From positions 1 through 45,370 of IMG/VR virus record IMGVR_UViG_3300047311_000306: a DNA stretch of 45,370 nt; one strand, written 5' to 3'. This DNA is from a virus. The translations under genes and the position numbers were made by a program. Below, in pieces: positions 1-45,370 of the stretch (positions are counted from its first letter, which is position 1; each line of letters starts with the position of its first letter). Below the pieces are notes generated by a model. The model searched no databases, was not told the origin of the DNA, and worked only from the letters and a program-made list of their open reading frames with translations.

Positions 1-1
1 G

Positions 2-1033
2 TTTTTGGACAGCAATATCGTTCCAGACTTTCAGCAAGTCCCGCCCCTACACAAAAATCCATTCGCACGCGGACAGGTTATTGCCGCCGCGATTGACAAT
101 GCCGGGTCTGGTTACACGTTCGCCAATGTCACGATCAATACGTCAACCGGATCAGGCGGCGTTATCGAAGCGGTCATAACAAACCATCAAGTCGTTGCGC
201 TTCTCGTTGTCGACGCCGGCGGCGGATACGCCAGCACCGATACTATTTCCATTTCCGGAAACGGCAGCGGAGCGACCGGCCATCTGACGATCGGTCCTGA
301 GACGGGCACCTATGCCGGCGTCCCGAGCTATTTCCAGCAACGCCGCGTGTTCGGCAATACGCTGAACAACCCCGACACTTATTTCATGAGCCAGCCGGGA
401 GCATTCAAAAACTTCGATAGCCGGATCCCGACTATCGCTTCCGACGCGATCACAGGCTCGCCATGGAGCTTGCAAGTCAACGGCATCCAATTCTTTGTGG
501 TCTTGCCGGCGGGCCTTGGAGCATTCACGGGCTTGTCGGCGTGGCTCCTGGTCGGTGCCGGAAGCTTTGCAACTAATGTGCAGCCAATCAGCCCGAGCAG
601 CCAAGTCGCACAGCCGCTTGCATTCACCGGATGCTCGCCGCTACTGCCGCCGATCAAGATCAATTACGACGTGCTCTATGTGACGTCGAAGGGCTCGTAC
701 TATTACGATCTGCCCTATCAGCTCTACGCCCTGTCGGAGCCGATCGATCTCACGATGTTCTCCTCGCACCTGTTTGATAACTTCACCATACGCGAGCACA
801 CCTGGGCGGAAACGCCGTTCAAACTTCTTTGGTCGGTGCGCAGCGACGGGTGCTTGCTGTCTTGCACCTTCCTGAAACAGCAACAGGTCGCCGGATGGGC
901 GCGGCATGATACCAACGGGCAGTTTTTGAGCGTCGCGTCCGTCGTGGAGCCCGTGATTGCCACACCGGAACTCGGCGACCTATTAACAGACAAGGCCGAT
1001 GCGGTTTACTTCGCCGTCGAGAGAAACGGTTAG
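2..1033 (+). CDS. Tail tubular protein B-like, N-terminal half (5' truncated by window)
   Basis: Structural tail protein related to the T7 gp12 / P22 gp10 'stabilisation' proteins that close the tail tube below the portal. The reading frame is open to the window edge, so the true start lies upstream. Visible hallmarks are the stretch SYFQQRRVFGNTLNNPDTYF with the following SQPGAFKNFD, typical of this family, and the late segment KADAVYFAVERNG. Residues about 25-100 form Gly/Thr/Ser-rich beta repeats (GSGYTFANVTI, GGGYASTDTI) of the FCCH-like type often inserted in phage tail proteins. The frame ends at TAG 1031-1033, exactly where relatives continue into the C-terminal half. Here that half is carried by the next gene in another frame. 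Family assignment is by motif recognition. Confidence 0.8.
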   Translation, partial: FLDSNIVPDFQQVPPLHKNPFARGQVIAAAIDNAGSGYTFANVTINTSTGSGGVIEAVITNHQVVALLVVDAGGGYASTDTISISGNGSGATGHLTIGPETGTYAGVPSYFQQRRVFGNTLNNPDTYFMSQPGAFKNFDSRIPTIASDAITGSPWSLQVNGIQFFVVLPAGLGAFTGLSAWLLVGAGSFATNVQPISPSSQVAQPLAFTGCSPLLPPIKINYDVLYVTSKGSYYYDLPYQLYALSEPIDLTMFSSHLFDNFTIREHTWAETPFKLLWSVRSDGCLLSCTFLKQQQVAGWARHDTNGQFLSVASVVEPVIATPELGDLLTDKADAVYFAVERNG

Positions 1034-1038
1034 ATCAA

Positions 1039-2775
1039 ATGCCTTTGGGCGGCCTCAATGTCAGTCCTAGTTCCGGCTCCACCGCCGGCGGGACAAACGT
1101 AACGCTTACCCCTACGGGGGCATCGTTCAACGGCATTCAATACGTTGAATTCGGCGGCGTGCGGGCAACTAACGTCACCGGCAATAGCTCGCTTATTCAT
1201 TGCGTAACGCCCGCCCATGCAGCCGGCGCCGTCAATGTGCTTGTTCACACAAGCGTCGGAGACTTCGTACATAACAATGGCTATACCTATACGGCCCCTC
1301 CGCCGCCGCCCACTCCGACCGTCACCGCAATCAGCCCAGTATCGGGAACAACGGACGGCGGCACGTCGGTCACGATAAGCGGCACGAACTTTTCTGGTGA
1401 AGGCATAACCCTGAGCTCCGTGACGATCGGGGGTGTTGCCGCAACCAGCGTGGCCGTCGTCAATTCAATGACAATCACGGCGTTCACCGGCGCGCACGCC
1501 GCGGGAGCGGCCGACGTCGTGGTGACGACAACGGCCGGCACCGGGACCGGAACCGGCCTCTACACATACACGGCAGCGCCACCCCCGCCTCCGCCTCCGA
1601 CAGTATTTGATACTGTTTTCACGATTGAGCGCCTGGACAATCGGATCTGGCCTACCGTCGAGAATTGCTGGTGTGTCGATTGTGGCTTTACTCTCGCACA
1701 ACCTACGCCCGACGCGGACCTGACCGCGAGTTCGGCGACCGGCACCGGCTCTCTCACCGGCATCACCGATCTCGTGGGCGGCACCGGATATTCCGCCGGG
1801 ACCACGGCGACGGTTGTTGACGACAATGGGCTAGGACCAGGCGTCAACGCGGTTGCGGTCCTGACAATTTCGGGCGGGGTTATTACGGACGTAAGTTTCG
1901 TACCGACCGGCACCGGCTACATTGCGCCGGCTCTTGTATTCAATGATCCGGAGAATACGGGCAGCGGGGCGAGCGCCACGATTACGATCGACAATTCCAC
2001 CCTGTTCACAGCATCGGCCGCTGTTTTCAGCGCAACCGATGTGGGGAGTGTGATTAGAGCCGGCTATGGCGTCGGCATCATTACGGTTTTCATCGACACC
2101 GAGAACGTGGTCGCAAATCTTCTTTCGCCGATCGTGCAGATCCAGCCCGACGATGCGCTCAATCCTGTCAAGCCGCTGGTCATAGCGAGCGGCGCCTGGA
2201 CAATGACCGTTCCAATCTCGCAGTTCTATCTTCCTCAGCTCGCGGGCTTCGAGATCACGGGCCTGGCCGATGGGCAAATCATCCCGCCCATGACTGTCCC
2301 GGCGAACGGCATTGTGACATTGGATCAGCCGGCATCCGCTATCATTGTCGGACTTGCATTCCAGGCACAGTTGCAAAGCACATACTTGGACGCCGGCGAG
2401 CCAACCGTGCAGGGACAACGCAAGAAGATCGGCGAGGTAACGGTTCGCGTCGAGCAGTCGGCGGCTTTCCAGATCGGCGCCAACCAGCCCGACGGATCGG
2501 TGCAAAGCCCGCAAGAACTGTTCACGCTCTGGCAGAACATGGTCGACGCCCCGACCCATGCCGTCGCTCCGTACAATGCACCATTTACGCCGCTCTTTAC
2601 CGGCGATATCCGGATCCCCGTCCCAGGAGGCTATGACACAAAAGGTCAAATCGCCGTGCAACAGCTCAATCCATTGCCGCTGCAAGTGCTCGATTACGTC
2701 GAGGAAATACTTGGCGGAGACACGCCGTCGCAGAAGGCGCCGCCGCGGGGCCGTGGCGGGCAGGAACAGCAGTGA
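1039..2775 (+). CDS. Tail tubular protein B-like, C-terminal half with two IPT/TIG domains
   Basis: A 578-residue protein in a different frame from the preceding gene, starting 5 bases after its stop. Residues about 5-85 and 93-178 are two tandem IPT/TIG immunoglobulin-like domains (SPSSGSTAGGTNVTLT; SPVSGTTDGGTSVTISG), each followed by a proline linker (PPPPPTP, PPPPPPP). From about residue 190 the tail-protein body resumes (FTIERLDNRIW, then FCCH-like repeats such as GGTGYSAGTTATV). It ends with the family C-terminus (AFQAQLQSTYLDAGEPTVQG, RKKIGEVTVRVE). Together with the upstream gene it accounts for one complete tail tubular B protein. The IPT domains may sit on the virion surface and bind host glycans; that is inference. 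Confidence 0.8.
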   Translation: MPLGGLNVSPSSGSTAGGTNVTLTPTGASFNGIQYVEFGGVRATNVTGNSSLIHCVTPAHAAGAVNVLVHTSVGDFVHNNGYTYTAPPPPPTPTVTAISPVSGTTDGGTSVTISGTNFSGEGITLSSVTIGGVAATSVAVVNSMTITAFTGAHAAGAADVVVTTTAGTGTGTGLYTYTAAPPPPPPPTVFDTVFTIERLDNRIWPTVENCWCVDCGFTLAQPTPDADLTASSATGTGSLTGITDLVGGTGYSAGTTATVVDDNGLGPGVNAVAVLTISGGVITDVSFVPTGTGYIAPALVFNDPENTGSGASATITIDNSTLFTASAAVFSATDVGSVIRAGYGVGIITVFIDTENVVANLLSPIVQIQPDDALNPVKPLVIASGAWTMTVPISQFYLPQLAGFEITGLADGQIIPPMTVPANGIVTLDQPASAIIVGLAFQAQLQSTYLDAGEPTVQGQRKKIGEVTVRVEQSAAFQIGANQPDGSVQSPQELFTLWQNMVDAPTHAVAPYNAPFTPLFTGDIRIPVPGGYDTKGQIAVQQLNPLPLQVLDYVEEILGGDTPSQKAPPRGRGGQEQQ

Positions 2776-3323
2776 TGGTCGACTACGATATTATCGAAGC
2801 ACAGCCTTGGCACTGCGGCGCCATGAGCCGGATGCTGCGCCACGAGCATCAGAAAGTTCTCGCGACGATCGGGCTTAGAACCCATCATGAGTTGCGCGGC
2901 GCGTTTGACGAGAGTTCCTTTCGCCGCGCGTGCCTTGTCGACGGCAAGCTCGTGGCTCTTTGGGGCGTAACCGGGCCACTGGCCTCTGCTTTTGGACTTG
3001 TGTGGCTGGCGTTCTCAAACGCTATTCTCAAGAAATACCCTCTGACTATCATCAAGGAGGCCCGCAGTCAGATTGCCGATATGCTACTGACGAAGCGGAA
3101 GTTATTTTGCACGATCCTTGAGGGCGATGAGGCGGCTGCGCGGTTCGCGATCTTCCTGGGGTTTGTGCCGGAGGTCGATGGGGTGCATAACCATCTACCG
3201 CCGGCCGAGACGCGATACGGTCGGAAACAGGTCGCCGATCAGTTGCGTGAAACCGAATGGCTCCGGCTATGCTCCGGCGGGCGGGTACACTTGATGGCCT
3301 ACGGCCAAATGGAGGCGGCATAA
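2775..3323 (+). CDS. T7 gp13-like / GNAT-like internal virion assembly protein
   Basis: A 182-residue protein resembling the Phage_T7_Gp13 family (GNAT-like fold), which in T7 is an internal virion or assembly factor. Recognisable features are the early IIEAQPWHCGAMSRMLR segment, a central hydrophobic strand (KLVALWGVTGPLASAFGLVWLAF) and EGDEAAARFAIFLGFVPE, similar to the acetyl-CoA-loop region of GNAT proteins. ATG 2775 overlaps the preceding stop (TGATG), which indicates translational coupling. A GTG at 2772 is the less likely alternative. Its position directly after the tail tubular gene matches T7 gene order. Confidence 0.65.
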   Translation: MVDYDIIEAQPWHCGAMSRMLRHEHQKVLATIGLRTHHELRGAFDESSFRRACLVDGKLVALWGVTGPLASAFGLVWLAFSNAILKKYPLTIIKEARSQIADMLLTKRKLFCTILEGDEAAARFAIFLGFVPEVDGVHNHLPPAETRYGRKQVADQLRETEWLRLCSGGRVHLMAYGQMEAA

Positions 3324-3860
3324 ATGTGCATCGGAACCGTAGCGGCAATCGGACTTATCGGCGGCATCGTTTCTGCGGCCGGTACGGTTTACGCGGGCAT
3401 CGCGCAGAAACAATCGCTGGATTATCAATCCCAGGTTGCGGCGAATAACGCGATCACGGCGCAGCAAAACGCCAAGTACGCGATCGAGGCAGGAGCGGAA
3501 AAGACCGCCGCCGTATCGCTACAGGAGGCGGAGCGTGGCGGCGAGATCAAGGCGGCTCAGGCGGCGAGCGGCACCGACGTCAATACCGGATCGAACAAGG
3601 ACGTGCAGGTTTCGCAGCGCGAACTCGGCAAGCTGAACACCTTGCAGGAAATGAACAAAGCGCAGCAAATTGCCTACGGCTACCGCACCCAGGCGACGAA
3701 CTTCCAGGCACAATCGCAGCTCTACGGCTATGAGGCCCCGCAGGCGGAGATCGGCGCGGATATCGGCGCGGCCGGACAGGTCTTTGGCGCCGCCGCCAAG
3801 TGGTACGGCCCGACGCCGGGTGGTAGCCCGTACAACACGGCCAATCCAACGGGGGCATAA
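3324..3860 (+). CDS. T7 gp14-like internal virion protein
   Basis: A 178-residue protein that starts immediately after the previous stop. The N-terminus is MCIGTVAAIGLIGGIVSAAGTVYAG, a Cys plus a hydrophobic glycine-rich helix. It is followed by a long Ala/Gln/Glu-rich helical region (about 35-150) and a Gly/Pro-rich tail. This architecture is typical of T7 gp14-type internal core proteins, the outer-membrane component of the DNA-ejection apparatus. Gene order (tail tube, gp13-like, gp14-like, transglycosylase, giant protein) supports the call. There is no catalytic motif. The assignment comes from architecture and synteny rather than strong sequence identity. Confidence 0.7.
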   Translation: MCIGTVAAIGLIGGIVSAAGTVYAGIAQKQSLDYQSQVAANNAITAQQNAKYAIEAGAEKTAAVSLQEAERGGEIKAAQAASGTDVNTGSNKDVQVSQRELGKLNTLQEMNKAQQIAYGYRTQATNFQAQSQLYGYEAPQAEIGADIGAAGQVFGAAAKWYGPTPGGSPYNTANPTGA

Positions 3861-3866
3861 TCAACC

Positions 3867-5366
3867 GTGCCGACCGTACCCTACAAAGCCTCGCCTAGCG
3901 TCGAGCCGCTGGCCGCTCCGACAACTCAATACTTTGAGCCGAGGGTCAGCGCCGATACTTTCGGAGGCTATATCGCCAAGGGGGTAGAGAAGGCCGGCAA
4001 CGAAGTTTCGCAGGTCGCCGATGTATGGGGTGGGATCCAAGTCGACGCACAGATCAACAAGGCGCTGGGCGAGGGCAGTAGCATAATCAATGACTACCGG
4101 GAGAACAAGCGCGGGCAGGATGCACTCGATCAACAGGATGCGGTTCACGAGCATCTTAACGAAGTCGTTGAACGCAATGGCGCGGGTTTATCACCGAATT
4201 TGCGGGCTCACTACGACACCGCGATCCGCCGCTATCAATTTAGCACTTGGAACGGCGAGATCACCACGCACGCGGCGCAGGCGGCGGCGCAGGTTGCAAA
4301 GGAGACAAACACCGGAACATTCGAGGAGGCGGTCAATCGAGGCGCCGCGGCTAACACTCCCGAGGAATTGCAGGGCGCCGTTCAGGATGCGACCCACGCG
4401 ACCCAAGCGCAGGCAAGGTTTAATGGATTTGGCGGCGACGCGAAGGCAATGGACAACGCGGAGCGGACCGCAACCATGGAGGTTTACAAGGCGCACGCGG
4501 AGAGAATTTTCACCGTCGACAAGCGTGGCGCACTTGATTTCGTCCGCCATAACGAGGCCAAACTTGGCGCTGCGGCGACGCCGCTTGAGGATAAATTCGT
4601 AGCGGGAGCGCAGAGAGATTGGGAGGAGCAGAAGGCCGGTCTAATTGGTCAGAGAGACGATCCGAACACGCCGCCCGCTACCCGTGTTGAGTTGCAAAAG
4701 CAGATCGACGCTATGGGCAATCCTCCCGCCAGCCGGCCTAGCAATGTCGTACCGATAAGGCCGGGCGCTCCGACGACGCTCGCGCCCGCTTCCGCAGCGG
4801 CACCGGGCGAGCCGGCACGCCAGCAGGGGCAGAGCGGCTTTGACTACATGAAAGGTAGCCGGGTATCGCTCAGTCCAAGGGACGTGGCCGCAAATATCCA
4901 GATTGAGAGCGGTAACAAGCCTCAATACGGGGGGCACTACCAGGGACTAGCCCAATTCAGCCCCAGCGAGCAGCGGCGTTTCGGCGTTACCGATCCTAAC
5001 AACCGAACCCAGGTCGCCACGGCTTTGCAGTTGGAGGCGAATGAGAACCGATCGGCGTTGACCCAGGCACTCGGGCACGAGCCGACGCCATCCGACTACT
5101 ACCTTGCCCACCAGCAGGGGCAGGCAGGCGCCATTGCGCACCTGACGCACCCGCAGCAATTGGCGTGGCAGAGCATGGCAAGCACGGGCGAAGGCCGCGC
5201 CCGCGGCGAAGCTTGGGCCAAGCGCGCCATTTGGGGCAATATGACCGACAGCATGAAGGCTCAGTTCCCCGGCGGCGTTAATACCGTGACCAGCGGAGCC
5301 TTCGTCAGTCTGTGGGCGGCCCGCTACGGTCGCGCGGCCGGCCAGCAACAAGCGGCAGTGCAATAA
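3867..5366 (+). CDS. Internal virion protein with C-terminal lytic transglycosylase domain
   Basis: A 499-residue protein starting at GTG 3867. Residues 1-280 are Ala/Glu-rich and mostly helical, like ejection proteins, followed by a Pro/Ala linker (about 285-320). Residues about 335-450 form an SLT-type transglycosylase domain: catalytic Glu347 in NIQIESGNK, then GHYQGLAQFS and YYLAHQQGQAG, matching the G-x-x-Q-F-S and Y-x-A-H-x-x-G blocks of the family. It would cut the peptidoglycan glycan strand locally during DNA ejection. In T7 this domain sits at the N-terminus of gp16. Here it is on a separate protein just upstream of the giant gp16-position protein. Confidence 0.85.
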   Translation: MPTVPYKASPSVEPLAAPTTQYFEPRVSADTFGGYIAKGVEKAGNEVSQVADVWGGIQVDAQINKALGEGSSIINDYRENKRGQDALDQQDAVHEHLNEVVERNGAGLSPNLRAHYDTAIRRYQFSTWNGEITTHAAQAAAQVAKETNTGTFEEAVNRGAAANTPEELQGAVQDATHATQAQARFNGFGGDAKAMDNAERTATMEVYKAHAERIFTVDKRGALDFVRHNEAKLGAAATPLEDKFVAGAQRDWEEQKAGLIGQRDDPNTPPATRVELQKQIDAMGNPPASRPSNVVPIRPGAPTTLAPASAAAPGEPARQQGQSGFDYMKGSRVSLSPRDVAANIQIESGNKPQYGGHYQGLAQFSPSEQRRFGVTDPNNRTQVATALQLEANENRSALTQALGHEPTPSDYYLAHQQGQAGAIAHLTHPQQLAWQSMASTGEGRARGEAWAKRAIWGNMTDSMKAQFPGGVNTVTSGAFVSLWAARYGRAAGQQQAAVQ

Positions 5367-6844
5367 TGGCCGAACCCGAACAACAGCCGTTCTCCCCGAC
5401 GGTCGAGGACTATAGCCGGGCGCTGCGCGCCGGGTTTAGCCCCGATGAAATGCGGTCCTCGATCGAGAAGGACAGCGGCCTTTCCGGCGACGATCTCAAT
5501 GCGGAATATCAGAAGCTGACCGCGGCCGGGACGATCCAGCAACCGGCCCCGCCGGCGCCGGCACCAAGGAGCCAAGGGATACCGCCGCCGCCCGCAATGC
5601 CGCCCGGAAGCTATAATCCGGAGGCGGAGCAGAATTCTCTGCGAAGCACAGAGGATATTCCAGATCTTACCTCGCGGCTCCACGTCCAGGCGCTTCTTAA
5701 ACAGAAATACGCCAACGACCGGATCATGGATGGCGTTACGCAGAACGCACGCCAGCAGGTTATAAATACGGCGATATCGGCCTACTCGCGTGCGATCCAA
5801 CAGATACGCGACGATCCAAAGGCCGGGCTCGAGCAGAAGCACAATATCGTCACCCAATTGACGAAAGCGATGTGGAACGACCCGCGGTTGCAGTACGGCG
5901 AGACGCAGGGAAAATTGGAAAGCTACATGGAGAAGCTTGCGTTCGGCGAGGACGCGGAAAACTTAGGGCCCCAGTTTAGCAAACTGTGGCATGGCATGGT
6001 GACTGGCGAGCTCCGTACCCATCAACAGGTTCTCGAGGCCAGAGACAACGGCGCCGTGTCTTGGGCCGGCGCCAAGCAGCTCATTACAGGACTAGACTTA
6101 AAGGACAAGCCGGATGCGCGCGTGGCGCAGGAGCAGCAAAGTCTAGCGTTCAAGCAGATCGAGCAGGAAATTTATAAGGATCAACACGATACCGATCCGG
6201 TCACTGGTCAGTCGAAGCCAAGTTACAAGCAGATGCGCGCGGTCAATGACGTCGAGCGATCAATTCTTAATCAGGTCGCAGCGGCCGGCGGGGATTTGGA
6301 TAAGGTTGCAAAAATTGTCTCTTCGGAAAATGTCGACGCACAGATAGAAGCCACTTATCCGCGCTTCGCTAGGCGCCTGGATTATATGAGCCGCGGTGCG
6401 CCGGTAAATTTAGGCGGCATCACCGTTCCAGGCGGCGTGGCCGAAGCAAGCCGAACCGCGTACCAGGACATTGCAGCGGTTCCGCCAACCGTACCGGATA
6501 AGGACGGGAAGATGGTCCCCATGGACCGGGGACAATGGCAAATTGCGATCAATGGGCTCTTGGAAAACCCGGCACGCGCCGCCGGCTTCGCCGCAAAATT
6601 TCAAGGATCGGCCGGCGTTCCTGATCCGGCCTATATCCTCAAATCAATCCATTATACGGCCCCTCCCCCGCCGCCTCCGGTTATCACGCCGGCCGCGGCA
6701 CCTGCGGGGCCAGGGTTTTTCTCGCGCGTCTTTTCAAGAGATCGACCGGAAGTGACGCCGCACGGATTTACGGGATGGGGAGACGTGTTGGAACCGTTGA
6801 CGCGGAAGCCCGCACCTGCCCCGTCAGTAGAAGCTAAAAAATAA
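5366..6844 (+). CDS. Internal virion protein in the T7 gp15 position, unknown fold
   Basis: A 492-residue protein. ATG 5366 overlaps the preceding stop (TAATG). An in-frame start at 5312 exists but would lie inside the transglycosylase gene. The N-terminal 40 residues are acidic and helical, followed by a Pro-rich linker (about 58-85) and a long charged helical body (100-430). The C-terminus contains PPPPPPV and short FFSRVFSRDRP segments. There are no catalytic motifs. Its location between the transglycosylase and the giant ejection protein suggests a component of the ejection conduit, analogous to gp15. That role is inferred from synteny only. Confidence 0.65.
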   Translation: MAEPEQQPFSPTVEDYSRALRAGFSPDEMRSSIEKDSGLSGDDLNAEYQKLTAAGTIQQPAPPAPAPRSQGIPPPPAMPPGSYNPEAEQNSLRSTEDIPDLTSRLHVQALLKQKYANDRIMDGVTQNARQQVINTAISAYSRAIQQIRDDPKAGLEQKHNIVTQLTKAMWNDPRLQYGETQGKLESYMEKLAFGEDAENLGPQFSKLWHGMVTGELRTHQQVLEARDNGAVSWAGAKQLITGLDLKDKPDARVAQEQQSLAFKQIEQEIYKDQHDTDPVTGQSKPSYKQMRAVNDVERSILNQVAAAGGDLDKVAKIVSSENVDAQIEATYPRFARRLDYMSRGAPVNLGGITVPGGVAEASRTAYQDIAAVPPTVPDKDGKMVPMDRGQWQIAINGLLENPARAAGFAAKFQGSAGVPDPAYILKSIHYTAPPPPPPVITPAAAPAGPGFFSRVFSRDRPEVTPHGFTGWGDVLEPLTRKPAPAPSVEAKK

Positions 6845-9800
6845 ATGGCGGAACAGGACGACGGCTTTTTCAATAACTTCGATCTGACCGCCAAGACGGG
6901 TGCGGCCCCTGTCGCCATGCCCAAACCGCTGACAGACGACGGCTTCTTTTCCAATTTCGATCTGACCGCCGGCACTAAGTCGACCGAACCCGCAACGAGC
7001 CTGCCGGGGGCGTTTTTACGATCCGCCATTGGCAGTGCTGCGCCCAGCATCGGTTCCCTGCCCGTCATAGCCAGGGGCGCGCAGGCCGGCGCGGTACTCG
7101 GCGAAGCGATATTCCCGGCTGGTGGCGGCCTTGTCGGCGGCTTTGCCGGCGGCGTTGCCGGCGCATATTTCGGCTCGGAAGGCATTTCCGCCGCGCAGAG
7201 TTGGTTGCTTAGTAAGGTTCCGAAGCTTCGCGACTTCCTTGGGCAGAGCGAGGAGCAGAAGCGCCTAGACCAACAAGAGCATGAATACGGTTCCTTCCTG
7301 GGCGGCATCGCGCCGTTTGCGATCACCATGTCGCCCGCCGCCGTTGGGCGTAAAACTCTCGCTCCGGATGCAACTACATGGCAGCGATTAGCGGCCGATC
7401 CTCGCACTGCACGGCTGTTCTCCGGCGCCATCATGGGCGGGATGCAGCTCGGCCAGGAGGTCACGAGCGAGGACAAAGTTAACTGGAACCACGTGGCTAT
7501 TGCTACCGGGTTCGGGTTGATCTTCAACAAGCCCAATCGTCTCGGCGAGCGGATATCGGAATTCCCCGCCAGGCCGGCACACCTTCGCCCATTACAAGGC
7601 CCCACGGAGGCTGATCTCACAGGGCACTACGAGGGCCTATCCGGCTGGGACGTCGATCCAACGCCTGCCATGGTCGCCGAGGAGGGGCTCGCCGGAGCCG
7701 GGGATACGCACGAGACTTTCCTGGGATATGAGGCGAAAAATCCTACAGCGGAAATAGCGGCGATCCGGAACGCCGGCACCGAGCGGGACACGATCGGCCC
7801 GGTTCGCTCTCCCGATCTCGAGAATACCGCGCGGCAGATGGAGCCGGAGCTATTCGCCAATTTCGACGCGGCGCAGATCCGATTGGCCGTGGCCCGAAAT
7901 CGGATGGCGGAAATCAATGAGCCGGCGCCTGGGCGAATAGAAGCCCTACAGAGCGAACGTGATGCGCTAGAGGCGGCGGAGAAAGCCGAGGTTGATAAGC
8001 ATAAGGGATGGAGGGGGAGCCCGGAGCGCCGCCGTTTGGGCGCCCAGGTCCGCGAGAAAACCGCAGAGATCAATCTATTGGGCGAACGCGCCGCAGCTTT
8101 CCGCGAAGGTCGCGCCATAGACACCCCGGATATCATCGCCGCCCGGCAAGAGATCGTCGCGGCTGACTTGGCGTTGCGCGATATCTATCCGCAAGTTCAC
8201 GCTGCATATCGATCCGCCGCCGATTACACCGGAGCGCCCGTTGTGGCGCCGCCGGCAGAAGTCGCCGCCCCGCCGGCTGAGCCGGCTCCGGAACACCCTC
8301 CAATCACGGAGCCAGCCGCTACACCCGCAGCAACGGCCGTAGCACCAGCGGAGGCGGCGGCGCCTGCCCCGGTCACAGCGCCGAGCGAAGAGCAAGCCGC
8401 GATCGCCAAGACCGCTTACGGTCGGATGGTGAAAGCAGGGGAACCGCCGGAACGGGCGGAGTGGCTTTCGAAATTGAGCGCCTTGGCTACGTCCGTCCGC
8501 GCCTCTCGATTTGGCGGCGCGCTTGGAAATGCGGCGGAGCTATACGAGCGGGAGGGGGAGAAATATCGCGTCTTTGAAGAGAACGGGCGCTCGTTCGAAG
8601 TCACGCCACCGCCAGCACAGCCGGATGCACCGCTCCCAACAAACCGGGCAGAGCTCAATGCTTTCCTAGCCGCCGGAGGCGATATCAAGGCGGCGCCCAA
8701 AGGCGCCCCTGGTCCGCCGCGCGAGCCGCTAGTTACTCCACCGCCGGGGCCGCCGGAGCACGCGACACACCCCTATTTTGTTCTGAACAGGGACGGCACC
8801 CTGACTAACGAACAGACACGGGAGGCTGTGCCGGGCTCGCCAAAATTCAAAAACGATAAACAAGTTGAAGATTGGTTGAAAGAAAAGGGCATCAAGTATT
8901 CCGGGCTCCAAGTCTATCCGGTAGAGAAAGCGCTGCGCGTCAAGACACGCGGTGTGGAAGCCTACGCCACGATCGTCGCCCAACACGAAAAGGTTGGCAT
9001 GGTCGACAATGCCGACGCTTTCAAAGCGGCGGCTAAGAAGCGAGCGGAACGGGGCGGCGGTACGGTCCAGTTGGTGACGGCCGCGGAGGAAAGGGCCCGG
9101 CAGGGCGTAACGGTCAAAGAAGAGAATGAGGAATACGCGGCGGCGAGTAAGCGTTTCGATCAATACCTGACGGAAAATAAATTGGCGGGGGACGCAGAGC
9201 TAGAGCGGTTGCGCCCATTGATCGTCGAGAGGATGTACCAGGGCTTCGATCCAGTGGACGCAATAGACCTAGCAACCGCCAAAGACGCCCTAGAGCAGAA
9301 TTTAATTGATGACCCCGAAGCTCGGCAGGCGGCCGAGGATTTTGCCGCTATGGAGGAAGGTCATGGTTTTCTCAGCGAAGTTCCACCGGCGGCTGGTGGA
9401 GGGACTACGGAAGCGGGCCAAAAAGGCCAAGGGGAAAGAGCGGAAGGAGTTGGAGCAGCGGGCGAGCCTGCACGAGAAGTTGGCACAGAGCAAGACGTCG
9501 ACGAATTCTTCCAAGCAGTAAAAGGCCAGAAGCTAGGCGGCATCCGCCTAGAGGCTAACGGCCTTGCGACTATTCTCCGCGATACGCGGAATGCCGATGC
9601 TTCGACTATCATCCATGAGCTCGGACACCATTGGCTCACCACGCTGATTAGAGACAGTCTGCATCCTCTTGCGCCGCAGCAAATTCGCGACGATGCAGCG
9701 GCGGCAGTACGCTTCCTTGGATTGAAATCCGCCGATGAATTAGATGCGCGCACCAAGGGCGGCGAACTTACCCAAAAAGCCATCAAAGCCAACGAGCGAT

Positions 9801-12800
9801 GGGCTACCGGCGTAGAGCAGTATTTCTACGAGGGCCGCGCGCCGGCGCCGGAATTGATCCCGTTATTCGATCGGTTCAAGAATTGGATGCGCAACGTCTA
9901 TAACAGCATCAAAGACATTGTGACCGCAAAGGGCGAGCACTACCCGATCAACGACGCATTCCGCGGCATTATGGATCGGATGCTCACAATGCCGGATGAA
10001 ACGGTAATCATGCCGGATAGACCGCGCGGCCCGACCATCACCGACTACCATGAGCTAGACGCCAAACACACAGAGCCACCAGAAGCGGAGCCGGCGCTTG
10101 ATCGCGTCGTCGCCGAAGGGAAACGCTATGTCGAAGAGCAGCCGCCCGAAGTCCAAGCCGGCATCGAAGCCAAAGCAAGAGCAGCAGGCATCGGGGGAGA
10201 AGAAGGAGCTAAGCCTGCCGGAGAAGGTGTCGGCGGCGGAGGCGGACGTGGCGAAGTGGTCGGCGATCGCGGCACTGCCGAACCTAACGTCCCAGGAGGC
10301 GGAGGTCGCGAGAAACATGGCACGATCGTCGAAGGCGGCACTCCTGCTAGGCCAGAAAGCTCTACTGTACCAGGAGCCGGAGGAGCAGCAGAACGAGAGC
10401 ACCCCCTCGCCCCAGGGCCCGCCCCCGATAGTCTCCCCCGAGGGGACGGCAAATACGTAGATAACGCCGGCAATATCCGAAAGGAGCTGGTGACGAACAA
10501 ACAGGCGGTAGGCGATGCGCTGACCGAGAGCGCCGAGCGAAACAATGATTTTGAGGACGCGCAGGGCGCTCCCGCCGGCAAGGGACTGTTGTGGCAATTG
10601 TCCAGTGAACTCGGCCTGGACCCGTCCAAGATCGACAACAGTGTGTTGGAAAAGCACCTAGATTTTTTGGTCGGCGGAATGAAGGACATGGCGAAAAAGG
10701 TTCTCGCCGCGCGCCGCCTCCTAAAACAATCTGCGACAACGGTTTCTGATCTTGCCAAGAAAGCCGCGGCATCCTTCGACGCCAACAGCGCATTCCAAGA
10801 CGACGATGCGCTCGAATTCGCTCTGGCCGTTACGCAGCACGACATGATCCAGAGCGCAGTGTCGGGCGCGACGGCATCATGGGGCCGTACCGGCTTGGCC
10901 TTCCGCGATATCTCCGTAGGATGGGACGAGAAGGTTCCTGCCGACCAGCTTCTAAGAGACAAGACCGGCCGCACGCTGTTCCAGATCAAGCAGCTCGCAA
11001 AGCTCATGGCGCAATATGAGGACGCGGGGCAAATCTCCTACCTGGTACGCGAGAGCGGAAAGCCGACCGCCGCCCGGATGCTGCCGGAGTATTGGATCAA
11101 CGGTCTGATCTCCGGCTTGCAGACGCACATGACGTACACGGTCGGCAATACAATTCTGGCGCTTGAGAAGGTAGGCCCGGAAACGGCCGCCGCCGCCGCG
11201 ATCGGCGCGCTGCGCAAGTCGATGGGACGCGAGGGCGAGACGGTTCGCCTTGGCGAAGTCGCCGCGGGCTTGCGCGGCATTAAGGCCGGCTTCTGGCCCG
11301 CCGTACATTCGGCACTTCAAGCCATAGAAAAGGGCACCACGACGCTACTGCCGGGCGAAGATGTGTCGCAGACGTTACGGTTTCAGGCGCCCTTGGCTGG
11401 AGCCGGTAAGCCGGGGGTTCTAAACGAGGCGGCGCAATTCTCCGACGTTATGGAGAAAGCGTTTGGGATCGTGCGCGGCATTCGCGAAGGCGTGGTCGCC
11501 GGAGCCGCCTTGCAGCGCGCGGGCGGAGTTCCTGGCGCTCCGCTTTACGGATGGGAATACTCCCCGCTGGGAGCCATCCCGAACTTCCAGTATCGCGGCG
11601 GAACTGTTTTACCGATCGGCGATATTGTTCGCGCGCCATCCCGCATGATCGCGGCGATCCATAGTTTTTTCCGCCCGATAAACTATTCGATCGAGATACA
11701 TCAACGGGCCTACCGGGACGCGGCAAATCAGAACCTAACCGGGGCGAACTTCGACAGTGAGGTTGCCAGCGGCATCCGGAGCCCGTCGCTAGAAAATCAG
11801 CAAGCCGCGCATAATATGTCCAACGAGCTTACGCTGATGGGCGCCGGCGGCGAGATCACGAAGAAACTTAGCGCGCTCATAAACACCGAATTCCTGGGCC
11901 AGAAGGACGCGGCAGGAAAGGCTATTCCCGGCACCGGAATTCCATTTCTGAAATTCATCGATCCGTTCGTCCACATATCCAGCAACATCATCAATCAATC
12001 GATCGTGCAGCGCACGCCGATCGGCATTCTCTCTACCGCCGTGCGCAACGATTTGCTGGGCCGCAACGGTCCGATCCGCGCCGATACCGCCGCGGCGAAA
12101 ATGCTGGTCGGCACCGCGCTATCCATTCTGTTCGGAAGTCTTGCGGCGGAGGGCTACGTTACCGGCTCGGAGCCAAGCAACCGCGAGGATGCGGCCCTGT
12201 GGCGGCAAGTCTATCAGGCACACAGCGTTCGCATTGGCGATACTTGGTACGCCATGAACCGGCTCGGGCCGATGGGAATGCTTCTGAGCACTGCGGCCGA
12301 TATGTACCAAGTCGCGCACCTGGCCGACGAGGGCGATATGGCGAAGGCCGCTGCGGCGCTCCAACATGCGATCGCGCAGAACATTCTCGATGAAAGCTTT
12401 ATGCGTGGGCCGTCGGATTTGATTAAGGCGACAGAGGAGCCCGGACGCTACGGCGCCGCCTACGTTCGAACTTTCCTGAGCTCCTTTGTGCCGTTCAGCG
12501 TCGGCATGAGCCAGATGGCCCGCGCCGCCGATCCCTACACGCGGCAGGCGCGCAGCATAACCGACGCCATGGTCGCCAAGGTGCCGTTCCTTTCCCAAAG
12601 CCTGCTTCCTCGCCGCGATGTGTGGGGCGAGCCCATGCCAAGCCGCTACGGCCTTGGCGGCAATGTGACGGCGATTTGGGAGCAGGAAAGGAACGACGAT
12701 CCGGTCAACAAGGCGTTGCTGGCGCACAGCATCCACGTCGCCGCGGTCGAACACAAAATCCGCAATATCGAATTGACGCCGGAACAATACGACGATTGGT

Positions 12801-13015
12801 CCCGTCTCGCCGGCCGGCTGGCAAAGCAGAGCATGGATCGGCTCGTGCGCTCGCCCAGCTATCAGCAGTGGCCGCCGGGTGTGCAGCATGACATGCTAAC
12901 CGAGAACTTGCGGCAATCGCGCAACACCGCGCAGAATATGATGTTTATGAAATACCCTTCGCTCCTGGTCGACGCGCGGGCCGCTAAGATGGCAAAGCGG
13001 AGTGCGGTGCAATGA
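6845..13015 (+). CDS. Giant internal virion/ejection protein with HELGH metallopeptidase motif
   Basis: A 2056-residue protein beginning directly after the previous stop. The N-terminus carries two copies of a 12-residue motif (DDGFFNNFDLTA at 5-16; DDGFFSNFDLTA at 31-42), then a glycine-zipper-like hydrophobic segment (about 80-120). A helical and Pro-rich middle follows (400-520). A zinc-metallopeptidase-like motif STIIHELGHHW has HELGHH at 924-929. After a Gly/Pro-rich low-complexity stretch (about 1100-1200), the C-terminal 850 residues contain hydrophobic helices (for example AKMLVGTALSILFGSLAAEG) and end in a conserved-looking charged domain with the ELTPEQYDDW motif. Its size and position match the T7 gp16-type DNA-transfer protein that spans the cell envelope. 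The HExxH may be virion maturation or host-envelope protease activity (inference). Two out-of-frame genes appear nested in its linkers. Confidence 0.75.
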   Translation: MAEQDDGFFNNFDLTAKTGAAPVAMPKPLTDDGFFSNFDLTAGTKSTEPATSLPGAFLRSAIGSAAPSIGSLPVIARGAQAGAVLGEAIFPAGGGLVGGFAGGVAGAYFGSEGISAAQSWLLSKVPKLRDFLGQSEEQKRLDQQEHEYGSFLGGIAPFAITMSPAAVGRKTLAPDATTWQRLAADPRTARLFSGAIMGGMQLGQEVTSEDKVNWNHVAIATGFGLIFNKPNRLGERISEFPARPAHLRPLQGPTEADLTGHYEGLSGWDVDPTPAMVAEEGLAGAGDTHETFLGYEAKNPTAEIAAIRNAGTERDTIGPVRSPDLENTARQMEPELFANFDAAQIRLAVARNRMAEINEPAPGRIEALQSERDALEAAEKAEVDKHKGWRGSPERRRLGAQVREKTAEINLLGERAAAFREGRAIDTPDIIAARQEIVAADLALRDIYPQVHAAYRSAADYTGAPVVAPPAEVAAPPAEPAPEHPPITEPAATPAATAVAPAEAAAPAPVTAPSEEQAAIAKTAYGRMVKAGEPPERAEWLSKLSALATSVRASRFGGALGNAAELYEREGEKYRVFEENGRSFEVTPPPAQPDAPLPTNRAELNAFLAAGGDIKAAPKGAPGPPREPLVTPPPGPPEHATHPYFVLNRDGTLTNEQTREAVPGSPKFKNDKQVEDWLKEKGIKYSGLQVYPVEKALRVKTRGVEAYATIVAQHEKVGMVDNADAFKAAAKKRAERGGGTVQLVTAAEERARQGVTVKEENEEYAAASKRFDQYLTENKLAGDAELERLRPLIVERMYQGFDPVDAIDLATAKDALEQNLIDDPEARQAAEDFAAMEEGHGFLSEVPPAAGGGTTEAGQKGQGERAEGVGAAGEPAREVGTEQDVDEFFQAVKGQKLGGIRLEANGLATILRDTRNADASTIIHELGHHWLTTLIRDSLHPLAPQQIRDDAAAAVRFLGLKSADELDARTKGGELTQKAIKANERWATGVEQYFYEGRAPAPELIPLFDRFKNWMRNVYNSIKDIVTAKGEHYPINDAFRGIMDRMLTMPDETVIMPDRPRGPTITDYHELDAKHTEPPEAEPALDRVVAEGKRYVEEQPPEVQAGIEAKARAAGIGGEEGAKPAGEGVGGGGGRGEVVGDRGTAEPNVPGGGGREKHGTIVEGGTPARPESSTVPGAGGAAEREHPLAPGPAPDSLPRGDGKYVDNAGNIRKELVTNKQAVGDALTESAERNNDFEDAQGAPAGKGLLWQLSSELGLDPSKIDNSVLEKHLDFLVGGMKDMAKKVLAARRLLKQSATTVSDLAKKAAASFDANSAFQDDDALEFALAVTQHDMIQSAVSGATASWGRTGLAFRDISVGWDEKVPADQLLRDKTGRTLFQIKQLAKLMAQYEDAGQISYLVRESGKPTAARMLPEYWINGLISGLQTHMTYTVGNTILALEKVGPETAAAAAIGALRKSMGREGETVRLGEVAAGLRGIKAGFWPAVHSALQAIEKGTTTLLPGEDVSQTLRFQAPLAGAGKPGVLNEAAQFSDVMEKAFGIVRGIREGVVAGAALQRAGGVPGAPLYGWEYSPLGAIPNFQYRGGTVLPIGDIVRAPSRMIAAIHSFFRPINYSIEIHQRAYRDAANQNLTGANFDSEVASGIRSPSLENQQAAHNMSNELTLMGAGGEITKKLSALINTEFLGQKDAAGKAIPGTGIPFLKFIDPFVHISSNIINQSIVQRTPIGILSTAVRNDLLGRNGPIRADTAAAKMLVGTALSILFGSLAAEGYVTGSEPSNREDAALWRQVYQAHSVRIGDTWYAMNRLGPMGMLLSTAADMYQVAHLADEGDMAKAAAALQHAIAQNILDESFMRGPSDLIKATEEPGRYGAAYVRTFLSSFVPFSVGMSQMARAADPYTRQARSITDAMVAKVPFLSQSLLPRRDVWGEPMPSRYGLGGNVTAIWEQERNDDPVNKALLAHSIHVAAVEHKIRNIELTPEQYDDWSRLAGRLAKQSMDRLVRSPSYQQWPPGVQHDMLTENLRQSRNTAQNMMFMKYPSLLVDARAAKMAKRSAVQ
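9363..9521 (+). CDS. Putative nested small basic protein, +1 frame inside giant virion gene
   Basis: A 52-residue ORF entirely inside the ejection-protein gene, shifted one frame. ATG 9363 is preceded by GGAGGAAGG about 3-11 bases upstream, a strong ribosome-binding site that has no role for the host frame. The predicted protein is basic and helical (RRLVEGLRKRAKKAKGKER, KELEQRASLHEKLAQSK). Third codon positions in this frame are mostly G or C, while the host frame here is a low-complexity Gly/Glu/Ala stretch with many A-ending codons. This suggests selection acts on the nested frame. The function is unknown. Confidence 0.45.
   Translation: MVFSAKFHRRLVEGLRKRAKKAKGKERKELEQRASLHEKLAQSKTSTNSSKQ
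10128..10460 (+). CDS. Putative nested 110-residue protein, +1 frame inside giant virion gene
   Basis: A second out-of-frame ORF inside the ejection gene, in the same relative frame as the nested ORF at 9.4 kb. ATG 10128 follows GAAGGGA with a normal spacing of about 6 bases. The product starts with a Lys/Ser/Pro-rich tail (SKSSRPKSKPASKPKQEQQ), then has a convincing amphipathic helical region (SAAEADVAKWSAIAALPN, SQEAEVARNMARSSKAALLL) and a Pro-rich end. Nearly all third codon positions are G/C in this frame. In the host frame the same DNA encodes Gly/Glu/Pro-rich low complexity that looks like a frame shadow. The function is unknown. Confidence 0.5.
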   Translation: MSKSSRPKSKPASKPKQEQQASGEKKELSLPEKVSAAEADVAKWSAIAALPNLTSQEAEVARNMARSSKAALLLGQKALLYQEPEEQQNESTPSPQGPPPIVSPEGTANT

Positions 13016-13515
13016 CCGCCAAGGTGATCTACAACATCGGCACCCATCGCGTTGACCGTATCGACGGCGACGAGATTTTCGTTTGCCGCGCCGGATCGCA
13101 GCAGGACAAGGAGATCAAGGCGTCAGATCTTCGACATTATATGGGCGGCGACGTCGCGGTGCCAAACCTTCGGCTCGAGCGCGGCGCCAGCGCGCAACGG
13201 GTAAGCGATCTCCCAAACGCCGAATTCGACTTCCGTGAGGGCGATCGATTGACCGGATTGCAGGAGGGGGTCAACGTCAATTTCTCCCGAATGCAAATCT
13301 TGCGATCCTTGCTGGTGTCGATCGGGAGCGTTCTCGATGGAGCCCTGCCCGGCTATACCGTGGCGACGCTGCCCGAAAATCCCGAAGCCGGCGACGAGGC
13401 TTATGTGACCGACGGGGTATCGGGTCTTTCTTGGGGCGATGAGATCAAAGGCGGAGGGTCGATTTTCTACAAAGTGTGGTGTAATGGTGTACGTTGGACG
13501 GTAACGGGGAAATAA
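13012..13515 (+). CDS. Short tail-fibre/adaptor protein with shared fibre N-terminal module
   Basis: A 167-residue protein whose start overlaps the preceding stop by 4 bases (ATGA). Residues about 5-46 (VIYNIGTH, IDGDEIFVCRAGSQQDKEIK, ASDL) match the N-termini of the next two fibre genes, so this is probably the virion-anchoring module. The C-terminal 60 residues (GYTVATLPENPEAGDEAYVT, ending KVWCNGVRWTVTGK) resemble a small beta-rich tip domain found at the ends of many phage fibre proteins. It lacks the collagen-like shaft of its neighbours. It may be a short fibre or an adaptor on which the longer fibres assemble. Confidence 0.65.
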   Translation: MTAKVIYNIGTHRVDRIDGDEIFVCRAGSQQDKEIKASDLRHYMGGDVAVPNLRLERGASAQRVSDLPNAEFDFREGDRLTGLQEGVNVNFSRMQILRSLLVSIGSVLDGALPGYTVATLPENPEAGDEAYVTDGVSGLSWGDEIKGGGSIFYKVWCNGVRWTVTGK

Positions 13516-16462
<2,947 letters not shown>

Positions 16463-16469
16463 GCCACAG

Positions 16470-17318
16470 ATGGCGTTCTCCGCCTTTCACGCAGACAATA
16501 ACGGCGCAAGCCCCGGCAATCTGACCAGCAACACATTAACGCAGCTTACTTTCAGCCGCACGACGCTCAATGTAGGGAGCAATTTTGCTTCGAATGCCTG
16601 GGTTCCGCCAGCCGGGAAAATAAGGATCGGGGGAGTTTTCCGGGCCACGTCAGCGACCATGCCAAACCGCGATATCACCACGACTGCCATTTATAAGAAT
16701 GGGGTGCTCTGGACACAATTAGACGGATGGACGGAAAGCGCAGGAGCCGATACCGGAGTATTTGGCCTGCAAGCTGACGACAATGCCAACGGCACCGACA
16801 GCTACACCCTCTATGCCTTGGCCTTAGCTTCCCCAACCCCGCCCGCGATTAGTGGCGCCGTTATAGACACGAATTTTTGGGGCTACGCGACAGGTTCAAG
16901 CGTCGGGTTCCGGGCTAATAATAATGGCTCAAGTCAGACTGTGCCGCGAAACGTTTACACAACACTCACTCTCGGGAACACGGACTATAACGACGGGAGC
17001 CACTTCGCGAGCAATACTTGGACGCCGCCGGCTGGCAAAGTCGCCATGATAGCGGAGGCGTGGTGGACGAATAATGATGGCGTCGATCCAAACAACAACT
17101 TTGTGGCGATCTTTAAGAACGGCTCCCTTCTTTACCATGCCTCAGTCGGCCAGGTTCAAAATGGAAATGAGGCCAATACGCAAATCATCGTGGCGGATGA
17201 CGCTAATGGCAGCGATGCTTACACGTTCCGCGTAAAGCCCTCGGATTTTGGCATCGGCACAAACACCGTCAGCGGAACGAACAGCTTCACCTATTTTTCC
17301 GGCTATGTTCTGCCATGA
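16470..17318 (+). CDS. Structural protein with two C1q/jelly-roll-like repeats
   Basis: A 282-residue protein made of two copies of a roughly 135-residue domain. Each copy has the pattern threonine-rich strand, then GSxFASNxWxPPAGK, an aromatic strand, IxKNGxL and a final DDANGxDxYT segment (copy 1 about 5-125, copy 2 about 145-282). This resembles the C1q/TNF-like beta-sandwich found in phage and prophage structural proteins. It probably decorates the tail or fibre tips and may bind carbohydrates. The next gene is a third single copy of the same domain, so these genes arose by tandem duplication. Confidence 0.7.
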   Translation: MAFSAFHADNNGASPGNLTSNTLTQLTFSRTTLNVGSNFASNAWVPPAGKIRIGGVFRATSATMPNRDITTTAIYKNGVLWTQLDGWTESAGADTGVFGLQADDNANGTDSYTLYALALASPTPPAISGAVIDTNFWGYATGSSVGFRANNNGSSQTVPRNVYTTLTLGNTDYNDGSHFASNTWTPPAGKVAMIAEAWWTNNDGVDPNNNFVAIFKNGSLLYHASVGQVQNGNEANTQIIVADDANGSDAYTFRVKPSDFGIGTNTVSGTNSFTYFSGYVLP

Positions 17319-17761
17319 CCACGCCAACCTTCTCCGCCTCCAATACTTCTCAAAGCGGCATTAGCTCCGGAGTGACGACGCAGCTTACTTACAGCACCGT
17401 CAACTACGACGTGGGAGGGCATTTCGCTTCGAATGCTTGGACACCGCCGTCTGGCGTTGTATGGCTCAATGCCTATGCGAATGCGGTCGGCGCTACAACG
17501 ACAAGGCCAAATGCCACCCTCTCCATTTATAAAAATGGCTCGCCGGTCTTTAAGATCGACAAGGGCCAGGCCGACGGCTACGCAGGCACCTATGTTTTCG
17601 GTCTGGACATTTGCAATGGCAGCGACGTCTACACTGTTGAGGGGAATTTCATCGTAGATACCGGGACGCTCAATGTGGACTACACTTACTTTTGGGGTAT
17701 TTGGATCCAAACGGCTCCCACTGGTCATGTTCGGTTCAACATGCCAATGATGGGACGATGA
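17315..17761 (+). CDS. Single-domain C1q/jelly-roll-like protein
   Basis: A 148-residue protein that starts with a 4-base overlap (ATGA) on the previous gene. It carries one copy of the repeat seen twice in its neighbour: TTQLTYSTVNYDVGGHFASN, AWTPPSG, SIYKNGSPVF and DICNGSDVYTV. The C-terminus ends with TYFWGIWIQTAPTGHVRFNM. The role is probably the same as the neighbour, a virion decoration or receptor-contact domain. No catalytic residues are apparent. Confidence 0.7.
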   Translation: MTTPTFSASNTSQSGISSGVTTQLTYSTVNYDVGGHFASNAWTPPSGVVWLNAYANAVGATTTRPNATLSIYKNGSPVFKIDKGQADGYAGTYVFGLDICNGSDVYTVEGNFIVDTGTLNVDYTYFWGIWIQTAPTGHVRFNMPMMGR

Positions 17762-17886
17762 ACCCGCCACGCATTGCGGTAAAACCGCCGACGATCGCCA
17801 AGCCTTCGGGGCCGCCAAAGCCGATCCCGAAGTCATACCCGCGGCCGGTATTGCGGCCTGTAAGGAGAGGCGATGGCAAAGCGTAG
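17758..17886 (+). CDS. Proline-rich 42-residue peptide
   Basis: A small ORF whose ATG overlaps the preceding stop (ATGA) and whose end overlaps the start of the lysozyme gene by 14 bases. The product is Pro/Lys/Arg-rich (MNPPRIAVKPPTIAKPSG, then PKPIPKSYPRPVLRPVRR). The overlap pattern is the same tight packing used throughout this operon. It may be a linker peptide, or only a coupling leader whose last codons contain the lysozyme ribosome-binding site (AAGGAGAGG). Confidence 0.45.
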   Translation: MNPPRIAVKPPTIAKPSGPPKPIPKSYPRPVLRPVRRGDGKA

Positions 17887-18394
17887 GAAGCGAAAGGTCC
17901 GGCGCACGAAACGGTTCGCGCTGGCGCCGGGGCTGTCCCTGCCGGCTATGGGCGTCAGCCCTATCGGCATCGATAAAATCATCCACCGCGAGGGCGTATA
18001 TCTGCACGCCTATATGGATACCGTAGGCGTCTGGACGATCGGGACCGGGCATACGACGGCCGCGGGGCCGCCGGCGGTACATCGCGGCATGGTCATTACC
18101 GAACAGCAGAACCAGGATATCCTCCATGCCGACCTGGCGCCGATCGTGGCTCAGCTTAATGCCGCGGTTAAGCGCCCGATCTTGCAGAACGAATTCGATG
18201 CTTTCGTTTCGATCGTATTCAACGTCGGGCCCAAGTTCCTGCACTCGACGGCAATGCGGCTGTTCAATGCCGGCGATAAGCGCGGTTGCGCCGCGGCAAT
18301 CATGATGTGGCGGATACCGCCGGAGATCATCGGGCGGCGGAATACGGAGAGAATTCAGTTTTTGACCCCGTATCCCATCGGTGCTACAGCCTGA
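17873..18394 (+). CDS. Endolysin, T4-type lysozyme (GH24 muramidase)
   Basis: A 173-residue muramidase that hydrolyses the MurNAc-GlcNAc bond of peptidoglycan at lysis. The catalytic triad spacing E-8-D-5-T is intact: Glu40 (HREG), Asp49 (YMDTVG), Thr55 (VWTIGTGHT). Conserved downstream blocks are NEFDAFVSIVFNVG and GRRNTERIQF. The N-terminus is very basic (MAKRRKRKVRRTKR) followed by a mildly hydrophobic stretch, perhaps a weak export or membrane-association signal. The start follows AAGGAGAGG. The small holin-like gene downstream completes the lysis pair. Confidence 0.9.
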   Translation: MAKRRKRKVRRTKRFALAPGLSLPAMGVSPIGIDKIIHREGVYLHAYMDTVGVWTIGTGHTTAAGPPAVHRGMVITEQQNQDILHADLAPIVAQLNAAVKRPILQNEFDAFVSIVFNVGPKFLHSTAMRLFNAGDKRGCAAAIMMWRIPPEIIGRRNTERIQFLTPYPIGATA

Positions 18395-18397
18395 ATT

Positions 18398-18601
18398 ATG
18401 GCCTCCCAAGCCGAACTAACTGCGGTCGCGAATGCGCTGGTGAAAGAGTGCAACGCGGCCATCGGGCAACTCCAAGGCTGGGAAAGTATGATGGTTAAAC
18501 AATATCTTACCCCCGACAAGATCGCAGCAGGCGCCGGCGCGGCGGCTAAAACCGCTATCGATGCGCTTGACGCCGTGCGCGCAGCGGAGAAACCAGCATG
18601 A
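18398..18601 (+). CDS. Small helical protein in lysis cluster, unknown
   Basis: A 67-residue Ala-rich, probably all-helical protein (AELTAVANALVKECNAAIGQ ... AAKTAIDALDAVRAAEKPA). It lies 3 bases after the lysozyme stop and overlaps the holin-like gene by 4 bases (ATGA). It has no transmembrane segment or catalytic motif. Its place between lysozyme and holin candidates suggests a lysis-associated or structural accessory role. Confidence 0.6.
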   Translation: MASQAELTAVANALVKECNAAIGQLQGWESMMVKQYLTPDKIAAGAGAAAKTAIDALDAVRAAEKPA

Positions 18602-18843
18602 CAATTGATCCGCGACTAGGCTTCTGGTTCAGTGTGATCGCCGCTATCGTTAGCGGTTTACTTTTGTCGGGAGCCGAGTTCACCACGCTGTTCGGTGACG
18701 CCTCGACGGCTAAGCTTCTAGCCGGGCTGGGCATCGGCAACGTCCTGATTAACTCCTTGAACGCTGTGCTGCACGCGATCCCGGCGCAGAAGCCGGTCAC
18801 GCCGGCCGCAGCGGCGCCCTTCTACCTTGGCCCTAGCGCATAA
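18598..18843 (+). CDS. Holin-like small membrane protein
   Basis: An 81-residue protein with two predicted membrane-spanning stretches: FWFSVIAAIVSGLLLSGAEF (about 9-28) and LLAGLGIGNVLINSLNAVL (about 40-58). An Ala/Pro tail follows. The position just after the endolysin and the size fit a class II-type holin that would release the lysozyme. The start overlaps the preceding stop by 4 bases. The holin role is inferred from topology and context. Confidence 0.65.
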   Translation: MTIDPRLGFWFSVIAAIVSGLLLSGAEFTTLFGDASTAKLLAGLGIGNVLINSLNAVLHAIPAQKPVTPAAAAPFYLGPSA

Positions 18844-18944
18844 CGAACAACTGACAGGGTAGGCGCGTGCGACCGTGGGGGCCCTGATGCACTTACGTCA
18901 ACACACCCTACAGTGGGATCGCCGGCGCCCGTCGCACACCTTAA

Positions 18945-19544
18945 ATGGCCGACACGGTAACAATCCAGTTCTCCACGACCGCCAGCAAGCCCTTCTTTTG
19001 GGTCGGCTGGAAAAACCGCGCCTCGTTCCTAATACGAATGATGGGTCATAGCCCCTTCTCGCATGGGGACTTCGCGCTCGAGGACGGCAACATGCTCGGC
19101 GCTTCCGATCAGGGACCGGGCTCACCCTGCATCAAGGGGAACCCGTGCGGGGTTGCTATTCGACCGCCTGGCTATCAGCAATTCGGAATGCGCCGACGCA
19201 TGGTAATCCGGACGCCATTGGCCGATCGGATCATCGAGCGCGCCTCCTCGCAGCTCGGCAAGCCCTTTGACAAACAGGGCCTTCACAATTTCTTGTCCCC
19301 CTGGAAAGGCGATCGGGATTGGCGCGATCCGGACCAATGGTGGTGTTCCGAAATGATCGTTTGGGCCTTCGAGAAGGAGGGCTATTGGGACGTGATCCTT
19401 GGCGACCTGGAATTGCCCTGGCCGAAAGATCGCGTATCTCCGACAGACGTGCTAATGATCTTCCTACTCGATCCTGGTTGGATCAACCGGGATACCTTCT
19501 GGAAGCCCGTTCCGGGCCTCAAACTAGACGAGAACGAGATATGA
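18945..19544 (+). CDS. YiiX/NlpC-P60-like permuted papain-fold cysteine hydrolase
   Basis: A 199-residue protein with the circularly permuted NlpC/P60 (YiiX-type) signature. The histidine motif comes first (His40 in PFSHGDFALEDG, then LGASDQG) and the nucleophilic cysteine comes later (Cys134 in WWCSEMIVWAF). Such proteins cleave amide or thioester bonds in peptidoglycan peptides or lipids. It may help lysis, or be a structural relic. The first residues MADTVT are the same as in the gene at 19861. It is separated from the holin gene by 101 bases, in which I see no clear promoter. Confidence 0.7.
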   Translation: MADTVTIQFSTTASKPFFWVGWKNRASFLIRMMGHSPFSHGDFALEDGNMLGASDQGPGSPCIKGNPCGVAIRPPGYQQFGMRRRMVIRTPLADRIIERASSQLGKPFDKQGLHNFLSPWKGDRDWRDPDQWWCSEMIVWAFEKEGYWDVILGDLELPWPKDRVSPTDVLMIFLLDPGWINRDTFWKPVPGLKLDENEI

Positions 19545-19876
19545 AAACACGCTTAATCCTTGCGGCCCCGCTGGCGGCGGCCTTGTCGCTCGGCGGATGC
19601 TCTACCCTCAATACACAAACCGCAAACTTTCTCGGCGAGGTGCAGGCATTTGCAGCCCAGGCCTGCAAGTTCGTTCCGGATATCGCTACCATTTTGGCGT
19701 TATATAACGCCGGCATTGGTACGTCCGTCGGCGCGATCGGCACCGCCGTCTGTGCTCTCGTCCCGCCGCCGGCATCGGCCCGCTACAAGGCCCTGGCGCC
19801 GCACCAAGCGGGCGTAGTCCCCAGCACCATCGGCACAATCGGCAACGTCGTGATAAGCGGTTGGCGGACACAGTAA
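19541..19876 (+). CDS. Phage lipoprotein
   Basis: A 111-residue protein starting at ATG 19541, which overlaps the previous stop by 4 bases. The N-terminus is a lipoprotein signal: Lys2, Arg4, a hydrophobic core (LILAAPLAAALSL) and lipobox SLGGC with lipidated Cys20. The mature part is small, with two more cysteines and a Val/Gly-rich end. It would be anchored to the inner leaflet of the outer membrane or to the periplasmic face. Candidate roles are an outer-membrane spanin subunit (Rz1-like) or superinfection exclusion. It lacks the strong proline bias of classical Rz1. Confidence 0.65.
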   Translation: MKTRLILAAPLAAALSLGGCSTLNTQTANFLGEVQAFAAQACKFVPDIATILALYNAGIGTSVGAIGTAVCALVPPPASARYKALAPHQAGVVPSTIGTIGNVVISGWRTQ

Positions 19877-20625
19877 CCCTCAAGCGAGGCAAGCTTCCGG
19901 CCCGGCATACGCTGCGGACCATGCGGTCCGCGCTGGCGATGGCGGCTGCGCTCGATCCCCTTGGCCCTCCGCCGGAGGCCAGCAACGATTACGTCAAGGT
20001 GGTCCGCGCAGCTCCGCCCAGCATGTACGGCAATTCTTTTTGCGGCGATTGCGTCGAAGTCGATACCGCCTATGCCTTGATCCTGCGCACGGCAAACACG
20101 AATAAAGTCGTGGTCCCGACCCAGGCCGACGTCATCAATCTCTACAAGGTATTCGGCTACGACCCGCCGCACCGCGATCCAGGCACCGACGAATTGTCGA
20201 TGTGCCAATACCTCAAGAATATGGGGTTCCTGGGCCATCGGTTGAACGACTACGGCACGATCGACACCCGCAATATCGATCACCTCAAATGGGCTATCCA
20301 ACTGTTCGGCGGCGTTCGTGTAGGCTGGGCGCTACCGAATTATGCGGAGCGGCAATTCCAATATAACGAGCCATGGGACGTGACGTGGGGCGATCAGTCT
20401 AGCGCCGGCGGACACGATACCCGCCTGGTGCGCTACGAGGGCGATATGTTCTACACCGCAACTTGGGGACGATGGGAACAGCCTGTCACCCGCGCCTTTG
20501 TCAATACGTTCTGTGATGAGGCGCACGCCGAGCTCGCCTATGACTGGATCCAAGACCAAGGCGTAGCGCCCAGCGGGTTTAGTTTGATTGCTCTGGAACA
20601 AAAACTGCAACAGGCCGCGGCATGA
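19861..20625 (+). CDS. Papain-like (C39/C1-type) cysteine peptidase family protein
   Basis: A 254-residue protein starting at TTG 19861, overlapping the lipoprotein gene by 16 bases. The encoded start MADTVT matches the upstream hydrolase, which supports this start. The N-terminal region has the catalytic-type motif GNSFCGDCVEVD (Cys61, Cys64). The C-terminal half has SAGGHDTRLVRYEG (His185) and FYTATWGRWEQP, the usual His and downstream W-G blocks of papain-like folds. The middle contains VINLYKVFGYDPP and GFLGHRLNDYG. This family is common in rhizobial prophages and is usually unannotated. Whether Cys61 or Cys64 is the nucleophile cannot be decided by eye. Confidence 0.65.
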   Translation: MADTVTLKRGKLPARHTLRTMRSALAMAAALDPLGPPPEASNDYVKVVRAAPPSMYGNSFCGDCVEVDTAYALILRTANTNKVVVPTQADVINLYKVFGYDPPHRDPGTDELSMCQYLKNMGFLGHRLNDYGTIDTRNIDHLKWAIQLFGGVRVGWALPNYAERQFQYNEPWDVTWGDQSSAGGHDTRLVRYEGDMFYTATWGRWEQPVTRAFVNTFCDEAHAELAYDWIQDQGVAPSGFSLIALEQKLQQAAA

Positions 20626-20852
20626 AATATCTTGTCGCACTTACTCTCGGCTTTGCTCTGATGATGAGCGTCATATCATTTAAGAAAGCCTACCCGGCGG
20701 TCGCCAATTCGTTCGTACAAATGCTCGAGCGCCGCGAGGGCATGGCACCCGGCGGCACCAAGGTTATTCCGGATTGTTCCTGCACGATGCAATACCTTGG
20801 AACACAGGTTAGAGGACGGGACTATTTCGTCCATCTTAGGAAATTGGATTGA
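20622..20852 (+). CDS. Small exported or membrane-anchored protein
   Basis: A 76-residue protein with a 4-base start overlap. The N-terminus KYLVALTLGFALMMSVISF is a signal peptide or single membrane anchor. The mature part contains a CSC motif and a charged end. No family is recognised. The tight packing with flanking lysis-region genes points to a membrane or envelope function. Confidence 0.6.
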   Translation: MKYLVALTLGFALMMSVISFKKAYPAVANSFVQMLERREGMAPGGTKVIPDCSCTMQYLGTQVRGRDYFVHLRKLD

Positions 20853-21511
20853 GCGATTATATGGCGACACGCCGCCGCAATACATCTCCGCCAAACGGCA
20901 ACGGCACACTCGCAACTATTGCCACCGTGTCGGCGCTGTCCGTCAAGGTCGACGGCATTGAGGCCGACGTCCGTGATCTAAAAGGCAACGTCGACAGCAT
21001 AGACGTTAAACTTGATCGCGCCGTCGCGTCTCTCGGCGCAGAATTCCGCCTCCAACTAGGTAACCTATCTAAGGACATTGCCGACCGGCAACGCACCCCA
21101 TGGGCCGTGATCTGGACAGCGATCGGCGTGATGCTAACCATCGTGGCCGTGTTCGGATCGCAAGCCCTGTCTCCGATCAGCCGCGATATCGAGGCGCTGA
21201 AACAAAACAGTGTCGTGTGGAACGCCTTTAACAACGAAACTGGCCGCACCGCCAAGGAGCGCGAACAGCTACGCGCCGACCTAAACATCACGATCCAACA
21301 GCAAAGATACAACGCCGACATGGCAATCATCCGCGCCGACATTTTGTCGAAGCTACCGCGCGAAGAATATGCCAGGCTGCACGAGGATCTAAAAGAATTG
21401 ATCCGCGTCGCCGTCGATCGGATCGACAAGCGCGAGGATTTTATTACCGGCAGGATCACTCGGCTCGAGGACTTGAACCTCACGCATGCGAACGGGGGCA
21501 AGACGCCTTAG
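20849..21511 (+). CDS. Coiled-coil protein with one central transmembrane helix
   Basis: A 220-residue protein with a TTG start overlapping the previous stop (TTGA). AGGAAA lies 7 bases upstream of it; an ATG at 20861 is possible but badly spaced. Residues about 30-80 form a coiled coil (DGIEADVRDLKGNVDSIDVK). One membrane helix is at about 90-108 (AVIWTAIGVMLTIVAVFG), followed by a long C-terminal charged coiled coil. The topology, with a membrane anchor and extended coiled coil, resembles inner-membrane spanins, and the lipoprotein upstream could be the partner. That pairing is inferred. Confidence 0.6.
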   Translation: MSDYMATRRRNTSPPNGNGTLATIATVSALSVKVDGIEADVRDLKGNVDSIDVKLDRAVASLGAEFRLQLGNLSKDIADRQRTPWAVIWTAIGVMLTIVAVFGSQALSPISRDIEALKQNSVVWNAFNNETGRTAKEREQLRADLNITIQQQRYNADMAIIRADILSKLPREEYARLHEDLKELIRVAVDRIDKREDFITGRITRLEDLNLTHANGGKTP

Positions 21512-21549
21512 TTGACAGCAACAACAACAAAGCCTATGCGGTCAAGTTG

Positions 21550-22668
21550 ATGGCAACGGGCAGACGGCTCAACCGCAGCGACATTAGCGAAGTCGAGCGG
21601 GCCTTGAAACAGACCGGCGGGAACAAAAAACAAGCCGCCGCGCTTCTCGGTATCCAACGCAGCACCTTTTACAAACGACTAGAAAACGCCGGCAAGGTTA
21701 AGCCCGACGAGCGTGAGAAATTTACTATTCGGGACGCCGGCATACCCGGTGAGCAAACAGCCGAAGCCATCGCCGAGGAAGAAGCACGGGCGGAATTTGC
21801 CACCGAGCACACGCCGGAAGTCGGCAAGCACTCCTGGGAAATACGATCAGATAAGGCCAATAAATATAGGTTTCTTGCGTGCGGCGATCTTCACGCGGCA
21901 TCAAAGTATTGCCGCTGGGACGTCCGCGCTGGTCTGATGAAACATGCGGAGGAGTGGGGCGCGCAAGCTGTGCTCGATTGCGGCAATTGGATTGACGGCG
22001 AAGCTTCGTTCAATCGCTACGATCTCGAATGCGTAGGCATGGACGCGCAGATCCAGAACCTCGCCAGCAATTATCTCAAGAGCAAGGTACCAACCTACGC
22101 CGTGACCGGGGCCGACCACGAAGGCTGGTACATACGCCGGGAGGGGGTCGATATCGGCCGGTACGCCGAGGCAATCATGCGGGACGCCGGCCATCCGTGG
22201 ACAAATCTAGGCTACATTGAGGCGGATATCCTGCTGCGCAACGCCAATAGCGGCAAGGCTGCAACACTGCGGGTCATGCACGCGGGCGGCGGTTCCGCCT
22301 ACGCTATCTCCTACAGGCCACAGAAGATTTTGGAAAGCTACGAGGGCGGCGAGAAGCCTGACGTAACTTTGATCGGCCACTATCATAAATTGGACGCAGG
22401 GTTGATCCGTAATGTGTGGTATGGGCAAGTCGGCTGTCAGCAGGACCAGACGCCCTTTATGCGCCAGCGTTCATTGGAAGCTCATGTCGGTGGAATACTG
22501 CTTGAGATAGAGCAAGACCCAGGCGACGGCTCTATCTCTGGCTTTAGACCGGACATGCGGCGCTACTTTACGCGCAGCTACTACTTCAAATCCGGTCAAG
22601 CAAATCAGCGATGGTCCGGTCATGGCCCGATCAAGCAGATACCGCGAGCGCCCAACGTCAAAGAATAG
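21550..22668 (+). CDS. Metallophosphoesterase fused to N-terminal Fis-type helix-turn-helix
   Basis: A 372-residue protein. Residues 10-45 are an HTH_8/Fis-type DNA-binding motif (VERALKQTGGNKKQAAALLG, then IQRSTFYKRL). From residue 108 a calcineurin-like metallophosphoesterase begins: GDLH 112-115, GNWID 145-149 (the usual GD becomes GN), GADHE 187-191 (instead of GNHE), MHAGG 243-247 and GHYH 276-279. The substituted metal ligands may alter metal binding. Possible roles are a DNA-targeted nuclease or phosphodiesterase. The start ATG 21550 follows TTG 21547; no strong ribosome-binding site decides between them. Confidence 0.75.
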   Translation: MATGRRLNRSDISEVERALKQTGGNKKQAAALLGIQRSTFYKRLENAGKVKPDEREKFTIRDAGIPGEQTAEAIAEEEARAEFATEHTPEVGKHSWEIRSDKANKYRFLACGDLHAASKYCRWDVRAGLMKHAEEWGAQAVLDCGNWIDGEASFNRYDLECVGMDAQIQNLASNYLKSKVPTYAVTGADHEGWYIRREGVDIGRYAEAIMRDAGHPWTNLGYIEADILLRNANSGKAATLRVMHAGGGSAYAISYRPQKILESYEGGEKPDVTLIGHYHKLDAGLIRNVWYGQVGCQQDQTPFMRQRSLEAHVGGILLEIEQDPGDGSISGFRPDMRRYFTRSYYFKSGQANQRWSGHGPIKQIPRAPNVKE

Positions 22669-22777
22669 GCGGCGCTTCCGCTTGGTCCGACACTATAATC
22701 CTGAACAATTTGATTTCGGCGATGACGATGACGTAATCCCATGTTACGCCGCCGATGACGAGCTCTACCGGGAATAG
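22622..22777 (+). CDS. Small Arg-rich/acidic 51-residue protein
   Basis: An ORF overlapping the metallophosphoesterase 3' end by 47 bases. The product begins MARSSRYRERPTSKNRRR and continues HYNPEQFDFGDDDDVIPCYA, ending DDELYRE. The charged, low-redundancy composition and regular codon use look protein-coding. The ribosome-binding site is weak. Its end overlaps by 13 bases the end of a leftward small membrane gene. Confidence 0.4.
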   Translation: MARSSRYRERPTSKNRRRFRLVRHYNPEQFDFGDDDDVIPCYAADDELYRE

Positions 22778-22920
22778 CCGAAAGTCACCGTCGCCGTAAT
22801 CCCAAGAGCGCATAGCCAATAGCAGGCGTCAGCCCATTTCCAGTGGATTGCCCACCAGATCGCCGCGCAGGCGTACAGCGTCATGATTATGAAATTGAAC
22901 AGGCGCGGGTCACGCCACAT
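22765..22920 (-). CDS. Small two-helix membrane protein, 51 aa
   Basis: A leftward ORF from ATG 22920. The product is strongly hydrophobic with tryptophans: LFNFIIMTLYACAAIWWAIH, then KWADACYWLCALGITATVTF and a final GYSR. Two membrane helices separated by a short charged turn (HWKWAD) are predicted. Short phage proteins with the pattern WRDPRxFN plus YWxxALxITATVTFG are familiar from rhizobial prophages, but I know no function. It overlaps tail-to-tail with the rightward gene ending at 22777. Confidence 0.55.
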   Translation of the reverse strand: MWRDPRLFNFIIMTLYACAAIWWAIHWKWADACYWLCALGITATVTFGYSR

Positions 22921-22921
22921 T

Positions 22922-23053
22922 TTATCGACCGTAAACTAGGCGAATTACAGACATGTGCAGTTCCCAGGTATCGGGATTGGCGCCGCAGGCGAGCCACAAC
23001 ATGCGATGACGCATGATCGCCGCGCACCGAAGCATGTTCCAAATGTGAACCAT
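22922..23053 (-). CDS. Small 43-residue protein, leftward
   Basis: A leftward ORF from ATG 23053 ending one base before the start of the membrane protein gene (TAAAATG). The product reads MVHIWNMLRCAAIMRHRMLW followed by LACGANPDTWELHMSVIRLV. It has a moderately hydrophobic, Met/Cys-rich composition. A GAGGA motif lies about 10 bases upstream. The close spacing to the next leftward ORF supports a two-gene unit. The function is unknown. Confidence 0.4.
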   Translation of the reverse strand: MVHIWNMLRCAAIMRHRMLWLACGANPDTWELHMSVIRLVYGR

Positions 23054-23117
23054 TGACAATCATTCCTCGCTCTGACACTTTCCCGCGATCCACAAACAAA
23101 CACGGGGGAATTCAGTA

Positions 23118-23534
23118 ATGAGAGTTGTCGCTATAGCTGTCGCGTTTTTTGCAATCACCGTCACATCAGCACAAGCCAAGACCCATCACAACCGCCATCA
23201 TCGGCACACCACCCACCACTACCATCATCGGCACTACGCACGTCACCACGGCACACACGTTGCCTACCACGACGGCCGGCCGCACGCCTGGTGCGGATGG
23301 CAAATGAGGCAATGGATGCACGTCGCCGACACCGCATACAACCTAGCGCGAAACTGGGCCCATTGGGGTCGCGCTACACAGGCTCATGTGGGGGCCGTTG
23401 TTGTTTGGCCTCATCACGTTGGCAGAATTGTTGGCGGATCACCCGGAAAGTGGGTAGTTGAAAGCGGCAATGACGGCCATCGCGTTCGCACGCGGGCCCG
23501 TTCAACTGCCGGCGCTATCGCTTTTAGAGAATAA
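23118..23534 (+). CDS. His-rich secreted protein, CHAP/NlpC-like C-terminal region
   Basis: A 138-residue protein with a clear signal peptide (MRVVAIAVAFFAITVTSAQA, cleavage after residue 20). Residues about 22-50 are a His/Tyr/Arg-rich repeat region (HHNRHHRHTTHHYHHRHYA). The C-terminal part has HAWCGWQMRQWM (Cys59), NLARNWAHWGR, VGAVVVWPHHVGRIVG and ESGNDGHRVRTRARS. This resembles small CHAP/NlpC-like proteins of rhizobia. The order Cys then His (PHHVG) fits a cysteine hydrolase fold. The His cluster probably binds metal ions. GGGGGA lies upstream of ATG 23118. It may be a periplasmic wall-modifying enzyme. Confidence 0.65.
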   Translation: MRVVAIAVAFFAITVTSAQAKTHHNRHHRHTTHHYHHRHYARHHGTHVAYHDGRPHAWCGWQMRQWMHVADTAYNLARNWAHWGRATQAHVGAVVVWPHHVGRIVGGSPGKWVVESGNDGHRVRTRARSTAGAIAFRE

Positions 23535-23536
23535 GA

Positions 23537-23656
23537 ATGATTGTGTTCTGGTATATCGGCGCGGCGGGCGTCATGCTCGCCGCGCTTCTTATTATGGCCT
23601 TAGAGGGTCACGAAGATCCGAAGCCGCCGCCGCTGTGGATACCGCCGCCGGATTAG
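23537..23656 (+). CDS. 39-residue membrane-anchored proline-rich peptide
   Basis: A short ORF two bases after the previous stop. It has a single membrane helix (IVFWYIGAAGVMLAALLIMA) and a short Pro-rich tail (EDPKPPPLWIPPPD). The stop overlaps the stop of the leftward gene at 23653 by 4 bases. The architecture, one anchor plus a Pro-rich extension, recalls small spanin or holin-accessory peptides, but no family is recognised. Confidence 0.55.
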   Translation: MIVFWYIGAAGVMLAALLIMALEGHEDPKPPPLWIPPPD

Positions 23657-23847
23657 TTCAGCCTCTTCTGATGATCCCCACACCAAAAATGTTCCTGCGT
23701 TGGAGGCCAGGCGCCGACAAGCTGGGCGCCTTGCGGCCCTGGTGCAGGGACTAATAAAATTTTGGGACAGTGAACGCGGCATTCCCCATGCTTCGGGCGC
23801 AGCCTATCCTTCACATAGAATTTGCAAGTCTCGCAACTCTCAGCCAT
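23653..23847 (-). CDS. Cys/His-rich putative zinc-binding protein, 64 aa
   Basis: A leftward ORF from ATG 23847 (MAESCETCKFYVKDRLRPKH). Metal-ligand-like residues are CETC, GECRVHCP and WCGDH, a typical small zinc-binding phage protein. In-frame upstream codons extend to 23913 but overlap the next gene more. The start overlaps that gene's stop (ATGGCTGA arrangement). This is the last gene of the leftward transcript; it ends against the rightward late genes. Confidence 0.65.
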   Translation of the reverse strand: MAESCETCKFYVKDRLRPKHGECRVHCPKILLVPAPGPQGAQLVGAWPPTQEHFWCGDHQKRLN

Positions 23848-24007
23848 CGGCCGTATCATCCTCGATGCTGTCCGCGTGTCCCGATGCCCATTTGAGGGCG
23901 CGGCATATCGCATCTAGTTTCTCTCGATCATCTTCGGATATTTGTTCGTCTAGCATTCGCTCGCGCAGCCGCTTTAGCTGCACCCATATCTCCGCAAAGC
24001 TTCGCAT
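23840..24007 (-). CDS. Small acidic helical protein, 55 aa
   Basis: A leftward ORF from ATG 24007, overlapping the next gene by 8 bases. The product is a charged helical protein (FAEIWVQLKRLRERMLDEQI, then EDDREKLDAICRALKWAS) with an acidic tail. It is probably all alpha and possibly dimeric. No family is recognised. Coding is supported by the regular overlap with its neighbour. Confidence 0.55.
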   Translation of the reverse strand: MRSFAEIWVQLKRLRERMLDEQISEDDREKLDAICRALKWASGHADSIEDDTADG

Positions 24008-24025
24008 TGCCCCCGCCCCTGTTTG

Positions 24026-24118
24026 TCACCAGCGCATTCCTCCTTTATTACCAAACGCCAGCAAAGCCAAGACGATAGAGACAAGCATTGCATCAACAAT
24101 AAGATGTGGCGTGCTCAT
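24026..24118 (-). CDS. 30-residue single-pass membrane peptide
   Basis: A very short leftward ORF from ATG 24118, overlapping the upstream gene by 4 bases (ATGA). The product has one membrane helix (LIVDAMLVSIVLALLAFG) and a basic end (NKGGMRW). Conserved-style coupling supports translation. It is below normal gene-caller length limits. Confidence 0.5.
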   Translation of the reverse strand: MSTPHLIVDAMLVSIVLALLAFGNKGGMRW

Positions 24119-24297
24119 TTTTGTTCGGCTTCCGCCGCGGCATAGTCGCGTGCAATCGCTTCCATGAGCGCGAGCTGATAGTCGGCCTCGTATTGCGTGA
24201 TCTTGCCGGCGTTGACCCATTTCGGGTACGCACGCCGGCGCATGGCGATCTCGCGCACGACGGCCTTTAGTTTTTCGTCGCGGGAATAGTGCATCAC
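24115..24297 (-). CDS. Small helical protein, 60 aa
   Basis: A leftward ORF from ATG 24297 (second ATG at 24294), overlapping the upstream gene's stop by 4 bases. It is charged and Ala/Glu-rich (DEKLKAVVREIAMRRRAYPK, then YQLALMEAIARDYAAAEAEQ) and predicted helical. The function is unknown. It belongs to the operon of the annealing-like protein. Confidence 0.6.
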   Translation of the reverse strand: MMHYSRDEKLKAVVREIAMRRRAYPKWVNAGKITQYEADYQLALMEAIARDYAAAEAEQK

Positions 24298-25655
24298 TTG
24301 CCGCCCAGGTCCGCGATGCGCTTGTTCCTGATATCCATCGCGCTATCAAAATCCTCCCCGATCACGCTACAGTTGCCGCGCAACACCCTCTCCCCGATCC
24401 AGCGATCTTCGACCTCTTTAACGCTAGTGCAGGCGGCGAGCCATATCTTCAAGTGGCGATGATATTCCGCCACGTTGCGCGGTGCCTGTGCGGCTTTAAC
24501 CCCATCATGCTGCGCTTTCAGATGATTAACTTCGGCCACGGCTTGCGTCTGCTGTATGTCCGCGGCCTTGCGTGCATTTTCCGCCTGAATGGGAGCTTCC
24601 GGAGCCGGTTTGATTTCGCCGGCCTTAATTGCTGGCGTTACGGTTGCGCCGAGGCCGGCGGCAGTAAGCGTTATGGGCGTCGCGGCAAGGCCGGGGCCGC
24701 CGACTGGCTTACCCGGAACTACCTGGATCGTTCCCTCTGGCGGCGGCTCCTCCTTTTTCTTTCGAGGACGCCCGCGCGCCGGCTTAACCTCTCCGGTCTT
24801 GGCGTCGACGGTTTCGGCTGTCGCGCCTTCCTCGCCGAGGGGGTTGTCAACCTTCTCAAAGCCCGCCCCGGCCATGCGGCGTGGGTCTAGCAATTCCTCG
24901 ACGGTCAATGAGCCGTCGCGCAGCGCCGAATACATGCCGCGCATGGGCGGAATGTGCTCGAGCGTCAGGTCCGCCTCGCCTTTGAGGCCAAGCGCGGCGA
25001 TGACCTGATCCGGCTTGATCCCGAATTGTGCGAACGCGGCAAGCGCCTTGCTTTTGCGCTCGGCGAATGTCTCTATGCCGCCGCGGACGATCTGCAAAGC
25101 GCGCTCGTAGATCGGAAACCACAGTGCGCGTGGGACCGCATTTAGGATGGCGTTGCGGCGGGCGATGCTCGCCGCCGCCATGCCTGTCACCATAATCATA
25201 TCGTCGGAGAATATGCGGCCCTGCTTATCGGCAATGCGCCGCTGCACGGGCAACACCGTCTTGCGATTGCTTTCGAGATCGTGGAAGCCGCCTTCGGCAA
25301 CCACAGTTTTCTCCTTGCGATCGATAAAGACAATGCGTGCGCCGTCCGTGCAATTGCCCCACGCCTGGGCCACGATGTTAGCGAAGCCGATGCTCGCCCC
25401 GATGATAGGCTTACCGCCGCGCGGCAGGGAATAGATACAGTTCTCCGCCGCCGCCTCATTGTAGCAGGCCATCGTTTCGATCTTCTGGATCACGGTTTGC
25501 AGCACACGCGGGTATCGGTGTGCCGTGGCGATCGCCTGGTCGATCTCGGCTCGCGCCAGGTCGACGGCAAGCGATTGCTCGCTCATGATCTCCATAGGCA
25601 GATTGACTTCGTGGGGCTGCCCGTCGTTCATGGGTTCTGGTCCGTTAGTTGCCAT
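24294..25655 (-). CDS. Putative phage recombination/ssDNA-annealing protein with AT-hook-like motif
   Basis: A 453-residue protein. The start at 25655 (MATNGPEP) follows GGAGG at 9 bases; an ATG at 25661 is too close to it. Residues about 35-260 match a widespread phage family with blocks AIATAHRYPR, NEAAAENCIYSLPRGGKPI, GASIGFANIVAQAWGN, FHDLESN and DDMIMVTGMAAASIARRNAI. This family usually sits beside RecE/Cas4-like exonucleases. A short basic RGRPRKKK motif (about 294-301) resembles an AT-hook. The C-terminal third is Pro/Ala-rich with a helical end. Its neighbour is a PDDEXK exonuclease, so a RecE/RecT-like pair is plausible. The annealing role is inferred from context. Confidence 0.55.
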   Translation of the reverse strand: MATNGPEPMNDGQPHEVNLPMEIMSEQSLAVDLARAEIDQAIATAHRYPRVLQTVIQKIETMACYNEAAAENCIYSLPRGGKPIIGASIGFANIVAQAWGNCTDGARIVFIDRKEKTVVAEGGFHDLESNRKTVLPVQRRIADKQGRIFSDDMIMVTGMAAASIARRNAILNAVPRALWFPIYERALQIVRGGIETFAERKSKALAAFAQFGIKPDQVIAALGLKGEADLTLEHIPPMRGMYSALRDGSLTVEELLDPRRMAGAGFEKVDNPLGEEGATAETVDAKTGEVKPARGRPRKKKEEPPPEGTIQVVPGKPVGGPGLAATPITLTAAGLGATVTPAIKAGEIKPAPEAPIQAENARKAADIQQTQAVAEVNHLKAQHDGVKAAQAPRNVAEYHRHLKIWLAACTSVKEVEDRWIGERVLRGNCSVIGEDFDSAMDIRNKRIADLGGK

Positions 25656-25675
25656 GTCCATTCTCCTCCAAAATT

Positions 25676-25870
25676 TTAGTCTGTTTTCGGGTGATTTGGC
25701 TTTTTCAGTTGATTGAAAACACAGATCAGATTTGCCGTCATCCGATCCGGATGGATCGCCGGAACGTCTTTGTTGCGCGCACGCGCAGCTTCGGCGCGGG
25801 CCTTCTCCCTCTTCCTGTATTCCCTGTGCCAAACGGCGGCCGGTTTGTCTGACGTGGGCTTTCTTGGCAT
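25676..25870 (-). CDS. Small basic protein, 64 aa
   Basis: A leftward ORF from ATG 25870, preceded by GGAGG. The start overlaps the stop of the next gene (TAATG). The product is highly basic and helical (AAVWHREYRKREKARAEAAR, ARNKDVPAIHPDRMT), with a Lys/Pro-rich end. It may be a nucleic-acid-binding accessory of the recombination operon. No family is recognised. Confidence 0.6.
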   Translation of the reverse strand: MPRKPTSDKPAAVWHREYRKREKARAEAARARNKDVPAIHPDRMTANLICVFNQLKKPNHPKTD

Positions 25871-26022
25871 TAGTACCCATCCTCCGATCTCGCCATCATC
25901 GCCATCGCCGCGATCTCGTCTGCGAAAGCTTCAAAGGCATCCGCGATTTCGGGGCGAGCGGCTTGGAAGCGTTCGGCCGCCTTACGGGCCGCTCGTTCAA
26001 CTTTCTCTAAATCGCTGCTCAT
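25870..26022 (-). CDS. Small acidic Ala-rich protein, 50 aa
   Basis: A leftward ORF from ATG 26022, which overlaps the exonuclease stop by 4 bases (ATGA) and ends in TAATG with the next gene. The product is helical (SSDLEKVERAARKAAERFQA, then EIADAFEAFADEIAAMAMM). The acidic composition contrasts with its basic downstream neighbour, so the two could interact. The function is unknown. Confidence 0.55.
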   Translation of the reverse strand: MSSDLEKVERAARKAAERFQAARPEIADAFEAFADEIAAMAMMARSEDGY

Positions 26023-26969
26023 CGCCTCCCCCACCATGCCGGCATTTCGTTCATGTCCAGCTCCCCCGGCTCATCCAGCAACAGCCACATCTGATCGGGC
26101 CCAAACCGATCCATGAATTGCCGGTAATTGTCGGCCGCTTGGTCGATCTCGCGTCGGCCGATCTCGAGGATCGGGTTCTGCGGCGACAGGATCACCGACC
26201 ATGTGATCGGCGCCTTGTCCGCCTGGAAGAACACGAATTGGAAGGCGAAGTCTTTTGTCTCCGCGCATTTACGGAGAAAAGCCTTGTCGCCGAAATATGC
26301 CTCTATCTCCATAAGCTGCGGGATCATGCTGCGCGCCTCCATGTAGAGCGCGGCTTGCATTTCGTAATGATACTGCGCGATGGCGTTGCGGCAGGCGGAC
26401 GGGAACGCGATCTCGCGCGTGTTGGAGATCGATTTAAGGTCGCCGATACCGCGCGGCTTTAGATAGTCAATCCGCGCCTTGCGCCGGATACCGTCCCGCG
26501 TCCAAAAGATCGAGACTTCCGGCATTCCGTTGCTGAAAGCGCCGGCCAGCTTCGGGTTCTTTGTAATCATGGCGGACGCGATCGTGACGCGATCGTAAAC
26601 ATCGCCCGGCAATACGTCCTTGCCTAGCTTTGCCGCCTGGGCGTTGATCGCCTTTGTGGCCGCGCCCTTCTCACCCGGCGTCATATCGTCGGTGTGCTCC
26701 GGCCCGCGCATGTAGCGCGCGGCGAAAGCATCCGGGCCTTCCAGCACTAGCTTGTGCATTGCCCGTCCCCGCTTGCGCGCTGGCGTGTCGCTATCCTCCG
26801 GCCGGTTCGGGTTCATGATGCTCTCGAACCAATAGTCGCAGGGGTTCTCCAAAAGCTTGCGATGGTCCGTGGAGCCCAGCGCCGGGGTTAAGTGATACAA
26901 CTCTTCGTCGAGATCGAAATAAATCCCGTCATCCAACTGCGTGCCGTAATCAATCGCTGGCTCACTCAT
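26019..26969 (-). CDS. PDDEXK (RecE/DUF3799-like) exonuclease
   Basis: A 316-residue nuclease-fold protein. The start at 26969 follows GGAGGAGGAAGC. Conserved blocks are RGRAMHKLVLEG (His72), PEVSIFW (Glu151), RRKARIDYL (Asp168) and GIGDLKSI (Asp177, Lys179). These reproduce the H, E, D and D-x-K elements of YqaJ/RecE-type 5'-3' exonucleases. It would resect double-stranded ends for recombination. It is coupled by overlaps to two small genes and the putative annealing protein downstream, which supports a recombination operon. An in-frame ATG at 26996 has no ribosome-binding site. Confidence 0.8.
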   Translation of the reverse strand: MSEPAIDYGTQLDDGIYFDLDEELYHLTPALGSTDHRKLLENPCDYWFESIMNPNRPEDSDTPARKRGRAMHKLVLEGPDAFAARYMRGPEHTDDMTPGEKGAATKAINAQAAKLGKDVLPGDVYDRVTIASAMITKNPKLAGAFSNGMPEVSIFWTRDGIRRKARIDYLKPRGIGDLKSISNTREIAFPSACRNAIAQYHYEMQAALYMEARSMIPQLMEIEAYFGDKAFLRKCAETKDFAFQFVFFQADKAPITWSVILSPQNPILEIGRREIDQAADNYRQFMDRFGPDQMWLLLDEPGELDMNEMPAWWGRR

Positions 26970-27062
26970 GCTTCCTCCTCCAATCGCACTAGACACGTCC
27001 CTTGATTAGCCTGGTCGGGTCCGTCAGGTGGCCGTCGGCTGTGCCCTTGACGCCTAATGCAA

Positions 27063-28202
27063 CTAAATTTCTATCCCATCCTCGTTTCGCTCGTATGCGA
27101 CGGTGCGGAAAGTATCGCGCAGCTTAACGTAGGTCGTGCTGCGATCGTCGTGGAGTTGCCATAGCCCCTGACTGTCGCGGGTCAAATGCCGGAGCGGATC
27201 GAAGCCCATGTCGGCCAGGAGCGCGTGCTTGGCGTTGTATCCGCGGTCCGTCTTACGGCCGTGCCAGTAATGGATCACGGTGCCGTCCATCACCAGTATG
27301 TTTTGACGGATATGCGTGCGGCAACGCTGATACCATTGGTTGACCAGCTTCTTATAGTTCCGATGCAGATCGTTGCGCATCATGCCTTCGGTCTTTTCGA
27401 TCAAGGCGTGCGCCATGTGCCAATCGCCGCCGCCCCAAATTGCCGCGTCGAACAGCCCGCCTACGGCCTCCCATGCCGGCCGGGTGCAAGCCCAGGCGAG
27501 GCCGGGAAACACGCGACCAAGATAGTAGGTAAAGCCGAGATCACCGGCGAGCTTCTTTAGGTCCGTCGACGCCTGATCGATATTTTTCTTAACCAGAATG
27601 TCTTGGCCGAGGGCTTTCATATCCGCGATGACTTCGGGCGTGAGGGTGCTTTTGAGAACCCCGTCCTTCCAGGCGCGCACAAAGCCAAGCCCTTCCGCGT
27701 GCGGGTAGTCCTGGCTGAGCAATTCGTAGTTAGGGCCAACGTCGCGGGCGTGTGAGAACATTTGGATAAAGGCGCGTCCGCTGGTCGTGCCGTGTTGCAG
27801 CTTGTGGATGGCCTCGCCGACCCAATTCGGCCGCACGAAGTGAATGTCGCTATCGAGCCAACAGACCTGTTGCCAGTTATGGGGGAGGCTTTGCACTCCG
27901 ACGTTGATGGCGTTCTCTTTGAGCCACAATTCGTCCTTTGAGTGCAGGCCGATGTATTTGTGCTTGAATTCTCCGTGAATGCCACAGTCCGCCGTCATGC
28001 CGTCTAGGCCGCTCTCGGCAAAGACCAGCTCGCGCCGGTTAAAGCCAACCTCGACCAGAACGACGACGGCGCCGCTATCGTGGAAATGCTTGATGGCCCG
28101 TTGGGTTAGCTTAACCCGCGATTTCCACCGCCACGGATTGAAGTAAGGGACCACTGCGAATAGCGGTTCCTTAACCTGATCGCGGGCGATAAAAACCGGC
28201 AT
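27063..28202 (-). CDS. GT-A-type glycosyltransferase-like protein
   Basis: A 379-residue protein with a nucleotide-sugar transferase layout. The N-terminal strand is PLFAVVPYFNPWRWKSR and a DxD-like motif is CWLDSDIHFVRP (Asp117/Asp119), typical of metal-binding GT-A enzymes. Further blocks are VFPGLAWACTRPAWEAVGG, IWGGGDWHMAHAL (acceptor side) and VIHYWHGRKTDRGY. Phage enzymes of this type glycosylate modified DNA bases or host surface glycans. With a DpdA-like gene elsewhere in the window, DNA hypermodification is one option. The acceptor cannot be read from sequence. Confidence 0.7.
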   Translation of the reverse strand: MPVFIARDQVKEPLFAVVPYFNPWRWKSRVKLTQRAIKHFHDSGAVVVLVEVGFNRRELVFAESGLDGMTADCGIHGEFKHKYIGLHSKDELWLKENAINVGVQSLPHNWQQVCWLDSDIHFVRPNWVGEAIHKLQHGTTSGRAFIQMFSHARDVGPNYELLSQDYPHAEGLGFVRAWKDGVLKSTLTPEVIADMKALGQDILVKKNIDQASTDLKKLAGDLGFTYYLGRVFPGLAWACTRPAWEAVGGLFDAAIWGGGDWHMAHALIEKTEGMMRNDLHRNYKKLVNQWYQRCRTHIRQNILVMDGTVIHYWHGRKTDRGYNAKHALLADMGFDPLRHLTRDSQGLWQLHDDRSTTYVKLRDTFRTVAYERNEDGIEI

Positions 28203-28205
28203 TGC

Positions 28206-28511
28206 TTAGGCTTTTTTTACTAGCTTGGCGGCGACGGGCGGCGGCAAGGGTGCCGCGGCGATGAAAGTCCCTGCCTCTAAGCAACCAAAGCGCAAGTCGC
28301 CGGCACTATTGTGCCATCGTGTATCGACACTCCCATTCCGATTAGTATGGCTGATGGTCATGCGCGGACCGCCCGAGTTTAGTTGCACCTGGTCGCCGAC
28401 GTTGAATGCCATTTGCTCGCTCCTAAGTTTTGCTTCTGCGCTGACGGCGCGCTCGCGCCAATGGTGCAATTCCGCACAAACGTCCCGATAGTCTTGTCTG
28501 AGATCCGTCAT
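28206..28511 (-). CDS. YodC/DUF2158-like protein (possible internal start at 28412)
   Basis: A 101-residue ORF. The C-terminal 68 residues match the YodC family: MAFNVGDQVQLNSGGPRMTI, then VDTRWHNSAGDLRFGCLEAG. An ATG at 28412 with AGGAG 8 bases upstream would produce just this domain. The longer start (28511) adds a 33-residue charged helix (DVCAELHHWRERAVSAEAKL) but has no ribosome-binding site and lies at the expected transcription start of the leftward promoter. The long form could be made from a leaderless message. The function of YodC-type domains is unknown. Confidence 0.65.
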   Translation of the reverse strand: MTDLRQDYRDVCAELHHWRERAVSAEAKLRSEQMAFNVGDQVQLNSGGPRMTISHTNRNGSVDTRWHNSAGDLRFGCLEAGTFIAAAPLPPPVAAKLVKKA

Positions 28512-28516
28512 GGCTG

Positions 28517-28545
28517 ATTGTCGGTGATTTGTTGTAGACGGTCAA
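28517..28545 (-). promoter_or_regulatory. Leftward sigma70-type promoter
   Basis: Reading leftward, TTGACC (28545-28540) and GACAAT (28522-28517) are separated by 17 bases. The -35 box matches 5 of 6 consensus bases and the -10 box 4 of 6. Transcription would begin near 28510, almost at the first base of the YodC-like ORF, and run through the glycosyltransferase and recombination genes. It overlaps the rightward promoter for gcrA and the palindrome between them. Confidence 0.5.
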
Positions 28546-28563
28546 TAAATGATTTATTATAAT
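28535..28563 (+). promoter_or_regulatory. Rightward promoter for the gcrA operon
   Basis: TAGACG (28535-28540) and a perfect TATAAT (28558-28563) are separated by 17 bases. The start site would be near 28570, about 20 bases before gcrA, leaving room for the ribosome-binding site AAAGGAGA. It overlaps the divergent leftward promoter, so a regulator bound here could switch both. Confidence 0.55.
28544..28558. promoter_or_regulatory. Candidate operator palindrome between divergent promoters
   Basis: AATAAAT-G-ATTTATT is a perfect 7+7 inverted repeat with a single central base. It overlaps the leftward -35 box and abuts the rightward -10 box. Its placement suits a dimeric repressor controlling both directions. 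The binding protein is unknown; the HTH protein at 33183-33602 is one candidate. AT-rich promoters contain chance palindromes, so this is tentative. Confidence 0.4.
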
Positions 28564-28590
28564 TCTGGATGACACAGGAAAGGAGATCGA

Positions 28591-29124
28591 ATGGATAGCC
28601 GTTGGACCGCAGAGAGGGTGAGCGAGCTCGAGCGTATGCACAAGGAAGGCTTGTCGTGCAGCGAAATAGGAAACGCTCTTGGTTTTTCCCGAAATGCCAT
28701 CATCGGTAAGCTGTTTCGCAGCGGGTTGCGCGACAAGGGCTATACCGAGGGCTACCGGCCCGCGCGCAAGAACGGCGGCCGGAACGCCAAGGATACCACC
28801 TTCCATCCCCCCAGGACGCGCCGGCCGCGCAGGACGTTCACGAATGCTGTGAACGGACAGCCCTTTGAGCCGTATCCGGAACTTATCGACACAGTTGCGG
28901 TTCCACCCGACACGATGGTGCAATGTTCGCTGCAAGACTTAACGCTGCACACTTGCCGGTTCCCCCACGGCGATCCGCTGAAACCCGGTTTCTTCTATTG
29001 CGGCAATCCCACCTATTCCCGATTGCCGTACTGCAAGGCTCATGCTCGAATTGCCTATCTTACCGCCGCGCAAGCCCGCGCAAACAGGAGGAACTTCTAT
29101 GCCGCGAAAGCCAAAAACCGATAA
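28591..29124 (+). CDS. gcrA: GcrA-family cell-cycle transcription regulator
   Basis: A 177-residue GcrA-type protein. The N-terminal HTH region is WTAERVSELERMHKEGLSCS and EIGNALGFSRNAIIGKLFRS, a hallmark of the family, followed by a basic linker. The C-terminal part has CRFPHGDP, FYCGNP and LPYCKAHARIAY, corresponding to the conserved Cys/His segment. In alphaproteobacteria GcrA joins sigma70 RNA polymerase and activates promoters methylated at GANTC by CcrM. A phage copy may redirect host transcription or act on phage promoters. It is the first gene of a rightward operon with AAAGGAGA upstream. Confidence 0.85.
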   Translation: MDSRWTAERVSELERMHKEGLSCSEIGNALGFSRNAIIGKLFRSGLRDKGYTEGYRPARKNGGRNAKDTTFHPPRTRRPRRTFTNAVNGQPFEPYPELIDTVAVPPDTMVQCSLQDLTLHTCRFPHGDPLKPGFFYCGNPTYSRLPYCKAHARIAYLTAAQARANRRNFYAAKAKNR

Positions 29125-29644
29125 GAGCGCCCCTGGTGCATCCGCCCAGGGGCCGGGGGAGGGACACAACAGTTCGATTTCAGACGACGAGCGACGCGCT
29201 CTGGCCTTCCAGCACCGCGATAAATACGCTTCGGCGCTGGCGACCAAGAAGTCGGCCGACGCTCTGTTCAAAAACGTGTGTAAATCCGCCAAGGCGGAAC
29301 TAGGCGACGGTGCGGTAGAAGTCATCAAGCACCTGATCGCCTTGCAGGAGCCGGAAGGCGAAGAGGCTATCCGCGAGAACCTACAACTCCAAGCCGACGC
29401 CTTGCGATGGGCCGGCGTGCCATTGGGGACGCAGATCGACTTCGACTTGCGGGAGCCCGATCGTATGCCATCGGTGGATCGCGCCTTCGAGGAAGGCAAG
29501 CGCATGTCCGCCGAGGGACGGCCGGCTAAACCTGAGTATGATCCATCTACACCTCAGTATAGGGCGTTCATGGACGGATACGCCGACGATCAAACGCGGC
29601 TTATGGAAGGGGTGGGGCGAGGCAATGTTCATAACGGCCCTTGA
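29099..29644 (+). CDS. Conserved phage protein, unknown (181 aa)
   Basis: The start at 29099 follows AGGAGG at 7 bases and overlaps the gcrA end by 26 bases. The N-terminus is Lys/Pro/Ser-rich and disordered. Residues about 28-120 are helical (FQHRDKYASALATKKSADAL, VIKHLIALQEPEGEEAIREN, DALRWAGVPLG). The C-terminus has FEEGKRMSAEGRPAKPEYDP and PQYRAFMDGYADDQ, reminiscent of ribosome-modulation-factor-like tails in alphaproteobacterial phages. That resemblance is weak. It lies in an operon with gcrA and a resolvase. Confidence 0.6.
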   Translation: MPRKPKTDKSAPGASAQGPGEGHNSSISDDERRALAFQHRDKYASALATKKSADALFKNVCKSAKAELGDGAVEVIKHLIALQEPEGEEAIRENLQLQADALRWAGVPLGTQIDFDLREPDRMPSVDRAFEEGKRMSAEGRPAKPEYDPSTPQYRAFMDGYADDQTRLMEGVGRGNVHNGP

Positions 29645-30164
29645 CGTCGCAACGGCTACTGGGATCTGTCATGGCCGCGTAGGCGCCACCCCGCTGACGT
29701 TTACTTGGCACCTTGACGACGGCGGTAAGGCTCGGCCGCTTAGGCTGTGCTATTTCCGCCGCCGCCTCGACCAGTATTTTGACAGCACCATGGTCGACGC
29801 GGTTTATTACGAGGCCCCGGTCAACCTCCGTGTCATGATGAAGATCGGCGCCAGCGACGAAACTATCGCCCTCCTGCGCGGCGCCATCGGCGTGCTTGAG
29901 GCGTCCGCGGTTCATGCCGGGATTACGACCGTCGAGGCCATCCCCGTGCAGAATGCGCGCGAGGCGCTAACCGGGCAGCGAACCTTCACCAAAGGCACCG
30001 CCAAGGCAAAGATTATTCAGACCGCGAAAATGCTGGGCGTCGCCGTCGCCAACGAGCACGAAGCCGACAGTTACGCCGTATGGTGGACGGCTTGCGCACG
30101 CCACAATCCCCGCCTTGCCCACTTGATAACGCCGCTGTTCCGCGAAAATCGCACTAATAGGTAG
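29625..30164 (+). CDS. RuvC-like Holliday-junction resolvase
   Basis: A 179-residue protein starting at ATG 29625, overlapping the previous gene by 20 bases. The RNase H-like fold signature is present: Asp7 in ITALDVATATG, Glu63 in VYYEAP, and Glu146/Asp148 in NEHEADSYAVWW. The Lys-rich segment FTKGTAKAKIIQTAKML also fits phage RuvC relatives. It would cleave branched DNA during replication, recombination or packaging. The family assignment is strong from motif order and length. Confidence 0.8.
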   Translation: MFITALDVATATGICHGRVGATPLTFTWHLDDGGKARPLRLCYFRRRLDQYFDSTMVDAVYYEAPVNLRVMMKIGASDETIALLRGAIGVLEASAVHAGITTVEAIPVQNAREALTGQRTFTKGTAKAKIIQTAKMLGVAVANEHEADSYAVWWTACARHNPRLAHLITPLFRENRTNR

Positions 30165-30179
30165 TGGGCAGCGGCCCAC
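30164..30179. terminator. Short hairpin after resolvase gene
   Basis: GTGGGC-AGCG-GCCCAC forms a 6-bp stem with a 4-base loop starting at the last base of the resolvase stop codon. No uridine tract follows, so it is either an RNA-stability element or a weak terminator. The next gene starts 60 bases later. Confidence 0.3.
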
Positions 30180-30238
30180 ATACTAAATAGCCCTCTTGCA
30201 ATTCGTGTGAGATAGGCTCAAAAAGAGAACGGGGCCCG

Positions 30239-30484
30239 GTGGCGAAACCGGACCCCGCGGATGCCACTTCTGGCACCGAAACCACAACCGTCTGCACCGG
30301 CTATGGAATTCTTAAACTCAAATATCCCAACAAATCGAAAAGATCAAGGTTCCGGTCGCTTGGCCGGCTAAATGCTATTGCGGCGGCCGATAGCTACGGC
30401 TGCCTTGTTTGTGTTTCCGGAGCGCGGGTGAAGCCGCGAGCGGCCGACGTTGACGCATGGGATTTTGGAGATTTTTCTCTTTAG
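30239..30484 (+). CDS. Small hypothetical protein, GTG start (81 aa)
   Basis: The product starts MAKPDPADATSGTETTTVC and contains a basic middle (KLKYPNKSKRSRFRSLGRLN) and an SYGCLVCVSG segment. GTG 30239 is preceded by GAACGGGG, a passable ribosome-binding site. No family is recognised. It lies in a 400-base stretch with sparse coding between the resolvase and HNH genes. Confidence 0.45.
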   Translation: MAKPDPADATSGTETTTVCTGYGILKLKYPNKSKRSRFRSLGRLNAIAAADSYGCLVCVSGARVKPRAADVDAWDFGDFSL

Positions 30485-30568
30485 AGATCTCCGTCTACTC
30501 AGCATCAACGAAACCTCAGAGAAGAGGCTGTCCGAGGAAGAGAGGCTAGAAAGAAAGAGGAGAATGAA

Positions 30569-30676
30569 ATGGCAAAAGGGAAGAACAAAAGGCGCCTTGT
30601 GATTATCCAAGACCAGTGGAGTAAGCCAGCAAAGCCGACGAAGGGGCGAAAGTCACGGAGGGGCCATGCGAAATGA
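30569..30676 (+). CDS. Very basic 35-residue peptide
   Basis: A short ORF with AGGAG upstream of ATG 30569. The product is rich in Lys/Arg (MAKGKNKRRLVIIQDQWSKP, then KPTKGRKSRRGHAK) and probably binds nucleic acid or is ribosome-directed. It overlaps the HNH gene start by 11 bases, and its last codons contain the GGAGGGG that serves that gene. The overlap and ribosome-binding site support translation. Confidence 0.5.
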   Translation: MAKGKNKRRLVIIQDQWSKPAKPTKGRKSRRGHAK

Positions 30677-31046
30677 ATTCTCCCGCAAAACACGAAGGCT
30701 CGCCTGGGAACGGGCGAATGGACAATGCGAGGGCATGTTTACCTGGCCCACCCTTGCGGGGTCATCGCACCCGGAACGCTGCACGGCGCCAATCGACATT
30801 GGCTGTTTCCATTACGATCACATCGATCCTGATTTTTTTAGCGGCCGGAATGACTTGGCGAATTGCCAGGTCTTATGCACACGGTGTCATGCCGAGAAAA
30901 CCGCGAAGGACCAGGGCAACATAGCCAAGGTCAAACGCATTCGGGACAAGGCAATTAAGGCGCTCACATCGCGCAATCCGCTCCCGTTCGGTCGCAATAG
31001 CCGGCTGAAAAAGAAGATCGGCGGCCGTGTGGTGGAGCGGGAATGA
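30666..31046 (+). CDS. HNH endonuclease
   Basis: A 126-residue HNH-family nuclease. The core is FHYDHIDPDFFSGRNDLANC with Asp51-His52, then QVLCTRCHAEKTAKD with Asn66, Cys71, Cys74 and His75. Additional Cys21 and Cys39 may hold a zinc. A basic C-terminal tail (NSRLKKKIGGR) would bind DNA. Phage HNH proteins act in packaging-associated nicking or as homing nucleases. Sitting inside an operon of small nucleases, this is more likely a packaging, processing or host-DNA nuclease. GGAGGGG precedes the start. Confidence 0.8.
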   Translation: MRNEFSRKTRRLAWERANGQCEGMFTWPTLAGSSHPERCTAPIDIGCFHYDHIDPDFFSGRNDLANCQVLCTRCHAEKTAKDQGNIAKVKRIRDKAIKALTSRNPLPFGRNSRLKKKIGGRVVERE

Positions 31047-31594
31047 CCGATCCGCCGATCATGTCGCTGTTGCCCGACGTAGAGGAGCGTTGCCGTAAGT
31101 TCGCCGCGGAGTTGGTTAAGCAGTATGCCGATCCTACGAACGCCTCTCGGCGCGCGTCTCTGGCCTTTGCAGGGCTAGGCATCGAAAAGAACGTGGAGGC
31201 GCAGACCTTAGCGAAGAGGGCGGAATGCGCCTTTTGCCGCTGGGCTGGCGTGTCGATTGAAAAGCTCGATTGGCAAACCGACCATCCCGACGATGATAAG
31301 GACGTGTACTGGCGCGGGATCCTGGTCGACGTGAAGCATACGGTTCATCCGCGCGGAAAGCTTATTTGGCCGTTCACGAAGCGGGCGATTTTTAAGGACA
31401 AGAAGTTTCACACGATGGTCCTGGTCCGGGGCCGCGGACCGTTTGAGATTGCCGGTTGGACGCTCAAATCGTTTTTCTTTCATTGCAAGCGGGAGGAGGC
31501 TGAGGGCGGGACTTTCGCGCCTGGGACTTGGATATTTGAAGGCCCGTTGTGGCCCATGTCGATCCTGATGCAGGAGCGACGTCTTTGGGCATAA
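31043..31594 (+). CDS. PDDEXK-like nuclease candidate
   Basis: A 183-residue protein overlapping the HNH gene by 4 bases. Nuclease-like residues are Glu61 (AKRAECAFCRWAGV), Asp96 and Lys98 (RGILVDVKHT), giving the E...D-x-K arrangement of phage restriction-like folds. Later blocks FHTMVLVRGRGPFEIAGWTL resemble the beta-strand and GW segment of the same group. It would cut or trim DNA. The active-site reading is by eye and moderately confident. Confidence 0.6.
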   Translation: MTDPPIMSLLPDVEERCRKFAAELVKQYADPTNASRRASLAFAGLGIEKNVEAQTLAKRAECAFCRWAGVSIEKLDWQTDHPDDDKDVYWRGILVDVKHTVHPRGKLIWPFTKRAIFKDKKFHTMVLVRGRGPFEIAGWTLKSFFFHCKREEAEGGTFAPGTWIFEGPLWPMSILMQERRLWA

Positions 31595-32034
31595 TCCTGT
31601 GCATAAGTTGCGGCCGGCAGCGGGACATGAAGCCGATCCCGATCAAGCCCTACGTCTGTGGCGCTTGCGGGTGTAGGCACCCAAGGATAATCCGGCGCGA
31701 TAAGCTTCCGGGCATGATCGTAGGCGGCAACAAAGACGGCATTGAAGCCGACAAGGCGCGCCATGAGACTTTTGCCGGCCTAAAGAAATACGCAGAGCAT
31801 CGCGGCTATAAACCGGGTTGGGCCTCGATGAAGTTCAAGGAGCTGTTCGGACGCTGGCCCAATGGCGAAAGCGTAGAGGCGGCGGCGCCGGCCCCGCATG
31901 AGTTGCTGGTCTGGATCAGGCGGCAGAATACGGCTTATGCGGCGCGGAAACGAAAAGAGGAAAAACCGGCACCCCTGGCGCCGGAGGCCAAGTCGGAGTT
32001 GATGAGCGCCGAAGATTGGAATGTTGATCTATGA
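31585..32034 (+). CDS. Zinc-ribbon protein, TTG start (149 aa)
   Basis: The chosen start is TTG 31585, with AGGAG 8 bases upstream. Alternatives are the in-frame ATG 31549 with no ribosome-binding site, or ATG 31627 without the first Cys pair. The N-terminus has CISCGRQ and YVCGACGCRHP, a likely zinc ribbon. The C-terminal half has KKYAEHRGYKPGWASMKFKE and LFGRWPNG, a motif also found at the C-termini of phage DEAD-box helicases. It could be a helicase-associated or DNA-binding accessory. It overlaps its neighbours at both ends. Confidence 0.6.
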   Translation: MGIILCISCGRQRDMKPIPIKPYVCGACGCRHPRIIRRDKLPGMIVGGNKDGIEADKARHETFAGLKKYAEHRGYKPGWASMKFKELFGRWPNGESVEAAAPAPHELLVWIRRQNTAYAARKRKEEKPAPLAPEAKSELMSAEDWNVDL

Positions 32035-32249
32035 CACGGATTAAGTCCCAGGAGGAATTCGATCGACTTGTGGCTGATGTATTACGGTTGCTTTCCGGGT
32101 CCACTACGAAGGACGCGCTCATGGCGCTGGTTTCGTCTGCAATCATATTGATAAAGAGAGAGAACCCGGAAGATATCGAAGCGCAGTCGAATGATTTGGG
32201 CAGTTACATTGAATTCATGAAAGAGTGCAACGCTCGGACCAGGCAATGA
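32031..32249 (+). CDS. Small helical protein, 72 aa
   Basis: It starts with a 4-base overlap (ATGA). The product is helical and amphipathic (SQEEFDRLVADVLRLLSG, KDALMALVSSAIILIKREN). Nothing indicates a membrane helix; the hydrophobic run is interrupted by charges. No family is recognised. Confidence 0.55.
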   Translation: MTRIKSQEEFDRLVADVLRLLSGSTTKDALMALVSSAIILIKRENPEDIEAQSNDLGSYIEFMKECNARTRQ

Positions 32250-32494
32250 ACTGGCGCGCTTATGTCCTGGCGGAATTGCGCGCGGCTCGAGCTCGGGCCC
32301 GGTTGTACGTATTTGAGATCGAGCAGATCGGCGTGATGCTGAAAAACGATATGATCTCCCCCGAGGAGGCGATCGAGGAAATAGCCGCGGCGCACTTGCT
32401 TTGCTTTCTGCACCCGGAGGCGGAGCCTTGGCCGGCGGATCAAATGATAAGCTCGAACGAGGCAGCGGGTGCGGCGTTAGCGGCAGCGGGGTAA
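32246..32494 (+). CDS. Small helical protein, 82 aa
   Basis: ATG 32246 overlaps the preceding stop by 4 bases. The product begins MNWRAYVLAELRAARARARL and contains EEAIEEIAAAHLLCFLH and an Ala-rich end. It is probably all alpha. It is the last of a tightly coupled run of five genes before a 54-base gap that contains two TAGTTAG repeats. The function is unknown. Confidence 0.55.
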   Translation: MNWRAYVLAELRAARARARLYVFEIEQIGVMLKNDMISPEEAIEEIAAAHLLCFLHPEAEPWPADQMISSNEAAGAALAAAG

Positions 32495-32548
32495 ATCGTA
32501 GTTAGTTTAGGAGCGCGTAAACCATAGTTAGCTAAGGGAGGAATGGGC

Positions 32549-32806
32549 ATGGCGGAAGTGCGGCATTGTCGGAAGTGCGGCGGCGAGATCGAGGGCGTAG
32601 GCCGCTGGGACGTGTGTTGGACTTGTCAGACGACTATCCGATCGGCTGGCTCAAGGCGTGCTTGGCGATCACGTAAAATGATGAAACGATGGCGCGACGC
32701 AAAAGCGTCTCGGTTTGTAGAACAGCCTGCGGAGGCGGCTAGGCGCTTCGCTGGCGTGACTTATGGCAAGTCACCGGGAATGTTGGATGACGAAGGAGGG
32801 GCTTAA
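32549..32806 (+). CDS. Small zinc-finger protein, 85 aa
   Basis: ATG 32549 is best placed relative to GGGAGGA; an ATG 6 bases earlier is too close. Metal ligands are CRKCGG and CWTCQ, a C4 zinc ribbon typical of small phage regulators. The rest is strongly basic (SRRAWRSRKMMKRWRDAKAS). It is probably a DNA- or RNA-binding protein. The next gene starts directly after its stop. Confidence 0.65.
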   Translation: MAEVRHCRKCGGEIEGVGRWDVCWTCQTTIRSAGSRRAWRSRKMMKRWRDAKASRFVEQPAEAARRFAGVTYGKSPGMLDDEGGA

Positions 32807-33256
32807 ATGCCGGAATGGAACGCGGTGCGAATGGTCGCAAGCCCGGAAGGCTTTGCGGTCTACGATAGCTCCAAGCGCAAGCTGGCGGCGGCGGCGGTCG
32901 ATGTGATGGTGCGACCAGGTGTGGCGCCTATGCTCATGCTGGCGCTCGCTGGCGGCAATGTGGACGTGCAAGGAAATTCACTGTTTGCCGTGGTTGATCC
33001 GCTGACGGGAAAGCCCAAGGTGGTAACGCGGATCGAATGGGCGGACGGCACGGCGAGCGAATTTCCCGCGCCTGAGAAGGTAGCGAAAACCGTAGTTAGC
33101 TCTGGCCCGGTTGAGCCTTTAGAACCTGCGCCGCCATTGACCGGAGAGGCACTTGAAGCACGCAGGCGCAATCGGGACAAGTTTAACGGTTCACAAGAAG
33201 CCGAAGATCAGGCCCTTTCTCCTTCTTCGCCCGTTTCTTCCGGGTCGGCGGAGTAA
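32807..33256 (+). CDS. Hypothetical protein, 149 aa, end overlaps leftward gene
   Basis: GGAGG precedes ATG 32807. Residues 1-90 form a beta-rich domain (EGFAVYDSSKRKLAAAAVDV, NVDVQGNSLFAVVDPLTGK, VVTRIEWADGT). The C-terminal 60 residues are Pro/Glu/Ser-rich and disordered. Its last 74 bases overlap the 3' end of the leftward HTH gene, so transcription from the two directions collides here. No family is recognised. Confidence 0.55.
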   Translation: MPEWNAVRMVASPEGFAVYDSSKRKLAAAAVDVMVRPGVAPMLMLALAGGNVDVQGNSLFAVVDPLTGKPKVVTRIEWADGTASEFPAPEKVAKTVVSSGPVEPLEPAPPLTGEALEARRRNRDKFNGSQEAEDQALSPSSPVSSGSAE

Positions 33257-33602
33257 GGACGCGTTTGCGCGGTGCGTGCGGGTCGTAGAGCACCGCGAGC
33301 GGGTCAAAGCTCGGTGTTAGCACTGGCGGGGGAGGCGGAGGAGGAGGATCCGGCTTTTTTGGCCTTTTGTATTTGAAATGGTCGGGCGGATTGCGGACGA
33401 GCGTTGCGTCATAAAGTGACAGAAGGATTTGAATGGGACGCGGGATTGATTGCTCATTGTTAAAGAAGCGGTAGAGCTGGCGGACGCCAACGCCGAGATA
33501 GATGGCGGTCTTTTTGCTGCACGGCTTTAGTCCTAACCTGTAGATCATGGTTAGGTACTCTGTATGGGTCATTTCCGTTGGTTCTTTTTTGCGTGGTGGC
33601 AT
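33183..33602 (-). CDS. HTH regulator with poly-proline linker
   Basis: A 139-residue protein. Residues about 11-62 form a DNA-binding domain similar to phage HTH proteins (MTHTEYLTMIYRLGLKPCSK, ATRVR-like LGVGVRQLYRF, SIPRPIQILLSLYD). A PPPPPPPP tract (about 87-94) leads into a Lys/Arg-rich C-terminus. It is a plausible repressor for one of the divergent promoters. The start at 33602 directly follows a CAACACG box like that of the hairpin-leader genes. It converges on, and overlaps, the rightward gene ending at 33256. Confidence 0.6.
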   Translation of the reverse strand: MPPRKKEPTEMTHTEYLTMIYRLGLKPCSKKTAIYLGVGVRQLYRFFNNEQSIPRPIQILLSLYDATLVRNPPDHFKYKRPKKPDPPPPPPPPVLTPSFDPLAVLYDPHAPRKRVLTPPTRKKRAKKEKGPDLRLLVNR

Positions 33603-33670
33603 CGTGTTGCGCCTGCGGCTCTCCGGTTTCTCGTGTTGCCGCGATTGTAGCTTGTAGGTGCAAAAGTCGT

Positions 33671-33700
33671 GAGCCGGGGAGGCGGCAATCTCCCCGGCTC
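33671..33700. terminator. Strong hairpin, possible bidirectional terminator
   Basis: GAGCCGGGGAG and CTCCCCGGCTC form a perfect 11-bp stem; three more pairs are possible outside. The loop GCGGCAAT contains the same CGGCAA seen in the recurring hairpins. Four T residues follow shortly on either strand (CGCATTTTAG rightward, ACGACTTTTGC leftward). It separates the leftward accessory operon from the HTH gene and probably attenuates transcription. Confidence 0.5.
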
Positions 33701-33722
33701 GCGCATTTTAGTCTAGCTAGTT

Positions 33723-33863
33723 TCAGCGATAAACGATGGTAAGCCCGAAAATCCGAACGCGATCCCCGTTCCATTTGCTGAATGTCCAGCTTTTCAACTT
33801 TTGACGCCAAGGTGCCCAGGTCACGGTTGCGCTGTTCCAAGGTGCCGTATAATAAAATCGCAT
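33723..33863 (-). CDS. Small aromatic-rich protein, 46 aa
   Basis: A leftward ORF from ATG 33863, with AAGGGG upstream. The product is rich in Trp and Tyr (MRFYYTAPWNSATVTWAPWR, then LKSWTFSKWNGDRVRIFGLT) and is probably a small beta protein. No family is recognised. It is the last gene before the strong hairpin. Confidence 0.5.
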   Translation of the reverse strand: MRFYYTAPWNSATVTWAPWRQKLKSWTFSKWNGDRVRIFGLTIVYR

Positions 33864-33865
33864 AT

Positions 33866-34081
33866 CTATTCCCCTTTCCTGTTGCGTTTCTCGATCATGG
33901 CTTGCCGATAAAGCACGGCCGTTTCGGCGGCGGTGCGCCGGCTCCTGGCGTGTGCAGGATAGGCGCGTAAGTGTGCCGTGTGCTGTTCGCGGATCGCAGC
34001 CGAGATTGCCGCGCCTCCGCTGTGCGTTGTGCCGCTGGCGCATGGGTGCGAGGGTTTGAAGCCAAGAAGCTTGTAGCTCAT
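33866..34081 (-). CDS. Small hypothetical protein, 71 aa
   Basis: A leftward ORF from ATG 34081, overlapping the upstream gene's stop by 4 bases. The product starts MSYKLLGFKPSHPCASG and ends in a basic helical tail (ETAVLYRQAMIEKRNRKGE). Two bases separate its stop from the next start. The function is unknown. Confidence 0.5.
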   Translation of the reverse strand: MSYKLLGFKPSHPCASGTTHSGGAAISAAIREQHTAHLRAYPAHARSRRTAAETAVLYRQAMIEKRNRKGE

Positions 34082-34224
34082 GGGTAGCCTCGCGGCAGGA
34101 CTACATAGCTAAACCAAACCGTTTCGCTGTAGCTGATAGACCGCGCTCCGCGCCAGTGCATCGCGCGCAGCACGACGATTGGCTCCTCGATGCACAATTT
34201 GAAGATAGTGCGTGTTTCACTCAT
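34078..34224 (-). CDS. Small hypothetical protein, 48 aa
   Basis: A leftward ORF from ATG 34224, with 4-base overlaps at both ends. The product is a probable beta-strand protein (MSETRTIFKLCIEEPIVVLR, MHWRGARSISYSE, VWFSYVVLPRGYP). Coding is supported by the chain of ATGA overlaps rather than by homology. Confidence 0.55.
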   Translation of the reverse strand: MSETRTIFKLCIEEPIVVLRAMHWRGARSISYSETVWFSYVVLPRGYP

Positions 34225-34454
34225 ACCAGTTGGCACCTCGGCCGGCGTTCAACGCAAGGCCCACGGTCCGCCTTCCATGCGGGTATTTCTTCAAGCGGTG
34301 TGGAGTAATCGAGCGGATCGGGCAGGCTATCGGCAGGCTCCCATCGCTGTTGGAACGTGAGAGGCGTCGGTGGGTGGCTTAGTGTCTCGTCTGCGGCGAG
34401 GGCCAGGAAGGCCCCCGCGATTGCGCCGAGTATGGCGAGGGTTATTCTGTTCAT
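34221..34454 (-). CDS. Exported small protein, 77 aa
   Basis: A leftward ORF from ATG 34454 (an ATG at 34472 is possible) with a signal-peptide-like start (NRITLAILGAIAGAFLALAA). The mature part is Pro-rich with two cysteines near the end (CVERRPRC). It is probably periplasmic. It overlaps neighbours by 4 bases at both ends. The function is unknown. Confidence 0.55.
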   Translation of the reverse strand: MNRITLAILGAIAGAFLALAADETLSHPPTPLTFQQRWEPADSLPDPLDYSTPLEEIPAWKADRGPCVERRPRCQLV

Positions 34455-34651
34455 GTTTCTAGCATCCTCCAAGCATGGCGATCCGCCCCTTCGGCAGATT
34501 TAAGAGCACGCGCAACATAATCTGCGGCATGTTTGCAACCGCACGCGCGCAAGCGGTCGCGCGCCCGTTTTAGTTCCTTTATCGCGTTGTTGATTTCGTA
34601 GGGCTGAACGCTCGGCGCTATAACGGCGCGGCGTTTTGCTTTCGTTATCAT
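34451..34651 (-). CDS. Small basic helical protein, 66 aa
   Basis: A leftward ORF from ATG 34651, which shares one base with the preceding stop (TGATG). The product is helical and basic (ITKAKRRAVIAPSVQPYE, INNAIKELKRARDRLRACGC) and contains CGCKHAADYVARAL. It may bind nucleic acid. No family is recognised. Confidence 0.55.
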   Translation of the reverse strand: MITKAKRRAVIAPSVQPYEINNAIKELKRARDRLRACGCKHAADYVARALKSAEGADRHAWRMLET

Positions 34652-35055
34652 CACGCCGCTCCGTATTGCTTGGCGGTGTGCCAATTCAGTTGCGGCCAGT
34701 CTGCCGGCGAACCGTCACGCCCGCGTTGATAGCGGTATTGATTTTCGTGCGCCCAACAAGCGTGACAGAGGATTAGATTGCTACCGCCGCCGAGGGGATA
34801 GACGCGCACCTCGCCCCTTGCCGTGGTGCAGTGTCCGCCGTCGCAATTCGGATTGTGTAGGCCGTCCGACACGCCAAGCATTTTGACGCGCAAGATGTTG
34901 ATGTGCTCGATCCCCCCTTCCTTATAAGCCGCGTCGATTGCGGCCTTGTTTACGTCATCGGGGCTTGCCGCCTCGACGGTGTATCTGCGCCGCTCGGTGC
35001 CGTGTATGCCGATTGCGCCTTCCTTTCGGGCCGAAATGTCTACTTCGTATTTCAT
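34651..35055 (-). CDS. Hypothetical protein with Cys/His zinc-site-like C-terminus, 134 aa
   Basis: The start at 35055 is preceded by GGGGGAG; upstream in-frame codons lack a site. Residues 1-70 are beta/alpha (KYEVDISARKEGAIGIHGTE, EAASPDDVNKAAIDAAYKEG). The C-terminal half has CDGGHCTTARGEVRVYPLGG and NLILCHACWAHEN, a CxxC-type zinc site with nearby His, reminiscent of small phage DNA-binding or HNH-like folds but lacking HNH residues. Confidence 0.55.
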   Translation of the reverse strand: MKYEVDISARKEGAIGIHGTERRRYTVEAASPDDVNKAAIDAAYKEGGIEHINILRVKMLGVSDGLHNPNCDGGHCTTARGEVRVYPLGGGSNLILCHACWAHENQYRYQRGRDGSPADWPQLNWHTAKQYGAA

Positions 35056-35216
35056 TGCTCTCCCCCATCCTTTGCTTTCTCTTCTATGCGTGCTTTGCCG
35101 CGGGCGCGGATCGCGCGGAAGTCGATCCGCCACCCTGTACCCTCACATGCTGGGCAGTTGTCGCGATATACGCCGGGCTTGCAGGTGCATCGCTCGCCTG
35201 TTTTTGGTTGGTACAT
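35052..35216 (-). CDS. DnaJ-type Cys-rich zinc protein, 54 aa
   Basis: A leftward ORF from ATG 35216, overlapping the next gene by 4 bases. The product has TGERCTCKPG and NCPACEGTGW, the CxC...CxxCxGxG pattern of DnaJ-like zinc-finger half-domains, followed by a basic tail (RAIRARGKARIEEKAK). It is probably a protein- or nucleic-acid-binding zinc module. Confidence 0.6.
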   Translation of the reverse strand: MYQPKTGERCTCKPGVYRDNCPACEGTGWRIDFRAIRARGKARIEEKAKDGGEQ

Positions 35217-35218
35217 GG

Positions 35219-35647
35219 TCAAGCTGCCTTTCCTTTGAACTCGCGCAGTTTCTTTTTGATGTCTGCGATTTCCCACTGGTGCGAATGTTCGGCGTGTTCG
35301 ATCCCCTTGCGGGTAATCGCGGCCGGGTCCATGCCGCGCAGCTCCGCCAGCATTGCGGCTTCACAGGCTTTGCGCGTCGTGTAAGTCTGATCGACCGGGA
35401 CGCGCGCTACCGTAGTGCCGAACACATCAAAGATTTGGTAGAGGTAGCCCCGGCGCGTGTTGTTCCAGTCGAGGCCATCGGTGACGATGACCGCGAACAG
35501 CCACCCGCCCCATTGGCTATGGGCGTAGCAGACGCGCGACTTGTGAAACCGCAAATTGCCATCATCGACAAAATGCGTTCGGCCGCAGAGGTTGTCTTGC
35601 GCGTTTGCTTTTGCGCCGTCGAACCTGTCTCGGTATAGGTCTGGCAT
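35219..35647 (-). CDS. Hypothetical protein, 142 aa
   Basis: The start at 35647 is preceded by GAGAGG inside a hairpin-leader element. The product has a beta-rich N-terminal domain (NLRFHKSRVCYAHSQWGGWL, FAVIVTDGLDWNNT, GYLYQIFDVFGTTVARVP) and a charged helical end (HQWEIADIKKKLREFKG). No family is recognised. It heads a coupled leftward group. Confidence 0.55.
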   Translation of the reverse strand: MPDLYRDRFDGAKANAQDNLCGRTHFVDDGNLRFHKSRVCYAHSQWGGWLFAVIVTDGLDWNNTRRGYLYQIFDVFGTTVARVPVDQTYTTRKACEAAMLAELRGMDPAAITRKGIEHAEHSHQWEIADIKKKLREFKGKAA

Positions 35648-35665
35648 GGTTTAGCCTCTCGTGTT

Positions 35666-35681
35666 GCGCTCGGCAGAGCGC
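35666..35681 (-). repeat. Hairpin-leader element, copy f
   Basis: GCGCT-CGGCAG-AGCGC on the plus strand, with an extra closing C-G pair possible inside. It lies upstream of the gene starting at 35647. On the transcript strand it is followed by CAACACGAGAGG. The flank GGATTGCCGA is shared with copy b at 41.9 kb. A second small hairpin (CGGCA-GGAT-TGCCG, 35683-35696) is adjacent. Confidence 0.5.
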
Positions 35682-35698
35682 CCGGCAGGATTGCCGAT

Positions 35699-35728
35699 CT
35701 AGCCTTGCGTCCTCGCGGGCAAGGCTAG
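35699..35728. terminator. Perfect 10-bp stem hairpin between leftward genes
   Basis: CTAGCCTTGC and GCAAGGCTAG are separated by a 10-base loop. It follows the stop of the leftward gene at 35737 and precedes copy f of the hairpin leader. There is no T-run on the transcript strand, so an RNA-processing or stability site is as likely as termination. Confidence 0.45.
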
Positions 35729-35736
35729 GGCTGCAA

Positions 35737-35919
35737 TCAATCGCGGTCGAGGTCGGCGGTGTGGCGCATGGCTTCTAGCCAAGCTCGCTCGATCCGTTTC
35801 AAGCGAATTATCTCATCCATAGCGGCGCTGGTTAATTGCTCGCAATCAAGATCGGCGGCTTCAGTAAGATCAAGAGCAAGCATAACGCCTTCCATAAAGT
35901 CGCAAGCGGAATAGCTCAT
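35737..35919 (-). CDS. Small acidic protein, 60 aa
   Basis: ATG 35919 has GAGGAAAT directly upstream. The product is acidic and helical (MSYSACDFMEGVMLALDLTE, LDCEQLTSAAMDEIIRLKRI, ending DLDRD). No family is recognised. The last gene before the 10-bp hairpin. Confidence 0.55.
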   Translation of the reverse strand: MSYSACDFMEGVMLALDLTEAADLDCEQLTSAAMDEIIRLKRIERAWLEAMRHTADLDRD

Positions 35920-35928
35920 ATTTCCTCT

Positions 35929-36258
35929 CTATTCGTACAGGTGGTCACGTTTGTCGGCGCAGTCCGGGCAATAGCCGTCAAAGCCATCGCCCACCGTTCC
36001 CCATTCCGGCGTACCCTCGATTGCTCCGCATTCCGGGCAGACCTCGACCGGATCGCCGTCGACCTCGAATAAGCTATCCTTGTTCGGTTCATAAGTTAGC
36101 GACGCTTCGGCCAGGATCGGGTCGCCGTTATCCCATGCGCCAAAATTAGCATCGGCGCAGTTGAACTTTTCGCGCAGCAATTTTACCGCCGCCTCAAAGC
36201 TTTCCGCTTCGACGCGCATTGCAACGTCTAAGCGAAGATCGAAAGCAAATTCGGTCAT
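35929..36258 (-). CDS. Acidic zinc-ribbon protein, 109 aa
   Basis: The start is preceded by GGGGAGG. Residues 1-65 form an alpha/beta domain (EFAFDLRLDVAMRVEAESFE, AAVKLLREKFNCADA). The C-terminal zinc ribbon has VCPECGAIEG and YCPDCADK. The net charge is strongly negative, so it may mimic nucleic acid or bind a basic protein. The function is unknown. Confidence 0.6.
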   Translation of the reverse strand: MTEFAFDLRLDVAMRVEAESFEAAVKLLREKFNCADANFGAWDNGDPILAEASLTYEPNKDSLFEVDGDPVEVCPECGAIEGTPEWGTVGDGFDGYCPDCADKRDHLYE

Positions 36259-36262
36259 AGCG

Positions 36263-36493
36263 TCACGCCTCCCCGCAGTGGTTTACGATAAAATCTTCGG
36301 CACCGTCTGATAGCTCGCGCGCGATATTGACTGCCCCGGCCAAGTCGCCGCTTTCCCAATTCTCTACAATCGCATGGATTGCGGCGATTAGCCCCTCGCA
36401 TTGCTGGATTAGCTCGCGGTGTTTGTCTGTTGCTTGCTCAAGGCCGTCATTAAAGCCATATTCGTATTCTGGGTGGGTTCCGTATTGGCTCAT
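36263..36493 (-). CDS. Small acidic helical protein, 76 aa
   Basis: It starts with a 4-base overlap on the upstream gene; GGGGG lies upstream. The product is acidic and helical (YEYGFNDGLEQATDKHRELI, AIHAIVENWESGDLAGAVNI). No family is recognised. Confidence 0.55.
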   Translation of the reverse strand: MSQYGTHPEYEYGFNDGLEQATDKHRELIQQCEGLIAAIHAIVENWESGDLAGAVNIARELSDGAEDFIVNHCGEA

Positions 36494-36699
36494 CGTCGCC
36501 CCCGGAATTGGAGCACGTTGTTTCGGTTGTGCGACTGCCGCGCCAGCTTTTCGAGCAGGAAGCGGAGCCGCTTGAGGCTCCCGGCAATGCGCTCTGATTG
36601 CTTATCGTCGGCAGGTGAGCGCAGGCTTTCGAGATCGCGAGCGAAGTCGCGTTCTAACTGCTCGCGTGCGAGCCGCGCGCTAAAGAGTTCAACAGACAT
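36490..36699 (-). CDS. Small charged coiled-coil protein, 69 aa
   Basis: AGGAG precedes ATG 36699 in a hairpin-leader element. The product is a charged helix (ELFSARLAREQLERDFARDL, RIAGSLKRLRFLLEKLARQ) with a basic end. It may form a dimeric coiled coil. The function is unknown. Confidence 0.55.
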   Translation of the reverse strand: MSVELFSARLAREQLERDFARDLESLRSPADDKQSERIAGSLKRLRFLLEKLARQSHNRNNVLQFRGRR

Positions 36700-36718
36700 G
36701 GCTTAGTCTCCTGTGTTG

Positions 36719-36736
36719 GTCCCCCGGCAAGGGGAC
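36719..36736 (-). repeat. Hairpin-leader element, copy e
   Basis: GTCCCC-CGGCAA-GGGGAC, a perfect 6-bp stem with the conserved 6-base loop. On the transcript strand it is preceded by TTAACCCC and followed by CCAACACAGGAG and the start codon at 36699. Confidence 0.65.
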
Positions 36737-36745
36737 GGGGTTAAA

Positions 36746-37261
36746 TCATGCAACCTTGCGGGCTTCCGCCGCGTCCTGCTCGTAGTGCGCCGAGTTGGGA
36801 ACGCCGCAGATCATGCGAGCGGAATTTGACGGGCAGAAGCTTGTCGCCATTTCCCATTCGGCGATGAATTTTCCCTGCCGCAATACTCGCATGTAGAGCG
36901 CATCGCCGTGGAGCCCCGCGGCCGAGAGATAACCGTTTGTGTGCCCGTCCGGCGAGAATTGGAAAGCGATTTGATCGCCCTCTCGTAGTGTGTGCAAGAT
37001 CAGCGTCGCGTTGTGCTTTTGCGACGGGTACAGGTTTATCATTGCAAAGCATTTCACGCGACCGTCTGCAAGCCCATCCCGGCCGCGAAAGCCGCGCAAT
37101 GCAACCGAGGCCGAAACAATATGCTCCTGGTCCGTGGCGAACGGGTCCGCGTCCCCGTAGCGTTTGCGTTTGATCGCGCGCACGGCCGTATAGTCGCGGC
37201 TTAGGTGAACGCAAAGGCTATCGGCGTTGCGTAGCGCCTTCACATCGGCTTTCGTTAGCAT
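36746..37261 (-). CDS. Hypothetical protein, 171 aa
   Basis: GAGGAA precedes ATG 37261 in a hairpin-leader element. The product is a mixed alpha/beta protein (LTKADVKALRNADSLCVHLS, VKCFAMINLYPSQKHNATLI, GDQIAFQFSPDGHTNGYLSA) ending SAHYEQDAAEARKVA. Similar segments occur in phage proteins of unknown function. There are no catalytic motifs. Confidence 0.55.
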   Translation of the reverse strand: MLTKADVKALRNADSLCVHLSRDYTAVRAIKRKRYGDADPFATDQEHIVSASVALRGFRGRDGLADGRVKCFAMINLYPSQKHNATLILHTLREGDQIAFQFSPDGHTNGYLSAAGLHGDALYMRVLRQGKFIAEWEMATSFCPSNSARMICGVPNSAHYEQDAAEARKVA

Positions 37262-37278
37262 GGTCGTTCCTCATGTTG

Positions 37279-37296
37279 TGCGCCCGGCAAGGCGCA
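37279..37296 (-). repeat. Hairpin-leader element, copy d
   Basis: TGCGCC-CGGCAA-GGCGCA, a perfect 6-bp stem with the conserved loop. On the transcript strand the flanks are CTAACCCC upstream and ACAACATGAGGAA before the start codon at 37261. Confidence 0.65.
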
Positions 37297-37300
37297 GGGG

Positions 37301-37702
37301 TTAGCGTCGGGCTTGTAGTTCGGCAGGGTGCAAGGTTTCGCGCGCGTCCTTAATTGCGAGCCGTACCATGTCGGGGAAATAGTGACAGATGACGGTGTTG
37401 CGGGCCTTCTGCGCCAGCGTGTTACGGCCGTCCGCTGTGCTGGCGTGGTGTGCTGTCCAGAACTCGCGCTCTTTGCCGCTTTCGTAAACGGAACCGCCCA
37501 AAAGATCGCGCCCGACTATGTGGCCGTTGCTGATAACGACGACGCGCGAACAGAAGGCGACTAGCTCCCCGCTGGCAAGTTGGTCGCGTGTCTCGTGGTC
37601 GGGATCATCGCCGTCATATTCGTAATTTTCCTCCGGTGTTAATTGCAGCTCGACGGCAAAGTGCCGCGTGCGGAACGTCCAAACCGTTTCCCAATGGCTC
37701 AT
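37301..37702 (-). CDS. Hypothetical protein, 133 aa
   Basis: AAGGAAA precedes ATG 37702. The N-terminal half is beta-rich and acidic (WTFRTRHFAVELQLTPEENY, EYDGDDPDHETRDQLASGEL); the C-terminal half is helical (EFWTAHHASTADGRNTLAQK, MVRLAIKDARETLHPAE). The GxLVAFCSRVVV strand could be a beta-sheet core. No family is recognised. It is followed by hairpin copy d. Confidence 0.55.
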   Translation of the reverse strand: MSHWETVWTFRTRHFAVELQLTPEENYEYDGDDPDHETRDQLASGELVAFCSRVVVISNGHIVGRDLLGGSVYESGKEREFWTAHHASTADGRNTLAQKARNTVICHYFPDMVRLAIKDARETLHPAELQARR

Positions 37703-37923
37703 GTTCGCATTTCCTTTTCGTGTCGGTTGGTGTCGTGGTATCGGAACTCGTTAGCCAACATCTGCCCGCGGAAGTGGAGCGCGTAGAGACTGCCGCGGAA
37801 TACATCGTCCGAGATTTGCCGCGCCATGAATAGCTCGACAGCTGTTCGCAGTTTAGCGTCGAACAATTCCGCCGCGCCTTGCGGATCCGCAATCGAGCGC
37901 GCCCATTGGTCATAATCAGGCAT
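37699..37923 (-). CDS. Hypothetical protein, 74 aa
   Basis: GGAGG precedes ATG 37923 with suitable spacing. The product is helical (AELFDAKLRTAVELFMARQI, DVFRGSLYALHFRGQMLANE). Its end overlaps the next gene by 4 bases. The pattern ARxxSDDxxRGxLLALxFR resembles a segment in the gene at 38238 (ASARQVTDDTLRGWLLLRIY), so the two may be related. Confidence 0.5.
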   Translation of the reverse strand: MPDYDQWARSIADPQGAAELFDAKLRTAVELFMARQISDDVFRGSLYALHFRGQMLANEFRYHDTNRHEKEMRT

Positions 37924-38251
37924 TGGCGTGATCCTCCATTGCGAGCGGGGATAGCTCGAACCATTCCGCCGCCTCGTCTGTCGGCGCGTCGCTTTCCAGG
38001 TCCGCCGCCGAGTTCAAATGTTCCCCCAGGACTATGCACCCGTCCCAATAGCTCAAATGTTCGCGGATTGACGGCGTGTCGGGCCGGACCAATAGCCCGC
38101 AGTGCATTTCGTTTAGACTATTCTCGACCACCGTTCCCCGCGTGCCTGCCGGGACCATGCACTCGGGAAAAATATCGTGGTGATCCATGAATAGAACGCG
38201 GTCGCCCTCTTTTGCATCGCGCGCTAGTTCAAACCAGCTAAGCGTTTGCAT
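37916..38251 (-). CDS. Hypothetical protein, SH3-like, 111 aa
   Basis: GGGGG precedes ATG 38251. The product has a small beta-barrel look (RDAKEGDRVLFMDHHDIFPE, VPAGTRGTVVENSLNEMHCG, LLVRPDTPSIREHLSYWDGC), like SH3-type translation or transcription modules, then an acidic C-terminus. No family is recognised with confidence. Confidence 0.5.
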   Translation of the reverse strand: MQTLSWFELARDAKEGDRVLFMDHHDIFPECMVPAGTRGTVVENSLNEMHCGLLVRPDTPSIREHLSYWDGCIVLGEHLNSAADLESDAPTDEAAEWFELSPLAMEDHANA

Positions 38252-38567
38252 TGCACGCCCCCGAATAATCTAGACCTGGACAATGCGGCATCGTCGCCGT
38301 AGCGCGATCTAGGAAGGGATCGTGCGCTCGCTTGGCAAAGCACACGCCCCGGTCGCAATGGTCATCGCTGATCGTGGTGCAATGGTCATCGCGCGTGATC
38401 TTGCCTTCAAGCTCGTAAATGCGGAGTAAGAGCCAACCCCGCAAAGTGTCATCCGTCACTTGGCGCGCCGAGGCCATCATAAGCCGCGCGCACGCTCGCG
38501 CCGTATCGGCCTCAAAGTACGCGGGCCGATACCGTCCGAGAAAGTAAATTCCCCCGCTGATGGTCAT
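38238..38567 (-). CDS. Hypothetical protein, 109 aa
   Basis: GGGG precedes ATG 38567. The N-terminal part is helical (ADTARACARLMMASARQVTD, DTLRGWLLLRIYELEGKITR). The C-terminal part has Cys/His/Asp residues (DDHCDRGVCFAKRAHDPFLD) that could bind metal. Its end overlaps the next gene by 14 bases. The central ARQVTDDTLRG motif echoes the 74-residue gene at 37699. Confidence 0.5.
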   Translation of the reverse strand: MTISGGIYFLGRYRPAYFEADTARACARLMMASARQVTDDTLRGWLLLRIYELEGKITRDDHCTTISDDHCDRGVCFAKRAHDPFLDRATATMPHCPGLDYSGACNANA

Positions 38568-38570
38568 GGC

Positions 38571-38906
38571 TCAATACCCCATTGCTTCGGCTGAATAGTC
38601 GCGTTGTCCGTGATCGCCTTGCTCCCAAGCGGGGAACGTCACGCCATCGACCATGTTGCCCGCGAAGGCATTGCGCGCGGCGAAATAGCTTTCCCCGTAT
38701 TGCGTAAGCCGTCCGTCACAGTCCACACCATCGCAGACCCATTCGTGCGTCACGATCTTGCCGTCGAAAGTCCAGGCATCGCTGTCGCGGGTCCACCCTT
38801 CGTCTGTCGCATGGCCCGCGCTATGGCGTAGCGTCTGCCCTGCGCGCATTTTGATTAGGACGGGTTCGACCGGCCCGTAGTGCCAAAAGCGGATTGTCTT
38901 TTTCAC
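38571..38906 (-). CDS. Hypothetical protein, GTG start, 111 aa
   Basis: GTG 38906 overlaps the upstream stop by 4 bases (GTGA). The product is beta-rich (TIRFWHYGPVEPVLIKMRAG, DSDAWTFDGKIVTHEWVCDG, CDGRLTQYGESYFAARN). CDGVDCDG could bind metal. No family is recognised. Confidence 0.55.
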   Translation of the reverse strand: MKKTIRFWHYGPVEPVLIKMRAGQTLRHSAGHATDEGWTRDSDAWTFDGKIVTHEWVCDGVDCDGRLTQYGESYFAARNAFAGNMVDGVTFPAWEQGDHGQRDYSAEAMGY

Positions 38907-39154
38907 TGTCCTGCCCTCCGAGCTAGGTTATCCTGACCGCGCGGACCTGTAAAAACGAGAGGAACGCGATCCCACCCGATTGCGCCCTCGCTTGGCTGAT
39001 CTGGTATTTCGTCGATATTGTCGGGGCTGCGCCGCGTTACGTAGTACGCGCGCCAAAATTTAATTACGTCTTTAATGTTGCTCGCGCGGACGAATAGATC
39101 GTACTCCCCGATGGCTGGCGTTTCGCCGTCATCGTGAACATAATAGAGGGTCAT
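38903..39154 (-). CDS. Hypothetical protein, 83 aa
   Basis: GAGGCGA precedes ATG 39154 within a hairpin-leader element. The product is alpha/beta (MTLYYVHDDGETPAIGEYDL, ASNIKDVIKFWRAYYVT, PLVFTGPRGQDN). No family is recognised. Confidence 0.55.
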   Translation of the reverse strand: MTLYYVHDDGETPAIGEYDLFVRASNIKDVIKFWRAYYVTRRSPDNIDEIPDQPSEGAIGWDRVPLVFTGPRGQDNLARRAGQ

Positions 39155-39172
39155 TTTAGTCGCCTCATGTTG

Positions 39173-39192
39173 GCGTCCCCGGCAAGGGACGC
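39173..39192 (-). repeat. Hairpin-leader element, copy c
   Basis: GCGTCCC-CGGCAA-GGGACGC, a perfect 7-bp stem with the conserved loop. On the transcript strand the flanks are TTAACCCC upstream and CAACATGAGGCGACTAAA before the start codon at 39154. Confidence 0.65.
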
Positions 39193-39196
39193 GGGG

Positions 39197-39391
39197 TTAA
39201 TCCAAGGTCCGCCAATCGCCGCGCATACCGCTGCAGCGATAAAAACCGCCGTGTTCGCCGAGAGCGAAACGAATATCGCGGATCACGGCGCTTGCTCGTT
39301 CGTGATACTGATCGCCATCGAACGTGAATTGCGCGCGGAATGCTCGCAGGAGCGCCAGCAAGAGCCGCAATTTAATTTCGTTCAGTGTCAT
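39197..39391 (-). CDS. Small basic helical protein, 64 aa
   Basis: GGGAGG lies close to ATG 39391. The product is helical (LNEIKLRLLLALLRAFRAQF, YHERASAVIRDIRFALGEH). It lies between the DpdA-like gene and hairpin copy c. The function is unknown. Confidence 0.5.
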   Translation of the reverse strand: MTLNEIKLRLLLALLRAFRAQFTFDGDQYHERASAVIRDIRFALGEHGGFYRCSGMRGDWRTLD

Positions 39392-39402
39392 ATCCCTCCC
39401 CC

Positions 39403-40410
39403 TTAGATTTCGGTTTCATCGAATTGTGCCAAACGGTCGCCAGCCTTTGTGCTTTCGAGCATTTGGCTAATAATCTTATGCGCCTGCCAGAGGTCGCGTA
39501 TCTCGATCACATCGGCCGGCGTCTGTGCCTCGCCCTGGTCGATTAGCGTCGCGCACATAGCGTCGCTGTCATCCGGTCGCACTCGTCGGTTAAATCCCTC
39601 TTCGGTATTCTCGCCGTAGCGCCCCGACATATCCAACAATATCTCTAATGCCTGCCGCAGTTTCATGGGTTCTCCTTCCAGCTCCAAATTGAGATAGCCT
39701 TGCATGGGCATTGCCGCGATTGCCGCCTCGAACTTTACCGCCTCGCGCGGGCTATTACGGTCCCTGCCTTCGCGCCGCGCGGCATAACTCCACGCCATGC
39801 TGTCGGCACTTTCCAGGCAATCGCGCACCCGTTGACTGGCGAGCGCCGTTGTTTTCAGTCCAAAGCCGTGCAAGCGCAGATCGGGGCGTTTGCGTTTGAT
39901 CGCGGTCAGAATTGCCTCGATTTGCTGCACATCGGCGTTGCGCTTGCAGATCGACCCTATGCCGACATACATGCCGGTTTGAAGCCGCGCGCCGTATTGG
40001 TCGATATGATCGAGATACGATTGCAGCGAATAGCCTTGCAACACCGGCATAAGATAGGTTCCAGTTACCAAGGCGCGGAGCGCATCGTAACGCTCGATTG
40101 TCAATCGCTGGTGATCCGCGACCGTTAGGCCGGTTTTTTCCAAAAGGAACTGCTCGCACATAAAATCTTGCGATACGGCCGCGATCATGCCGGAATTGAT
40201 TGCGGCGAGGCGATTAACTTCCGCCGCGTATTCCGCGGGCCCATGCCGGTAACGGCCATAGCGCGCCAACTCCGAGAAAGCCGCGCTATCAAGGATAAAT
40301 TCGGAGCTGGGTATCCGCTTTTTGCGGCCGCGCACGGCGTTGACGCTGATAAAGGCGCGCTCGACGCTATCGGCATCGGCCGGATGATGCATGCCCACAA
40401 AAAATTTCAT
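39403..40410 (-). CDS. dpdA: DpdA-like tRNA-guanine-transglycosylase-family DNA modification enzyme
   Basis: A 335-residue TIM-barrel protein of the TGT/DpdA superfamily. Blocks include KFFVGMHHPADADSVERAF, Asp41 in FILDSAAFSEL, Asp82 in VSQDFMCEQF, the MPVLQGYS strand, GMYVGIGSICKRN, LRLHGFGLKTTAL and Asp203 in SADSMAWSYAARREG. Paired Asp residues and VGIGS/HGFGLK loops are those of base-exchange transglycosylases. DpdA proteins replace guanine in DNA with 7-deazaguanine bases, protecting phage DNA from restriction. No preQ0-synthesis genes are in the window, so the precursor may come from the host or from genes outside. It is unlikely to be a host-type tRNA TGT because of its length and context. 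Confidence 0.8.
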   Translation of the reverse strand: MKFFVGMHHPADADSVERAFISVNAVRGRKKRIPSSEFILDSAAFSELARYGRYRHGPAEYAAEVNRLAAINSGMIAAVSQDFMCEQFLLEKTGLTVADHQRLTIERYDALRALVTGTYLMPVLQGYSLQSYLDHIDQYGARLQTGMYVGIGSICKRNADVQQIEAILTAIKRKRPDLRLHGFGLKTTALASQRVRDCLESADSMAWSYAARREGRDRNSPREAVKFEAAIAAMPMQGYLNLELEGEPMKLRQALEILLDMSGRYGENTEEGFNRRVRPDDSDAMCATLIDQGEAQTPADVIEIRDLWQAHKIISQMLESTKAGDRLAQFDETEI

Positions 40411-40496
40411 CGGATAACAAGTCCCAAAAAGAGCGCCAGATAGGCGCTATACGCGACTATGACCGCAACCGAGATTGCGAGCCAAAGCCGTATCAT
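40407..40496 (-). CDS. 29-residue single-pass membrane peptide
   Basis: A very short leftward ORF from ATG 40496, overlapping both the upstream gene and the DpdA-like gene by 4 bases. It is one hydrophobic helix (LWLAISVAVIVAYSAYLALF, then LGLVIR). The double ATGA overlap supports translation; it might also serve only to couple DpdA translation. Confidence 0.5.
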   Translation of the reverse strand: MIRLWLAISVAVIVAYSAYLALFLGLVIR

Positions 40497-40693
40497 CGCC
40501 CCATGCTCCGCCACCCAAGATGCAAGCGCATTGAATTACGCGCCAGCATTACGAACAGCGCCACTTGCGACGCCTCCCATTCGTAAGCGGTGCCAGCCAG
40601 AACGCGCGCCTTAATCTCGCGCGCCTGCCGTAGCTCGTCCCAAGCCGCGCGGCGATATTTATTCGCCCGATAGGTGATCGAGTTAAACGGCAT
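40493..40693 (-). CDS. Small basic protein, 66 aa
   Basis: GAGGGG precedes ATG 40693. The product is basic and helical (RANKYRRAAWDELRQAREIK, SQVALFVMLARNSMRLHLGW). It overlaps the upstream gene by 11 bases. No family is recognised. Confidence 0.55.
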   Translation of the reverse strand: MPFNSITYRANKYRRAAWDELRQAREIKARVLAGTAYEWEASQVALFVMLARNSMRLHLGWRSMGR

Positions 40694-41063
40694 TAGCCCC
40701 TCGCCCTAGCTTCGCGATAACCTGCTCCCAGGTATCGCCTTGCGCGCGGACGTGGAAAAACATGCTGTTGGAAATGCCGACTGTGATTTTGTAGTGTCCG
40801 AGGAGGCTCATTAGCTTTTTGCAATTCTCGCCTGCCGCATCCGCTGCCAAGACGAGCGCCTGATATTCCGCATCCGCTGCCAGGAGCGCCGCCTTGCGCG
40901 CGTCCCGATCCGCTCGCAAGCGGTCCCGTTCCGCGTTTGCGGCTTTCAACGCCTCGCGCGCGGCTTCCCGCACATCGGAACTCGGCGCGGAGGCGTCAAC
41001 GCGGTAGCCCATGTCGCGACCAAGTATCGCCGCCACTTTCTTAATTGCTACTGCCCGTTCCAT
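40683..41063 (-). CDS. Coiled-coil protein, 126 aa
   Basis: GGGGG precedes ATG 41063. Residues about 25-75 form an Ala/Arg/Asp-rich coiled coil (AAREALKAANAERDRLRADR). The C-terminus is a small alpha/beta region (LMSLLGHYKITVGISNSMFF). No family is recognised. Its neighbours are small membrane and basic proteins and the DpdA-like gene. Confidence 0.55.
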   Translation of the reverse strand: MERAVAIKKVAAILGRDMGYRVDASAPSSDVREAAREALKAANAERDRLRADRDARKAALLAADAEYQALVLAADAAGENCKKLMSLLGHYKITVGISNSMFFHVRAQGDTWEQVIAKLGRGANAV

Positions 41064-41064
41064 G

Positions 41065-41244
41065 TCATCCCCCTGCCTTTCTTACCGCGTCCCAATGAGC
41101 CGCTACAGCGGCTTTAACCTTAGCAGCACGCGCCAGCGCATTTTGCCGCCGCGTTGCGGTAAAGCACCATCCGCAAGAGCATTGCACTTGCACGCTAATA
41201 GGGCTGCGCACTGTGAACATGCGGTGTGCAATGGGGTCGGTCAT
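41065..41244 (-). CDS. Small zinc-like protein, 59 aa
   Basis: A leftward ORF from ATG 41244, overlapping the upstream gene by 4 bases. The product has a CSCGWCF motif (VQVQCSCGWCFTATRRQNAL) and a helix ending AHWDAVRKAGG, with a C-terminal His. This is a common phage zinc-knuckle type (C-x-C-x2-C plus His). It is probably a nucleic-acid-binding accessory. Confidence 0.6.
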   Translation of the reverse strand: MTDPIAHRMFTVRSPISVQVQCSCGWCFTATRRQNALARAAKVKAAVAAHWDAVRKAGG

Positions 41245-41570
41245 CGGTCTAGCTTTCTTACCGCGTCAATCAGATCAGACTGCGCAGCTACATCACTGAA
41301 TAGACCGTGATCTGCCGGGGCTTGCGCGACCGTGGGGCGGAGCGGCGCATCCGCCCTCCGTTGGGCCAAGGTCGCCTGATCGCGCGCCAGCGGGTTCGCC
41401 AAGCCCAAGGAACCGCTAATCTGAAACGGTCCTACCATCGCCCCCGGTTGCGCCTTGGCAACGGTGTCGGCAATCATGGCATCTTGTTGCGCGGCAGGAA
41501 CGCCTTTAGCCGTCCATAGTGCGCGCAGCTCCGCTTCCGGCCCTTTAATCAACTGTCGAATTGTCGCCAT
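41241..41570 (-). CDS. Hypothetical protein, 109 aa
   Basis: AAGGGG precedes ATG 41570; upstream in-frame codons to 41600 lack a site. The N-terminal half is helical (TIRQLIKGPEAELRALWTAK, QQDAMIADTVAKAQPGA), followed by a disordered Pro/Ala-rich stretch. The end has HGLFSDVAAQSDLIDAVRKL. No family is recognised. Confidence 0.5.
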   Translation of the reverse strand: MATIRQLIKGPEAELRALWTAKGVPAAQQDAMIADTVAKAQPGAMVGPFQISGSLGLANPLARDQATLAQRRADAPLRPTVAQAPADHGLFSDVAAQSDLIDAVRKLDR

Positions 41571-41614
41571 CGCCTTATCCCCTTGGCCCTCGTCAGACAC
41601 CGCATCACGGTGTT

Positions 41615-41634
41615 AGCGTCCCCTCCGAGACGCT
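41615..41634 (-). repeat. Hairpin-leader-like element, divergent copy
   Basis: AGCGTC and GACGCT pair around an 8-base loop lacking CGGCAA. On the transcript strand it is followed by TAACACCGTGATG, similar to the CAACA tail of the other leaders. It is listed as a degenerate member because the loop differs. Confidence 0.35.
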
Positions 41635-41643
41635 TTCGGCCTT

Positions 41644-41835
41644 TCAATACGCGCAGATCGCCGCCGCCTCGTTCTCGGCATAGCCCTCGTCGAAAAGCTT
41701 CCGCCAAGACGCCAGCCCAGATTGCCGCCGCAGATCGTACCCAATCCGCGCATCAATCACATTCAGCCACGCGGCAAAGCACTCACTCTCGAACCGCTCC
41801 ATCTCGCCGTCCGTAAGTATCGGTAACAGTGTCAT
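41644..41835 (-). CDS. Small acidic protein, 63 aa
   Basis: GGGGAAA precedes ATG 41835 in a hairpin-leader element; ATG 41856 is alternative but lies on the hairpin. The product is helical and acidic (DGEMERFESECFAAWLNVID, KLFDEGYAENEAAAICAY). The pattern of acidic surface and Cys residues is shared with other small genes here. The function is unknown. Confidence 0.55.
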   Translation of the reverse strand: MTLLPILTDGEMERFESECFAAWLNVIDARIGYDLRRQSGLASWRKLFDEGYAENEAAAICAY

Positions 41836-41852
41836 CTGATTTCCCCGTATTT

Positions 41853-41870
41853 GCACCCCGGCAAGGGTGC
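41853..41870 (-). repeat. Hairpin-leader element, copy b
   Basis: GCACCC-CGGCAA-GGGTGC, a perfect 6-bp stem with the conserved loop. On the transcript strand it is followed by AAATACGGGGAAATCAG and the start codon at 41835. The CAACA tail is altered to CAAATA. The upstream flank matches copy f (GGATTGCCGA on the plus strand). Confidence 0.6.
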
Positions 41871-41920
41871 GGCTGGATTGCCGACAAGAGGGCGGATTTT
41901 AACCGCCCTCATAGCTGCAA

Positions 41921-42088
41921 TCAGCGAACGGTGCCGCGAATGTCATGCTCGACAAGGAACGCCTCGGCGGCGACGGTGCTGGCAAAGCGCGGCAATGCAC
42001 GGCCGCAGTCGCGAAGCGCCAACCCGCTGTCCGCATAAACAAGAACGCCATCCGGGCGGAGGGTGAGATAAGGCCAATCGAACCGCAT
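41921..42088 (-). CDS. Small hypothetical protein, 55 aa, first gene of leftward operon
   Basis: GGGAGA precedes ATG 42088 in a hairpin-leader element. The product is beta/alpha (MRFDWPYLTLRPDGVLVYAD, LALRDCGRALPRFASTVAA). It is the promoter-proximal gene of the 8-kb leftward accessory operon, so it is likely to be expressed early and strongly. No family is recognised. Confidence 0.55.
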   Translation of the reverse strand: MRFDWPYLTLRPDGVLVYADSGLALRDCGRALPRFASTVAAEAFLVEHDIRGTVR

Positions 42089-42110
42089 TGAAAATCTCCC
42101 GTGTTGCGTC

Positions 42111-42124
42111 CGCACGGCAATGCG
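42111..42124 (-). repeat. Hairpin-leader element, copy a
   Basis: CGCA-CGGCAA-TGCG; the stem may extend to 7 bp with one mismatch. It lies a few bases downstream of the predicted start of the leftward promoter, so it would be at the very 5' end of the operon transcript. It is followed by CAACACGGGAG and the start at 42088. Confidence 0.55.
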
Positions 42125-42135
42125 AACGTGCAATC

Positions 42136-42163
42136 AGCATACTAGCGTAAGAATGATAGTCAA
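42136..42163 (-). promoter_or_regulatory. Leftward promoter of accessory operon
   Basis: Reading leftward: TTGACT (42163-42158) and TATGCT (42141-42136) separated by 16 bases. The -35 box matches 5 of 6 and the -10 box 4 of 6. The start would be near 42129, producing a short leader that begins with hairpin copy a. It lies in a 210-base AT-rich divergent region. Confidence 0.55.
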
Positions 42164-42255
42164 TGGCTCACAATGGAACATACATAGAACCCGAATAAAT
42201 AAATATAGTGATATTACTGCCACACGGATTTTAGTCCTATCAGCCTCGCCAACAG

Positions 42256-42284
42256 TTGACCTCCGCAACAAAGGTTTTTATTTT
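42256..42284 (+). promoter_or_regulatory. terS: Rightward promoter of terminase small subunit gene
   Basis: TTGACC (42256-42261) and TATTTT (42279-42284) are separated by 17 bases. The -35 box is identical to that of the leftward promoter at 28540. The start would be near 42291, only about 8 bases before ATG 42299, so the message may be nearly leaderless. Confidence 0.5.
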
Positions 42285-42298
42285 ACCGCCCGATCACT

Positions 42299-42883
42299 AT
42301 GCCAATGCTCGATAACACTAAGCATGAACTGTTCGCGCAGCACGTCGCGCGCGGCAAGTCTATGACCGAGAGCTATGTCACCGCAGGATATAGCGAAAAT
42401 GGAAACAACGGCCCTAATCTCGCGCAGGTGCCAGCAATAGCCGAACGCATAATCGAATTAAAGCAGATCGTAGCGGCAAGGGCGCAGGTGACCGCTGAGC
42501 GCGTGCTGGCCGAGCTCGCGCGGATTGGGTTTGCCGATGTGACGCAAGCCGTTGAAATTAAACGCGGTATGGCAAAAATCAAGGATACAAAAAACCTGCC
42601 GCAAGACGTGAAACAAGCCATTTCCGAGATCCGCTCCGGCCGCGACGGCACTGTGGTAAAGTTCCATGATAAGGTCCGCGCGCTCGATGCGCTCGGCAAG
42701 CACCTGGGATTGTTCAAGGAAAACATAGAGTTGAACGTGAATGTTTCGCTGGCAGACCTGGTCAACGGCAGTTACAAGCTCGCGGCTGGCGAACAGCCGG
42801 GCGTGATCGAGCACCAAGCGAATGAACCCGATGCTTCCCATGCGCTTCCCAATGAGCAGGGCGACGGCGGCGAGGCTAGCTAG
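42299..42883 (+). CDS. terS: Terminase small subunit (Terminase_2-like)
   Basis: A 194-residue DNA-packaging protein that recognises phage DNA and recruits the large terminase. The N-terminal HTH-like part has KHELFAQHVARGKSMTESYV and TAGYSENGNNGPNLAQVPA. Next come ERVLAELARIGFADVTQAVE and IRSGRDGTVVKFHDKVRALD, then ALGKHLGLFKE, matching the Terminase_2 layout. The C-terminus is acidic and disordered. ATG 42299 (or 42305) has no clear ribosome-binding site. The large subunit is not next to it in this window, which is unusual. Confidence 0.85.
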   Translation: MPMLDNTKHELFAQHVARGKSMTESYVTAGYSENGNNGPNLAQVPAIAERIIELKQIVAARAQVTAERVLAELARIGFADVTQAVEIKRGMAKIKDTKNLPQDVKQAISEIRSGRDGTVVKFHDKVRALDALGKHLGLFKENIELNVNVSLADLVNGSYKLAAGEQPGVIEHQANEPDASHALPNEQGDGGEAS

Positions 42884-43106
42884 ATCAGTAGCTTAGAGCC
42901 GAATACCATCTGTTTACAGAACAGGAAGTGTGACCGGCGCGCGGTGACGGTCGGATTTGCTTCGGCTCGCGCGGCAGCCCAGGAAACCGACTTGGGGGGT
43001 CGACCGGCCAGCGTGCCACGGCGACCACCCTAAACGCTCTCACATTCCTATTATTTTCTGAGCCGATTGGCTTTCTGCATTTCTGTGGAATTTTCTGAGA
43101 CTATTT

Positions 43107-43179
43107 TGGCACTTTTGGCACAGTGCCATTGACAATTGTGCCAGTGCCAATATCATATTTGGCACAGATGGGAGTGCCA
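43107..43179. promoter_or_regulatory. Array of seven TGGCAC/GTGCCA operator half-sites
   Basis: Half-sites start at 43107, 43116, 43123, 43138, 43144, 43160 and 43174. TGGCAC-A-GTGCCA (43116-43128) is a perfect palindrome next to the -35 box. GTGCCAA...TTGGCAC (43144-43165) brackets the -10 box. The last site overlaps the ribosome-binding region. The 223 bases before the array (42884-43106) hold GC-rich sequence with no gene or clear signal; a packaging site near terS is possible but not evident. Confidence 0.7.
43129..43156 (+). promoter_or_regulatory. Strong rightward promoter inside the operator array
   Basis: A consensus TTGACA (43129-43134) and TATCAT (43151-43156) are separated by 16 bases. 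This is the best -35/-10 pair in the window. Operator half-sites flank and interrupt it, so it is probably strong and tightly regulated. Confidence 0.65.
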
Positions 43180-43180
43180 C

Positions 43181-43615
43181 ATGGGGAATGATCCGTCGCA
43201 GAGGGTAGAGAGGGTAAGGGAGCCTTTGGATGGTCCGCCTACGAATGTGCGGGAGCAGGCGGCGATATTGGAGCGTGACCGGGCGCAGTATGTATTGCGG
43301 TGGCGGGCTAATCCACGGGTTTGTGCGGAGCGTCCTGACAGTTTGAGCAGTGAGAAGTGGTATGGGGACGGGAGTTCTTGGACGGAGGAGCGGATTGAGG
43401 CGGCTTTATCTGAGGCGGCGTTTGATCCTCGTATAGAGAGGAAGCCGAGGGCGGTGGCGGTAATTCCGGAGGGAGCGAAGGTTAAGGTTGGGCCGCCTGC
43501 GGCGGCCGACAAGGGAAGGACGTTGACGGCATTGAAGCCATGGGAGGAAGCGGGGGTATCACGGCGGACTTGGTATAGGCGGTTAGGGAAGGCGGTTCCG
43601 AAGGGAGGCGGGTGA
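43181..43615 (+). CDS. HTH-like protein, first gene of rightward early operon
   Basis: A 144-residue protein. ATG 43181 follows GGGAG at 7 bases and the operator array. The N-terminal half is charged and helical (QAAILERDRAQYVLRWRANP, SWTEERIEAALSEAAF). The C-terminus has RTLTALKPWEEAGVSRRTWY and RRLGKAVPKGG, an HTH-like segment common in small phage regulators. It may autoregulate through the adjacent half-sites. Its codons are visibly G-rich compared with neighbours. Confidence 0.6.
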   Translation: MGNDPSQRVERVREPLDGPPTNVREQAAILERDRAQYVLRWRANPRVCAERPDSLSSEKWYGDGSSWTEERIEAALSEAAFDPRIERKPRAVAVIPEGAKVKVGPPAAADKGRTLTALKPWEEAGVSRRTWYRRLGKAVPKGGG

Positions 43616-43806
43616 TGGCGCGGTTAAAAAGGAAGCGTGGGCGGCGGGTGGTTGTATGGCGGGTATGGGATGGTGGGGCGATTTACGGGTGGGGTTATTT
43701 GCGGACGTTACGGATGGCGCGGGAGACGGCGGCCAAAGCTCGCCGGTTTGGGCGCGAGGTTCGGATCCAGGGTTTAGTGGTGGAGCGGGAGATTATCGAT
43801 GGATGA
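43615..43806 (+). CDS. Small very basic protein, 63 aa
   Basis: ATG 43615 overlaps the preceding stop (TGATG), and GGGAGG lies upstream. The product is rich in Arg/Trp (MARLKRKRGRRVVVWRVWDG, TLRMARETAAKARRFGREVR), probably a nucleic-acid-binding or beta-strand protein. The function is unknown. Confidence 0.5.
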   Translation: MARLKRKRGRRVVVWRVWDGGAIYGWGYLRTLRMARETAAKARRFGREVRIQGLVVEREIIDG

Positions 43807-44026
43807 GATTGAGGCGGTGGCGCGGGTACTGGTCAAGGAGCTGACCGAGACGACCTATGACGATCTACATGACCGCCACTCGCTAAGTCACAGCGGACGG
43901 TCGGTCAGGGGGTATTGGCTAAACGTGGCCGAGGTAGCGATCAATGCGTATCGCCTGCTAGATAATTTCGAGGAGGATTGGGACGAGCATCATCCGGCGG
44001 GGCGTGATCGCAGGTTTACGCCGTGA
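43799..44026 (+). CDS. Small acidic protein, 75 aa
   Basis: GGGAG lies 8 bases before ATG 43799; the start overlaps the previous gene by 8 bases. The product is helical and acidic (EIEAVARVLVKELTETTYDD, VAEVAINAYRLLDNFEEDWD). No family is recognised. Confidence 0.55.
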   Translation: MDEIEAVARVLVKELTETTYDDLHDRHSLSHSGRSVRGYWLNVAEVAINAYRLLDNFEEDWDEHHPAGRDRRFTP

Positions 44027-44065
44027 GTGTGATGCGCTGCATGGAGATAAGGGGAGGTTGACGCG

Positions 44066-44347
44066 ATGCTTTACGATCCGACCTGGAATAAGACACCGAG
44101 CTGTGCCGGTTTGATTGCTTGGCTCGAAACGCAAGACCCGGAGCGCACCTATGATTGGCTCGCCATGAAAGGGTGCCTGATCTGCTTCTACTATGACGCT
44201 CTTGGGATCAATGATTTTAGCGACGTTAATCGACCCATGTATGAGGAGACATTTAGTCGGGTGGAGCAATACTACGCGGTTTGCGAGACGGAGCCGTGGA
44301 CTTTCGGCGCGGCGCTGGCTCGCGCTCGTTTGTTGAGGGGAGATTAA
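44066..44347 (+). CDS. Hypothetical protein, 93 aa
   Basis: GGGGAGG precedes ATG 44066. The product resembles small phage proteins of unknown function (LIAWLETQDPERTYDWLAMK, GCLICFYYDALGINDF, WTFGAALARARLLRGD). It is probably alpha-helical with a Cys-containing core. It starts a run of genes with a common translation-start motif. Confidence 0.55.
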   Translation: MLYDPTWNKTPSCAGLIAWLETQDPERTYDWLAMKGCLICFYYDALGINDFSDVNRPMYEETFSRVEQYYAVCETEPWTFGAALARARLLRGD

Positions 44348-44349
44348 CG

Positions 44350-44523
44350 ATGCCCGATCTTTTTGAGCATCGCCAAGAGCGCCTAAAGGCGGCTGTCCGT
44401 GCGGCGTGTTGCGAGGCGTGCGACTGGCCTGACTGCGGCTGTGAGACAACCGCCAATATTGTCCGCAAGGCTATCGTAGCTTGGGACGATTTTGGCACCG
44501 ATTCATCGGTCATGAAGGATTAA
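44350..44523 (+). CDS. Small Cys-rich protein, 57 aa
   Basis: ATG 44350 is preceded by GGGGAGATTAACG. The product has RAACCEACDWPDCGCETTAN, a Cys cluster that may bind zinc, and a helical end (IVRKAIVAWDDFG). No family is recognised. Confidence 0.55.
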   Translation: MPDLFEHRQERLKAAVRAACCEACDWPDCGCETTANIVRKAIVAWDDFGTDSSVMKD

Positions 44524-44525
44524 CA

Positions 44526-44684
44526 ATGGCGCGATCCAGAAAAGCGATTGAGGCGTGCGCGGCATGGCTCGCCTATTGCCTCAAGATCGGATGGAAGAAA
44601 TCAAGTCTAGATGAGTTGGAGACACTTTGGTGGACACACCACGATGACCACGGGAAGCTAATGCAGCTTCCGCGTCGGTCATAG
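44526..44684 (+). CDS. Small helical protein, 52 aa
   Basis: ATG 44526 is preceded by AAGGATTAACA. The product is helical with aromatic residues (SRKAIEACAAWLAYCLKIGW, SSLDELETLWWTHHDDHG). No family is recognised. Confidence 0.55.
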   Translation: MARSRKAIEACAAWLAYCLKIGWKKSSLDELETLWWTHHDDHGKLMQLPRRS

Positions 44685-44693
44685 AGGATAACG

Positions 44694-44936
44694 ATGACGC
44701 ACGACTTCGTATTATTGCCGCTTGGCACCTATATGCCGACCAGTTTTTCCTCTGACGCGCTAGACGGCCCCTGCACGATATGTGGCAAGCCAGCGAGGGA
44801 GCATCGTGTCGGCGGTCCCGGCCCTTCATGCCCAACGCAGCGTACGCGATGGGATTTAGCAAAACTCGACTTAGGCCCCGCAATCGTTTTCATCGCGGGC
44901 TTTCTGTGCGGTGTGTTTGTTCCGTTCTGGCACTAA
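44694..44936 (+). CDS. Zinc-knuckle protein with C-terminal membrane helix, 80 aa
   Basis: ATG 44694 is preceded by AGAGGATAACG. The middle has CTICGKPAREH and PSCPTQR, a likely zinc knuckle. The C-terminal stretch PAIVFIAGFLCGVFVPFW is a membrane helix. It is probably a membrane-anchored small zinc protein. The function is unknown. Confidence 0.6.
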   Translation: MTHDFVLLPLGTYMPTSFSSDALDGPCTICGKPAREHRVGGPGPSCPTQRTRWDLAKLDLGPAIVFIAGFLCGVFVPFWH

Positions 44937-44953
44937 TAGGAAATGTGAAAGCA

Positions 44954-45112
44954 ATGGCGAAGAAGCGGGCTCAGATAATCAAAGTCAAAGACTACGGCGA
45001 CCATTGGATAAACCGGCTCGCCGTCATTCTAGACACGCTCGCCAAGATGGAGCCGAGGGAACGAGAGGTGTCGCTTGAGTTCATCGTCGCGAAGTACCTC
45101 AAGCGTTCATGA
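44954..45112 (+). CDS. Small basic protein, 52 aa
   Basis: ATG 44954 or GTG 44945, the latter better spaced from AGGAA. The product is basic and helical (MAKKRAQIIKVKDYGDHWIN, RLAVILDTLAKMEPREREVS, LEFIVAKYLKRS). No family is recognised. Confidence 0.5.
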   Translation: MAKKRAQIIKVKDYGDHWINRLAVILDTLAKMEPREREVSLEFIVAKYLKRS

Positions 45113-45123
45113 AGGGATTAACG

Positions 45124-45327
45124 ATGGAGCAGGTCGAGAATTGCAAAGTCGATGATTGCCAAAAGCGCGTATTGCTGGCGCACTTAAAGCAAGCACTTCG
45201 GCAATGGCATATGTATGCCGAAATGGTCGAAAACCCCAATGACTGTGATCTGATAACTGAGCAAACGCCAGAAGGCGAAATGTATCGTGAGGCCGTCGCC
45301 TTTGTTGCTGCAATGGAAGCACACTAA
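45124..45327 (+). CDS. Small acidic helical protein, 67 aa
   Basis: ATG 45124 is preceded by AAGGGATTAACG. The product begins MEQVENCKVDDCQKRVLLAH and contains QALRQWHMYAEMVENPNDCD. It is helical with several Cys. No family is recognised. Confidence 0.55.
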   Translation: MEQVENCKVDDCQKRVLLAHLKQALRQWHMYAEMVENPNDCDLITEQTPEGEMYREAVAFVAAMEAH

Positions 45328-45340
45328 TAGGGAATTAACG

Positions 45341-45370
45341 ATGGGAGAGCGGCGTGAAGATGCCTGGAGA
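45341..45370 (+). CDS. Gene cut by the window end
   Basis: ATG 45341 follows GGGAATTAACG, the start motif shared with the preceding small genes. Only ten codons are visible (MGERREDAWR). Nothing can be said about its function. Confidence 0.5.
   Translation, partial: MGERREDAWR

Follow-up and report, generated by a model that had tools for sequence, protein, structure and literature searches.

The leftward operon and its six hairpins

The window analysed here is the whole stretch of DNA, the 45,370-base virus record IMGVR_UViG_3300047311_000306, which is a linear fragment of a podovirus-like phage. The record encodes a 2056-residue protein with matches to internal virion protein families and a distant one to internal virion protein D of T7-like podoviruses, whose hosts are alphaproteobacterial, cyanobacterial, and others. 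A small terminase gene lies at 42299; of the genes examined, none was recognised as coding for a terminase large subunit, a portal, or a capsid. On the plus strand, a tandem pair of collagen-like (GNTGATG...) tail or fibre proteins is encoded at 13516-16462, and the protein encoded at 21547-22668 carries an HTH_8 domain, a Fis-type HTH fused to a metallophosphoesterase-like domain. This last gene has eight relatives in IMG/VR, at 48-59% identity, and none in the annotated phage collection.

On the minus strand, about 20 small genes form a leftward operon (35219-42088). One of its members, at 39403-40410, is a DpdA-type (Pfam PF23859) 7-deazaguanine DNA-modification gene, which has about 100 additional C-terminal residues beyond the part covered by its relatives. 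In this early operon, six minus-strand hairpins are found between 35666 and 42128, each of them ahead of a gene start. Hairpin 1 (42107-42128), CGTTCGCA-UUGCCG-UGCGGACG, has a stem of 8 bp with one U.G pair and lies in the leader of gene 42088-41921, with the ATG 18 nt downstream. Hairpin 2 (41853-41870), GCACCC-UUGCCG-GGGUGC, is a 6-bp stem 17 nt ahead of the start codon of gene 41835-41644, and hairpin 3 (39173-39192), GCGUCCC-UUGCCG-GGGACGC, a 7-bp stem 18 nt ahead of that of gene 39154-38903. The 6-bp stems of hairpin 4 (37279-37296), UGCGCC-UUGCCG-GGCGCA, and hairpin 5 (36719-36736), GUCCCC-UUGCCG-GGGGAC, precede genes 37261-36746 and 36699-36490 by 17 and 19 nt, respectively. Hairpin 6 (35666-35681), GCGCU-CUGCCG-AGCGC, with 5 bp, stands 18 nt before the start codon of gene 35647-35219. 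Thus, the stems measure 5-8 bp and all six differ in sequence, while the loop is YUGCCG throughout (five times UUGCCG, once CUGCCG); it can also be described as a UGCC tetraloop with a U.G or C-G closing pair.

A preliminary description of the sequence had reported five of these elements by their CGGCAA loops, as written on the opposite strand, and all five are present on the minus strand at the reported places. For the one given at 42111, the loop stands, and the proposed 4-bp stem CGCA/TGCG is replaced by the 8-bp stem with one G.U pair. The sixth copy, at 35666, had been set apart by its loop CGGCAG; on the transcript strand this reads CTGCCG and obeys the common YUGCCG rule.

The distance from the 3' end of the stem to the ATG is 17-19 nt, and that from the stem to the Shine-Dalgarno (SD) sequence 5-7 nt. 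At hairpin 1, linker, SD, and spacer to the ATG at 42088 occupy 42089-42106 (minus strand, CAACACGGGAG), and the equivalent linkers, read from the sequence, lie on the same strand at 41836-41852, 39155-39172, 37262-37278, 36700-36718, and 35648-35665. The 3' flanks of the stems of hairpins 1-6 read CAACACG, AAATACG, CAACATG, CAACATG, CAACACA, and CAACACG (in hairpin 6 the first C belongs to the stem), each followed by the SD. The CAACAYGAGG-like ribosome-binding sequence previously noticed after most hairpins is borne out, with CAACAYG exact in four of the six copies (the exceptions being CAACACA at 36719 and AAATACG at 41853) and an SD in all. The start region of the HTH gene 33602-33183 had been singled out as having the same tail without the hairpin, and indeed CAACACG abuts the ATG there and no hairpin is present. 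In addition, a second CAACACGAGA is found about 30 nt upstream of this CAACACG (33590-33650, minus strand), with no YUGCCG hairpin, and the region is perhaps a decayed copy of the element.

Upstream, hairpins 3, 4, and 5 are directly preceded by TAACCCC (39193-39199, 37297-37303, and 36737-36743, all on the minus strand), as had been stated for three of the copies; the upstream genes 39391-39197 (at hairpin 3) and 37702-37301 (at hairpin 4) end on its TAA as their stop codon. The internal copies at 35666 and 41853 are preceded by CGGCAATCCWGCCG, not TAACCCC. This exact motif, common to 35683-35696 and 41870-41883 on the minus strand, forms a small hairpin, CGGCAATCCTGCCG directly 5' of hairpin 6 and CGGCAATCCAGCCG directly 5' of hairpin 2, and the former could pair with the loop too. 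Since the CGGCA(A) of CGGCAATCCWGCCG is complementary to the loop, a pseudoknot or a switch is possible at hairpins 6 and 2. Further upstream of these two elements, strong 8-bp hairpins without T-runs are seen at 35701-35726 (AGCCTTGC...GCAAGGCT) and 41888-41910 (GAGGGCGG...CCGCCCTC), which are possible processing or weak termination sites.

Seven leader or intercistronic stretches of the operon are at least 39 nt long, and six of them contain the element, which is found at none of the junctions that overlap or measure at most 11 nt; the 82 nt ahead of gene 40410 are taken, from the sequence, to be filled by a small open frame overlapping the gene start. In the seventh long stretch (41571-41643, minus strand) there are two different hairpins, AGCGTCTCGGAGGGGACGCT and ACACCGTGATGCGGTGT, of which the first has the arm GGGGACGC in common with hairpin 3. 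A candidate seventh copy at about 41600-41625 (GCGTCTCGGAGGGGACGC) was rejected, as its loop differs and the likely start codon at 41570 has its own SD. At the head of the operon, a sigma-70-like sequence (TTGACT-16-TATGCT, 42136-42163, minus strand) is a weak match (9/12) to a promoter, and its predicted transcription start coincides approximately with the first base of hairpin 1. Such matches are no commoner in the record than in shuffles, so a leader beginning at hairpin 1 is to be taken as putative.

Pairing, compensation and occurrence elsewhere

The word TTGCCG occurs 110 times in the record, and a stem of at least 4 bp accompanies it only at the five hairpins. In 40 dinucleotide shuffles, TTGCCG hairpins with stems of at least 6 bp number 0-1 per shuffle, and the best count for any hexaloop is 2-3, compared to five for TTGCCG in the record. 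The shuffled-sequence control proposed in the preliminary description thus gives no shuffle that equals the observed count (at most 3 vs 5), and the hairpin family is confirmed as real and far above chance.

Across the six copies, 97% of the stem cells are paired and five of six stem positions are compensated. The covariation score is 0.88, compared to 0.24 in shuffled copies and at most 0.23 with the partner slid, these counts being drawn from paralogous copies within one genome, of which six are few. Among the copies of this genome, the structure is retained while the sequence has drifted, in agreement with the earlier observation that the stems differ and always pair. A covariance model built from the six copies, the search proposed at the outset, finds exactly these six in the record and no further copies; they score 38-52 bits and the next best site about 13 bits, and, as the six copies built the model, it is solely their separation from all other sites that carries information.

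Outside the record, no loop family with at least three different stems before an SD and start codon was found in 182 other loci (1.6 Mb). No Rfam family gave a covariance match at its gathering score. Pattern scans of IMG/VR returned, among the matches listed, sequences without stems or weak and single ones; one of them (L116) was rejected because its stem consists mostly of weak pairs and its record has no second copy. The 22 matches of a GTDB pattern scan, one with 5 pairs, are at about chance level. The covariance model retrieved only chance-like matches from 0.77 Mb of phage loci, mostly kin, and five single matches from 385 alphaproteobacterial genomes, which lack the SD and start geometry and were taken as chance. 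A literature search, with most subscription journals outside its reach, brought up no description of a UUGCCG-loop element.

Protein searches recovered relatives of single genes only (the DpdA-type gene, an exonuclease, and the HTH-phosphoesterase). The relatives of the DpdA-type gene and other kin are not syntenic and contain no such elements, and the two most similar records (G005 and G002), scanned piecewise, have no such hairpin family. Because no close relative of the podovirus fragment was found, the lack of the element elsewhere may be due to missing close kin just as well as to genuine rarity. No candidate RNA-binding protein was recognised, and the genes downstream of the hairpins gave no informative family match.

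Elements at the start site, with or without a reader

RNA-type pairing with compensation, an invariant loop, a fixed distance to the start codon, and confinement to one operon characterise the six hairpins. Because the stems are free in sequence while the loop, the flank, and the distance are fixed, their position suggests that a folded RNA is under selection where the initiating 30S subunit has its upstream edge. The six would then be copies of one cis-acting mRNA element, with the order 5-8 bp free-sequence stem, YUGCCG loop, CAACAYG linker, SD, and start codon. Lying 17-19 nt from the ATG, the hairpin would border the 30S footprint on its upstream side and leave the SD unpaired, and a trans-acting factor, encoded by the phage or the host, would recognise the invariant loop together with the CAACA flank and raise or lower 30S loading on the six cistrons together, making them a post-transcriptional regulon. 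That the hairpins are translation-initiation elements of the mRNA, read in trans through the loop, is given a probability of about 0.45. We infer the reading in trans, translation as the step affected, and the sign of any effect from this arrangement; the pairing with compensation and the fixed start spacing are observed and uphold the action at the RNA level, the constant-loop structure, and the link to the ribosome-binding site proposed earlier. More tentative is the narrower idea that a dedicated RNA-binding factor reads the YUGCCG loop and CAACA flank and sets the translation of six early cistrons together.

Nearly as likely as a loop-reading factor is a passive role, in which the intercistronic hairpins would protect mRNA 5' ends, block upstream structure, or serve ribosome standby, as CUUCGG-like hairpins of T4 might, with no dedicated reader. 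Among known systems, these T4 hairpins come closest to the present element. Hairpins of the form (X)2-8 CUUCGG (Y)2-8 occur widely between phage genes and in large numbers in T4, and mRNA stabilisation is among the roles ascribed to them (Tuerk et al., 1988, as described in PMC8948821), as for the T4 gene 32 mRNA (PMC8948821). The T4 family has the same logic of a constant loop, variable complementary stems, and several intercistronic copies in one phage, and the scan used here finds seven of its distinct stems in the first 50 kb of T4. Should the weak promoter match be genuine, the transcript would, moreover, begin at its 5' end with hairpin 1. The two families differ in their loops, since that of T4 is UUCG closed by C-G and the present one is YUGCCG in all six copies, and also in their placement. 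In the tested stretch of T4, only one of the seven hairpins precedes an SD and start codon, compared to five of five UUGCCG hairpins here; all copies of the present element lie 17-19 nt before a start codon and are associated with the CAACAYG linker, whereas those of T4 are not tied to starts.

Exceptional thermodynamic stability is a mark of the T4 loop; YUGCCG is not known as extra-stable, and UUGCCG shows no enrichment as a hairpin loop in kin phages, in contrast to CUUCGG in T4. In 0.75 Mb of unselected kin-phage DNA, 0.35% of UUGCCG occurrences carry a stem of at least 6 bp, which is the mean of all hexamers and places UUGCCG at rank 956 of 2210. As UUGCCG is not favoured as a loop elsewhere, its invariance is not easily put down to loop stability alone, and it is not known to be among the special loops of the Turner set. 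In in-silico folding, with thermodynamic models that rate unusual loops poorly, the hairpin neither hides the SD nor opens it more than composition-matched shuffled upstream sequence does, which gives no support to a purely passive role through folding. The idea of an insulator that exposes the SD was rejected for its lack of effect against these shuffled controls. Roles that need a stem alone, such as mRNA stability and ribosome standby, are still plausible.

A factor that reads the loop would resemble the readers of translational operators known from T4 (those of RegA, gp32, and gp43; T4 review, PMC3014915) and from RNA phages (the coat operator), where a protein of the phage can recognise local structure at a ribosome-binding site. 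The present element differs from these operators in that the hairpin lies upstream of the SD and start without overlapping them, in that six near-identical sites serve one operon, and in that the reader is only putative.

Other roles and the meaning of the element

It is improbable that the hairpins are RNA-processing or decay sites, at which a nuclease would cut in or next to the hairpin and so part the leftward genes from one another. The presence of a copy in almost all true intercistronic gaps and a constant single-stranded CAACA flank would suit such a role; against it, the stems fall well short of what RNase III needs, and the flank lacks the A/U-richness of RNase E sites.

Action at the DNA level, as operators, N4-type hairpin promoters, or recombination boundaries between gene modules, is less probable still. 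The elements are inverted repeats in intergenic DNA, and the record encodes HTH proteins, namely the HTH_8 protein of 21547-22668 and, by the account of the preliminary description only, that of 33183-33602. However, half-sites that differ around a constant centre are the reverse of a dimer operator, the elements always lie on one strand at a fixed distance from a start codon, and differing stems do not favour homologous exchange. Boundaries resembling integron attC sites were rejected, as no inverted R-box pair was seen by eye in the flanks. N4-type promoters are short hairpins with a 3-nt loop and a conserved promoter sequence. Here, the loop has 6 (or 4) nt, the stem sequence is free, and five of the six copies lie between genes of one operon, which speaks against the promoter role suggested earlier. 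As to a phage virion RNA polymerase, no Pfam polymerase match was found in the large proteins of this record, which lacks part of the genome, and the direct RNA_pol search had no positive control. Of the three roles proposed in the preliminary description, the binding site of a translational regulator fits best and the N4-type promoter poorly.

The extended start-associated sequences (ESAS) of cluster K mycobacteriophages are positioned like the present hairpins. They are 17-bp consensus repeats with a variable spacer of 4-13 bp, whose departures from the consensus are reported not to support RNA pairing, so that DNA-binding sites are favoured (PMC3203893). Both are repeated elements directly before the starts of many small non-structural genes, with an inverted repeat upstream of a conserved sequence like a ribosome-binding site and an upstream stop codon that sometimes falls within the motif. 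In contrast to the conserved 17-bp inverted repeat and variable spacer of ESAS, the present element has variable, compensated stems of 5-8 bp around a constant 6-nt centre, and CAACAYG and an SD take the place of the SAS consensus GGGATAGGAGCCC before the start codon.

Least likely of all are transcription terminators, pause sites, or nut-like antitermination sites, even if GC-rich hairpins between genes, and the constant loop on stems that differ between phages in boxB of lambdoid nut sites, recall them, because no T-run follows the hairpins and a terminator scan lists none at them (as the preliminary description had held in calling simple termination unlikely), no boxA-like constant sequence is found in all six, and the fixed spacing is to the start codon and not to a transcription feature.

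A loop-reading factor for the six cistrons is most likely, as it explains the data with the fewest additions, and it stands as a candidate factor only. Known phage translational control works mostly through one operator or a few, and we know of no described phage example of a multi-gene translational switch with a structure-coded operator. The hairpin design known from the CUUCGG family of phages, a constant loop on a free stem, recurs here with a different loop and strictly positioned before gene starts. If the proposed role is true, a repeated, structure-coded start element would offer the phage a simple means of post-transcriptional control over many genes at once, and the hairpin loop would be a ready bait for finding the regulator.
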